Source: Xylona heveae TC161
Taxonomy: Eukaryota; Ascomycota; Xylonomycetes; Xylonales; Xylonaceae
NCBI RefSeq assembly: GCF_001619985.1
Contig: NW_017264194.1
Span: 2,971,511-3,035,510, forward strand
DNA length: 64,000 bases
Direction: 5' to 3'
Numbering within the stretch: position 1 is the stretch's first letter; the number at the start of each line of letters is the position of its first letter. Below the pieces are notes generated by a model. It was not told the DNA's origin and did not search any database. It saw nothing but the letters and a program-made list of their open reading frames with translations. Positions 1 through 64,000 of this stretch are shown piece by piece. A program made the translations under genes and the position numbers.

Positions 1-2756
1 GCTACGTTCTCGCTGCAAAAAGAGAATGCAAGCTGCAGCCGTAAAACTTACCGTACCTGTAGCTGTACCTGATCGGGTTCTCTCCTCTTTCATCTCTTCC
101 AATTACCTTACCTGTTCTGGTTCAAAACTACAGACGAAATCCCAAGGGACGAGGCAACGCCAGACCTGGCCCAGCCACCTCTCTCCAATTTGCTTTTACT
201 TCCTTGGGGTCCAAGCTGGTGGCCCTTGTGGTTGGGCCCGACCTCTCCTACAGCTGGGCATGCGACCAAAAATGGAAGTGCAAAGTACCCGCTAAACAAG
301 TTTTGGGTGGGGTAGGTGTGGCCGAGCGGATACTCTTCAAAGAAGTTTCCAGTACCTTCACCTGAAGGCGGGTGGCTGACGCCTTTCCCAGTGCGTTAAG
401 CTCACTCAAATGGGGGATCCCTCGGAGAACCTCTTTTTATCCTTATTCTCAACACGCGATTTATTCCTTCCAGGACTGGGCTCACCCAGTCCAATACTTC
501 AGTATACCTAGGTAAAGCAGAATTTTTTCACAAGAGTAGATCTCGATCTGAGAAGCATGTTCGATATCAAAATTTCAGACAACCGCTGGGGTGCTGGATA
601 TCCTGCTCGTTTTTCTACGCAACTTTTGTCTCGCGCATGTTTTTCCTCTTGGCAGTGCTGTCCGTGGTTTCCCAATGTCCGTTTAGGCAGCGGAAACCCG
701 GCAATAAGCGCAACAAGCATGCGGGAGATTGACGGCTTTGGACATGGATGGCTAAAGAGACAGAAAAGCACTCCAGCAAACTGTTTCTTGCCGTCCTCTG
801 ATTGACAGCGTGCCGGGATTCTCTGCAAGATGAAGGAATTGACTGAGGTAGGTACCACATGGCGCAACCGTCGGCTCAACCTTGTATCCATCTATATGCC
901 GCAGGTGCCGCCGCAAATACATTTGGCTCATATACAGTGAATGAACCCTGCGTAGCATGTATAAGATAGCATTACTCGGGCACTAGGGAACAGAATAAAC
1001 AGACATGGTAGATGCCCTTCCCACATCATCGTTCGATCCAAGGAACGGAGGGATCCCCATGCTGTTGTAACTCTCGAAGGGTGTGCACGGACAAGCCGCG
1101 ATGCTTCATTAGCTCTAGCGAAAACCATTGTCGCTTTCGTGCATGACGCTATGAGGTTCTCTGGGAGCTTACTCTGTTCAGGATCTCGACCGCTCGAATG
1201 CCATTCTCGGTAATGAAACAGCACCTCTTATCCAGAATGAGCAGTTGCGGCTCGATGGGTCCCTCCGTTCGAACGCTTCGTCGGGCGATAAACTCGGTTA
1301 AACATCCCGTGTCAGGTATGCTCAGAGAGGGGCCATCATCGCTGCATTAGGCACAGTGTCGTGGGCCAGTCCGATTCCCAAGACCAAATGTTTTGGAGCA
1401 AGAACAAGGAGCCTACCTCTTAGGCAGCGCTAGATATCTACCTTAATGATAGCCATTTGGTTGATGCTCAAGCTTGAATATACCCTCTAAGGCGGGTGGA
1501 GAGAAGTGTGGAGAGAATATTGTGGAGATGGCGGGGTAGGGACAACGTACGGAGACGCCCCAGTGGATCTGCTTTGCTTTCCCGTGGCCTGCTTCCTGTT
1601 TCCATCGCCTGACGAAAACCTGCCAACGTTTCCGCTATGCACCACCTTTTTTCTGTGAAAACTAGGTATCTCCTCATCATGACGATGCTGCATGTTGTGC
1701 GCCTTGTAAAATCTGATGTCAAAAGGTTAAAATGTGATCCCGCTCAAGACTGCATTAATCTTCTGTCAAATGAAAAGGCCGCCAAGGTTTGAGGTCATTC
1801 TTGAAGGCTGCTGTGTACTTGCCACCCGTCTATCTTTCTCGCCTACTACGGAACAGTTTGTTTCTTTCCCGTCAATAATGACCAACAGCATACACGAGAA
1901 CATGCGGTCCTTGGCTACTCTTTAAGAAAGTGATCAGTCATATTCAGGGGTCGTTTTGGCCCCCAGCCAGTAATATGAATGCCATGAAATCATCAACGGC
2001 AAGCAATGAGGGGTTAACATCGTCTCCCCGGGCACAATGCCTTTATCTCTTTTTTTGCTTGGGCATCAAGAGAGAAATATCAGAAAATTGCATGGAGACG
2101 TAGACAAACCTCCTGATCCCTTGATGCCTCTCTCTCCTTCGCGTGGTATCCCTCCCGTCCCGGGTACCCCCTCCAGTTTGAAGTGCGACTTCCCGCTGCC
2201 GGAACAGCCGAGATTTTACCTTATGCGCCCCCTAATGCAGGAAAAAAAGGAGTCGGAGGCTGTCTAGTCTAGTTACTGTAGCCGTACTTACTACAGGATC
2301 CTTGCCTTGTTTTTCATAATATCACGTTTATACGCGTACAATCGCTAGGGGACTTGGCTAAGAGAATTCCAAAACTAAAACACACCTCTCGGCAGACTCT
2401 CTCACCTTGGGGTATCGTTTCAACATACCAAAGGTACTTTCCAAGTCCTGCAGATGTGAAATTTCTGTGAGGATTGTCGTTCTCTTCCCCCAACAATCCT
2501 TAGCCATTCAGCTAGAAGAACTTTAGCCACCGTGTAGATGTCATCTAAAGTTAATAGGACACACGGTATCGTGGACGAAGTTCATAGATTAATGGCTGGC
2601 TCATATGATAGCCAGCTTATCGTAAGATGAAATTTCAGGCAAAATATCTTGTTCTCTCTTAATGATTATTGTTGGAACTGCCCACCTGGGGGCGGAAATT
2701 TGTATGCAAGCGCTGATTCTTAGAACAATAAATCTTTATCTGTCCGTCCTGTCCTA
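1..2756. other. Intergenic, no gene recognised
   Basis: About 2.7 kb with no reading frame that looks like a fungal protein. All frames are short (under 130 codons), many lack an ATG, and none joins into a longer product through plausible introns. The nearest gene is the oxidoreductase that ends at 2757, so its 3' untranslated region lies at the right edge. A tRNA-like segment near 310-430 was examined and rejected. Confidence 0.6.
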
Positions 2757-4329
2757 TTATAATTTAGCCATCAATTCTTCCCTTGTAGGAACCGACTCGA
2801 GAATCTTATTTCTCCGACTATTCAGTCTCTCCGGTGTCGTCTTAAATAGCCGCGGGATGCCAGTCGTCTCGAAAGGCTTGCCGTCAAGGATCATGGATGC
2901 TATTCCCTTGGCTGTAAGGAAGATGTGGCACATGCCGTGGCCATTGAACCCAGCCATGATGAACTGGCCAGGTTTCGACGGCACCGCGCCGACATGGGGC
3001 AACGAGTCCGTCGTGTATCCAAGGACTGATTCAAAATAATTAGCCGCTGAACCGAAAGAGCGGAAAGTTGTGATGCTGCAACATACTTCCTGTCCAAACT
3101 TGATCGGTATATGCTCCACTATCCTCCCATCCGCGAAAATGTCGCTGCATGTATCCGTCGAAATAACTCTTCGCTGACTCCATCAATTGCGAGTCATCCG
3201 TCGTGTTATACCATTTTTTAGGATCAGAATAAAATCTCCTTCTAGCACCACCGACTACAATGCTCCCATCCATTCGTGGAATCAAGTAATCGTACTCCCA
3301 GCCGCTCCAGCGCAGACCATATGTGTTCGGTAGATGAGGAGAGTTCTTTCCCTTTGGTGTCACAATGCGGCTGCAAATACCACGAACTGGAATAATCTTT
3401 TGGGCGTAAGCTGGCGCGAGGCCCGCAGTGTAGGCATTGGTCGCAAAGATAACTTTCTTTGCTTTAATGGAACCCCTTGACTCGGTCGTGACTGTCCAAG
3501 CTCCGGTAACAGGGTCTGGTTCATCGGAAACGCTGACTACGGGGGTGTATGTTTGCAGGTTGACGCCACGGGAGACGACAAGTCTGAGGAGATGCATCAC
3601 CAGCTTATACGGCCATAGATGGCCTGCGGTGAAGCTAAAGCAACCCTTGGCACCTTTGACACCGGAAACCTAGACGTAAACTCTGTGAATATTCCAAGCA
3701 GGCGAAAAAAAAGATGAGAGTCAAGGTGCTCACTCTTTCTGCATTCTCTTTGGGGGTAAAATGCACATCTTGAACGTTGATTGCGCCCGCCTCTCTGAGC
3801 TTGTCATATGCGGCCTTGACCTTTTTGCAATGTTCTTCATTCAATAGGGGATCTACAGATCTTGTGAGGCTAAAGTCGCAGTCAATGTTCTCCTTTTCGA
3901 TGACCGCCTTCACTGCCTTGACCTGATCCATTTCGAACTTGGCCATCTCTACGGCTGCCTCGAGCCCGTAGACAGGAGCGAGACTGCTGCAGGTGTTGTA
4001 CAGGTCGGGTTTAATGTGGCCACCTGTAGATAAAACAGCAGCCGTCAGCTCCAAACACTCATTGCTCTTCAAGATCACACCCAGAACTCACCATTTCGAC
4101 CAGTCGCTCCCGAACAGGCTTGCCTTGCTTCCAACATCACCATTGAGGGCGGAAAAGGATTGCCCTCGAGCAAATGGTATGCTGTGGCAGCGCCTGAATA
4201 GCCGGCACCGATAATCAAGACATCACATTCTTTGGGGAGCTCTGGGGTGGAACGATGACTATCAAGTTCATCCAATTGCGTCCGCCAGAACGAAAGCATG
4301 CCATTGCGAGCAGGCGCGGGCTGAGACAT
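2757..4329 (-). CDS. FAD-dependent oxidoreductase, DAO family
   Basis: Four exons on the minus strand: 4329-4092, 4023-3734, 3669-3087 and 3025-2757, giving 459 residues. All three introns (61-68 bp) have GT...AG ends and restore the frame. A Rossmann FAD-binding motif (IIGAGYSG) is at residues 39-46, followed by an SGATGRNGG-type segment split by the first intron. The C-terminal GYTTDSLPHVG and GFNGHGMCHIF segments are typical of the D-amino-acid oxidase/sarcosine oxidase/PuuB-like superfamily. Such flavoproteins oxidise amines or N-substituted amino acids with release of hydrogen peroxide or electron transfer; the substrate cannot be read from the sequence. There is no signal peptide, so it is probably cytosolic or peroxisomal. 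A HAD hydrolase on the same strand and an amino-acid permease lie close by, which fits amine use, but that is inference. Confidence 0.85.
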
Positions 4330-5410
4330 GATGAGGAATTGGTGTCAGTAAAGATTCCTGCTCAGATTACAGTCTTTAGCCGTGGGATTCAACGGCGTCA
4401 GTATGAGTGGTTGGAGTCAACGAAAGCCAATCTCTTTACCATTGACAAAAAGAAACACGGAATTGATGGACTGAAAATCAAAGAGGGAAAGAAACAAATA
4501 TGGGATTTGCAGATAGACCTTGATGTAGCGTTTGAGCTTCAACAATTGAAATTAATCACTTCATTACCAGGTCGATCTGAAGCCGTGATCGGCCCAGTGC
4601 TTATCAGACCGGTGTCCATAAGAGGCAAGGTATCGTGGAGGCTACCAATTGCGACCTCGAACAAAATGTCGTAGCATTATGCTTTGTGCAGTGGTTTGAT
4701 GACTACCTTACCTAGTAGTAGGCAGCTATCTGTGCGGTCAAAGAGGGTCCAAAGCGGAGAATGTGGCGGCGGTCCCGATAATGGACACATATTACCCCAA
4801 GAATACTATGCGTAGCAGGGTAGACGTCGTTGCATTCGCCCGAAAATGATAAGGGTCGATGGGCTAAATTAATTGATAAGACTAACTAGTTGGAGTCGTC
4901 CCGCTTCTCTAAGCTTGGACCCTTCTCGATAAGAATACAGAGTTATACTTGGCTGTGCCACTGTGCCACTCTTAGCTACCTAGTAGATAAATCAGTATAT
5001 CTGTAACTTGCCGTCACTACTGCCGGGGTTAAAGGGTATGTTCCTGCAGCCGGTCCGGTCACCATGCCGGTCCGGTTATCAGCTTCAATGGTTATCGACA
5101 ACATGCCGCACAAGATGATTGTTGTTCTGGCAGAAAAACAATTGCTTTCTCAAGACAACGCCTACATGTGATACCGGGACGTTGTATACTGCATAGTATG
5201 ACCAATCAATGATGGAAATACAAAGAAAATTAGGGTAAATAAAATTAAAAGTACAGTATGAATATGAACGATTTTATTGATGCTTGCGTAGATTGGTAAA
5301 TTCAGATTAATCTCAGCGTCGATATGCTACTTTAAGACCCCCAATTTAGATTATAATATGGGCAAGGTTCGTAAGGTAATTCAGGTAAGGTAGGTAGGCA
5401 TGTTGATAGC
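4330..5410. other. Intergenic: promoter of the oxidoreductase and 3' side of the HAD gene
   Basis: About 1.1 kb without a supported gene. It must hold the oxidoreductase promoter (that gene reads leftwards from 4329). It contains a perfect 11-base direct repeat at 5049-5059 and 5066-5076, listed separately. A 139-codon open frame at 4255-4674 on the plus strand is largely a shadow of the oxidoreductase start and is not called. Confidence 0.6.
5049..5076. repeat. Two direct copies of GCCGGTCCGGT
   Basis: The 11-mer GCCGGTCCGGT occurs at 5049-5059 and again at 5066-5076, a 17-bp period. Each copy contains CGG and CCG triplets, the half-sites that fungal Zn2Cys6 regulators bind. It lies about 720 bp upstream of the oxidoreductase start. 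A regulatory role is only inferred. Confidence 0.45.
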
Positions 5411-6213
5411 TCATGACATTGAGATGATTTTGTCCGCCATCTCGGGTAACGTATCAGCCACAACCTCCATGTCTCCAAACAATTCCAACAACGGCTCCTT
5501 CTCAAAGACTGTGCAGTATGCCCCTTTGAACCTAGGGAGATAGGGTAAATTTCTCATTAACTCTCCGCGTAGGTAGCTTGACAGAGGAAATCAACTTACC
5601 CTGTTCGTCTGGCGGCCGAGACATCCCACATGTGTGCAGCCGCAAACCACGGCTGTCCGTGCTTCTGCAATTGTTCGAGCAGAGGCCGATATGCCTCCGG
5701 CGAAGGTTTACCAACGCCTCTGGTGTCGCAGGAGAGGAGATTCTCCGAGGGCAGATCCACCCCCGCGCTCTTGAAGTAACCACCTACTCGCTTCAAATCG
5801 CCTGCTGTAAACGCCCACACCGTGAACCCGGCGTCTCGCAATTTGGAGATGCACTCAGCTGCCCCCGGGCGCATCGGCTCCTTGTCATGCGCGTCGATCA
5901 GGAATTGCACATCTTCGTCGGTTGCAAATTGTCGAGGCTCAGAGATGCCTGCTTGCCACAGCATGCGGAAGAACATGGCCTGGAATACCACACTGAAAGG
6001 TTTGTAGTTGCCCGACAAGCTCATGTACGTATATTCGCGCTCCGTGGCGTCAATCCATGTGTACCCCAGCAGTCGTGGTTTGATGCCCTCTGCGCGCAAC
6101 TTGTCTCCCATTCTCGCCTCAATGGCATCGAAAAGATTGTCGTACGACACCAAAGTTCCGACTACGTCGAAAACGATATTCTTCTTGGGTTCCGCCATTG
6201 TGAATGCTGACAC
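5411..6213 (-). CDS. Haloacid dehalogenase (HAD) superfamily hydrolase, type II-like
   Basis: Two exons, 6213-5600 and 5531-5411, joined across a 68-bp intron (GTAAGT...CTAG) to give 244 residues. The HAD motifs are in order: motif I with the nucleophilic Asp at residue 16 (VFDVVGTL), motif II with FTAGD, the motif III Lys in GVGKPSPEAY, and a motif IV-like MWDVSAA. Type II 2-haloacid dehalogenases and related phosphatases have this plan; FDVVGTL in place of FDAYGTL is common in the fungal branch. A second in-frame ATG at residue 6 is an equally good start. The reaction is hydrolysis of a C-halide or phosphate ester, substrate unknown. It is transcribed away from the amino-acid permease, with 910 bp between the two starts, so the two could share regulation. 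Confidence 0.85.
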
Positions 6214-7123
6214 TTTTGCTCAACCCTTAAAAGACCCTGAACTCAAGTCAAGTATCTCGTAGATAAATCAAATCAGAAAACTCAAGGATTATTTTCTCTG
6301 TGGTCGAGATCCATGATTATCACCAAACCCTCATACGTATTTAAACTTGAGTATTGTAATTGCTCCTGCCGGCTGAGCGTCGGCCAGATATCCGACGGAC
6401 CGAATGGCTCAGCTACCTGATCCAACTTCTGCCGTTAACCACTGGCTGACTGGCAGGCATCATTCAACAACAAATGTGGGAACGAACCCCAGGCTTTGGA
6501 ATAAATTAGGTTTCGCGGGTTTCCCCTATCAAATCCAACATGCTACGGACAACTAGCTCTGGATAGGTAACTGATCGTCCCTGATCTAGACTTGATATGG
6601 TCGTGTTCAAGCTAATATGATAACCTTGCAGGGCGTTATCGACTCCCAACTCCCACTATGAGGCCCATAACGACAATCGAGACTCAATTATGTCCGGAAG
6701 AGATTCCCACCCATACTCTGCTACAAGGAAGTTTCTTCGACGCGCAGCTTCCGGTCAGTTGCCGGACACCATCGGGGTCGATCTTCCGGTGAACCACTAC
6801 GACATATCCTAATCTCCATGATAATTCTAGAGTTAGCGCAACCTTATACTACAACCATGACGGAGTTAGAACTCCAGGGCATGTATCCAATGTTGGGTTC
6901 CCGCTGTCTCCGCACTAATGGCGATGCTGGACCTAACTTCCCGGTCTAGCACGTGGCAGATGCATCAAGAGCAAGATAACGATGATGCATTACAAGATAT
7001 CAAAGCCATATACTAATCGACGAAATTCTGATTTAATTCCCTTCTCCTTCCTGTTATTCTTCAGACCTCAAGCCTTTGAGTTGAAGCTTGAATTACTGGA
7101 ACCTGCTTTAGCTCACAGAAGTA
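6214..7123. promoter_or_regulatory. Divergent promoter region of HAD hydrolase and amino-acid permease
   Basis: This 910-bp gap separates two outward-reading starts. It contains several CCGG-centred words: TCCGGA at 6693-6698 and CTTCCGG at 6748-6754 and 6783-6789, plus CGG/CCG triplets around 6370-6400. These resemble Zn2Cys6 half-sites, but no spacing matches a specific known regulator. No open frame here is supported as a gene. Confidence 0.4.
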
Positions 7124-9189
7124 ATGGCACATATCCAGGCAACAACTCCTGCCGAAGAAAGCCCTGAGGGCTCCATCTCTCAATCCAAGGAGTATCCGGA
7201 GAAGATGGCCGATCTCGAACATGATGTTGAGAAGACACCCACTCTCGGGCTCGGAACCACCCAGGTCCTCGAGACAGATCTCGATAGGGCAGGTTATCAT
7301 CGTCAGCTTGGTCGTCGACAAATTATGATGATGACTTTCGGTGCCGGTATTGGGACTGGTCTTTGGGTAGGCACCGGAAGTGCGCTTCATTATGGTAAAG
7401 CAATTGCATGCGATTGATTCTGCTATTAGCCTGCTAATAATTTTGTAGCGGGACCTGGTGGCGTTGCCGTCGTGTACTCCATCGTTGCGTATGTTGCCTC
7501 CTTTCGTTTGCTCAAATTCTTGTCTGAGATGGTTCTAACCTTGATCTAGCTACCTGGTTTACACGCAATATATGTCCGTCGGAGAAATGTCTGCCTATAA
7601 GCCCATTCACGGTGGTTTTATTAGACAAGCCTCGGAGTACGTTGATCCCGCTCTAGGCTTTGCCGTTGGTATCAATTTCTGGTTTTCGGTAAGTTATCTT
7701 CTCACAGTATCTTCTAAATCCCATTGATATTTACTATTCTGTTACAGTGGGTCATGATCATCCCCGCAGAAATTACAGCAGCTATATCTGTTCTCAACTT
7801 CTGGCCGTCGGCGAGAGACTTTCCAATCGCCGCGTATATTTCGATCATTTTTGTTGGTTGCGCCTTGGTCAACGTGTTTCCTGTGAGATTTTACGGTCGC
7901 ATTGAATATTGCATGTCGTTTGTCAAAATCATTGCTATTTTTGCGATGATCTTCTTTATGTTCATCATGACTTCAGGTGGTATCAAAGCAACCCATGGAC
8001 CTATTGAGTTTCGGTATTGGAAACACCCTGGCGCCTTCCGGAACGGAGCCAAGGGCATTGGTAAGGCGTTCATCCAAGCCGGATTCAGCTTTGGCGGAGG
8101 TAAGGATCTTGTATCAACATTCACTCGTGTGTCGGCCAATCCATGACTGACTTGTGGCTCAGGCGAACATATTGCGGTCATTGCTGGAGAGGCGAAAAAC
8201 CCCAGGCGCACCATTAAGAAGACTATTGGTCCAGTCTTTTGGCGCATGGTAACATTTTTTGTGGTCAACGTCTGGCTCGTTGGTATGTGTGTCAACCCAG
8301 ATGACGAGCGGCTTGTCAGCGCTTCAGGCACCTTGAGAAGCCCATTTGTGATTGCGATTCAAGACGCTGGTGTACCTTGGCTAGCCCACGTCTTGAATGT
8401 ATTCATCTTTATTGCAGTCGTGAGCTGTAACATCACGAGCTTCTACGTTGCAAGCAGAAGCTTGACCGCCTTGGCAGATATCAACCTGATTCCCAAATTC
8501 TTTGGAAGAAAGGACTCCAGGGGTCGTCCCTATGTCTCTTTGATCATTTGCAGCGTTTTGGGGGGCGGATTAACTTATCTCAACTGCAACTCTTCCTCTG
8601 CCGTCGTATATAATTGGTTCTCTTCTCTGGTAGGATTCCATTTTAACATATTGGGCGAACCTTGAGGCATTGCTAATCTGGATATTCAAAGGTCGGGATT
8701 GCCGCCTTATTTCAATGGGCTTCATTGTATATCTCTCACATTCGGTTCCGGAGGGGACTCAAGGCACAAGGTATCGACTATCGCCGACTACCCTTCCGTA
8801 ATTGGGGGGCACCTATTCCTCAGTATATTGGCCTTTTAATTTGCGCTCTCTTCTTGGGCTTTGAATTTTATCTGGCCGTATGGCCTTTTGGGGCAAAGTC
8901 TTCTGCCAAGAATTTCTTCGCTACTTTCCTCGCTTGTCCATTATTCTTCTTTGATTACTTTGTCTATAAGGTGAGCATGCCTTTCCAGATTCTGCTACGA
9001 GTGGCAAGACATTAACGTTGGTAGCTTGTCCGGAAAACAAAAATTGTAAAAGCAGCCGAGATGGATTTCAGCACCGCACGGCCATTCGACGACGAGGATG
9101 AGAGGAGAGCGCTCGAGAAGGCGCGCGGTGGAGAAGAGAAAGAGAAAATTTCAATGTTTCAGCATTTGAAAAACCTTGTTTTTGGATAA
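7124..9189 (+). CDS. Amino-acid permease, fungal APC/YAT family
   Basis: Seven exons: 7124-7394, 7449-7488, 7550-7688, 7748-8099, 8163-8629, 8692-8970 and 9025-9189, giving 570 residues. Every intron is 54-63 bp with GT...AG ends, and one internal exon is only 40 nt. After a charged cytosolic N-terminus (about 65 residues), the protein carries the family signature GRRQIMMMTFGAGIGTGLW, followed by about twelve hydrophobic helices and a FSFGGGEHIAVIAGEAKNP segment. These are hallmarks of plasma-membrane proton/amino-acid symporters related to yeast Gap1 and Agp2. The C-terminal tail is charged and cytosolic. Which amino acid or amine is carried cannot be read from sequence. The adjacent amine oxidoreductase and HAD gene suggest that the imported compound could be their substrate. 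Confidence 0.92.
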
Positions 9190-10105
9190 ATCCTGTTACG
9201 TTCAGCTGGCAAAACGGGAAAGGTCTGGTTGGTTTCATGAGATGCCCCCCATTCACCGGTTGTCTTCCGCATTATCGCAATAATCTTATTGTATGGTTAT
9301 TCGGGCTTGGTTTGCAAATACGGTTATAGTTATTCATTGTCCTTTTTTCCCCCCCTCAATCGAATATTTATCGTTGCCTTCTTCTTCTTCTTCTGCGCGA
9401 CCAAATTATCTCCCGTGAAATGGACAATTCTAGCCGCACTTCCGTAGGCTTATGAGGTGAGGGCGCTCCGTTGCCTAGGCGACAGTGTTTGCGGGTCAAT
9501 AGATCCTTTCCTAAAATGGCCAAAATCCCTCCACTAAGCTCATGGTGGCTTGCGACCTCAACTTTCAATCCATGCAAGACCCTGGTATATCGCTTTTATT
9601 CGTAATTACCTGCAACGACGACGAGCAGGAGTTGAGCTACCCCTCAAATTATTGGATCTTCAAGAAAAAGGGCTTGCGTTCGTTCAGGATGGACCCTTGC
9701 TATTATGCGCTAATCCCTGTGATCGCCCCTCGTGCGATTGCCGGTCTTCCCCAGCCTCCAGTAACACAATGTTTACCCGTTGACCTTTTTCCCGGCCACC
9801 TCATTTTGGGTTGCAGGATGCAGACCTGCTTCTCCTCCAACTTCACCTGAACTATTATTCGAATCTGGAAACCTGCTATAGTGCATACGCTCTTGCCAAT
9901 ACCCGGGCCCTAAGGAGTGAAGACTACACCTATCAATAAAAGCGACTGCCAGAAACCAAGTCAATAGATCCGCTCGAGTATCGTTCAGGCTGAGTCGGTA
10001 TCTTCGACGGACATCGTTCTCCATGCATTGAGAAACCGTTAATCGATCCTCGCGGGGCACCGCTCCATACCTCTGCCGTCATTGTTGGGATCTACGTCGT
10101 TGAAA
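9190..10105. other. Intergenic: permease 3' region and kelch-protein promoter
   Basis: About 0.9 kb with no supported gene. It includes a (TTC)5 run at 9379-9393 and C/T-rich stretches usual in fungal 3' and promoter regions. Overlapping short open frames around 9542-9850 have no recognisable content. Confidence 0.6.
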
Positions 10106-13100
10106 ATGAAGTCTACAATTAGACTGGCCTTTGGCCTGAGCAGCCTATTCTTCAAATTTGCGATTTCAGCAGTGCCATACAACCCCACTAGACTATATAT
10201 CTCATCGCACAATGGTTCTGAGATTGTTTACGCAATTACACCAGCATTATCCTCCGGCTCTAGTTTCGAACTTCTTGCACTTAATGCGACGGAATCGATG
10301 AATGCTTCAGCCTTGCCTTACAAGGAGATCTCTTCCTCCCTTCCTTTCCTTGACAACGGAAATGATGTGAATGTTTCTTTCATTCCTTCGGTAGACGATC
10401 GAGGCGTCATATCAATATTTTCAGGGAACTGCACTGCTGGCGCCGAGGGTTCAAGTATTTGGCGATACATTCCAAGCTCAACATCAGGAACCGATCCGGG
10501 AACATGGGTGATGGATAGCGTCAATCCCAAAGCAGCGCAGGGCCTTGGAAAGCTCACCGGAGCAAATTTCCTCTCAGCTGCCATTACTTATTCGAGCACG
10601 GTGGATGCCGATGACCCTTCCATGTATGTTTTTGGTGGAATGTGCCCGAATTCATCCTACCCTGGATCTGGACAGTCTGCGGCAGATTATAGCAACAACA
10701 TGGTGATACTCTCACCTAAAACTTCGGACGCATCGTCAGATTCAGTACAATATGACGAGGACATTGCCAGTAGCCGTGATCTTCCAATAGCAGAAGCCGG
10801 ATTTACCATAACTCCATTGCCGCCATCCTTTACGAACACAAGCAGCGGAACCAGAAGCAAGCAGCAAGATTTTGTACTGGTTGGCGGTCATACAAAATCC
10901 GCCTTCATAAACATGTCACAGGTCGCACTTTTCTCACTACCACAGGAAGGATGGACGTTTATCGCAGTCAATTCACCCTCAGTCGACGCCGAAACAGATC
11001 TAAGCGTCCGCGATAGTGTCGTGGTTGAGCCGAGATCCGGCCACACCGCTACATTGACTTCGGATGGGCAGAGGATTATTGTATTTGGTGGCTGGGTAGG
11101 GGACACTAACACTCCTGCAGATCCCCAGCTTGCAATACTTAGTATCGGTGAAGAATATGGTGGGGCTGGCAATTGGGCTTGGGAGATCCCGTCTGCGTCA
11201 GGTAATGGATTGGGGACTGGTGTCGGTCTTTATGGGCATGGAGCGGTTATGCTACCCGGAGACGTCATGATGGTTGTCGGAGGTTACCCAATTTCAACAA
11301 AAACGGGCCGCAGGGATGTTTCCCCTACTGAAAACACGAACTCTTACTTTCTGAATGTGACGTCCATGGAGTGGATTAGCTCGTACACTCCTCCTGCTCA
11401 AGCGCGGCCTAAAAATCCGGAATCATCGAAGACGACTGGTCACTTCTCTACTTCGAAAAAAGCGGGTCTTGGTGTTGGCGTCGCACTCGGGGTCATTGTG
11501 GCGATTATCCTGGCTTTCCTTTGCTTAATATGCTGTCGAAGAAGGCAACGTCGGCGCAATGCACGGAAGAGGGAGCTTGAAGATTTCATGAGGGGAACGC
11601 GCTACATGCCATTTGTAGGATCTTCTGTGGCCGGCGGCTTCGATGGTCGCGGAGGTCAAGCTTATATACCGCCAGCAATGGAACAACAGCGAAACATTAT
11701 GCTAGATGCGGCTTATCCTTGGGCAAACCAGCCTCACGAGGGAGCATTCGGAGGAGGATCTGGGTGGAGGGAGAATCGCGGAACGGATGTAGAACGAACG
11801 GGGCTCCTTCTCGACATACCTAGTCCGACGCGAGGCCTACGAAGGAATATGCATTCTCGAGCATCCCATCAGTCGGCTTCCTGGCATGAGGATAAACGAA
11901 AAAGCCAAGGATCAAGCGGCATTCATCCTATCCAGGAAAGAGACGAAGAAGAGATGGCACCTGGGACGGCGGACTCCGCTATGTCCGCCTCTGGACTTCT
12001 CGAATCCTCGGATCCAGGCATTATAGCGACTGCACCCGTTCTCGATCCTTTTGGTGACCCGGCTCCTCTAGGCAGCCATCCGATAATCAATCGAGCATCT
12101 CCCACGGATTTTGAACGCCGGAGAGATATCGAAGGATGGGTCAGCGACTGGGCTGCGGCAGATACTATCCTTCTCAACCCTGGTCGTGCCTCTCCAGATA
12201 AGTCTGACCGGACCTCATCCACACTGAGCGACCAGTCTGCACACTCAGTGAATTCCGTACATTCCCACCTCGCAAGCAGCTTGGGCCGAAGCGTCTCAGT
12301 TCGTTCAAACGGGATCTTCTCCCGGGGCAACACTTTTTCGAGCCACAGCACATCGCCTACGTTTGACCGATCATTTGGACGTGTTTCGCCCACGTTCAAT
12401 CGAAGAACACAAAGCCTATCTTATGCTCAACGACCAGAAGCATCTAAAACGAATGATTCCTTTACGACCGCGCAAACGTCATTTTCATTATTGCAAACCG
12501 AAGGCGAAGCTCTCCTCGGAGAGCATCGTCCCGACCATTATGATCACTCATGGTCTGACGCACCGAACAAGTCATCTCGCCGAACGGGTTGGATGGGGTC
12601 AATGCGCCGCGCTCTGCCATTTATAGGTGGTAATGGGGAAAGCAGCAGCAGCAGCGGCGGAGATAACAGCGATCGCAGCAATTCACTCCAATCACTAGGA
12701 GGCGGACGATATTCCCCTGCCAAAAATCATCAACCACCACGATACCATGATCACGAAGATAATGTCCAGTCAAACCCACTTCTTCCTCGCCGCGCAGCAA
12801 GTGCCTCGGCCGCCTTGTGGCAACAGCGCCGCCAGGGAGCTGCCGATTGGGATGTCGACATTCCTCGTCGAAGAACCAGTCATGCTCTCGGCACCAACAG
12901 GCACACTCTGTGGGACGAAACCGGAGAGGAGAATGATGACGAAGAATGGGATATCGAAGCTGCCGTTGAGAGGCGAGTGGTTCAAGTCATGTTTACCGTG
13001 CCACGGGAGAAACTTCGAGTCGTCAATGCAGATTCGGATGGTCTCAGCGTGAGTGAAGTTGGTGAACCCTCTTCAAGTACTGCACCAGCAGAAATGAGTG

Positions 13101-13132
13101 AATCTAAAGGCAAGGGAAAGGCTGAGACATAG
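10106..13132 (+). CDS. Single-pass membrane protein with extracellular kelch-like propeller
   Basis: Intronless frame of 1008 residues from the ATG at 10106. An in-frame ATG eight codons upstream (10082) is possible, but the later start places a signal peptide directly at the N-terminus (about 22 hydrophobic residues ending near AISA). The ectodomain (about 25-450) has many N-glycosylation sequons and kelch/galactose-oxidase-like blades: MYVFGGMC, DFVLVGGHT, SGHTATLT...IIVFGGW and GHGAVML...MVVGGY. One transmembrane helix follows near residues 454-476, ending in CCRRRQRRR, and sets the tail in the cytosol. The tail (about 530 residues) is Ser/Arg-rich and disordered, with an acidic patch near the end. 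The layout resembles a surface sensor or adhesion protein. No enzyme active site is visible, so function is unknown. Confidence 0.85.
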   Translation: MKSTIRLAFGLSSLFFKFAISAVPYNPTRLYISSHNGSEIVYAITPALSSGSSFELLALNATESMNASALPYKEISSSLPFLDNGNDVNVSFIPSVDDRGVISIFSGNCTAGAEGSSIWRYIPSSTSGTDPGTWVMDSVNPKAAQGLGKLTGANFLSAAITYSSTVDADDPSMYVFGGMCPNSSYPGSGQSAADYSNNMVILSPKTSDASSDSVQYDEDIASSRDLPIAEAGFTITPLPPSFTNTSSGTRSKQQDFVLVGGHTKSAFINMSQVALFSLPQEGWTFIAVNSPSVDAETDLSVRDSVVVEPRSGHTATLTSDGQRIIVFGGWVGDTNTPADPQLAILSIGEEYGGAGNWAWEIPSASGNGLGTGVGLYGHGAVMLPGDVMMVVGGYPISTKTGRRDVSPTENTNSYFLNVTSMEWISSYTPPAQARPKNPESSKTTGHFSTSKKAGLGVGVALGVIVAIILAFLCLICCRRRQRRRNARKRELEDFMRGTRYMPFVGSSVAGGFDGRGGQAYIPPAMEQQRNIMLDAAYPWANQPHEGAFGGGSGWRENRGTDVERTGLLLDIPSPTRGLRRNMHSRASHQSASWHEDKRKSQGSSGIHPIQERDEEEMAPGTADSAMSASGLLESSDPGIIATAPVLDPFGDPAPLGSHPIINRASPTDFERRRDIEGWVSDWAAADTILLNPGRASPDKSDRTSSTLSDQSAHSVNSVHSHLASSLGRSVSVRSNGIFSRGNTFSSHSTSPTFDRSFGRVSPTFNRRTQSLSYAQRPEASKTNDSFTTAQTSFSLLQTEGEALLGEHRPDHYDHSWSDAPNKSSRRTGWMGSMRRALPFIGGNGESSSSSGGDNSDRSNSLQSLGGGRYSPAKNHQPPRYHDHEDNVQSNPLLPRRAASASAALWQQRRQGAADWDVDIPRRRTSHALGTNRHTLWDETGEENDDEEWDIEAAVERRVVQVMFTVPREKLRVVNADSDGLSVSEVGEPSSSTAPAEMSESKGKGKAET

Positions 13133-14036
13133 TTATTTATTTCCCCCCTTATCTTCTCTTCTTTTCGTGTCTTTCTTACCTTGTTCATTTGCAGTTCTTC
13201 AAGGCTGACTATCTCGCCTTTTCCGTTTCCTTTGTCCGTTTGCCAGTTTATATATTCATCGCCCTCAAGGTCCCGTCCATTTCCGAAGGGTAAGGGAGGA
13301 AGGAGTATTTTCAAATGCCGATTTTCGGATCTCACAATGTTTCTAGAAGGAGTTTAGTCGCGAGTGCAGCTGATTGATTGAGGCCATGATTTGGACAGAT
13401 TCTCGTTACTTTTTTTTATTAACATCTTTTTCTTTCCCTTTCTCTTGGTTTTTTTTTTTTTTTTTTTTTTTTTCTTTTTTTTTGTTCAATTTTTTGCTCT
13501 TTATTTTACTTTACAACGAAAGGGAAGTTTTGGAAATCCGAGTCATCTAGACTCGGTAGCGAACGAGATTATGCAGTTCACGCAAGTATGCTCTGACGAT
13601 TTTAAAGATATTACGTGGCAGATAGTTGGGTAGCGATCTTAGGCAGCAGTTTTCATGTATATATATTTTAGATTCTAGGTTAGATGTATTAGGTAGTTTT
13701 AGGTTTAATCTAGATTCATTTATTTTATGTTTCTTATTTCTTAGGTTTGTTGGTTAATCATATTTGCTGAAGAATGGTGGATGAGCCGAAGTTTTGAATA
13801 TTATATACTCTGTAGTGTCTGCACCATTCAATCCCACTGGTCTGGTACTAGAAGTATTCGAGCACCTGTATATACCTCCATTACCTAACTTACATACCTG
13901 CCTTAGACAAAAGACATGGCTTGACAGGTTCACTTGTAATTGCACACAACTAATATTCTGGTCAATAACCATGCCATGCAGCTTTCAGATCAGCAGTTTC
14001 TCTGCGCTGCAGCTGCCAGATGGCAAAAATCCAAGA
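13133..14036. other. Intergenic: kelch-protein 3' region with poly-T tract, kinase promoter
   Basis: The 3' side of the kelch gene is strongly pyrimidine-rich, with 25 T in a row at 13449-13473 and nine more at 13475-13483. Repeats of TTTTAGATT-like AT-rich sequence follow to about 13750. No gene is supported before the kinase start. Confidence 0.6.
13449..13483. repeat. Poly-T tract
   Basis: 25 consecutive T residues, one C, then nine T. It is a homopolymer tract in the 3' region of the kelch-protein gene. Its length is likely to vary between strains and is prone to sequencing error. Confidence 0.9.
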
Positions 14037-15097
14037 ATGGACTTTCTTGATTCCTCGTTCTTCAAAGCCGATGGATCTGGCCGAAGTCTCCCCACACCTT
14101 CCGAGATTCAAGCTTTATCGGGTAAAGATTGGGGAAGACCCCAACCGCCTCCGGTGCGATTCGAGGAGCTCGGTCTCCTTGTCAAATTCGGTCCGTATGT
14201 CACAACTGCTGAAGCTCAATGTCTTTGGGCCATCAGGAGAGTACTCGGGGACAAAGTACCCGTTCCAGAGGTCTATGGATGGCGGATCGACGGAGGCAGA
14301 GTGTTTATCTACATGCAGTTGGTGCGGGGCGAGACACTAGCAGACCGATGGAAAACATTGGGGACTACTGATAGGAGTGCTGTTTGTGATCAGCTACGTC
14401 GGATGATAGCGTCTTTGCGGCAAGTCCAGCAAGATCCTGAGGATCAGTTTATTGGTACGTTGTACGTGGAACGTTTCTTTATGAATGAAATTTGATTCTG
14501 AAAGGTTGGGATTTTGTGCTTTTGGGAAAACAAACCAAAAACCGAACCCCCCTCCCCAAAAAAGAACCAAAAAAAAAGACAAAAAGACCAAGAATAATTA
14601 ATGAATAATAATTAAAAAAAAAAATTTAGAGAGAAAAAAATAAATAGATTGAAAATTAACAAAAAGCAGGCTCGATTGATCGCGGCCATCTCTTGGATAA
14701 AGTGTTTGAGGGCGAACCCCCTGGTGGCCCATTCACATCAGTCAAACACTTCAACGACTGGTTTTCCCGACTGCCGTGGCTTCGTTTTCCGAATCCAGAA
14801 AAGATCCAAGATCCCTGGAGAGAATTCTTGCCAGACGTGGGGACAATCAAACTCACACATGGTGACCTGCATCGAGGCAACGTTATTGTCTCCTCGGAAG
14901 ATCCGCCTCGTGTGCTGGCAATTGTTGACTGGGCTCATTGCGGATGGTATCCGGACTACTGGGAGTATTGCAAAGCTGCCTATACCTGCGCATACAATGG
15001 CGAATGGCGTAACAAGTGGATTCCAAAAATTTTGACCCCGCGACCAGAGGTGCACGAGATTTTTGCAGAGTATACAAGAGCGCTGGGAGCTGTTTGA
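14037..15097 (+). CDS. Aminoglycoside-phosphotransferase (APH)-fold kinase-like protein
   Basis: Two exons, 14037-14454 and 14670-15097, giving 281 residues. The start chosen (MDFLDSSFF) matches the usual beginning of this fungal family; an in-frame ATG at 13971 would add 22 residues. The fold's motifs are present: EVYGWRIDGGRVFIYMQLV (hinge), the Brenner-type HGDLHRGN at residues 203-210 (catalytic Asp205) and the Mg-binding Asp226 in IVDWAHCG. The C-terminal PDYWEYCKAAYTC segment is typical of the fungal APH group. These expanded fungal families are presumed small-molecule kinases of unknown substrate; resistance to aminoglycosides should not be assumed. The intron is long for this window (215 bp) and very A-rich with homopolymer runs. 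Confidence 0.8.
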
Positions 15098-15197
15098 TAT
15101 TCTTCTAGTTCAATGGGAGATATCCTTCTGCTTGAAGGGAGGGAAGAAAGGGAAGGGAGGGGGAAATATGGGCCTTCAATGCAGTACTATGCTCTAT

Positions 15198-16720
15198 TCA
15201 TGCCTTTCCAAACATTTTCGCTAGCCAGTTTCCAATTGCTTTTGTGTGGTTCGAGTCTTCAATACCCTTGGATCCGCCTAGCAAAGCTTCCCAGTTGTCG
15301 ATTTCGTGTATCTTTTTGTTCGCCAGCTCCTTGTGGATCTCGGCTGCTTGCGTCTCTGCCAGAGGGCCGTCTGAAGGAATGTGGATGTCGCTTTCTAGAA
15401 TGACTCCGGAGCGGGACTTTAGAGATATTTGTGTCTATGTTCAGTCAGCATATTTATTGTTATTTATGTACCGCCTTCCTTCCCCTTTCTCGGGGCCCAG
15501 GAATCGTGTAATACGTACTTTAGAAGGAATTGCACTATCCAGGGTAGGTCGTTCTCGGGGATCGTCAGGCGTTGGATGGCTTGAGAGCACAAATTGTGGG
15601 GTCTGTAGGAACGTCCATTCTAATGACTTTTAAAAGTGTTAGCTTGTGATGTAGATCAGGCAGATATTTGGGCCGGAGTCACCTTTAGTTCATCCATGCC
15701 CTTGGCTATCTCCGGAATGCTGGCCAATTCTTCATCAACGACCGCGCTCACCCACTTATTGTCGTTCTCGGAAACGGTAGTATTGACTCCTTCAATGGCG
15801 CCCCTACTCGCGTCAAGTGGAACATTATGAAGGCGACAGAATTGCTCGACGACGGCGCGCTCAAACTCGCCATTTGACAACCCCACATTGCCAACGGGGG
15901 AGCTGACGCTTTCAACTCCTCGCGCTTTTATATACGGCTTTGCTGGCGCATGTAGGTAGTCGGGAATAATGTTGAGATTTGGAGACGAGAGGAGGCACGT
16001 TCCGTGATGCAGCGATCTGTGTCTCGTGAGTTTGAACGCGGAGCCAGAGATCTTTAGTGATCGCAGTCTGTCGTCGCTCGTATAGGGAGTCACATGGGTA
16101 TCTGCCTCGTCAACCTGACTCCTTTGAGAACCCTGATCGAGCACGATATCATGTCGTTCGTTCACTCTGGCCCGATCAATGCCCAGGTTTCTCAGGCCAC
16201 GAACGACCATTTCCGCATGTTTGTCTCGCGCGAACTCGGCCGGTGGACATATGACGCTGTAATTGACATTTCCTTCATCGTGAAATACCGTTCCCCCGCC
16301 CGACCTGCGGCGTACTAGCCATACGTCACCAAGACTTGGTGGTTCGGTCTCAATGTCGTTATTGTCATTCTTTGCTGCGTTTAAAAGACGTAAATTAACC
16401 TCAACCCATGGGTTTTGATTTCGTCCAATAATTATGCTAGGTCTATTGGTATATAAAAATAGAATAACAGACTCTGGAGATGTGCGCTGTAATAGAAAGT
16501 GCTCTATCGAGAGGTTCAAGTAGGGATCTAGACTCCGTGAAATGTAGATCTGGTGCTTGGAGGTAGGTCTGGTTACTAGCTCCACAAATGAGGATGCAGG
16601 GATCGATGTATACGCTCGGGAGATAAATTGAGGTCGTATAGAAGAACAAACTCGATTTGAATGTGAGGTCCTGTATGATAATATGGAAAAGACTGTCGAC
16701 AATCCCCGCGAAGGAGCCAT
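15198..16720 (-). CDS. Lipoate-protein ligase / lipoyltransferase, mitochondrial
   Basis: Three exons: 16720-15683, 15626-15519 and 15416-15198, giving 454 residues. The N-terminus is rich in Ser and Arg with few acidic residues, as in a mitochondrial targeting peptide. The biotin/lipoate ligase (BPL/LplA) fold follows: NQNPWVEVN, then the lipoyl-AMP binding motif RRRSGGGTVFHDEGNVNYS, and the conserved Lys in KISGSAFKL. The short second exon carries the EWTFLQTPQF element found after the catalytic domain in Lip3/Aim22-type proteins. The role is attachment of lipoate to E2 subunits of pyruvate and 2-oxoglutarate dehydrogenases and to glycine cleavage H protein. The 3' splice site of the second intron (TAAAG) is the weakest part of the model. 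It is convergent with the APH gene (100 bp between stop codons) and divergent from chorismate synthase. Confidence 0.87.
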
Positions 16721-16843
16721 TGTTACATATATTAATGCAGAGATATCTCAAGATCTATAATTGTTGTCTCCGTACAATAGCTAGTGCGATGTCGGATGTG
16801 GAGGGGTCCAGCCACGGCAACCCCCGTCGGCCTTTAAACCGCC

Positions 16844-16931
16844 GAGTCACGAAATTTTGGACTCCCCAGCTTGGAGGGGTCAGCACCACGACTTTCGCAA
16901 ATAATAAACCATTGACTCACAGGCTTGACTC
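16844..16931. promoter_or_regulatory. Cluster of three CpcA/Gcn4-type elements
   Basis: GAGTCA (reverse of TGACTC) at 16844-16849, a full TGACTCA at 16913-16919, and TGACTC at 16926-16931. They lie 123-210 bp upstream of the chorismate synthase ATG. In Aspergillus and yeast, CpcA/Gcn4 binds TGA(C/G)TCA to induce amino-acid biosynthesis genes on starvation. Confidence 0.6.
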
Positions 16932-17044
16932 TGAACGTTTCTGCAGAGCTCATATAACCCATCGATCGAACATTAGACATCTTTCAACGACTTGAAGACT
17001 TGTCCAGCAGTGTCCCTCCTCATATTTGCACTCTCATACCATCC

Positions 17045-17051
17045 TGAGTCA
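17045..17051. promoter_or_regulatory. TGAGTCA element next to the chorismate synthase start
   Basis: A perfect palindromic AP-1/Gcn4-type heptamer ends two bases before the ATG at 17054. It probably lies in the 5' leader, so it may be chance, although it joins the upstream cluster. Confidence 0.4.
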
Positions 17052-17053
17052 CC

Positions 17054-18613
17054 ATGTCGACTTTCGGGGAATATTTCAGAGTCACGACGTACGTACCAAC
17101 AGTGCTAGGTCTCTACGGAATCAAGCTCTAATACCCTTTCTATAGCTATGGCGAGTCTCATTGCCGCTCCGTTGGCTGCATTGTCGACGGCTGCCCGCCG
17201 GGCATGGAGCTCACCGAAGCCGACATTCAGCCTCAGATGACTCGGAGACGACCTGGCCAGAGTGCTATCACCACTCCTGTATGCGCCCTTTAGAGCTATA
17301 CACATATAAATATGATTTGCTAACGTATCGACCCAGCGCAACGAAAAGGACCGCGTCGAGATTCAGTCGGGCACCGAGTTCGGAGTCACCCTGGGCACGC
17401 CCATTGGAATGATGGTTCGCAATGAGGACCAGAGACCCAAGGATTATGGCAACAGCACCATGGACCTCTACCCTCGCCCCAGCCATGCTGACTGGACCTA
17501 TCTGGAGAAATACGGTGTCAAGGCCAGCAGTGGAGGTGGCCGAAGCAGCGCAAGAGAAACCATTGGTAAGCTGAAATACCCCTAATTACTCACATCACAC
17601 GCCAAGCCCGTCTTTCCACAAGTCGTGCAGTACCATTGGAATATCAAATACTAATAATTTATCAGGCCGAGTTGCCGCTGGAGCCATTGCCGAGAAATAC
17701 CTTCGTCTCGCTCACGGCGTTGAAATCGTCGCATTCGTTGGCTCCGTCGGAAACGAGCACCTCTTCCCTCCTACCCCCGAGCACCCTACCTGCTCTACGA
17801 ACCCCGCCTTCCTGCGCCTCCTCGATACCATTGACCGCAAGACTGTCGACTCCTTCCTCCCCGTCCGGTGCCCAGACCAGGGGGCTTCTGACCGCATGTC
17901 CGAGCTGATCGCTAAGTACCGTGACGCCCAAGACAGCATTGGCGGCACAGTCACCTGCGTGATCCGCAACGTGCCCACCGGACTCGGCGAGCCCGCGTTC
18001 GACAAGATGGAAGCCATGCTCGCACACGCGATGCTCAGTATCCCCGCAACCAAGGGTTTCGAAGTCGGTTCAGGTTTCGGCGGCTGCGAAGTTGCCGGCT
18101 CAAGGCACAACGATCCCTTTATCGCCAGCAGCACTCCCGTTACTCCCCTGGCATCTGGTGCCTCCACGCCTGCTCCTGGCACATCCACTCCTCAGCAGCA
18201 GCAACGACCCCGTCTGACTACCAAGACGAACAACTCGGGCGGTATCCAAGGCGGCATCTCCAACGGTGCCCCGATTTACTTCCGCGTCGCTTTCAAGCGT
18301 AAGCCAGACCCTTCCCTTGCGTTTCTATTTCCCTTACCATTTCGAAGACAAACCCCCGCGGCCCTAACTAATTATTTTTGTTGTTCTAGCCCCCGCCACA
18401 ATCGGCCAAGCGCAAACCACAGCCACCTACGCCTCTGAAGAAGGCATCCTCGAAGCCAAGGGCCGTCACGACCCCTGCGTTGTCCCCCGCGCTGTGCCCA
18501 TTGTCGAAGCCATGGCCGCTCTCGTCATCATGGATTCCCTTCTCGCGCAACAAGCGAGGCATACTGCCCGCAGCTTGCTCCCGCCCTTGAAGCAGACCCT
18601 GCCCACTCAGTAG
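17054..18613 (+). CDS. aro2: Chorismate synthase
   Basis: Five exons: 17054-17088, 17146-17278, 17337-17565, 17666-18298 and 18390-18613, giving 417 residues. All three family signatures are visible: the N-terminal [18 protein letters not shown] with His17, then [18 protein letters not shown] after the third intron, and [17 protein letters not shown] near the C-terminus. The enzyme converts 5-enolpyruvylshikimate-3-phosphate to chorismate with reduced FMN, the last common step to Phe, Tyr, Trp and folate, in the cytosol. Fungal forms also reduce flavin themselves. A low-complexity insert rich in Pro, Ser, Thr and Gln (with QQQQ) sits before the TTKTNNSGG segment. Gcn4/CpcA sites upstream fit general amino-acid control. 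Confidence 0.96.
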
Positions 18614-19511
18614 ATATGTATATGCGACCCCAGCGCAAGGCTGCTGTTATGTCCAGAAGCTTCTGATTGACGTGTCTATGTTTATTGTTTATTGTTTGCC
18701 GTATGTCGTATGTTGTCAGCCAGGCAGGACCTGCGGTGTTCCTTTTATTTTATTTTATTTTACCTTTTTTCTCATTTATCCATTCATTGTTTGCTTGTTT
18801 GGTTTTTCAAAGAAAAAAGTTTCCCTTGATATTCTTCTTTATTCGTCTAGATGAAGCAAGTGTACATTGGACCGAGATCCCAAGGATACATCTTGTCCCC
18901 TTGGGATCCGGGGATTCAAAGTACATGGCGAGATATAGGATAGTATACATATGATAATAAACTCTTTACCTCCCTAAATTACGATACAGTCTTTGCTGTT
19001 CTTGGGCGAAAACTTGGTGATCTGGCACTGGATGTAGCCCCGCATGAAATTATGACACTGTAGCCGATAGGGGAGATAAGATGAATTCGAAATTGATGCT
19101 GTACATTGTTCTTGGTGTAGAGAAGGGCTGGACTAATCAGACTGAGGAGATCACAACAACACAAGATAACAAGATCAGGAAAGAATAGTATGAATAAAGG
19201 AGTTTGAAATTACCATGCCGCTGTCTACAATTTTATTCTAAGAAATGAAAGTAGTCCATGCGGAGTAAGTGGAGAAAAGGAAAAGTGGAAACTAGGCTAA
19301 AATACAAATGATGAGTGGGAATAGGAGTAATCAGTCATGACTAGGAAAACTTAAAAGAAAAATGCTTGAACCGTGATTAAGAAAATGGAATCGAATCCAA
19401 AGCGCCAGAAAACCACCCATCCGCCAATGAATAAAAGAATCCTAGAAAAAAAGAATGGAATAAAAGGAAAAAAAAAAAGGCAATTACAGAATGCCGCTCA
19501 AATGATCGCTT
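18614..19511. other. Convergent 3' regions of chorismate synthase and ribonucleotide reductase
   Basis: About 0.9 kb between two stop codons on opposite strands. It is T-rich on the left, with TTTTA repeats near 18745-18765, and A-rich on the right, as expected for facing 3' ends. No gene or RNA is supported. Confidence 0.65.
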
Positions 19512-22500
19512 CTAACCACTGCACATGACGCATGCATCCTTGTTCTCAATGCTGCCTATTATAATTGTAAGTAATTTATCAAAAGAGCTTCATGACAGTT
19601 CCGGGGCAAAAGACTTACATTGCAAAACCTTGTCGGAATAAATGTCTCCCTCACGACCGTTGCTGTCATCCTCCTTATCTTCCTCCTGCTTCCTCGCCTG
19701 CTTAATGGCCGGGTCGGGAAGCGACTCATCCTTCTCAGGCATACCAAAAGGGTCAGCGCTCAAAAGGCGGGGACTGTCACCCTCCTCGAGATCAGCCTTG
19801 AATGGAGGGGCGGTGATGGCATCCTTGTGCGGGGACGGAGGAACCATCTTTGACTGAGGCATGGGTGGGGGTGTCGTGGAGGGGCTCCGGTCAGGAGACT
19901 CCCTCGTCGGCTTTGACATGTACATTGGGCGAGGAATGGCATGCTGAGCAGTCGAAGAGTAGTTGCCAAAGGGGGTGCCTCTCTTCTTAGGCTTGGCATT
20001 CTGAGCCACAGCCATGTCATCCACCTTCAGTTGCTCCTGGTCGACGGTGAACTGAATGGGCGCAGCGGCCGCCATGGTACGGAGGTAGTACATGCCGGTC
20101 TTGAGACCAAGTTTCCAGCCGGCAAAGTGCATGCTAGTGATCTTGCCCATGGTAGGCTCCTTCATGTGAATGTTCAGCGACTGGGACTGGTCAATGAAAG
20201 CACCACGGTCCGCAGCCATTTGCACAATGGTGCGCTGAGAGATTTCCCAGACGGTCTTGTAAAGAGCCTTGAGGTCTGCGGGGATGCTGGCAATGTTTTG
20301 GATGGAGCCACCGTCAGCAATGATACGGTTCTTCATGTGATCCGACCAAAGACCCATGTCAACCAGATCCCTCAGGAGCCAGGGGTTGACAACTTGGAAC
20401 TCTCCAGCAAGCACACGTCGGGAGTAAATGTTGGAAGTGTAAGGCTCGAAGCACTCGTTGAAGCCAAGAATCTGACTGGTGCTAGCAGTCGGCATAGGAG
20501 CAACCAGCAGACTGTTGCGAATGCCGTGCTTTGCAATCTCCGCCTTCAAAGCACTCCAATCCCAAAGATCAGTGGGCGTAACTCCCCACATGTCATACTG
20601 AAGGGTGCCCTGAGACACGGGCGAGCCTTCGTAGGAGGAGTAAGGACCCTCCTCCTGAGCAAGCCTGCAAGAAGCGGTGAGGGCGGCGTGATACATGGTC
20701 TCGAAGATCTGAGTGTTCAATTTTCTAGCCTCGGGCGAGTCGAAGGGAATGCGCAGGGCAAGGAAAGCATCGGCAAGACCCTGGACACCGAGGGCAATCG
20801 GTCTGTGACGAAGATTGCTGCGCTTGGCCTCCTCAACGGGGTAGTGGTTGACGTCAATGACCTTGTTCAGGTTACGCACAACAACCTGGGTAACCTCGTG
20901 AAGCTTGGCAAAGTTGTACTCGCCATTGACAATGTCAACGAAAGTCGGAAGAGCCATTGATGCAAGGTTGCAGACAGCAACCTCATCGGGGGCACTGTAC
21001 TCGATAATTTCAGTGCAAAGGTTGGAGCTGCGAATGGTGCCCAGGTTCTTTTGGTTGCTCTTGCGGTTGCAAGCATCCTTGTAGAGCATGAATGGGTTGC
21101 CAGTCTCGGTTTGAGCCTCGAGAATGGCATACCAAAGCTTCTGAGCCTTGATCGTCTTGCGGCCGCGGCCTTCGCGCTCATATCTGAATCGATGGTCAGT
21201 TCGACGCTCCTAGAGAACGAATGCAATGAGGAAGAAATACCTTTCATAGAGCTCTTCAAACTCGTCACCATACACATCCGCGAGACCAGGGGCCTCGTGC
21301 GGGCAGAAAAGAGTCCATTCGCCGTTCTTCTCGACACGCTTCATGAAAAGATCAGGGGTCCACAGAGCGTAGAAGAGGTCACGGGCGCGGACTTCCTCCT
21401 TGCCGTGGTTCTTGCGGAGGTCCAAAAACTCAAAGACATCAGCGTGCCACGGCTCAAGGTAGATGGCAAAGGCACCTGGTCTCTTGTTACCACCCTGGTC
21501 GACGTAGCGGGCAGTGTTGTTGTACACGCGAAGCATGGGGACAATGCCATTGGAGCTACCATTGGTACCGCCAATGTAGGAGTTGGTTGCACGGATGCGA
21601 TGAATGTTCAATCCAATTCCTCCGGCATTCTTGGAGATCATGGCGCAAGTCTTGAGGGTGTCGTAGATACCTTCAATGCTGTCCTCCTTCATATCAACGA
21701 GGAAGCAAGAGGCAAGCTGGGCCTGAGGCGTACCAGCATTGAACAAGGTCGGAGAGCCATGAGTGAAATAACGGTTGGACATGAGGTGGTAAGTCTCGAT
21801 AGCCTTCTCAATGTCCTCACCGTGAATTCCAACAGCGACACGCATAATCATGTGCTGCGGGCGCTCAGCAATCCGCTTGTCAATCTTCAAGAGATAGGAC
21901 CGCTCAAGAGTCTTGAAGCCAAAGTATTGGTAGTTGAAGTCTCTGTCATAAACAATGGCCGAATTTAACTCGTCCGCATGTTTCATAATTGTTTGGTATG
22001 TGGCATCCGAGATCATCGGGGAGTGTTTCTTGGTCTTTGGGTTGATATAGTGATAAAGATCTGAGATCACTGCAGAGAATTGCTTCTTGGTCTGCTTGTG
22101 AAGATTCGAAACGGCAATACGAGCGGCAAGAATAGCATAGTCGGGATGTGTGACGGTCATGTATGCAGCAGTCTCGGCGGCCTGTAAAACGCAGCGTTGT
22201 CAGCAAAAAAGAGATCTATACAAGTGGTTATCAACCAATTGATGATATGAATGCTTACCAAGTTGTCAAGCTCAACCGTTGTGACACCCTGATACACACC
22301 CGAAATGACCTTCTGGGTAATGGCAGCAGGGTCAACATGGTCACCGTCGAGGCCGTAACATAAACGAGAGACACGAGCAGTGATCTTGTCAAACTGGACG
22401 CGCTCCTTGCGGCCATCTAAAAGAGGAAAGCATATTAGTATGACTTTGTCTGCTGAAGAGACGCGTTGCGTGTATATTCGCGTGAGATGCGTGATTCGCC

Positions 22501-22617
22501 ATCGAGTGTCAATGGCGAGCACCAGAGACTGAGCAGAGGCAGTGATGCAAGTGCATTGGAGCATCCTCGAGGATGTATTGGGTAGAGATGCTACTCACCG
22601 CGCTTGTAGACGAACAT
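19512..22617 (-). CDS. rnr1: Ribonucleoside-diphosphate reductase large subunit (class Ia R1)
   Basis: Five exons: 22617-22599 (19 nt), 22416-22259, 22181-21241, 21183-19619 and 19555-19512, giving 908 residues. The N-terminal ATP-cone is [19 protein letters not shown], split by the first intron. The catalytic barrel carries [10 protein letters not shown], the glycyl loop segments [15 protein letters not shown] and [11 protein letters not shown], the active-site NLCTEIIEY...VAVCNLAS, and [12 protein letters not shown] Pro/Ser-rich linker precedes the C-terminal shuttle cysteines (DACVMCSG), encoded by a separate last exon. The enzyme reduces NDPs to dNDPs with the R2 subunit and sets dNTP supply for S phase. 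The first intron is long (182 bp). MluI boxes upstream and in this intron suggest G1/S control. Two long antisense open frames over this gene are shadows. Confidence 0.97.
22461..22466. promoter_or_regulatory. MCB box (ACGCGT) in the first intron of rnr1
   Basis: A palindromic MluI cell-cycle box lies inside the 182-bp first intron, about 150 bp after the start codon. MBF (Mbp1-Swi6 type) binds ACGCGT at S-phase genes in yeasts. Confidence 0.4.
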
Positions 22618-22642
22618 CTTCGTCAAAGTCCTTCACCAAAGG

Positions 22643-22648
22643 ACGCGT
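22643..22648. promoter_or_regulatory. MCB box (ACGCGT) just upstream of the rnr1 start
   Basis: The box begins 26 bp upstream of the ATG at 22617. It may fall in the 5' leader, but it is one of three copies around this gene. Confidence 0.5.
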
Positions 22649-22996
22649 CTGTAAAAGTCCTTTCAAAGACGACGAGATGGGTTATGGCGGGGATCAATTC
22701 TTAATACTCAATCAGAGGGTTGAAGAGTAGACGATTGTTAAAGAAGCTGTCGTGATGAAAGCCCGCATCAATCGACAAACCTTCAGGGAACTCAATGAAA
22801 GAGATGCAGAGATGATGAAGGAAGAGACGAAGAGAGAAGGAAAACAGAAGCTTTAAAAGAGAGACGAGTGACTGTTGCTGGAGGACGCGACGTGCAGGAG
22901 AACGAGAGGAACACGGTGCTTTTAGCGCGTTTAATTTGCATATCGTGACGTTCCCCATTATTAAGGTGGAGGACTTGACACGACCACGGTACTTTT

Positions 22997-23002
22997 ACGC
23001 GT
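22997..23002. promoter_or_regulatory. MCB box (ACGCGT) about 380 bp upstream of rnr1
   Basis: A third perfect ACGCGT in the expected promoter region. Related words (GACGCGA near 22884, AGCGCGTTT near 22922) lie between it and the gene. Confidence 0.5.
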
Positions 23003-24037
23003 ACCCATTTAATGTGCAGAGCAAGGTACCGACGTGGCGCGACAGACAAGGGGGAGCGTGATCACGTGAGGGTACCGACCGACCTCGGTGCCTGATAGGA
23101 AGGTGGCTCTCAGCACGCCTTCCTCAAATTGGCTGAATGTGCCCAGTTTTCCTTGGCCCCAGTCCCTGCTTGCTCTCTGATCCGACGAATTAAAAATTTC
23201 TTGAGCGCGGACGATCTTGTTTTCAGACTCCCTACGCCGACCACACAGCATCCTATTGAGCGTTCTCCTGGTGGACCGGATCGTGCAACGGCGGCAGAAA
23301 CGGGATTCTATAAGTCCTAGCTATGGTCCTTTGTTTACCCGCTAGCCACGAGCTCGCGTGTCGCGTTCAGAAACACTCGACTTTGCGCGATCCACTTCCA
23401 ACATTGCCTGATCATTCATTGTCGTTTGTCCCTCCGCAAAGTATCTCTCCCTTATCTGATCGTTGAAGCTGGGAAAAAGACCAATTTTTCGCGGAGCCCC
23501 AACCCTGCCATCAATTGCATGCCCCGGAGTATTGGTTTATCTCCGTGGGGTTCCTTTGACACGATACTGCAGTGAATCAGATAAGGCTCAGCACTCGCAA
23601 TTCCCTTTGAAAAAGCCAGGGTCCTTTTCAGACCAAGCAAGGAGTGCTGATCCCCTCGCAGATGGGACAAGCCTGAAAGGAAAAAAAAAAAATCTTCCTT
23701 CCACTGTGTATAGGTAAAACGTTAAAGTCATCATTATTACCGATCATAATCCTATGCCCATTGCGCACTGATCTATCACGGTGAAGTTTCTCAATAGTAA
23801 TGTGTTAAAATCTAAAATTCTAAATATTTTTTCTAAACTCCGCTGTAGAATACGTGAAATGGAAGTCGTTAAAACATGAACCCGCTCAATTAAGCAAGCG
23901 AAAGTAAACATCGTTATACGAAGTGGGGTGCGGTGGCGCGAGGGACGCAGCTCAACGTTGAATGCAAGGGCCACACCTTACTTCATTCACAAAGATGATT
24001 GAAACCAGGTGCCTTACAGGCATCGGTCCATCACCAT

Positions 24038-25693
<1,656 letters not shown>

Positions 25694-27697
25694 ATTGAAA
25701 GGTAGAATCTAGTTCACGCAAAAAGAGACACAGAGGAATGGGCTTATGATAATGTCACCGCACAGTGGGAGCAAAGCAGTTTTTTTTGGGTGGAGAAAAT
25801 TTTGGGAGGGGGGCAATTTATACGCAAAAGAAATTGGTGTGCAAAGCAAACATCTCCACCGGAGAAACCATCACGGATGTGCATGGCGTGGTTGCGCCTG
25901 GACCTAGAGGGTCCTGACCGAGACCCCATCAGTATTGCATGACGAATGGGTTAGCTACCGAGTAGGAGGATTATGCCCTTGGGCGGGGAGGTGCCGTCTG
26001 GCACATCTCCGGCAGCGGTTGATAAGAAACAATCGATCAACAAGTCATCTGTGAAACAAATTCGTAAAGTACCCCTCGCTAAACCGAGTTTAGATATGCA
26101 TCTTTGACACTAGAAGGGCGTGGGGTAAAGGGCGCCGATAACCGGCCGAATTTTCTCGAGAAAACATCTCAGTACGCCGCGTGTGTCGACTCATTCGACC
26201 TCCGATATCTGGAGTCATTTGGCACGAAGTGAAGGTTCTATTGCTAGCTAGATCAGATAACTCTTAGTCAAATCCTTAAAAGTCATTTCTGGCTCCTGAG
26301 CGGCTTCGGATGTTCTTATCATGCTAGCTCCTTCATTTCTTGTTTCGATTGCCTCTTGCAAGTGAGTCGTCTACACGCCGGCCGCGGAGGCACGCAAAGC
26401 AACATGTACTCCTTAAATGAGCATGTCCAGCGACAACTGCGAGGATCCATTTTTCAGCAAATTTTTTATGTGTTTTATTTCTTAAAGGTGTTCATTCGTA
26501 CAAATACCTGAAGCGAATTCTTCCTTTCCCAGCTCCACTTTGCTTGTTGCTCAACGGAGGCTTTTAACTAGAAACTTCAAGCAATATTGGCAATTTCACT
26601 CACATGGGTGCTAGCATGTGATTTTCGTCTGAATTGGCCATTTAAGTCCTGACCCCCATATTTTTTTCCCCTTGAGCAATCTGTAAGATTGACGTCCCAT
26701 AGCGCAATTCTAGGAGCCTTCTGTTTAGCATGCATGATTGTGGTGCCAATTGACCCAGGTTCCTAGCCCTCCAGGAATTTATTTGTCTAGCCCCAGAAAC
26801 ATTCAACTAGCGACCCTCAGAAGACATAAACCCACTTCACGGAGCCGGAGGATACTCATTGATGGCCTTTTCGTAATTGAAGATGTCCTTCAAACCTCTG
26901 CACCCAAGGGACTTAAGTTCCTTTTTCCCTTGGCCAGGATGAGTTTGGCAAAATGTTCAATATTTTCGTGCAGGTATACTTTTGTATCAACCAGGTGTGG
27001 CCTCCCATTAGCATTACATTTGCTTCCTCAAATTTTTCCGTTTCCTCCAGGAAACTACATACAATTTCTCAAAAGATGACTCTAAGGCGTCCAACAGCAT
27101 TTATTTCCCTTTTTTGGGGAGAAATTTGTGAAGGTCGGCTTTCTGATTCGTCTCAAAAAGGACGTATCAAACGTCATTTTCTCTTTGGGCAAAATGAATT
27201 GGATTCCGACTATCACTGTTGATGGCTTTTAGTACTCTTCGTCCGATCTCCATTGGTATCTTTGGAAACCGAGGGTCTTTGGTCTTTCGTCGGGGAGGAC
27301 GGAACTAGCTGCGGAAATAGGGACCAATCCCGCTGAGCCGGTCTCATGTGCGCATCACCACGTAGGATACAGTCATTCCTCACTTGTCGATGAATGCTTC
27401 TTCGGAAAGTGTACTAGAACGGTCCGAGGGGAAATGGTAGACAACGTTTATAGACGAAGATCACTGACTCACAAACTCGGGCTATGTGCTTACCGTAAGT
27501 ATACAATGAACCGTACTGTGAGAGAAGGAATAGATACACTGCCCACGTAACATCCTCATTCGACCTTGTTTGCCATTAAGTAGATGTCTCAGTGAATCTT
27601 GTTCAAATACTGTATTCGAATTTTCTGTAGATATATACATTCATCAATCTATCATCATAAAAGTAATCATAAGCTAGGAAACGGCAGAATTATGGCT
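25694..27697. promoter_or_regulatory. gdhA upstream region with GATA motifs; otherwise no gene
   Basis: 2.0 kb between the gdhA start and the aldo/keto reductase stop. HGATAR words (AreA-type sites) occur at 25747-25752, 26020-26025, 26136-26141 and 26255-26260, only a little more often than chance would give. A TGACTCA word is at 27467-27473. Short frames around 26738-27222 show no recognisable protein. Confidence 0.4.
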
Positions 27698-28861
27698 TTA
27701 CGCGCAGTCGGTCGGATCCCAGTCTAAGAGGAGGAGAAAAGTCAGCGACATAGATCACGACCAAGAGAATAGATGGGAAAGCTTACCGGTGACAAGATAT
27801 TCGTCCAGACCATCCAGGGTCTTCATATCATCTGCGCTAATTTCGAATCCTCCAATGTCGGCATTGGCAATGATCCGCTCCTTGGTAGAGCTCTTCGGAA
27901 GTGGCACATAATCATGCTGCAAGCTCCATCGAACAAACAGCTGTGCTGGTGTGCAACCATACTTCTTGGACACCGAAACAATGGTTGGGTGCTTCATTCT
28001 GGTTGCACGAGCGAGGGGTGCATACGCCTCAACCACAATGTCATGTTGAGCGCAAAGGCTCGCGATGTCCGTCCGCGTGTTGAAGGGGTGGATCTCAATC
28101 TGATTGACAGCGGGAAGGATTTTGGGCTTTGAGTCGATCAATTCTTGAATCTGATTGAACGATAAGCATTCTTGAGCAATGAAAATAAATAGGGTATGAT
28201 TTACGCACATGTCTCACACCAAAGTTACTGACGCCACCAATGCGGACTTCTCCATCCTCAATGGCATCCTCAACAGCGCGCCAACAATCAAGCCGTTTCT
28301 GCGTGCCGCCGTAAGGGCTGTGCAGGAGGAAGAGATCAATATACCCCAATCCGCTCTTTTTGAGAGACGACTTGATGGCTTTTCGCGCCTGATCGTAACT
28401 CGTATTGGATGACAATTTGGTGGTAAAATGAATATCCTCCCGTTTCAAGGACTCGGTATTCGCCCTACTGGACAGAAAACCATTGATAGCGCTGCCCACC
28501 TCAGCCTCATTGTAGTACATCTGAGCCGAATCAAAGCTGCAAGCACACCATTTGTTAGCCACCATCCACGTTTCGCTGCGAAGAGAGATTATGCTTGTAC
28601 CCGCGATAGCCAGCCTACGAGAAAGTCAGCACAAACTCAGGTAAGCCGTTCGACCACAATTCTCAACACACCTCGAGGGCCCATCTAACTGCATCCTTGG
28701 TCTCACTCCCTTCTGTCATGTACACACCAAGGTGGATGCGTGGCATAGACAGTCCATTGTTCAACTAAAAAGAAAATCCTGGTCAACTCTTGATCATTGG
28801 CACGGGGGTCTATAGACCGCACCTTGACACGACTTGCAAGTGAGAATGTTTTCTGGGCCAT
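27698..28861 (-). CDS. Aldo/keto reductase
   Basis: Six exons: 28861-28823, 28764-28672, 28614-28601 (only 14 nt), 28536-28209, 28150-27787 and 27723-27698, giving 287 residues. The catalytic tetrad is complete: Asp51 and Tyr56 in [10 protein letters not shown], Lys89 in HFTTKLSS and His121 in DLFLLHSP. The NADPH-binding region [11 protein letters not shown] and a C-terminal DWDP follow, as in AKR family members. The enzyme should reduce aldehydes or ketones with NADPH in the cytosol; its substrate is unknown. The model includes a micro-exon coding AGYRG, which is essential because it supplies the conserved Gly-Tyr-Arg before the catalytic Asp. There is no operon-like partner beside it. Confidence 0.9.
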
Positions 28862-29418
28862 GGTGATACTAGTGGTCCTTTGCAGACAATGTTTTGCTCA
28901 GTTCTGTGGAGCTAAAATGATAGAATGAAATGATATATTTTATTGAATTGACTTGGTGAGAACCTCTTTTTGAGAGTAATTTCTCGATTCAGACAGCGTT
29001 CTACAACCTATAACTGACCTACGGAGTAGCTAGGATCACTATTACGTAGAGATCCATGGTGCTATGGGGAACGAGCAATTACGTCGATGCTCGGTGTCTG
29101 CCGGGCCGAAAATTTCGCCGTCTTTAGTCATCTTTTGCCTGTCCGCAGTCCTTGCCTCGCCAAGGCGGGTAATATTCGGAGTCGCCGAAAGAAGTCAAGT
29201 AATGAAATGAGCAGGATCTCGAGCAAAGGTAAGCATAAAACAGTCAGGCACGGGTTTGGCAAAGCCGTCCGGTCCCTGAAGCTATAGCCAAAGTCTAAAA
29301 TGGTGCTGAAGTAAATTAAATCCTACTCCGGAGTAGAGCTAACCACTATATTTCACCTGAACATCCATGAATGTTTGTTATTACGGTTCGTACGGTCCTA
29401 AATAAACCGGCGCTATTC

Positions 29419-29442
29419 CATGCTATCCTCTGCAATAGCATG
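29419..29442. repeat. Short inverted repeat (8-bp arms)
   Basis: CATGCTAT at 29419-29426 pairs with ATAGCATG at 29435-29442 across an 8-base loop. It could fold as a hairpin. There is no U-run or gene end beside it to suggest a terminator. Confidence 0.5.
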
Positions 29443-30420
29443 TCCTAATTGAGGAGATCGTCAACATCATCAAAGAGGAAATTGGCGACTTCCGCTTCAA
29501 TAATGACATGGGGGGGCAGTTGAATATGGATGCTGGTCCTTGTCTTGACTACGTACAAAGAAAGCTTCCCGGGGGGATGAAAGGGGTGTAAAAGGGGGGG
29601 TAATCAAAATAGCCACGTCTAGACCTCTTGCTAATGAAGGGTTTAGCCTGAGCAAAAAGTCTGGGGATCACCAAGGAGGAGGAGGACGAGGGAGAGGAGA
29701 AGGAGGAAAAGGCGCTGGCAGGTGGCTCCTGTCGGTCGAGTCTTACGGGGTCTGCCTCGTCCCAAGCCTGAGGTCGCCGGGTCTCTTGACGTAGGCCGGC
29801 TGCTTCTCGTGCTCCCATGGCGCCCTGTCCTTTGCATATTTGGAATTATTCCCATGGCTCGTGCGCCATGGGAGGAGGCATCACGTTCCAGCGGATGCAA
29901 AAAGCCGCCGATGCCATGTCGGTGGAAGGAGCCTTGGGAGGTGCGAGGTGGATGGAGATGGAGGAGGGGAAAGAGGAGAAGTGCTACCCATGTGCACGGC
30001 TGTGGGCAACCCAGTGTTGACCGGCAGGATCATGACCCACTACTTCGGGTGCGGAAGCAGCGCCACGGAGGTGCCGTCTCAGGGGCCGATCGCCTGGTGC
30101 CTTCAACAGAGCTGCACAACTAACTGTATATCCTGTGGGATAAACCACATTTGGCAACGAAAAAAGAGCTGTCAGTAGGTTAGTGCGCATCTCCTAATCA
30201 TGCATTATTACTTGGGGTCAGCGATGGACATATGAGGTAAGAACGCTACGTAAGAGATCCACGACTGCGACCCGATCTCGCCTGCACTTGGTGCTTGTTT
30301 TCTGTGCTAAAGGAATAACTACCATCGTAATAGGCGACCCGTGGGGGAATTGATGCTCCTACTAGACTACGACTCCTGCTACTCATACCAGGTCTACCCG
30401 ACTACGAATCATGCTGGCCT

Positions 30421-30456
30421 CGCTTGCTTCGCTTGCTTCGCTTGCTTCGCTTGCTT
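30421..30456. repeat. Tandem repeat, CGCTTGCTT x4
   Basis: Four perfect copies of a 9-base unit in the intergenic region between the aldo/keto reductase and the 239-aa protein. No coding frame that includes it is supported. Confidence 0.9.
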
Positions 30457-31972
30457 GGCACTGTCATTTGTCGACACGCCTGTTGGCCTCTACAGCCTGA
30501 AGGCTTGTCAGAGTGATAGAGTAGTAAGGAAGAGAGAGAAAAAAAAAGGGATCGACTGGCTCCTCGGATCGAGTCAATATCTCTCTGCAATAATACCAGT
30601 AATATAATGACTGTTACTACTGTATGCTAGCTAATCTTTGTCGTGTCGCTCAACCCCTTCCCGGTTCAAACCCCCCCCCAGGTGCAGGCCTGCCCCCACC
30701 ACACACCATTCTCTCCGTCAGCCGCATGCGCACTTTATCCGTCCCGTAGAATGGATGAGGCGAGCACTGGATGCCTTTGCATTACCATCATTCAGATCGT
30801 TGTATAAAAAAAAAAATAAAAGCACAACGCCTTGTACAGCTATGCGCGACAGACGTGCTTCCATGTCTCATGACTGGCTGCGACCGCAGGAACGTATGCG
30901 ATGCACGCCGTGGCTGGCTGAAAGAGGAACCCCCCCCTGGATGGAATGCTTGAGTGAGCCGGGGTTGTCGGTCCGCTGGGACGATCGCATGGCCCCGACC
31001 GAGGAATCGGAGCGGTCTTGGGGCCCTGAAGCCCCAATTCTATTCTAATTGTCGACGATGTAGTAAAGTCTCTATCTAGTCTCCTACAGAGTTGCCCAAA
31101 ACGCCCATCAATTGGTCCGTTACCAACTCTCATAGCGTAAGATTCATCAAACCCATATGAGCAATTATTTTGCTTCCCTCACCTCTCCTCGTTGCTCCTG
31201 CTGTGAGCCATGCGTCGCTTGCGACAAAGTAAAATCCATATCTCTCAAGTAATTAGAATCAGAAATGGGCCAGTGCCAATCAGGTTACCCACATTGAGCG
31301 CACATCGACCGCCGGACACACCTATCTCCTTGACATCCCGGATGTGCACTCCTATTGGAAGTCAATGACTACATGAGATTCCCATTGCGCCATGGCGCCA
31401 ACGACGGTCCCCCCGCCATGGTCCCACGAACCTTGTTGCCCCGATGTCAAGCCTTGCCTAAATGATGGATATGGATTGCGACGGCGGCCGACATCCGACC
31501 CTTGGAAGGAAACTTTACGGCCGAGTCTCAGCTCGTCCCTGACTATTCGCGAGAGGAGTGACGGAGAGAGAGAGGGCGCGAGAAAAAATTGAGAAAGAGC
31601 AGAACCTTGGCACCTACCAGGGACTAGCTAGCATCCTCTCCACCGAACCTCTCCGAAACGACTTCTATAAGAGCTTCATATCCGCGCCGTCATGGTGCAC
31701 GAGCGGAGTGCCTAAGAAGGAACGGAGACAAAAAGACAAAATTTAAATTCAAATCCCTCTTCCATAGTCACACTATCTTGTCTAGATCCCGCGGAGTCTT
31801 GGAATCCGCAAGACAAATCTGGGCATCTTGGCCTCACTCGGCGCGCCCATCGAGCCCGCTACAAAACTCTGCAATTCGGCGGGGGTTGAGAACCAAAAGT
31901 GTTGGTAGGCTTTGAGCCGCACGCTTTTGATCCGTCTACGTACTGATGAACTTGAATCATTTCTAGGGAGTC

Positions 31973-32692
31973 ATGGCATTTCCAACTGGGCTCGGGCTCG
32001 ACGGCGCAGCCCACAATCCATTTGCACACGCTGCTTTCTCCGGTTTCACGAGTCCAGACCCGCGGAGTGCGAATAGAGCTGAAGGGCCGCACATTGACAT
32101 CTTCGAATGGTATCCAAGTTACCAAAGCTGCCAGCGTTATTTTCTCGACCATGCTCAACACAGTGGGCCAGTCCAGGCGGTTGCCGCCTTCCTAAATATC
32201 AGCCTACCATTCCAGCGAGAGGTCCCTGTCACCAATTATTCGTCAACTACATCTTCCCATGCCGGCGTTTCTTTTAGTTGGACTCCGCAAAATCGGGCCG
32301 GATCCGCGTTTCCAGGAGCGCGGGCCCAACCGGCGCATTGGGTCTCCTTAATTCCCTACATTCGACGCTTGGTCGCCACCGGATTCGACTACCCTGGTGT
32401 TCTCCATGGCTTCTTTGGCGACGACTGGGCCAAGGGAGTGGGACCGATGCATGAGCAAGAACGCCGCAACTATCTCTTTGCAGCTAAAAGCGGTGGGTGG
32501 GCGTCGGTGAAGAGGGACTACGACATCAGCCCTCACGAGAGCGTGCCTTTCCTTCGTCCACTGCAGGGAGCGCTGGACCCCGAAATCGAAGCGGCCGAGA
32601 AGACTTGGAGCGAATGGCTCGCCATGGAGGATTGGATGGTCGGATCGAGAGCGCCCGAAGTGATAGCCGAGGCGAGCTCCAATCCAAACTAG
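31973..32692 (+). CDS. Conserved-looking fungal protein of unknown function, 239 aa
   Basis: Intronless frame of 239 residues starting at the ATG at 31973. The sequence is not low in complexity. It has an ordered core: IDIFEWYPSYQSCQRYFLDH, then LIPYIRRLVATGFDYPGVLHGFFGDDW, RRNYLFAAKSGGWASVK, and a Trp-rich C-terminal end. I recall similar Aspergillus proteins carrying the dubious label 'Ilp is an apoptosis inhibitor', but nothing here resembles a BIR or other apoptosis domain. There is no signal peptide or membrane helix. TTTCTAG just before the ATG is a good 3' splice site, so a 5' leader intron or a further upstream exon is possible. Function is unknown. Confidence 0.72.
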   Translation: MAFPTGLGLDGAAHNPFAHAAFSGFTSPDPRSANRAEGPHIDIFEWYPSYQSCQRYFLDHAQHSGPVQAVAAFLNISLPFQREVPVTNYSSTTSSHAGVSFSWTPQNRAGSAFPGARAQPAHWVSLIPYIRRLVATGFDYPGVLHGFFGDDWAKGVGPMHEQERRNYLFAAKSGGWASVKRDYDISPHESVPFLRPLQGALDPEIEAAEKTWSEWLAMEDWMVGSRAPEVIAEASSNPN

Positions 32693-33814
32693 GGTATCAC
32701 CGGCGAATGGCGCAGGCGTCATCCGACGACAACACAAAACAGTCAGCAATAATACGTTAAGAAAGCAGAGGCGTTTACTATGGGCGCAGGGTTCTCATCA
32801 TTCTGCTGGGGGCATCCATTGCAAGGACGGAGTTCGGCGCATGGGGCGTATCACTTGATGTGCCTGACTGAAACCCAGACCGCACCGAAACACCTCTGCC
32901 TCTCCTTTAATTAATTTTCCTTTTACCCTCCTCTTTTCTTCTTCGCTTCCTTGTTCCTCTCGCGGGAGCCGCGATGCAGGAGTTGGCGTGCCAGTGGGAT
33001 GGCTTCATGCGAGTGATCCCATGTGTATGTGCACCGTTCTGCAATTTGGCGAAATTTTACAGCCTCAAGTCAGAAAGGGCAGGTCGGGCGGATGGAGTAT
33101 GGCATCACAATACAGCCTTTGAAATTTTTTTCTGTTTCCCATTATTTCTTTTTTACATTCTGAAACCTGGCCGTTATTTGTTAAACGAATTTAGACTCAT
33201 CTGGATCCTCTCGTTTAGATGCTGCATGCTGATCCGGCAATCGTAGACGAGCCTTATGCAGTGTGCAAAAAGGGCACGTAAGCCTTGAACATTATGAAGG
33301 GGGTTACCCGTTCCTTAAGATACAACAGCCGGGGTTTAATTCTGGAGGGGCTTTTGTTTGTTCCAGGCAGCGTATAGAGAGAATGGGCGTAACTTAGTGA
33401 GGGGCACAGGAAGCCAGCATTACACACCTGGCTCAATAGTTGCTGTGCTGTAAGGTCGGCATTGACCCCAGATCCAAGACATTGCCATGTGTGGCTTACT
33501 GTTGAGGGCCACTCGAGAATCCAAGCGTTTCCGCCCAATTCAGTCAAGCGCGGTCTCGCCCGGTCCAAGCACCCGCCTCCCGCTCGACCATCCCAGACGC
33601 CCATCTCACATTTCTAGGATTCCACGCGAGTTGCGAGTAAGCAAAGATCAGGCCATCTTTGCTTCATACACGACGTCGTTTTGAGCAAAGGCGCTCTCGT
33701 CTTTCTCCGTGGCCTTGTGTTGGCGCCTCGATTGGTTGCTCGTGAGCTGCTCGAAAGAGAGCTGCCAATTCAAGCTCTCGAAAGAAAGCCTTAGCTAGGA
33801 GCTCGTCATGTGCA
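32693..33814. other. Intergenic, med5 promoter side
   Basis: 1.1 kb without a supported gene. It contains T-rich tracts near 32905-32950 and 33120-33160 and the region upstream of med5. Direct repeats of AGCTCTCGAAAG-like sequence occur near 33750-33785, just before the gene. Confidence 0.55.
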
Positions 33815-33831
33815 ATGTCGTCGGACACTGA
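33808..33831 (+). other. Upstream ORF overlapping the med5 start
   Basis: An ATG at 33808 opens a seven-codon frame that ends in TGA at 33829-33831. It overlaps the med5 ATG at 33815 in a different frame. If the transcript starts upstream of 33808, scanning ribosomes would meet this ATG first, which could lower med5 translation. Confidence 0.4.
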
Positions 33832-36800
33832 ATGGACAAGGTTTTTGGACCGAAGCCTGGACGCACGAATCCGGCCCGATAAGTTTGCGACGCTCTCGAC
33901 GGCTCTGCATCATAGGACGCCATTGTCGGGGTCCAAAGTTGCTGACATTTTTCTAAAGCCGCGCTCTCCGGCTTCGCTACGGGCTGATCCGCTGCTATTA
34001 CCTTACGTGGAACAGCTCCTAGACCGAGATAGGATCAATACGGCTGATGCTCTGAGGGCCTTGCTCAAGTTTTCCCGTTTCCATCATGCACACGAAGCGA
34101 TAGAAGACTCTCGAAATGTTGGGGAGCCGGCAGAGAAGTGGTACAATTCCGCCGAGGTGGAGGAGACGTTAATGTACAGGATAGCGAGAGCTATCAGCAT
34201 ACAGCAGAGTCCGAAGAGCAAATCAGAGGCTTTGGGAACCCTCAAGATACTGGCACAATGGATGTCCGCAATGGTCTCCTCAGGGACCCGGGACGAGATG
34301 ATGCAGGATATGGATGGCACTGCAAGGCAGGTCGATCCAGAAACTGTTGCTCTCAGAGGAGCGCTTGGGACTCTTGTCCTAGCTCTCACTGAGAATCTGC
34401 CGTTCATAGAGACTATCAATGACTCGTGTCCCAAAGGTAAGTTGCAAAGATACCTCTGCGCCCAAGCACAAAAGTTATGGATTGAGCCTCATAAGCTGTG
34501 CATCTCGTAGCTATGCCTCGCGACTATTCCGTTCAATGACTGCTTTTTACCATTCAAATAGCTACACAATCCTAGTAGAGATCCCTCGCTCACTGAAAGG
34601 CAGACTTGAAGAAGGCTTTCATCCATTCGCTATCCATGTTTGTGCCGTTTCTTTCCCAGACAGCTCTTCAGATTGCAAATCGACTCGACGCATTTCATAA
34701 ATTGATCAGTGTGTCCGATAACGCGTTCAAATCACTTGATGGCGGCGTCATGAGTGGTCTTGGCGGCAGCTTGCAACTTCAGAGCATGGCCGATGTGATT
34801 GACGGCCCGGTCGTCAACTCGAGAGCAGGACTCTATATTTACCTCAATGCTGTGGTATGGCCGTGACAGCTCCCTTTTTATAATCTTTACTGATGGACGT
34901 AGCTTGTAGGACGACCTTTGGTAGATGATACTGCGTTTCTTAATTATTTGCACGCCCGTTACAAGGTATGGTCTGAATCTATACCAAATACTGCTTTGGT
35001 TGCTGATATTGACTTAAGGCGGATGTTTCCAGCCTTACGATCGAGTTGATCACCGCTTCCTTTGACGTCTTGTCCAATGCCATGTATCGCAATGAGACTA
35101 GCCAGACCATGTTTCTTTTCCGATCATTTCTAGTAAACAAGATACCCGTCCTGGTCGCAATACTGGCCGGGTCAATGTTTCCTCCCCTTACCGCAGAGTT
35201 TTGCATCACCCAAGCTTTAAATCACGTCGACCCCAATGCTTTTCCGTCATTTTCCCAAATGTTTGATCCTCTTAGCGGGAGCGGTATGCTCTCGGATGTT
35301 CGGCAGGAGTTTCTGTTTGCTTGCGCATTGCATCAACTAATTCCAGAGGAGAGCATCGAAAGTCTTCTGGGAGAAATCCCCATGCAAACTTTACCCTCTG
35401 GAGGAAGATATGTTAAAGAAGACCTTGTACAACAATGTTCTACAAACTCAGAAAAGATCGAAGAATTGCTTGGCGAGATTGAAGGAATGGATGGGAACGC
35501 CGGAGCGATTGTCAGTGCTATAACAGATGTAAGCGGGCCTCAATATATCTTTCAAATTCAAGATACTAATGATTTTATTCAGATCATCCATAATCTATGT
35601 GCTTCCAAGGAGACCATGTCGCTCAAATCAATTTGCAGCTCGTTATCGAAAAGGCCATTGTCTCTAGATGTATTGCTACTTTTCAATAATCCATCTCATC
35701 TCCTTCAGCCAGTGTGCCAGCTTCTCGACGAATGGAGATTTGAAGAGGACCAAGGTTCGTCCTCTACCTTTGTCTTTCTTCCTTTCAAGATATATTTGGA
35801 TTGATGGAGCATTGACCTTATTGCAGGCGAGTATCAACCAGTCTACGATGAATTTGGATGTGTCCTTCTCCTTGTGCTGGCCTTTGTTCATCGATATGAC
35901 CTTACTGCCGCGGAGGTTGGAGCCACCAACCCTGATTCCTTTATCGCTCGCCTTCTCAACAAACGATCACTGGGCCAACGAATGGAGGACTTGACAGAAG
36001 AGCAAAAGAACTACCTTGGCGGCTGGATTCGTGGGCTATTTGATGCCGAGGGTATCAGTGATGAACTCATGTCTGCTTGCCGGCCGCAGGAATTTTATTT
36101 CCTTGTACCTACTCTTTTCCAGCAAAGCTTAGCAGCCTGCAAGCTTGAAGTTCTGGACATAGAGACCGTTAAAGGCGGTCTGGAATGTGTGTCATTTCCA
36201 ACAAAAGCTTCAAAGGCATGCATTTACTAATACTTTTTTTCTTTAGATTTATTGGAGACCTTCTTACTTCCTTCCCTCGTAGGCGCTATTACTTGGCTGG
36301 CGGACCGTCTCTGGGAATCTGGAGACGATATCAATATCCTGATGCAGATGCTGCATACATTGCTTCGCCCTAGCTCCATATCTGGCGACGCACGGGCGAT
36401 GCACAACACTATTTTGTCCATTGTGGCAAAACCACTAGAACATTCACTTCGAGAGTTCCGCCGACTTGGCTCGCCCAGGCAAGACATTGACCCACTTCTA
36501 GATCTATTGAAACCGCACCTCTCTTTCAAGCGCACAGTCGACAGTTACCATACCGAGTACGAGCAATGGATGGGACCTCAGAGCGGTGGGCTTCTTGCAA
36601 GCATTCGCAACACCTTTCAGTCGCTGGTGTTGTGGTCCTCCACTGCTGAGATCAACATGACCCCTCCAAGCTACACTCATCGCCAACTTCTCGTGGCAGT
36701 CAAATTGTTCGGTGCAAAGGCTCCCGTTCGGGCGATCATTGATGAGCTGCGACTACAAAGTGAAAACGGCAGTGGAGATCTGGCAATGGACGTTGCAACC

Positions 36801-37202
36801 AGTCTGGTCTCTGCACCTTCTGCGACTGATGGTGCCGAGCTGAAGACATCCTTATCTCCCGAAAGCAAGGGTCGTCTCACCCTTCGGGATGCCCTCAAGC
36901 TTGAAGTTGAGGATGCCGAGGCTGCGTTTGCGGCAGACCCTCTTCGCGCCGAGCTAGTCGTCCGATTACACCGCCGCGTCGAAGCACAAACAGCGGCGCC
37001 CTCGGGCATGACTGCTGCAGGACAGGGTACAACGGCCACAAATATTCCTGTTCCACCTGGTCTGATGGGCTCTATCGATGTCTCTGGTGTTGCTAGTGGA
37101 GCGGGCCCAGATACCATGGATCTCACTGGAGCAGGTGCCTCTATGGATATGCTCGATGTCGGTGGTGATGGGTTTTGGCGGCATGGATCTGATGGGTGTT
37201 GA
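33815..37202 (+). CDS. med5: Mediator complex subunit 5 (Nut1)
   Basis: Seven exons: 33815-34436, 34604-34854, 34903-34965, 35019-35528, 35583-35754, 35827-36186 and 36247-37202, giving 977 residues. The N-terminal block ([18 protein letters not shown]...[19 protein letters not shown]), [14 protein letters not shown], and the central [31 protein letters not shown]...YDEFG region match fungal Med5/Nut1 as I know it. It is a helical tail-module subunit of Mediator, which links activators to RNA polymerase II in the nucleus. The fourth intron (54 bp) is frame-neutral and open, so it can only be recognised from its splice ends and from family conservation. The third exon is 63 nt. The last residues depend on frame: the alternative frame gives a Gly/Met-rich end (see findings). 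A short upstream frame overlaps the start codon. Confidence 0.9.
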
Positions 37203-39885
37203 TAATACCGGAATGGATCTATCCTAGACCTTTCGTAGGTTCTCAGTTGTTGTGCCTCAAGCATTTTCAGACACTTCGGAATCGATCGATGATCAAAGAT
37301 CACACAATGTAGAATATTATCCTCCCCAAATATTCGAAAGTCATTGGGCTTATGTGACATAAATATAGATTTTATCGAAGAGGCTACGAATGCATAGCAC
37401 ATTTGATGTCAAGGATTTTTTTTTTTCCCCTATGATGATATTTTCATATGTGAGGTTTTTATTTTATTCCATCTTTTTACGATTTTTTTTTAACAAAAAC
37501 AAAAATCTTCCTATACAATATTTCACTAGAGTATGGACTTTCTTTTTGTTTTTGTTGAACTACCCTACGCCATTACTTTTCCTCTTATCTTACCTCTCTT
37601 TTCTGTTTTTTTTTGTTGTACAATTCTTCTCCCCCGGGAAATTTCCGAATTATGGGTTAGGGTTATCTCATGTAAAATGATTCAATTACAACCAAGTTAA
37701 ACGACTGAAATACCAAAATAGACAAATTTCAGCAAGCTTAACGATGAATGCAAACTACAATATACGTATGATCCTTTAGGTTTAGAAATAGATGCCACTT
37801 GATGATAAGTCATAATGATGCCAACCAGCTAGGTGCTACTGCTAACGACTGTGCTGGAAATTAAAAAGGTCCCACTCCGCGGCACGATCCGCTCCAGCGG
37901 GTCAAGTGGGTTAAGTGGTTGTTGTGGGTCAAGGTTCAGCCAAAGAGGCCCATAAATCCATACGGTAGTACAAACGACGGAGCTGCTCCGTACTACTGCG
38001 TCGGGTGCAATAATCACAACCCATAATGGTCCTCTACCACTACTGTACGTATAAATAATTACATCCAGATTGTCGGGTACTGAGGTGCGCATTGAAGAAA
38101 CTAAATTGCTGAGCTAACTTGGATAGCTTTTTGCGGCTCGTCATCAGCTGAAGGGCCCAGGGCACAACGCACGGGAAAAAGGGGGCACCAATTCGACGAC
38201 TTGAAGTAGCAAGCCATCGTCTAGGTGAGCGGCAATGTCAGCGAGAACAAAACGCTTGGAATATCAGGACGCGGAAAAATTATATACTTCAGACGGACGC
38301 TTTTAATGGGCTATACGGATGTGAAGACCTTCATGACTGGAGGGTTGTTTTAGAGACCAATAATACTCCGTACGGAACGGCTCCGAGAATAGATGCGAAT
38401 TAATGCAGTGGAGCAAAATGCTCTTTGAGTAGGGTCATAGACTCTTAGGCTTCGGAATAATTGTCTCCTTTGATGGCAACACGGATCGGATTAGGGCAGC
38501 GCCGTCGTAATAATATCCCGAAGCCGAGCGGCGCCACCAAGGGTCCAAAAATTTTTGAAGCTAATTGTGCCCTTCGTCTGGGAAAAACTCTCTGCTTTTT
38601 ACATGGCTTGACAGAGGTGCGAGTAGCGTGTCTATGGTAAATTTGCGCTGTTTCTCAAAGCATGATTCATCGAGGAGGCTTTTGGTGGCCCATCCAAAAT
38701 TTTCGCGGAATATCTGAGAAACGCGAGGAGCACAAGGTTTTCTCCTCTTGTTATCAGCGGGAATATCCCACCTGAGCTACTGCTGTTAGCTATGCTTCGA
38801 CTCCTGCTAAGAATTATAGTCCTTTTCTCAGTCAAATGAAGATACGCGTCAAATTCGAATATCGCAATTGGGGCGAGAAAGACAGTGACTGGAACCCCAA
38901 TCACGATTGCTTGAACACTATCAATGTCGAGTTATAGTACATTACATTGGAACCATCAGTGGCCGAGCCGTCATAGCAAGGAAAAAAGGGTCAATAACGA
39001 AGCTCGCACTGACGGCATTGTAGCCCTTTGGATTCAGCACTCAGTTACCGACGCCCCACTGCGATGCCCTCGGCGCACGTTGGCGTTGAGGCCGGCGAGC
39101 AACGGGCGCGGCTCTAACGCCGAAATCAAGGAACAACCAACCAACTAGGTCTGGATTTTGCATCTGCGATGAACAACCGCAATATAATGCCGCCCAAAAC
39201 TGTCCGAGCTCTCTCGATTGACGCTGAGATTACGAGTACCGGCAATGATCATGGTGCGACGTATTATGATTTTCTCTAGGCTCCATAGGCGGACCCACGA
39301 TTTCCAACCTCCGGCCCTCCAGCCCGCAAGTTGTGCCGAGAACGAGATCGACATGTCGTCGAGTCGGTACACGCACCGCTCTAAACTTTGCTCTGGCAAC
39401 AAACAACCAACTGAACTCGGAGCCGAAACTAAAGGAAGTGTTCCCGCAATGGACCAAGGAACCACTTTGGCACTAACATTGACCGAGCGATGGATGATGC
39501 GGGCTGCTGAAAGGTCTCGTCGTTAAGGTTTGCGCTGCTTGCCCCTTTTGCCGGATCCAAAATCTAATGGCAGCAAAATCTGTCTTGTCGCATGCTCGGA
39601 TACGAGTTGGGGTGTGACAATAATTTGTGGCCGACCCTGGCTGCGAATACAATTCGATGGTATCCTCCCACGTTGCCTTGCAAAAGCACGTGCAGGCGAT
39701 GCATTTATGTCCCAATTGTCAAATCAATCGGCCGCAGCTGGACTTTATAGCTTATAGGATTTGGGGCAGATCTGGCAAGTAGTATAGCTTTAAGGCCAAT
39801 TAGGTGCGTCCACATCTCTGGGTCTCTTCTTGGACTGAAGATTCAAGCTCGTGCAGATGGGAAGCGCCGGGCTCTCATTCAGATC

Positions 39886-39905
39886 TGCAATGCAATGCAA
39901 TGCAA
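39886..39905. repeat. Microsatellite, TGCAA x4
   Basis: Four perfect copies of a pentanucleotide, preceded by an unrelated CT-rich segment and followed by TGCG. Confidence 0.9.
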
Positions 39906-42371
39906 TGCGTATGATGCTGCATGCCGGATCCCGCTTTATGATAGTACGAGACGTGGTCTTTGTATTGGGAAACCCACGTCGGCCCCGAGTATGGGTATGA
40001 TAGGCACCTTTGATCAACGAGTTAAACTAAACTTATGGCATAGGTGGGCTTTGTGGAGAAAGGCAGTATGGCGAAAGGGCTCCCCCTCATGATCAATAAT
40101 TACGACGGTACATTTCATTGGGTATTAACGCTAGAGAGCGGTTCATATATCGCCCTTTGTTTTTACACGGAGACCTTTTTCTACTGCCCGGCTTCAATTA
40201 CCCGATCAGGACGATCGTCACCGAACCTGATCCAGTGACCTGGAACTGCTGCGCGTGAATCACATCGACACTGATAGCGGACGGATAGGTCAGGATACTA
40301 TTCGCCGAGAAAGAGTATGCCTTTCCCGCAAGTCCTTAAAGCGTGGCCTGATACATCTCTGAGCCAAAAGAATTTTGATGGGAAAAATTCCTGGCAGAAT
40401 AAATATTTTTTTTTTTTTCAACACAGCAGATGATGGCTTGCCGTCATTTGGCATTGCAGGGAGGAGCTCTGTGCTCGATGCCCAAATTTAGGAGTCGGAC
40501 AATGCCAGCTGGATAGAGACCAGGATGGTGCTTGAGCAGCAATTTCGGCCTGGGTCGCAATGCTCATTAGTTTGCTCTGCATGACGAACCACCGGAAGCA
40601 AATACTGCACTCTTCCCTGCCTATATCTGGGGCATCCACAGATTATAATAACAATAAGCGGAGCGTGTTGACCTCTCAATGGAAAGGTGGTTCTTGTCCG
40701 ATTTCGCTTCATGCAGAATCGGCCATGCTATCACAGCCGACTCCAGACCATCACTCCACTAACGACGGTGTGGACGCCCCAGGGTCCGCTCTTATTACCA
40801 AGGTTGTTTTATGCGGTACCGCTATACAGCTTTATCTGGTGTCTAGCTTCAGAGGAAATTCTTCTTGCTCGCAAGAACTGACTGAAATGACCGTCAGGCA
40901 GGGTTGACTTCTACCCCAGACATGCTTTTTGCACGATCGGAAGAGTGAAATATGTGGCGATATCTGCCAGGCTGGTGTTTGCTTTGACCCGGTCCCTCGA
41001 GGGAAATAATTCCGAGGCATTGAATTGAATAACGTGACGAGCGGTTGGGAGCCGTTTCTTTAATATTGAGGGCATATAAGCGAGTCAAAAATGGCTGGGA
41101 AATGCACAAATTTCTGGTTTCGACGAAAGAAGCAGAAACCAATCTCAATGGCGCGGGCTGGCAGGGATCAATGCAATGACGGCACGGGATCTATTACAGT
41201 ACCTTACAGCACAACCTCAGAGTATTCTTGAGCCCATGTTTTTGACAGGTCAAACCAGGGTTATGGGTTTGGGTCTCAACATTTGACAATATTACAGAGT
41301 ACCTTCTAGGTTGAGACGATGTGAACATCACACCCAGTCCAGGTCTCGAATCCAAAATTTACGTTGCTGAGGCAAAGAACGAGAGGGGGAGGCACAGTAA
41401 TTAGAAGCGGAAGGTGCGAAACAGAAAGGTATCTGGTTGTTGGGATGATGGAATGGGCCAACTGAAGTTTTCTTTGTTCAACCAGGATCGTGATTCTGGT
41501 AAATTACTGATCGACCTCGATCGTCCAATTTGATTCATGGCTTCCAAGGAGTCCCCATGCTCCGTGGCGATCTGGGTCTCCGAACGCATGAGCTTTCCTA
41601 ATCGACATCAACGCCTTGACCATTATACGGACCGAAACATGCGGTGGTTTTTCGGCTCATTACTGGTACTCTATCGGGTGTCGGCGACGGCAGGATGGGC
41701 TTCGAGCCATGTTAACGCCACCAAGAGCCGCCAAGCGACTAACTTTCCCGTTGAAGACTCGAGCAATCCGTTTGAACGCCAGGTCTGGACTGGAGGAAGA
41801 TTAATGGCCCAGCTTCCGGGGACCGGGTGTGAAACTACAATAGCCTGAGGCTCCCATAGAGAGGCAAGAGAGAAGTGGAGTGATTGCTCCAATTGTAATT
41901 TTCAACTCCTAGCTTCATGCTTGAAGAGCGACACTTGTCCGTTCGTCGGAGATCTAAACGCTCCGCAGAGGAACACTTGCTGGATGGGACCGAAAGACGG
42001 AGTTGGTTCCAATGCTCTCTCCAAGTCCCTTTTTTTTCTTTCATCTCCTTTTTCTCCCTGAGCAGAGGCGGGTGTCCAGGGAGGCTGCCTAGCTTTGTGC
42101 ACGAGCAATAATCACTAAAAGGCTCTAGACGCGACGGTTATCGATGCAGGAAACTAGGGCAGCCCCAGGGAACCTTTTCAGGAGACGTCTGCCTTGGGGA
42201 GGGGGGAAAAGCATGATTGCCGGTAAGTTTAGTGGAGAGGTACGCCGTCGGTACCCTCTACTGTGGTACTTTTACCTAAAGAGTCTCAAGTCCCTTCTTT
42301 AGTAACGACGCTAACTAAACGTCCCCTGAAGCCGGGTCACCAGCGACAGTTGGTGTAAAGAAAGAAAGAAG

Positions 42372-42410
42372 GACGACGACGACGACGACGATGATGCTGA
42401 TGCTGATGAT
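42372..42410. repeat. Trinucleotide microsatellite (GAC)6 then GAT/GCT units
   Basis: Six GAC units run into a mixed GAT/GCT/GAT series, 13 triplets in all. It lies between genes, about 1.5 kb upstream of the RasGEF start. Confidence 0.9.
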
Positions 42411-43914
42411 CCCATGCTTCCACTCTAACCACAGCCCAACCCCCATCCCTTTGGCTCCTCCAACACCACACCCTATTATCACAAACTCTCCACCCACCCC
42501 CCCCCGGTCATCTTCGATGGAGACATGATCTTCCCGTATTTGCATCGCCTGTGCCGTCCACGCCGTTAGCCCACAAACGTTCTGCGCCCTAAAATGAAGC
42601 TGCATCCAGGGTCCCAGAACGGCTCTGGGTCGACATCGTGCCGTTGTATTATCTGCTGTTGTGCCCGATCTCCTGCACCTCGACTGTTTCCCGCTGCACC
42701 GTTATTTGACAAGGTGTTGACCTCGCATCCAACATGTATTTGTCTGTCGGCTTTCCTTCCATCATGCACCGCATTGGATCACAGGGACTCTCCCTCGCGA
42801 CCTTGCACTGAGCGGCGCCGCACCGGTTGTCTTTGCATGTAAGCAAAGTGACGAGAAAACGCCCTTGCGTGAGCATCTCGGTTCGCCACAACTACAGAGC
42901 CATTACCTACCTACCTTGAACGATCTGGTCTGAGCCTCATTGCCCTTACATCCAAAAACCTAGCCTGAGAGGAGCAACCCTTTCGGATCACAAGAATCGT
43001 GGAAAGACACGTCACTCGGAGAATTGATACGACCAGAGTGGCCATTGTCTTGTTGCGGAGCTACAGTGATAAGACGATAGCTCAACGTCGTGACCGGCAA
43101 CGTGAGACTTTTCGTCCCAGATTTTACCCCGCACAACGGCTTTAAGCAGCTGGTAGGGCTTAATCCTTTTACGAATCTCGTTATTTGAGAGCTGGAAGGG
43201 CCCGTTCATTCTGCAACCCTCCTTCGAAAGCCACAACGTCCTGAAAAGATAATTCCTGGGCCGACCTTTACAAGCTCCTGGCGAGTTTGCTGCGAGAGGT
43301 CATAACAGCAGAGGATACTGTGAGGACGAAGTATCGAGTGGCAGACCCTTTAAACCAATCTTTCTTGCACTTTGCTGGGAACAGGGCGCAATAAGAGTAT
43401 TTATATCCTGGTAGGTATGTCCCTCGGCTCCAATCATTGCGTGGGTGGTGACATTCCATGCGGCGCTCACCCTTGACGCGCTTCATTCTCCGCCCTTCCA
43501 ACAAACAACAATACACTGGCCTGCAAAGTGGCACTAACCCTGAATCTACTCTCTTCAGATATCGACATTTGGACAGTCGACGTGCGCCAATTCACGAATC
43601 TTTTACCAACGCCAGCTTCAGCGACCTTATATGGTGATTACGATCTTGAAGAGGAGGGTTCAATTCCCGTGACGATCCAGTAGGAAGTGAGCTTCAGCCT
43701 GCCAGCTCAAGAGCATACGCGTTGATTTCGACACTCAATCCATTCGAGACCTTTAGATTCAAGGGCAAGCGACGAACTTTTGAATTGGCAATCCATTAAA
43801 GACGATTAGAAACGAATAGCCTGATCCTCCTGAGGGCACATACAGTGGAGATCTTGCTTGTCGCAGCTGACCGACCTCGAGGTATCCGAACCATCACATC
43901 TACCTTTACACAAG

Positions 43915-46900
43915 ATGAATCAACAAACGATACGCATGAAAAGAAGCGCCGATTGGCAAGGGCAAAGGGGAATGAGAAAGGCCGGCGAGCATTTCGATCG
44001 AGCAAAGACAGCCCTTCGAGTGAACCCACAAGCAGCTCTTCCTCAAACTCACCAACAAATGACACCGCCTCTAACACCGCAGACTTCCCAAGACTCTACG
44101 ACATCCGAAGGACGGTTTCCTAACTATCTTCGAGCTTTCCACTCCTATTATCCAACATCGCCCGCCGAATCTTCGACCATTACCTTACCATTGAATATTG
44201 GAGACGTTATTTTAGTACACTCTGTTCATGTAAATGGTTGGGCCGATGGCACGTTATTGACTTCTGGAGCCCGAGGTTGGCTACCCACCAACTACTGCGA
44301 GACATACGAACATGAACCCATCCGGAATCTGTTGCATGCGTTAATGCGCTTCTGGGACTTTATTCGCGATGGTCATGTTGCGAGTCTGCGGAATTTCAGT
44401 GATCATACGTCCATGCGAGGGATCATTGCGGGGGTCCGGTACTTACTGGTACGCCACCTCACTCTCCCTTCGACTTTTAACGACGAGCTTACCTATTATT
44501 TAGGAAACGACGAGTTGCCTCAACAGAGATTCGCCCTTGGTAGTTCAGCATGAATGTCTCCGCCGAAATCGAAAGGCGCTCTTAGCGCACTTATCTTCTC
44601 TCGTAAAATGCGCGAAGAAAGTCGAGGAGTCTATCACAGATGCCGCGCCCGCCGAGAATGTTGGCGCTACACTGGACGAAATGGTCTTGAAAGCTTTCAA
44701 AGTTGTGACACGGTCCATTAAGTTTCTCGATATGTGGTACGAAGAGACCGGCATGGAGGATGGAGTTTATGAGGAGCTTGTGAATTGGGAAAATGACAAC
44801 CCACCGACGCCGCCGCAAGATCAAATCGAGTACGGCATTGCCAGCGGACCTCAGCTTGTTAGTTCCCACAGCTATGTGAGAGCTGCCATGGGTAGCGACA
44901 TCTCTCGCTGCAACTCGTCGGCTAGGCTTGTGCCAGATAGTCGGCCCAAAATAAAGCGAAGCAAGGGCTCCAGCGCTCAGACCCCCAAAGCAGCGCCCAG
45001 ACTATTTCCCCAGTCCTCTCATCCTGGAAAGTCTTCAAGCAAACGGCCGGCAGTCTCGCATCGTCTGTCATACCGACACAAAGACTCTGGTGGTTCAAAT
45101 CGCGACCTTGCCTGCACTCGGCTCAGTTCCGCTCATGACGCATTTCTCGGATACTTGGGTTGGTTCATTGGACTACACCTTCAGTCTCGATCTCCTTCTG
45201 AACTTCTCTCGACCACCATTCAAGCTGCGGATTCGTGCCAGACACTGTTGACGGTGGTGGACGCTGTATGGGACCGTGATCTGCGGCGCTCGGTTGCCTT
45301 GAAACTCGCTAGAGACACCATGTTTGCGCGAATGTATGATCTGATTGAAGCAGCAAAGCATATTTTTCGGCCTACAGATCCCGATTCCCACGAGGGTGTT
45401 TTGATAGTTGGCGATGGCGAACAGCTGGTTACGGCGGCGACCATGTGCGTCAAGAGTGCAGGCGATTGTGTGGGAAAGGCGCGGTTCGTTATTGAGAGAA
45501 TTGGAGACTTTGAGTTTGAGTCGAACTCTACACTTGATGTATCTCTATCTGGTTCTGAAAAGTCTGACTCTCCAATCGGATCAGTGCAGGTGTTTGGTCA
45601 GACAACACCTGTGCAAGCCAACAGAGACTTGTTGGATGCAGTGCGGGATGCAGATGCGACTCCAACTCCTCGACATCCAGATCCTGTCAGGGATTATTAT
45701 TTTGCCCGACAAGAGAAAGCACTTATCCGGAAACCTGTTGCCAATGATCGATCTCCAGGTGCTACCGTGACTGAAGCATCTGCGAGTTCTCTGGTTGAGT
45801 CATTCCCTCTTCCTTCTTTTGATAGGCCACATCCGTCAACACTTGTGCATGGAAATTGTGCAGGGTCCAAAGTCAATGGAGGCGAATCCACAGAGAAATC
45901 GAAATTAGAAACTTGTGCCGATGCAAGTATCTCTGACCAAAGCATCTGTGCAAAGGAAAGCGAGAGCAAGACTGAAGGAGATACAGCGCTATCACAGACT
46001 AGCACTAGAGTCACAACACCTGAACGCGGATCAGAACAGCACGTAATCATTCCTTGCACAAGCTTCACTAGCGACCTGTCCGATAGCCAAACCACCTTGG
46101 CCGAGGAATGTGAAGACGCCGAGGCCAAAGTCTTGGAGAAGACATATGCGCACGAGCTCACTTATAGCAAGGATGGCCATGTTACAGGGGGCTCGTTGCC
46201 TGCACTCATTGAAAGATTAACGACCCACGAGTCCACACCTGACTTTACCTTTATCTCTACGTTTGTCCTTACCTTCCGTCTTTTCACCACACCTACTCTG
46301 TTTGCCAAAGCCTTGATTGACAGATATGACTACATTTCTGAAAGTCCTCAAGCTGCAGAACCCGTGCGGTTTCGAATCTATCAAGTATTTAAATACTGGC
46401 TTGAAAACCAATGGCGCCATGATTGCGATAGCGAAGCCCTCGATTTGATCTTGCGTTTTGCATCCGAAAAGTTGGAAACTAGTATTCCTTCGGCGGGAAA
46501 GCGACTTGGTGAGCTGGCGAATAAAGTCTCCATGGAATCAGATGCTGCCTTGAATGGAAGTATGGAGTTTACGGCCGAAAAGTCTACACAGTCGAGCCGC
46601 CCATCTTCTTCAAGTGAAACCGTGCCGGCGCCACCCCCTGCGGTATCAAAGAGTCAATTGTCGGTCCTTCGAAACTGGAAAGCCGGTACCGGAACTGCAA
46701 GCATTATTGACTTTGATTGCCTGGAGGTTGCTCGACAGCTTACGCTCAAGGAATCCAAAGTCTTCTGCGCCATTCAGCCAGCCGAGCTTCTTGGAACCGA
46801 ATGGACAAAGCGCCGTGGGTCAATGGCGGTCAATGTCCGAGCAATGTCGACCCTCTCAACTGATTTAGCCAACCTTGTCGCCGACACCATTCTCCAATTG

Positions 46901-47572
46901 GGCGAACCCAAGAAGCGAGCTGCTGTCGTCAAGCAATGGATCAAGATTGCAAAAGAGTGCCTCAACCTCCAGAACTACGATTCCTTGATGGCAATCATCT
47001 GTTCTCTCAACTCGTCCACTATCCTCCGCCTCAAACGTACCTGGGAACTGGTCTCTCAGAAGAAAAAGGCCGCTCTGGACGAGTTGAAAAAGGTAGTCGA
47101 CGTTTCCAAAAACTACGCCGTCCTCCGGCAGAGACTGAGCAACCACATCCCACCATGCATCCCCTTTGTCGGCACATACTTGACGGATCTGACCTTCAAC
47201 GACGTTGGCAACCAAACCACCCGCCAACTCCCCGGTGATTCCGGATCAGAGGGCGCCACCGTCATCAATTTCGACAAGCACCTCCGCACAGCCCGCATCA
47301 TTGGCGATCTCCAGCGGTTCCAGGCGCCGTACAACCTCATGCCTGTTCCGGAACTGCAGGACTGGATCGAAGGCGAGATTCAGCGAGTCCGCGCCTCTGA
47401 CGGAGCAAACGTCCAGAGCTACTATCGTCGATCTCTACTCCTCGAACCTCGCGACCTCCCCAACACCCAAAAGAATAACCCGCCTCCGGCCCCACTAGCT
47501 GCGCTGACCGGCCACAAGGAAACTGCTCCATTCTGGCGAGGTCTTGGCTTCAAGGACAAATTCGCCGTTTAA
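43915..47572 (+). CDS. Cdc25-type Ras guanine-nucleotide exchange factor with SH3 domain
   Basis: Two exons, 43915-44448 and 44504-47572, giving 1200 residues; the 55-bp intron (GTACGC...TTTAG) joins GVRYLL to a cysteine/leucine-rich helical region. An SH3 domain is near residues 74-134 (HSYYPTSP...INIGDVILV-like strand, GWADG, GWLPTNYCE). A Ser-rich middle follows, then a RasGEF N-terminal (REM) domain from about 724 (LPALIERLTTHE...FISTFVLTFRLFT). The catalytic Cdc25 homology domain runs from about 914 to 1150 (CLEVARQLTL, NVRAMSTLSTDLANLV, QNYDSLMAIICSLNSSTI, PCIPFVGTYLTDLTF). The protein should load GTP on Ras at the membrane and act upstream of adenylate cyclase/PKA and morphogenesis. 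The start is the first ATG in frame after a long gene-free region; an earlier exon cannot be excluded. Confidence 0.93.
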
Positions 47573-48304
47573 CTGAATATCTGGTCATTCTTCTCCCGTT
47601 CATTCATTAGCCACCATGCTCGAAAATCTTCTCACCATCTATCGGCTCACCATCTATCAATTCAATCTAACCCCTCTTCACATTTTACCTCTTTGTGTAT
47701 CTTTGCTCATCTTCTACCATCTATTTGATCTACAACTTTTTTTCTTTTTTCTTTTTTTAGATTACCAGACTCCTTACTTTATTTTTTTCTTCTGTTCCTT
47801 GTTTCGAATGGGCAAAAATTCAGGGTATACCCACCGGGCACTGCACTGCTGGTACTGGTTTGACTTCACTGAGAAGCATTTCAACGGATCATCACTTACC
47901 GGATCCAATCGGATCGGATCAGATCGGCGAGCGGCGGCGTTAATATTATTGTCCCTTTTTTTCCTTTCTTTTCTATTCTTCATTGTTTTTTTTTTTTTTT
48001 TTTTCCCTTCTATTTTGCTACCTCTTTGCTCTCTTTCTTCTCATGGCAATCTACATCTGATCTCTCTCTTCCATGTCGCACCGACGCACCGACGCAGTGA
48101 TGCCATTGATGAGAAACGCCATCATGTTTGCATCTACTCTTCTACAACAATGTATCACTTGTCATCTATCATTCTCATCTATTTTTCAAGAGGAAATCAA
48201 AAAGTGAGATTTTATCAAAGATACTGTGAAAAGACTATCGAACCAAAAAAAAGAAAATGAAATCTTTGTATCTTGATGAGGTTCAAAACGTGATGAAAAG
48301 AATG
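47573..48304. other. Convergent 3' regions of the RasGEF and mlh3 genes
   Basis: 0.7 kb, strongly pyrimidine-rich on the plus strand, with T runs near 47738-47760 and 47985-48004. The open frame of about 214 codons here is T-rich 3' sequence encoding mostly Phe and Leu, not a gene. Confidence 0.7.
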
Positions 48305-51300
48305 CTACATCAACATCCAGTCCTGAAACGCACTCATCGTACTTTTTCGTGGTGACACTCCGTGTTGTTTTTCCATCAATGTATCATCCATGGACATGAC
48401 AAGGCCAGAGAAACCAAAACCCAGCTCTGAGCCCGACTTCCACGCCCCTTCTGCATTAATATCTCCACTAGAGGATTCCAGACACTCAGACTCGGCAGGT
48501 GAAGTGATTCCCACCAGGGGAATCATAGAGGGTCGTCCATGCGCGCATTGAAACGGAAATGCACATGTCGCGAGTCGAGACACAAGGAGTCCGCATTGCT
48601 TGTGAGATAATTTGTCATTGAACATGATTGCGCTTCTGCATGCGCGGGACGTTACCAGGTCGAGGATGCCCTGGGGACAGGATCCAATCTGCGACAGCCA
48701 CTTGCAATCATCCTTGGATTTATCTCCATCTTCTAGGGGTGTTGTCATTGCTGTAGCATCAGGCCATGTGCCATTCGAGTCGCGAGCATCCTGCTGCGTA
48801 GGAGCTTGCGTCTCAGATTGGCGAGCAGTAGCTCTTTTCCAGACTTCTCCACGCAAAATGTCAAGTAAAAGATGCGGTTCGAGTCTGCATCTCTCGGCAA
48901 TGATTGGGGGTAATGCTGTCACGGAGACCAAGCATTGGCGCTTAGCTGGGTTACGAGATCTCGATTTGTTGGAGGAATAAAGGTCGTAGAGGATACCCCA
49001 GCGGGCTAAATATTTGGCAGCTGTCCGGAAGAGAGGCTCTTCATTTGCTGAGACTGAAAAGATCAAGGGTTCCTTGAGTAATATGACATTGACGGCTGGA
49101 CTGTATCCAAGATTGGAACGAGGAACGCTGACCAAAGGCTCTGGCGAGGCACACAGGTCTGCGAGAAGCGCTTCTAATCGACATCGCTCATCGGCTGCGT
49201 GCTGGTCTATGCATACAAGTACCTCTTTGACTCCCGATGCCGCTCGGGCTGTAGGATTCAACTCTCCTTTCCTGACTTTGAGTTTGACAAGAATGAATTT
49301 TCCGTCTACTTGAGAGATGACGTGCGCATTTTGGAGTGCAGCTTTCGAGACTTTGATATTATCGGCAGGCGTGAAGGCATCTGAGATATGCGATGAATAC
49401 GCGGGCAAGTGTGAACCGTCATTGTTCTCGTGCGCGACCTTTGGGACGTCAAGCTCAGGAGGCTGGAATACAGGATTCTGCCAGCGTCTATAAACGCTTT
49501 GAAGCCATGAACCATGGCCGGAACAGGCAGGACTTCCTTGTTCGGACTTTGTACTCGAAATGGACCTGCACCGAGTTGGACGAGAAAAGGGTTCCGAGGA
49601 TGCTCGATGACGCAGCGATAAGTTCGAGCTCCAAGGTTTTGGAAATATTATCATTCCTGTTCTTGAATTTACTTGAAACACTTCTCCGGTGCCAGGATTT
49701 TTCCATGTAAACGTCTCGTCCTGTAATAAGTCTTCACTCTCGCCTCTAACCGAGGGCGGTGGCAATGTAGGATTGTCCGGAGACACGGCGGGGTCTGGAA
49801 CAGATATCGACGAGCAGAAATCTATGGAACTTGGCGTTGCTTCCGACGAGGACTGCCCCAGAGGAAGAGCTTCAGAGCTGGTACTGGCTGGTGATGAACC
49901 CTCTACCCTTAGGATAGAGCTAATATCCGTACGGATTTGGGATCTTCTGCCTTCTTCGCCCTTTCTGATTCGACTCAAATGACTAAACTCGTTTAGATTG
50001 TGCAACTGGCCTAACGAAAGACCAGTCAATATAGTTTGGTCCCGACCGGCCATTCCTGAATACATTTCTGTCGTCGCTGATGATGGCCTCGAAATCGCCC
50101 GAGACTCAGAGCCCGCATTCCCACCCTGTGTTGAATGAATTTTTGTCTCGATAGCGGTCTCTTGATCGTGGGTCGAATCAAAGTCCGGCAAAGGTACCGG
50201 CATTGATGGAGATACTTTGGGCATATCATAGTTTGAGCGAAAGCCATGAGCCTTGAGAAAGCCGTTTATCAAGGCTGTAATAAGATCTAAGACGATCTTT
50301 AACAGTTGATCGTTGAGAAAGAGCTCCTGTTTGAACACATTGTTACTGTCAGCAACGTTTTCAAAGTCTATTCGCAGGCAGAACATGGGCGATTTGTTGA
50401 TGGATCTTCTGGCAAATTTCTGGCGACGTCCCGTAGCGTCAGAGGCGGATGTCCCAAAACTGGATGCGGCAAAAAGGTTGTTGACTTCTTCGTAGAGCAC
50501 ATTGTATCCCAAGTCTCCTCTGACAGGGCTGATACCGAGTGAAATAAATTGGACACGGCGAGTGGGCGCAGGTTTTAGACACATCAAACCATTAACGGAA
50601 ACGGATGAGGTAGAGCCCGAAACAGGCACCCAGTCATCAACTGACCGGGTTGGGATGTAGGACGCTTGGTAGAGCAAGTACTGAACCAGAGCTGGATATG
50701 TCTCGGATAGGGTTGTGATGCCTGAGAGTTGCGACTGTCGCCTTTTGGAAACAAGGCTGCGAGAAGAAAATCGAACTTTATTATCGCGATCTCTGATAAC
50801 AACCGCAATTGGTTGAGCCCAAGCCAGCAATAAGGCGATAATACGATATTTGAGGGAATCTATTTCCCGTTCCATTGATAGTTGTCCCTCGAAGAGAGCG
50901 GCTCTATGCTTAACGCGCACAGGCATATCTCCAAACAAGTCTCGGACTATGACCCGCGTGCCGCGCTCCCGGAAAAGTATGTCATCATCAGATGAGACGG
51001 GCGTCAAGCGTGCAATGGGCCTGGCGCGGTGAAGTACAAGAGAATTCGACGGCTCTTGGAGAGAACGACAGGATGTTATTGTGACAATGGCGAGGGATGA
51101 CAAGGAGGCAAGAAAGGTGCCATACTGGCCATGCACCTGAGCAGGGCAGCCATACTTGGATGTAACTATTTGTTGCGATTAGTTACAGCAGCATCGAAAA
51201 GATTTGTGGAGAAGAATGCACAGTAGAATTTTCCCAGTCCGCCCTTTTCGTGAAATTCCTCAGCAGGAATCCCGCACCCGTCATCTTCAACGATACAGCC

Positions 51301-51468
51301 GCCACGAGAGAAGTCCACAAATATTTCAACCCTTGTGGCGCCAGCATCAAGTGAATTGCGTAGTAAGCCTAGTATGACATCCTGGAGCGTATTGATCGTA
51401 GCAGAGGAGTGTATCTGAGCCGCAACTTCAGAGGGCAGAGGCCTGATCCGTCCGGAGGAAGTAGACAT
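48305..51468 (-). CDS. mlh3: DNA mismatch repair protein Mlh3
   Basis: Two exons, 51468-51222 and 51165-48305, giving 1035 residues; the 56-bp intron lies in the ATPase domain. The N-terminal GHKL region has NSLDAGAT (motif I), EDDGCGIP (motif II) and GGLGKFYFTSKY. The C-terminal domain identifies Mlh3: the metal-dependent endonuclease motif DQHAADERCRLE near residues 732-743, the CRSAIMFND segment and CAFPFQCAHGRPSMIPL. With Mlh1 it forms MutL-gamma, which acts in meiotic crossover resolution and in repair of small loops in the nucleus. The motif I Glu and the RGEAL loop of typical MutL ATPases are changed here (see findings). The middle (about 370-600) is Ser-rich and disordered. It shares a 1-kb divergent gap with the next gene. 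Confidence 0.92.
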
Positions 51469-52462
51469 TAGACTAAAGACTCAGATATAAACGAAGAGGT
51501 TGTAATTGGTTCGACGAGATTAACCGTCATAAAGACCATATAAGAGAAAAGGCAGCAATGACAGCATCCAAAGCTATCGTTGACGCCATTTCAAGGTGGG
51601 TTCCAATCTTTGCGTGAGCGGATTGGCAACAGCAACGGCCGTGGTATCCTCATTCGAACCGTCGACAGACTTGGAAGCTATCGAACTCAGCAGGAAGTGA
51701 CGAATAGCAGATGCTATACGGAGGTAAAAGCATCAAGAATCCATGGCAAAAAAGTGAGGATCCAAAGTGTCGACTGAGGTAGGATCAAGCTCATTAATAT
51801 TTCATGTGGTATCCGTGAGAGTGTGATGGATTCACACGATGACTGTTGATATGACGAAGGGCAAGCTTCTAACGTGGGGAAGAAAGGTGACTTTGGCGGT
51901 TCAAGTACTGTATACTCTGATCTAGCACAGATTTAGTGGAAGAAGAGGTACTGAATACCTAATTCGCGCATTTCGACACCCCTTTGGCCGGATTGAGGGA
52001 GAATGCATGCCAATCCACCCATAACCATCCCATTCAATCTGCCCGGAGATAAACGACTCAGCGCGTCTTCCATAGTTCCAGCTGTTGACATTCACATTTA
52101 CCATCCCATTGATCTTCCAACTCGTCGGTCAATATTTGATCTCATAGCTACCTAACGATTTGTGTGAGCTGCTAGCCAATAGCTTAGAAAAGCTCTCTCA
52201 TCTGGGGTTGCCCCGCAAAGTGGATCGACCTTATCTGTCGTACCACGCTACTCCTTCTCCTTTGGGAATTCCCATCGAGACGTCCACGCTGCCCTTCAGC
52301 GTGCGATTGCCCAAGGAATTCATCTACAACTCCTATGAAATTCGGAGATTCATCTTCTACGCTGGTTTTACTTTGCCTGAATTCCGCTGTCTGCGAGCAT
52401 TCATATAAGTGATCCGCCTCAATCGCTGCCTTCTCGACTGGACGACTTCGCCCCGATCCACT
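51469..52462. other. Divergent promoter region of mlh3 and the Ser/Gly-rich gene
   Basis: 1.0 kb between two outward starts. No coding frame or RNA is supported and no clear regulatory motif cluster was seen. Confidence 0.6.
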
Positions 52463-53956
52463 ATGGCGGCTGCCGATGTCGCTGCCGGACACCATGGTTA
52501 GTTTCACCATCACCTTCGAACTCATCGTCATCTCAAAGCGTTGCGGGAGCTCGTGATTTTTTGTACTACTTTAGAACCAGTAGCTGATCAAAAATCTGAA
52601 ATCACAGATCGGCCATCTCGTCGAAGACCGTTCTCGGCATGGATGAGACGACTTACAAATCTCAAGGGACTCTCGTCGGAATCGAATAACCACGGGTCTT
52701 CGAAACGCCATAACGCGGACTCTGTATCAAAATCCAAAAAGATCGCAACCAAGAATAACCCTTATCCTTCGTCTGCGCTGCCACCGCCGCCTCCTGAGAC
52801 CCCAGCGTCGAGTGGAAATGGCCATTTATCCTTCTTGCCCGACCCGCCCCGTCCGGGAGATAGTGTTCCTTCTCTGGAGCAGCGTAGCCATAAATCCGAT
52901 CATGATTCCGGCGATTATGGTCCCCAAGCTCCAATGGCAAGCAACAGATCAGCCGCACCCACCCTGGCCACGAATCCAGATACCGTCAACTCAGATGCTG
53001 CATACTCAAAAGCCGGTACCACAGGCACTGGCTTGAACGGGGGTGGCGGTGGAAGCACCTTCTCGTCCCCAGCGCCATCAGTACGGTCCCTGACAACGAC
53101 TCTGACAACCATACAATCTACTGCTCCTTCGACCCTTTTGCCAGGTGGAGGTAACACTCCATCTACCAACACAACTGCTACGGGGCAGCAGCAGAATAAC
53201 CATTCCTATCATCAACACACTCCCAGCAATCAGAATCAATCTCATACCCAATTTACCCACCAGTTCCCCACGCAGCCGGTGACTGCGATCCCCGCGCACC
53301 TTGCTCCTCAGGTCGGCGGCGGCCATCCGAGCACCTATACTACTGCTACCGCCAACAATCTCTTGACCGACAATGCATCAGTTTTGACGCTTGCCTCTTC
53401 AACTAAACGTAGACGTCGCCACTCGCTCGATACAGATGCCTCTGTGCGTGCTCTGGCTCCCTCTTCGCTCTGGGGAGGCAGTCGCGAGTCTCTCCCCCTG
53501 AGCGTCCTCAGTGGTAACGTGGCAGACTCGAGCGGCCCGGGCGGCGCCACGCCGAGCGGCATCTATCAACCAAGACCAAGTCTTGGCGGAGTTGCCAGCG
53601 CTGAACGAGCCAGCGTTTACTCTTCCTCTGGTGTCGTTGCACCACAACTAACTGGTGACCGCAGCAGTTACTATGGAGGCAAGCAGGGTACGGTTGGAGG
53701 TGACGGTGCAAGCATGCGGAGCGGTATCCTTGAGCACGGTCGGAACGATAGTGTATCAGGTAGCATAAGTGGTATTGGCGGAGGAGGGGTGTCTTCAGCC
53801 AGTCCAGCAACACCTGCTCCCAGAGATGTCGGTGCCTCTGCGACTGGCCGATTGAGCCGAAGAAGCTCGAACTGGGGAGAAGTCAGCGAAGCCAACAGTG
53901 AGGCGGGCGAAGACCCTGAATCCAAGCCTAGAGAATCCGAAAAGAAAGCCGAATGA
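52463..53956 (+). CDS. Ser/Gly/Thr-rich, mostly disordered protein of unknown function
   Basis: Two exons, 52463-52496 and 52575-53956, giving 471 residues; the 78-bp intron (GTTAGT...TTTAG) joins MAAADVAAGHH to EPVADQKSEITDRP. A short ordered-looking element near the N-terminus, RRRPFSAWMRRLTNLKG, is the best candidate for a conserved motif. The rest is low in complexity: a Pro run (PPPPPE), Gly runs, Thr/Ser stretches, an Asn/Gln/His-rich patch near residues 210-240, and a basic KRRRRHS that could be a nuclear signal or kinase site. The C-terminus is acidic and charged. I recall related Aspergillus proteins with a 'polycystin-like cation channel' label, but there is no membrane helix here, so that label would be wrong. 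Function unknown. Confidence 0.78.
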
Positions 53957-55572
53957 TGGATTCCACGCCCTCGGGAATTTAGACTGCTTCTTCTTTTTAG
54001 ACAGCAATTCCCTCATTGTGCACTTCACACAATACAAAAGGCGAAAGACAGTTTGTTACTGTTTTTCCTTTTGTTCCTTGTAATCATTTCCCCTACCCTT
54101 TACAGCTTGCTCGGAAACTTCGTGGGGGGACCTATTTGTTCTTATGAATCGTACTAACTGGCGCCCCTCCCTTTTTTCCCCCTTCTTCTCGAAACCTAAA
54201 TTTTATTTTCGTTTTAACCTCGTCTCTACTCCCCCTTCTCTTCTCTTTTATACCCCAGCAACGCTCCAAACCTACCTTATCTTGTTAGACATTTAAATTG
54301 CACGCGCTCATGTATGGACGGACGGACGGACGGACGGAAGTTTTAGATGATTTGGATGATTGATGGCCTCTCTATCTGATTGCTGACTTCATTTTACTTT
54401 TTTGTTCTTCTTGTTCCACTTCTTCCTCTTCACTTGGATCCTTTTTATCATGGCGTACATCCATTTTCCTCCATTTACTTGCTTGATGGATGTTTGCGTC
54501 TTTGCGTCTTTCCTTTCTCTTTCTTTTCCTTCCCTTTTTTCATTTTTATTTTTAATTTTCTCCCTTTTTTTTAACTTCTATTTGATTACAAAGTTCTGTT
54601 TCATTTTAGGATACGATGGACGATCTACTTACAAGTAATGTTTAACGGCACAAGTCAAAGGTTTTTTTTTTCTTCCCTCTCTCGATATATCTATAGCATA
54701 TTCATACACTCTTATTTTTATCGCAATTTTTCAATTAAAATGGTTTCCGACATGTACTTTAAATCATACTGCGAAATGGGCACTTTCTGTGCGCGAGTCT
54801 TTTTTTCTCTTTATGAAAACTTGAAAGCATTGATATAAATTTGAAGTGAAAGACTCTGGTTTCATAATGTACACAGCATACCATGTCCACCATGTACATC
54901 ATGTCACTGAATCGACGAGTGCGATAAAAGTAAGGCGAAAGAAAAGCCACCTTGTTCGTTGATCATCTATTTACAAAGTCTTGAAAGTAGTCATACAGAC
55001 AAGGTACGCACATCAACCACTCCGATTCTCCTTTGATGAATGACGTATGACGTAAACTCAGACATGAACGGTATTGGTCGAGCCGATAGAAAATAAAAAC
55101 AGAATTGGTTGCCGCCCCGGGATATACACAGGAGGTCCCTGATTCGAATATAGCAATATGATGCAAAAGCTTTGAAATGAACCTTTTTTTTCCCTCCCCA
55201 TTTCATCCAAAAATAAAGGAAAGGAGAACAAAAGCCCTCACGTTCACTCTCATCCGTTGACCATGTCGACCAAGCCGATTGAGACGGGACGACAACGGAT
55301 CAACACCGTCCGAAGAGATATAAAAACGCCGAACCTAAACACCAGTTGTAAATGCTGTCAAAATGCCCCCTCCCAAACCATTAGTGATCCCCAAGTTTTC
55401 CCCTTTTTTGTACAAGGTCTCTTTTTCAATTCAGAAACCGATCGTTGCTCATGTCCAGAAATAATAATTATACAAGTAGTCCCCATTGAGAAAGGATATG
55501 ATAAAAAAAAAAGAAGAAGGAAATAATAATCGACGTCCCAGGAGACATCAATAGTGTTTTGATCTTTGGAGG
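53957..55572. other. Convergent 3' region, T-rich, no gene
   Basis: 1.6 kb between two facing stop codons. It is very T-rich on the plus strand (54170-54600) and holds a GGAC tetranucleotide repeat. Short hydrophobic frames (Phe/Leu/Ser) here come from the T-rich composition. Confidence 0.65.
54316..54338. repeat. Microsatellite, GGAC x5
   Basis: Five perfect copies of GGAC followed by a partial copy, in the 3' region of the Ser/Gly-rich gene. Confidence 0.9.
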
Positions 55573-58565
55573 TCAGCTTTGAGAGTTTTGTTTTTCGACA
55601 TGCTCGGATACGGGAGTGTCGCTTAACCTTTTTTTCCATTTCAATGCTGTAGCTTGAAAGAATCTAGAGGCCCGGCGCGCAGACAAGAGTGAAGGTCGGC
55701 GTGTCGAAGACGTCTCATCGTCTTCTGAAAGCCTCGGGTCTACCTGTCTCTTTGCGGCCGGCACAAGATTCAAGTAGAGGGGGAAGATTGAGCCAAAGGC
55801 AAACAGTGCGACCACCACAGAGAAGGTATATGGGATGCCGCGATGGACTGCCAAGGGCATTTGGATAGGTGGGAAAACGGCACCACCGCAGACAGCAGCA
55901 GTGATGAACGCTGCTCCCGTTTTCGTGCGAGCGCCTAAGCCACGTAGGCAGATGGCGTAAATGAGAGAAAATATCGCAGCCTATAGTGATGTTTAATTTC
56001 TGGGATATACCTTTTCATACAAAGCTGATGCGACGCAAATCTGATGACATCCCGAGGGGTGACATACCTCAAAGAAATGTACGAGCATAAGAACAGCAAT
56101 TCCGGCATCGTTGCGTTGGTTCATGACCAGTGCCGAACAAATTATGGCTCCGATATAGCAAAACATGAGTACCCAACGAGGGTTGACGATGATAGTGGCT
56201 AGGGCCCCCAGAAATCGACCCACGGCAAAGACTGTATGGCCAATTGCCTGAATGTCATCCGGACTCAAGTTTGTCCTACCTCTGGTTAGCACAAGACTAG
56301 CAGGGGAGAGAGGAAGCGACACCGGGAGAGAGACTCGCCCTACTGACCTTCTCCCATCTATCGAGACAAAGTTGGTGACAGACATTGAGACTGACTCCTG
56401 CGCCCCAACGTAGCAGAATTGTGAGAAGACGCCGAGCGCTAACGTCCAATAGATGATAGGGACACCGGCAAACTTGGTAGCATTTATGCCGGCACGTTTG
56501 AAAGCGATTGCTTCCAAATCTTGATCGGAAGCTTCGGGCAGAGGAAAATAGATGAAAGCGACGGCAAGCAGGCAGGTAAAGAGGGAAATGCCCAAGTAAG
56601 TCCACTGGACATCGATGAGCGACGGTGCATCAAGGACCCTCTTGAAGAGAACCTTTTGCGCAAGAAGCGGGGACACGACACTGCCGATCGCTTGGATCCC
56701 TTGCGAGATGTTCAGGCGCACTTCTGCGTATTCTGGCGGCCCACAAAGAGCGATAAAAGGGTTTGCCGCGACCTCCAGGATCGAAACCCCCAAGCCAACA
56801 ATGAAGTTTGAAATGATAAACGCAGGAAAGGACGCTAAAACAGCAGATGGCCAAAAGATGAGTGTGCCACAAGAGTAAATGCATAGACCGGAGACAAACG
56901 TGGGCTTGAACCCCCATTTCTTTAGGACAGTCCTGCCAATGGTGAGGGGCCCGATCAGATAAGCGCCAAAATACGCGGCATGACAGCCCATAAACTCTCC
57001 ATTGCTGATCCTGCCCACCGCTTGAAACTGCTTATTGAGAATATCTAAGAGACCGTAGGCGAACCCCCAGAGGAAAAACAATATGGTGACCACAGACAGA
57101 GAAATGAGTGACTCTCTGTTGGACATGAACACCATACTTTTGGGATTCCGCAGGTTCACAAAGTCGAAGAAGGTAGGTCGAGCTGCTTCGGAAAGTCTCA
57201 GGGTACCGCCAGCGGTTGCCGCTGTGGTCGAGTTTGCAAGGTCAGGCATATCTCCAGGTGTCGTCAGGAAATCCATCATGCCCATCGGTTCCTCGCTATC
57301 AGTTGGAGAAGGAGCATCGCATTCGGTTGGATCTAACTGTGGGTGTACTCGCGCAGGATTAACAATCGAAGCTGGGTCCGCGGAGTGCACGGCTGCCGGG
57401 TTGACAATGGATGGAGGAGGAAGAGCTAGGTCTGGAACCGCCAATGCAGAGGATTGCGAAGCATTCAGGGTCGACGCATCGGCCGAGTCCTTCAACATCC
57501 TTGGCATGATGCGGGTGACAAGAGGCTTCAAGCCAGGAACATTGGCGATAAGGAGGCCCACGTTGATCTCGATGGCGCACCACATAAACGAAAGCGACGC
57601 ATACCCTAATTTCATGAGTTCATCAGCAAAGCATTCCTAGTAGGGAGCAAATGGCATTTCTACTCACAGGAGAAGTCGGTTTCTACTTCTGCAGATGTCG
57701 AGTGTCCCTGGCTGGCGATTTCGAGGAGCCGCGTCATGGAGGCTGATTGAAGATTCGCAATTCTCACTACATCGACGACTGTGACAAACGCACCGAGACC
57801 GAAGGTGATGACAAGGATGGTCTTTTGTTTGCGAGGAATTCGCATTCCCGTCAAGATCGGCATCGGCAAGAAAAGGATGGCCAGATCCGTGATAATGTTG
57901 ACGGGCGCAGATGACAACCACAGCGTGACGATATCGATACACTTGGAGTTCCCGACACCGACATCATGCCACGAAGCGGATACGGGGCGACACTGAAAAA
58001 TGTTCAAAAAGGTAAGTGCGGTTCCGGCCACGTCCACGACGACCAATGTAACAATAGAAGCCCATCGAAAGAGCGTTTGTGTCTTTGAGAGCGTCAAATA
58101 GAAGAGCAGAATCGACATTTTGGTAGCCATTAATGCGGGATTCTGAGAATAGAGTTAGACACCAAGTCTCCATTTCGCGGTAGAAGCGCCATTGAACCCA
58201 CGTATAAAACAGTGCATGTATAGATAGCCTTCTTGAGTGGCGTCTGCCATTGTTGGAGGATATCGCTCTCGTGACGACCCAGTCCGACGGAAGCGCCGTA
58301 GCAGACAGAGATGGAAAAACCGCAAGCGAAGATCTGCGCAAGGTTGTCAGTCAACGGGATTCTGTGTAACGTTCGGAACGATGCATCATCGACGAACCCA
58401 AGCAATGAAGATGAAATAATCATCCCATGAGATGCGATGCACAATGACAGAACGAGAGAACAGGCGTAAAAAGACAAAGAGCGATGCCACTGCAATGGTC
58501 ACAATGGTCACGGCCAACACGGCCGATCCCCGCGAATTGACATGACCCCCAACCGCTGACGACAT
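55573..58565 (-). CDS. Pth11-like rhodopsin domain fused to FucP-type MFS sugar transporter
   Basis: Six exons: 58565-58398, 58333-58202, 58142-57668, 57605-56348, 56275-56068 and 55980-55573, giving 882 residues. Residues 1 to about 290 are a seven-helix Pth11/rhodopsin-type domain: NSRGSAVLAVTIVT, SWDDYFIFIAW, VGLGRHE, NPALMATKMSILLFYLTLSK, CRPVSASW and the last helix SFMWCAIEINVGLL. A hydrophilic Pro/Ser/Ala linker (about 296-420) holds two SIVNPA.VH repeats. A full MFS transporter of the fucose-permease/fungal hexose type follows (about 423-818): LFFLWGFAYGLLDILN, ILEVAANPFIALCGPP and NISQGIQAIGSVVSPLL. A charged 64-residue tail ends it. Exon 4 (57605-56348) runs without a stop from the last receptor helix into the transporter, so the fusion is seen directly. 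It could be a sugar-sensing transceptor; that role is inference. Introns are 59-87 bp; the fifth is frame-neutral, and the first donor is GTTCGT. Confidence 0.86.
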
Positions 58566-60082
58566 ACTATACGCCAGAGGCTTCCTGGTGCGACATGATC
58601 AATTTGGACAACCAAGAAGTAACACAGTGAGCAGGTCGCAGAACGCGCAAAGGCAGCGTATACTGTGGGGGGATATCGACGGCAAAAGGACGAAAGGACA
58701 AGCAACACAATTCAGATGCAAGAAGAGAGGATATTGTTGGACAAGAAGAGGGATCGAATAGAAGTGACCCGGTGGCCTGGGCCCACGCGGCGAACAAGAT
58801 GGGGTTGGGGCTCAATAATAGAGATTCCCCAGGAATTCCTCATTTCGGAACTCTAGCAGGTGCCATGAGCCGCGGGCGAGTTTTATTCCTGAGCGGCACT
58901 CACTCACAAGAAGCCACTAGACCGCAGTGGTTACTTGTCCCGTACACAAAAAAGGGCGCTGGTACTAAGGAAATGGACCGGATCCAGTACCTTTCCTGCC
59001 CTGGTTATGGCTCCAACTCCTAAAAGTCATTTTTTGGCTGTACCCCGCGTATTTTTCGTTGGATGGTGGCTCTTTGGACCCATGTCCTATGTCGTCAGTA
59101 GGAATAGTAGCTCGCTTATTGCAAATCACACCGCGCGTTTGGGTTGAATTGCCCAGGACCCGGTGGACCGATGCAAGCGAAGAAAAGCTCCCAAGCACTT
59201 GGGCAACGAATGGTCCCCTTTGGTGCTGCGTCTCATCCTTGGTTTTGGCGCAATTCGACTTCTCCTTTTGAGGTTGCCATCCCCGAGCCGTGGGTTGTGC
59301 GCGTTCAAGAGTTGTGAACCGATCCAGTTTCGACGCGAGAAAATTTTCTTTTTCTCTTCTCTTCACACTTGTCGTAAGCTCACAAGAACCCCATACGCAG
59401 CAGATATTCAGTGCGATATTATCGTACCTACCTACAGGTAAGGTAAGAGACGTCCCTACGCACTCTGCTACGGAGTACGCAAGTGTTTGGGCCAGCAAAT
59501 CCCTTAAATGGAATGGCGCAACCCCCCATCTCCCGAATTGCCGCCCCCATCTGCCCCATTGGGCCAAGTATCTTGCGCGGCCCACCCACGTGAGCGGGAG
59601 AGCCACTTCTGCCAAGTGCAATTCACTTCAGTACAAGTTTATGATTTTGCTAACTTAAGTGGCCTACAAACCATCAAAAGCATATAGGGGCCCGGGCGGC
59701 CCGTTGCCAACAAAACTGGCGAGTCCTCGGAGTTGCCTCCCCAGAAGTTGTTCGGCATGGGAAGATTTTTCCCATTCCTCATTTAAACTTGACCGAAGGG
59801 TTCTTGGTCAGAGCAACGTAAATTTTTTGCTCTTTTTTCCCCCCTTCGTCGCCTTCCAAAAGTCTTGAATCAGGCCAAAGGTCACAACTGTTCACGTGAT
59901 TAGTTTCCGTCACTAAATCATCGAAGCGACAATGCGATTGAAGGAATCAAGGAGTATTGTAAAGTATCATATTCAAGTATCTATTCGTTTCATTACAAGG
60001 GATATCCAAAGATACAATGTACACAACGAAACCCCCAAAAAAGGTGGAGTTATCGAAGATTCGTAAGACTATTTTGCTTGCT
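58566..60082. other. Intergenic: fusion-gene promoter and gut2 3' region
   Basis: 1.5 kb with no supported gene. Both flanking genes read leftwards, so the left part is the promoter of the receptor-transporter gene. A 218-codon frame on the minus strand (58965-59621) has no recognisable content, no family motif and no supporting intron structure. Confidence 0.55.
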
Positions 60083-62451
60083 TTATTTATTCGCGGGGGA
60101 ATCGGTTCCCACAACGGGGTTGTGTCCTGACTCAAACTTGGAGTCGGTAGGAAGAGTCTGTTTTGACGGCTCTGGTTTTTCATTAGTCTATTGTTACAGA
60201 TGTATTGGTCGACAAATCTATTAAACTCACCTGGCTTTGCAATCAAGCTCGCCTCCGGCGACTCATGCCGTATCACTTTGCCTTTCTCCACCTCAGCGCG
60301 AGTCACGGTGAGTTTGTCCTTGGGCAGACCCATAGAACCAAGGAATGTGACAGAGTCTGTCCACTCCAAGGCTTTGCGTTTGCTGTCCCATTTCAATTCT
60401 TCGCCCATCATATCAATGATGCGAGGCAGAGCCTCTAGAGCTGCTTGTGCGTTCAAGAAGGCGAGACGGGTTCTCCGAGCAAGCACGTCAACGGCAGTCT
60501 GTGCGTACTCGTGCTTCATAGCATAGCGCACTTCTCCGTCAATAAAGGGATACTGCTCAGAAATGCGGATGCCACGCTCGGGGAACCGCTTGTCGGTAGG
60601 GGTAGAGAGAGCTGCAACCGTCCATGCTCGGTCACCATACGATTCCGCCAAGTGCTTGGCAACGTCGGTCTCAATTCCAAAATGTTGAATGAGGTTGATG
60701 TACAGGGTCTTCGAATAGCCGTGAGCACCAACCAAGCGAACCTGATGTGTCTGACAAGAACCGTCAAGCGCCGCGCCATCATCGATCATTTCAGTGCCGC
60801 TGATCTTGGGAGCATCAAGGACGGGGCCAGTCTTCAAGTCGAACGCCTTGATCGCCTCGTCGACAGTATCTTCGGCCATCTGACGGTAAGTAGTCCATTT
60901 TCCTCCAGCGCAAGTGAGGAGGCCCGAGGGAGACATGGTGACCAAGTGGTTTCGGACGAGGGACTCTGTATTCTTTGCTTCCGGATCGCGAACCAGGGGT
61001 CGAATGCCTGACCAAGCGGCAAGGACATCGCTGCGACGAACGGTAATATCAGGACCAAGATATCCGCGGATCTCGGAAAGAATCCAGCTGATTTCCTCTT
61101 CACCGGCAACAGGGTTAGGGGTGATTTTAGTCGGTGCGTCAGTCGTTCCAGCAATAGTGTTGCCCTGCCAAGGAAGGAAAAAGATAACACGACCATCAGA
61201 TGTGGAGGGGTCAATCAATCCCATGTGTGAAGGGCTGTAGTAACCAGGCAGAATAACATGAACTCCAGAGCTGGGCGAGACAATCTCTGGAACCTTTTGC
61301 TCGTCCAGCTTTCGAATAGAGTCAGTAAACGGTCCAGTCGCGTTGATGATACCCTTGGCTTTGATGGTGAACTCGTCCGTCTTTTTACCGTTCTTCTCGG
61401 AGACGAGATCCTTGACCTTTGCACCACAGAGCCGTCCATTTTCGTTCTTTTCGAGTCCAGTGACTTCCATATGATTAACAACATTGACGCCATACAAGGC
61501 GGCCGTCATGGCCAGGGAGACATTCATTCGAGAGTCGTTGTGGGCTCCGTCTAGACGAAAATTGAAATTAGCCAGGTATCTTCGTAAGCACCTGGAGTTT
61601 TTATCTTACCGTAGTATACAAGCGCTCCAAACAGACCGGTCTTCTTCAACATCGGAAATGCATCAAGAGCCTTACTTCGGGTCAGGAAGTAGGAGCTCTC
61701 AATGTTCTCCGAGCCTGCGAGGAAGTCATAACATTTTGTTCCCGCCCAAAAGTATGGGGCTTTCCACCATTTATCAATCGGAATCATAATCGGAAGCCAA
61801 TTCGAGAGATGGGGGGCCGTGTCGAGGAAATACTTCCGCTCGCGCAAAGCCTCTTTGACAAGTTTGTACCTAAAATAATGATTAGCCTTACCGCCGACAA
61901 AAGGAGCTTTGTGAGCAAAAGACTAACTGATTGTAATCCAATTCCCAAACAGCTTTCTCAAGGTATCGTACACCACCGTGGACAAGTTTTGTGCTTTTGC
62001 TACTCGTTCCACTGCTAAAGTCGTCTCGCTCCACCAAGGCGACTTTCAAACCTCGAGTGGCAGCATCAAGCGCAATACCTGAGCCCGTCGCGCCACCACC
62101 GATCACTAGCAGATCATATGGCTCTTCCGGGCTTTTGGCGGACTCCGGTAATCCCTTGGCTTTTCGCTCTTGGAACCAATCCATGACTCCATGCTTCTGA
62201 GTGGCGGGGTCAACCTCGCCACTGCTCGCCTTCAAAGCCGCTATTTGCTCATCTCTTGACTTTACAAGAGGAAAGCGTGGCGGAGAGAATGTGCCTCCCT
62301 CCCCGTATGTCGGAGGAGGTACAGCTGCAGGTTCTGAGCCCGGGATTTCTCTCGGACGATAGGAAATATAGAGAACGCTGCCACCTACAGCGACCGCTGT
62401 TGAGGTATAGAGCAATGGCCTCAAAAATCTGCGTCCTTGACGTGCCGCCAT
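60083..62451 (-). CDS. gut2: Mitochondrial FAD-dependent glycerol-3-phosphate dehydrogenase
   Basis: Four exons: 62451-61928, 61869-61610, 61550-60231 and 60171-60083, giving 730 residues. The N-terminus has a basic presequence ([10 protein letters not shown]) and a hydrophobic segment, residues 13-31, that fits an inner-membrane anchor. The FAD motif [22 protein letters not shown] is followed by [20 protein letters not shown]. The central [10 protein letters not shown] and [17 protein letters not shown] blocks are family hallmarks. The enzyme oxidises glycerol-3-phosphate to dihydroxyacetone phosphate and passes electrons to ubiquinone, serving glycerol use and the glycerol-phosphate shuttle. 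The last exon is the least certain: splicing 60230-60172 gives a hydrophilic tail ending in SPANK, while reading through would give a longer tail with no family resemblance. Other introns are 58-59 bp. Confidence 0.95.
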
Positions 62452-64000
62452 AATTTCCAGCTATTGCAATCTTTCAATGGCCTTTTGGAAACTCTGGCGG
62501 AGTGTAATGATTCAGTTCGATTCTGCGTGGTTTTTTAATGGCAAAGAATCATCGAAACGCCGAATGCTGATGAAGTCGCCGGCGCCCTTTCAACAGACGG
62601 AAAGCTCAATGAGAAAGACAGCAATGCCGTCAAAGTGAAGCAGAAAGATTGAAAAGAAGAGGGAGTGATGGAGTTGAAGACAGCCGTGGTCGGGCGGACG
62701 CACTGCGGCTTTGTAGTCAACGTCAAGGATCAGATTATTGAAGAGGCTCGCTAGCAGCTCTCCAGTTACGTCTTTGGTCTGCCATAATCCGGTAGGTAAT
62801 GGAGTAGTATTCTCCAGTGCGGAGGTCGATAGTGGGTCCATCCCGCAGTTGTTGAGCCAATAGTAGTCGAGCACCTGGTCCACCCCGTACTGTGACGCGG
62901 CGCAGAAACCAGCCTAAGGCAAAGGAAATGCCTGTTTCTGTCGGACGGATGGGGCCTGGGGCGAAATTATTAGACAACGCAAACAAGATGAGTCCCGTAT
63001 CCTCCTCCCAATTCCCATACCCATTGGCCGCGCAATGGAGCCCCCACAGTGACGAGACCATGACTTCGGTCGCTGCGGGCCGGTGGCTGCCTTGTTTCTC
63101 CGGTTTCTGTACTCCCCCAGACGCCCCAAGGCGCTCCAACCCCAGCGCATTTGCATATCTTGAACAACCGGAACCCGAATTCCCCGTATACTTTGACCAA
63201 CCAGCTAAGCGCGGGGGTTCTCGCGCCACGTCTTTCGGAACAATTATTGATGGTTCTTTGATGAACTAGGAAACTTATGCGTCTAAACCAGAGCATCGTG
63301 GCGCCCATTGAGCAAGGATTAACGGAGCATCTCCCCGAAAGTTTGTCCATTTAGGGATCCTTGCTTTTATTGACTCTCATATATTTCTTGCAGCCCCGCT
63401 CCGTATATATATCCTCGTGACCTTCGGCACCCTGGACTCATTATCTCTCATTTCCACACAGCCCAAGGATCGTAGAGGCATCACGGTCGCCTGCATATCG
63501 TTCGCTTTTCCACCACCTTGCCCATTGTCTGCTTGGCGTCGAAGATCACGTATCTTGCGTTTCCACAGACTTGTTGCCATTACCTGCCTACATGATATTG
63601 ATACGACGTGGAAAGAATTGATGAAGTCTTGTAAGCCCGTCGCTTTTTCAACAGTATCATAAAGTCTTCAACATGGCAATGAATTGCATTCTTTTATGCA
63701 CCCAAGTGGATTAAGTTTGTACTTCTCTGTCAGTTGATAGCTTTGTGAACTTGCAGTTGTCGCTGGTGAGAAAATTTTTGTTATCAAGTTCTGCGATGTT
63801 CATAGTTTCACGTTTCATGATTACCAATTTTGAAGAAGGAAATTCTATGTTGGTGCATGGCTTGCATAATTTAATGTCGGCATACATACCTACCTAGCTT
63901 GTGTATTCTCCACACTTTGCAATCTTCCGGGGTTAATTGACGTCAGGTGTAACACATACCTACTACGGTGTACGAATATGAACGTTGACGAAGGCATCCT
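62452..64000. other. Intergenic to the window end, gut2 promoter side
   Basis: 1.5 kb upstream of gut2. Overlapping frames on both strands at 62735-63269 (up to 164 codons) show no known domain and are not called. Nothing at the right edge supports a partial gene. Confidence 0.5.

Follow-up and report, generated by a model that had tools for sequence, protein, structure and literature searches.

Does one gene in this stretch of Xylona heveae DNA encode both a Pth11-like receptor and a FucP-type sugar transporter, and if so, what might such a protein do? The window, meaning the whole 64,000-nucleotide stretch that was analyzed, had been interpreted from its letters alone in what we call the sequence-only reading, which proposed a receptor and a transporter in one reading frame at 55573–58565 (−). 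From ATG to stop, splicing of six exons (58565–58398, 58333–58202, 58142–57668, 57605–56348, 56275–56068, and 55980–55573, all −) gave a translation of 882 amino acids, so the start, the stop, the length, and the exon at 57605–56348 (exon 4) are all as that reading had placed them. The five introns (64, 59, 62, 72, and 87 nt) are all of the GT..AG type. Upstream of the ATG, the frame meets its first stop at 58601, a distance of 36 nt, so it could not be extended in the 5' direction without a further exon. An upstream mini-ORF of nine codons, read from the sequence at 58567–58596 (−), stops a single base short of the main start codon; each of the two starts has an A at −3, and the mini-ORF could dampen or regulate translation of the main ORF.

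The N-terminal half of the predicted protein was placed by its match to PF20684 (Fung_rhodopsin), which covers residues 33–289 and profile positions 1–236 of 237 (E 4.3e-57, 193.8 bits against a cut-off of 27). On the DNA, this seven-helix domain begins near residue 33 and occupies the sequence up to the exon 3 boundary (57668–58469, −, introns included), with TM7 following in exon 4, and seven hydropathy segments lie within receptor residues 15–279. An excerpt of PMC5526305 gives LXXXR, DD, and GXH/D as class XIV motifs; by eye, DD is present in WDDYF and GXH/D as GRH, and the spacing of LXXXR is not matched exactly (LRLFSR). A search of PDB sequences with the receptor half returned no relative at E up to 1, and Pfam found no CFEM domain in the fused protein. 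Based on these matches, we assign the receptor half as an intact Pth11-like (class XIV) domain with putative G-protein coupling. It shares with Pth11-like GPCRs a near-complete PF20684 domain, seven helices, and, by eye, the DD (WDDYF) and GxH (GRH) motifs, and it differs from them in that the tail runs on into a 12-helix transporter.

The C-terminal half begins within exon 4, where the first part of a FucP-like MFS domain is encoded at 56348–57135 (−), and continues through exons 5 and 6 (55573–56275, −, intron 5 included), which hold the rest of the domain (by hydropathy, TM8–TM12) and end in a charged C-terminal tail. PF07690 (MFS_1) matched residues 431–659 (E 5e-14), and the crystal structure of FucP (PDB 3o7q) aligned end to end, over chain positions 21–424 (E 1.7e-33). 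Family models placed the domain at some distance from characterized permeases: TIGR00885 (fucP) scored 157.4 bits against a cut-off of 280.4 (E 6e-46), PRK10133 119.8 against 427, gluP 105.2 against 202.55, and NagP 65.2 against 625. A viral contig scan for exon 4 returned no relative. By these scores, the transporter half belongs with the fucose and glucose/galactose permeases of the MFS as a relative and not as an equivalog, with sugar:H+ symport putative. Together, the Pfam, NCBIfam, and FucP structure alignments bear out the two domain identities that had been proposed.

Asp-446 and Glu-536 of the fused protein, both encoded in exon 4, align with FucP Asp-46 and Glu-135, which we take to be important for proton coupling. 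The 12 helices, the end-to-end alignment, and these acidic residues of TM1 and TM4 are common to the fused half and its FucP/GluP relatives (TIGR00885, TIGR01272; PDB 3o7q). The fused half departs from those relatives in lying under all the NCBIfam cut-offs listed above, in the loss of a PTIF motif in TM10 (see below), and in having a receptor in front of it.

At a threshold of 1.0, hydropathy analysis of the whole protein gave 20 windows, of which seven fall within the receptor, 12 within the transporter, and one within the linker between them. The linker window was discounted as a helix, being weak (1.05) and in a proline-rich region, and the remaining count of 7 + 12 agrees with the approximately 19 helices first predicted. 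Class XIV receptors have their N terminus outside and their C terminus inside the cell, and both termini of MFS proteins are inside. Since the receptor would end and the transporter would start on the cytosolic side, a cytosolic linker fits both domains without strain, and both of its ends should be cytosolic.

Whether the two halves belong to one gene turns on exon 4. Its start (57511–57605, −) encodes TM7, with which the receptor helices are complete, and the closing part of that domain as far as residue 290; there follows the Ala/Pro/Ser-rich linker, residues 291–415 (57136–57510, −), and then the transporter. When exon 4 was translated unspliced (56348–57603), PF07690 (E 7.3e-12) and PF20684 columns 211–236 were found in the same frame, confirming that the exon passes from the last receptor helix through the linker into the transporter with no stop. 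Those 26 last columns of PF20684 match only weakly in exon 4 alone (E 0.083, below the cut-off), and the significance of the receptor assignment is that of the whole-protein match. Because TM7, the linker, and the start of the transporter share one exon and one open frame, the join between receptor and transporter does not depend on splicing.

The linker itself has the properties of coding sequence. A stop was looked for in its approximately 125 residues and none was present, compared with eight and four in-frame stops in the other two forward frames. A codon score trained on the other long open frames within the window was +0.154 for the linker frame, the best of six (the next, on the reverse strand, was +0.052), and was positive in both halves. 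The probability that 125 codons of a fixed frame stay open was 0.0106 by letter shuffle and 0.00825, 0.00045, and 0.0075 under three dinucleotide models. All five introns of the gene have a donor of the form GTNNGT, and no such donor occurs on the sense strand of 57600–57100; a narrower screen of the linker for GTRNGT, a form that misses two of the gene's own five donors, also found none. The linker has no polyadenylation-like words. Four specific ones are equally missing from the 3' flank of the gene, where only T-runs (five) and one TATAA occur among such words, and for this reason their absence from the linker is not counted as evidence. A scan of the linker for bacterial-type promoters and terminators was left unused as inapplicable to fungi. 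Structure prediction for exon 4 without an alignment had low confidence (mean pLDDT 40.2, pTM 0.23); it drew coil over the linker, in agreement with the sequence, and was given no weight.

Two other observations were made in this region. Linker residues 324–332 and 338–346 (57411–57343, −) form a near-perfect repeat, SIVNPAAVH/SIVNPARVH. A 193-codon stop-to-stop frame lies antisense to the linker at 57059–57640 (+) and probably just mirrors coding on the sense strand.

These data bear on the proposal that the locus makes two products, through alternative transcripts or an internal start, and that the open linker is incidental. Four Met codons (Met-366, -368, -369, and -378) lie in the second half of the linker, where translation of a separate transporter might begin, and a frame of 125 codons would be open by chance in ∼0.05–1% of cases. 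Against two products, one exon holds both TM7 and the start of the transporter, the linker looks like coding sequence over its whole length and is free of GTNNGT donors, and retention of intron 3 would end the frame before TM7 (ORF 57660–58154). As TM7 shares both exon and frame with the transporter, we rank a two-gene arrangement low and regard two products as improbable. An error of assembly or sequencing by which two neighboring genes lost the stop or the intergenic DNA that separated them would produce a similar picture, and a single assembly was available; the coding-like codon use in both halves of the linker, on account of which we rank such an error low, and the lack of any intergenic-like stretch between the domains make it a very remote prospect. 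The shared frame of exon 4 and the coding-like linker instead support the single-gene interpretation, and we hold with high confidence that one predicted gene encodes both domains. At the sequence level, the receptor–transporter fusion at this locus is real and unusual.

How unusual it is within the organism was examined by searching the 24.28-Mb assembly (17 contigs). The PF20684 search (18 of 18 candidates scored, 15 rows) resolved to 10 loci, including the fused gene, and none of the nine other Pth11-like loci of this genome showed a FucP-type domain. FucP-type matches at E up to 0.01 (two of two candidates scored) were confined to two loci, the fused gene and a gene on contig C14. The latter (L005, 2060–3781) consists of one open frame of 573 codons and lacks a receptor domain, and its transporter is 46% identical to the fused one over the domain. 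The earlier statement that Pth11-like receptors and FucP-type transporters are normally separate, which had been made for Pezizomycotina at large, thus holds within this genome, with nine receptor loci and one lone transporter. Because a general MFS search scored nine of 289 candidates, another Pth11-like receptor could still be joined to a different type of MFS protein. One of the Pth11-like genes, L006 (G000:C2:3045001–3045735), lies ∼9.5 kb past the end of the window on the same contig.

The separate genes also suggest how the fusion came about. By eye and with introns unmodeled, TM7 followed by a hydrophilic tail that ends at a stop is clear in three of the nine other receptor loci (L006, L007, and L010), and the tail is ∼99 amino acids in L007 and ∼85 in L010, also judged by eye. 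The N-terminal tail of the stand-alone FucP-type paralogue is roughly 40 amino acids. Since the length of the linker is close to that of a Pth11 tail plus this N-terminal tail, a tail-to-head gene fusion is suggested, and we infer that the C-terminal tail of a receptor became continuous with the N-terminal tail encoded by a transporter gene.

To see whether the transporter half has changed, the fused and stand-alone copies were compared with bacterial relatives. The best 80 of 187 relatives were kept and 78 used, L058 (too short) and L084 (no usable frame) being dropped. These had been picked by two TM1 peptide patterns, and conservation at residues 431–446 is thus partly built in; as the fused protein keeps those columns, this selection creates no departures found in the fused copy only. 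Conservation reached 90% or more of the 78 sequences at 85 columns; departures from these number 30 in the fused protein and 21 in the stand-alone protein (18 shared, 12 fused only, three stand-alone only; two-sided p 0.035). The same test gave p values of 0.049 and 0.035 at conservation thresholds of 80% and 95%, respectively, and 0.22 at the 43 fully conserved columns (five fused only against one stand-alone only). Mean identity to the bacterial relatives is 33.4% for the stand-alone protein and 28.7% for the fused one. FastTree placed the two fungal proteins as sisters (support 1.0), with a path from their common node of 1.376 for the fused copy and 0.363 for the stand-alone copy. Thus L005, although the tree sister of the fused transporter, lies nearer the bacterial consensus, and it differs further in its single frame and lack of a receptor domain. 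Relative-rate counts showed more private changes in the fused copy with every one of the 78 outgroups (median 45 against 27), but chi-square exceeded 3.84 with only 40 of the 78, which are not independent of each other. This relative-rate signal is uneven, and that, together with the conservative nature of about half of the fused-only changes listed below, weakens the case for a changed role.

The 12 fused-only departures comprise six non-conservative changes (Q467H, G483R, V662E, P752S, T753L, and G788M) and six milder ones (F475L, Y491F, L558I, F562I, S748A, and F755Y). Pro-752 and Thr-753 belong to the TM10 PTIF motif, which is present in FucP and lost in the fused protein; its Pro occurs in 77 and its Thr in 75 of the 78 bacterial relatives, and the stand-alone sister has both. 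The departures at 748, 752, 753, and 755 sit directly past the intron 5 junction and are read from exon 6 in a gapless alignment. They would not be a splice artifact of a later acceptor, since a later acceptor would delete residues and not change them. The column of Glu-536 holds Glu in 33 and Gln in 45 of the 78 bacterial relatives, and FucP Asn-162 is Gln in both fungal proteins. Taken together, the departures are a modest sign that the fused transporter may have taken on another function, whether as a sensor or for a new substrate, with its coupling residues kept; the faster change suits a changed role, and the kept Asp-446 and Glu-536 would fit an ordinary transporter equally well.

The same comparison weighs on a simpler account, a plain fusion without crosstalk, in which the fusion secures equal amounts and joint sorting of the two halves, each acting independently, the transporter as a hexose-type proton symporter. 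The completeness of both halves, the retained FucP acidic residues, and a long linker rich in Ala, Pro, and Ser are what such a protein would be expected to have. The faster evolution of the fused transporter and the loss of PTIF despite its near-universal Pro and Thr are not, and we consider this account possible though somewhat unlikely. A transporter half that no longer transports and serves only as the ligand-sensing module of the receptor, in the manner of yeast Snf3 and Rgt2, which are sensors with hexose-transporter-like bodies, would explain both the faster change and the fact that six of the 12 fused-only departures are non-conservative. Loss of transport is harder to reconcile with the retention of Asp-446 and Glu-536, the changes could instead mean another substrate, and the comparison involves one gene pair only; we view it as distinctly unlikely.

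The interpretation that we favor, tentatively and at somewhat less than an even chance, is that the gene yields one 19-helix membrane protein that acts as a transceptor with a flexible cytosolic linker. One transcript would give a single chain with an N-terminal Pth11-like receptor, a cytosolic linker, and a C-terminal FucP-like transporter. The transporter half may bind, and perhaps still carry, a sugar-like solute, and its conformational cycle could alter the signaling of the tethered receptor to its G protein. The built-in sensor–transporter for sugars put forward in the sequence-only reading is in this respect a hypothesis, with a sugar as the putative ligand. If a receptor is tied to a sugar-type transporter in this way, it would supply a candidate ligand class for an orphan Pth11-like receptor and make possible a direct test of coupling between transport and G-protein signaling.

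Several published proteins offer partial parallels. An excerpt of Gruber et al. (PMC3664084) describes a 15-helix PTH11-like protein that three Trichoderma species share and for which M. grisea and A. nidulans have an orthologue. It resembles the fused gene product in being Pth11-like with far more than seven helices, and it comes from distant Pezizomycotina; it differs in having 15 helices against 19, and the excerpt names no second domain. The two may belong to one family, if some helices escaped the published count, or to different ones. GPR155/LYCHOS, a transporter–7TM fusion of animals and their relatives that functions in cholesterol sensing (PMC12716839, excerpt), likewise joins a transporter-like domain to a 7TM receptor. 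There, the transporter comes first and has 10 helices, a DEP domain is C-terminal, and the protein is lysosomal, whereas here the receptor comes first and the MFS domain second. The presence of this fusion and the 15-helix protein in print tempers the novelty of the one reported here. That a Pth11-like receptor acquired its ligand-sensing half by recruiting a sugar-transporter body, which would make it a fungal GPCR-transceptor invented independently of LYCHOS, is an unlikely idea on present data. Oomycete GPCR-bigrams also place an N-terminal GPCR and a C-terminal effector domain in one chain (PMC6033456), but the accessory domains listed in the excerpt are enzymes, and the word "transporter" occurs in it 0 times. 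The MFS protein MCT8 alters MC4R signaling through direct interaction (PMC11277258, excerpt) and, like GPR155/LYCHOS, is a precedent for the transceptor model. The "15 transmembrane" of PMC5307856 was set aside as a parallel, as in the excerpt it concerns urea transporters.

No description of a Pth11–MFS fusion was found in the examined excerpts of open-license PMC papers. Xu et al. use none of the words "MFS," "transporter," "fusion," and "fused"; "fused" and "major facilitator" occur 0 times in the excerpt of a 2026 review (PMC13308352), as do "MFS" and "fused" in that of a Neurospora survey (PMC4683645), and the excerpts of PMC3576715 and PMC5425790 contain nothing on fusion. Among the receptor classes of fungi, the Pth11-like one is the most abundant (29.6%; PMC12842992, excerpt), and fungal GPCRs are mostly orphans (PMC13308352). 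According to the excerpt of PMC12842992, this 2025 survey of 1357 fungi kept proteins with 6–7 helices (7–9 for class 9) and demanded mutual coverage of >75% in its BLAST step. With ∼19 helices, the fused protein falls outside this 6–7-helix whole-protein filter, which belongs to the survey and is no biological criterion. Together, the helix filter and the coverage demand would cause 19-helix fusions to be missed, and this would expose a gap in published GPCR surveys, from which a filter on helix number removes such fusions.

Elsewhere in the window, Pfam returned nothing at E ≤ 0.001 for a 957-codon open frame at 48308–51178 (−). The upstream same-strand neighbor of the fused gene, at 59947–61605 (−), is a glycerol-3-phosphate dehydrogenase/oxidase-type gene (PF16901, PF01266). 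A 1029-codon open frame at 10043–13129 (+) has Kelch-type repeats whose scores do not reach the cut-off of Pfam; a membrane segment may come after them.
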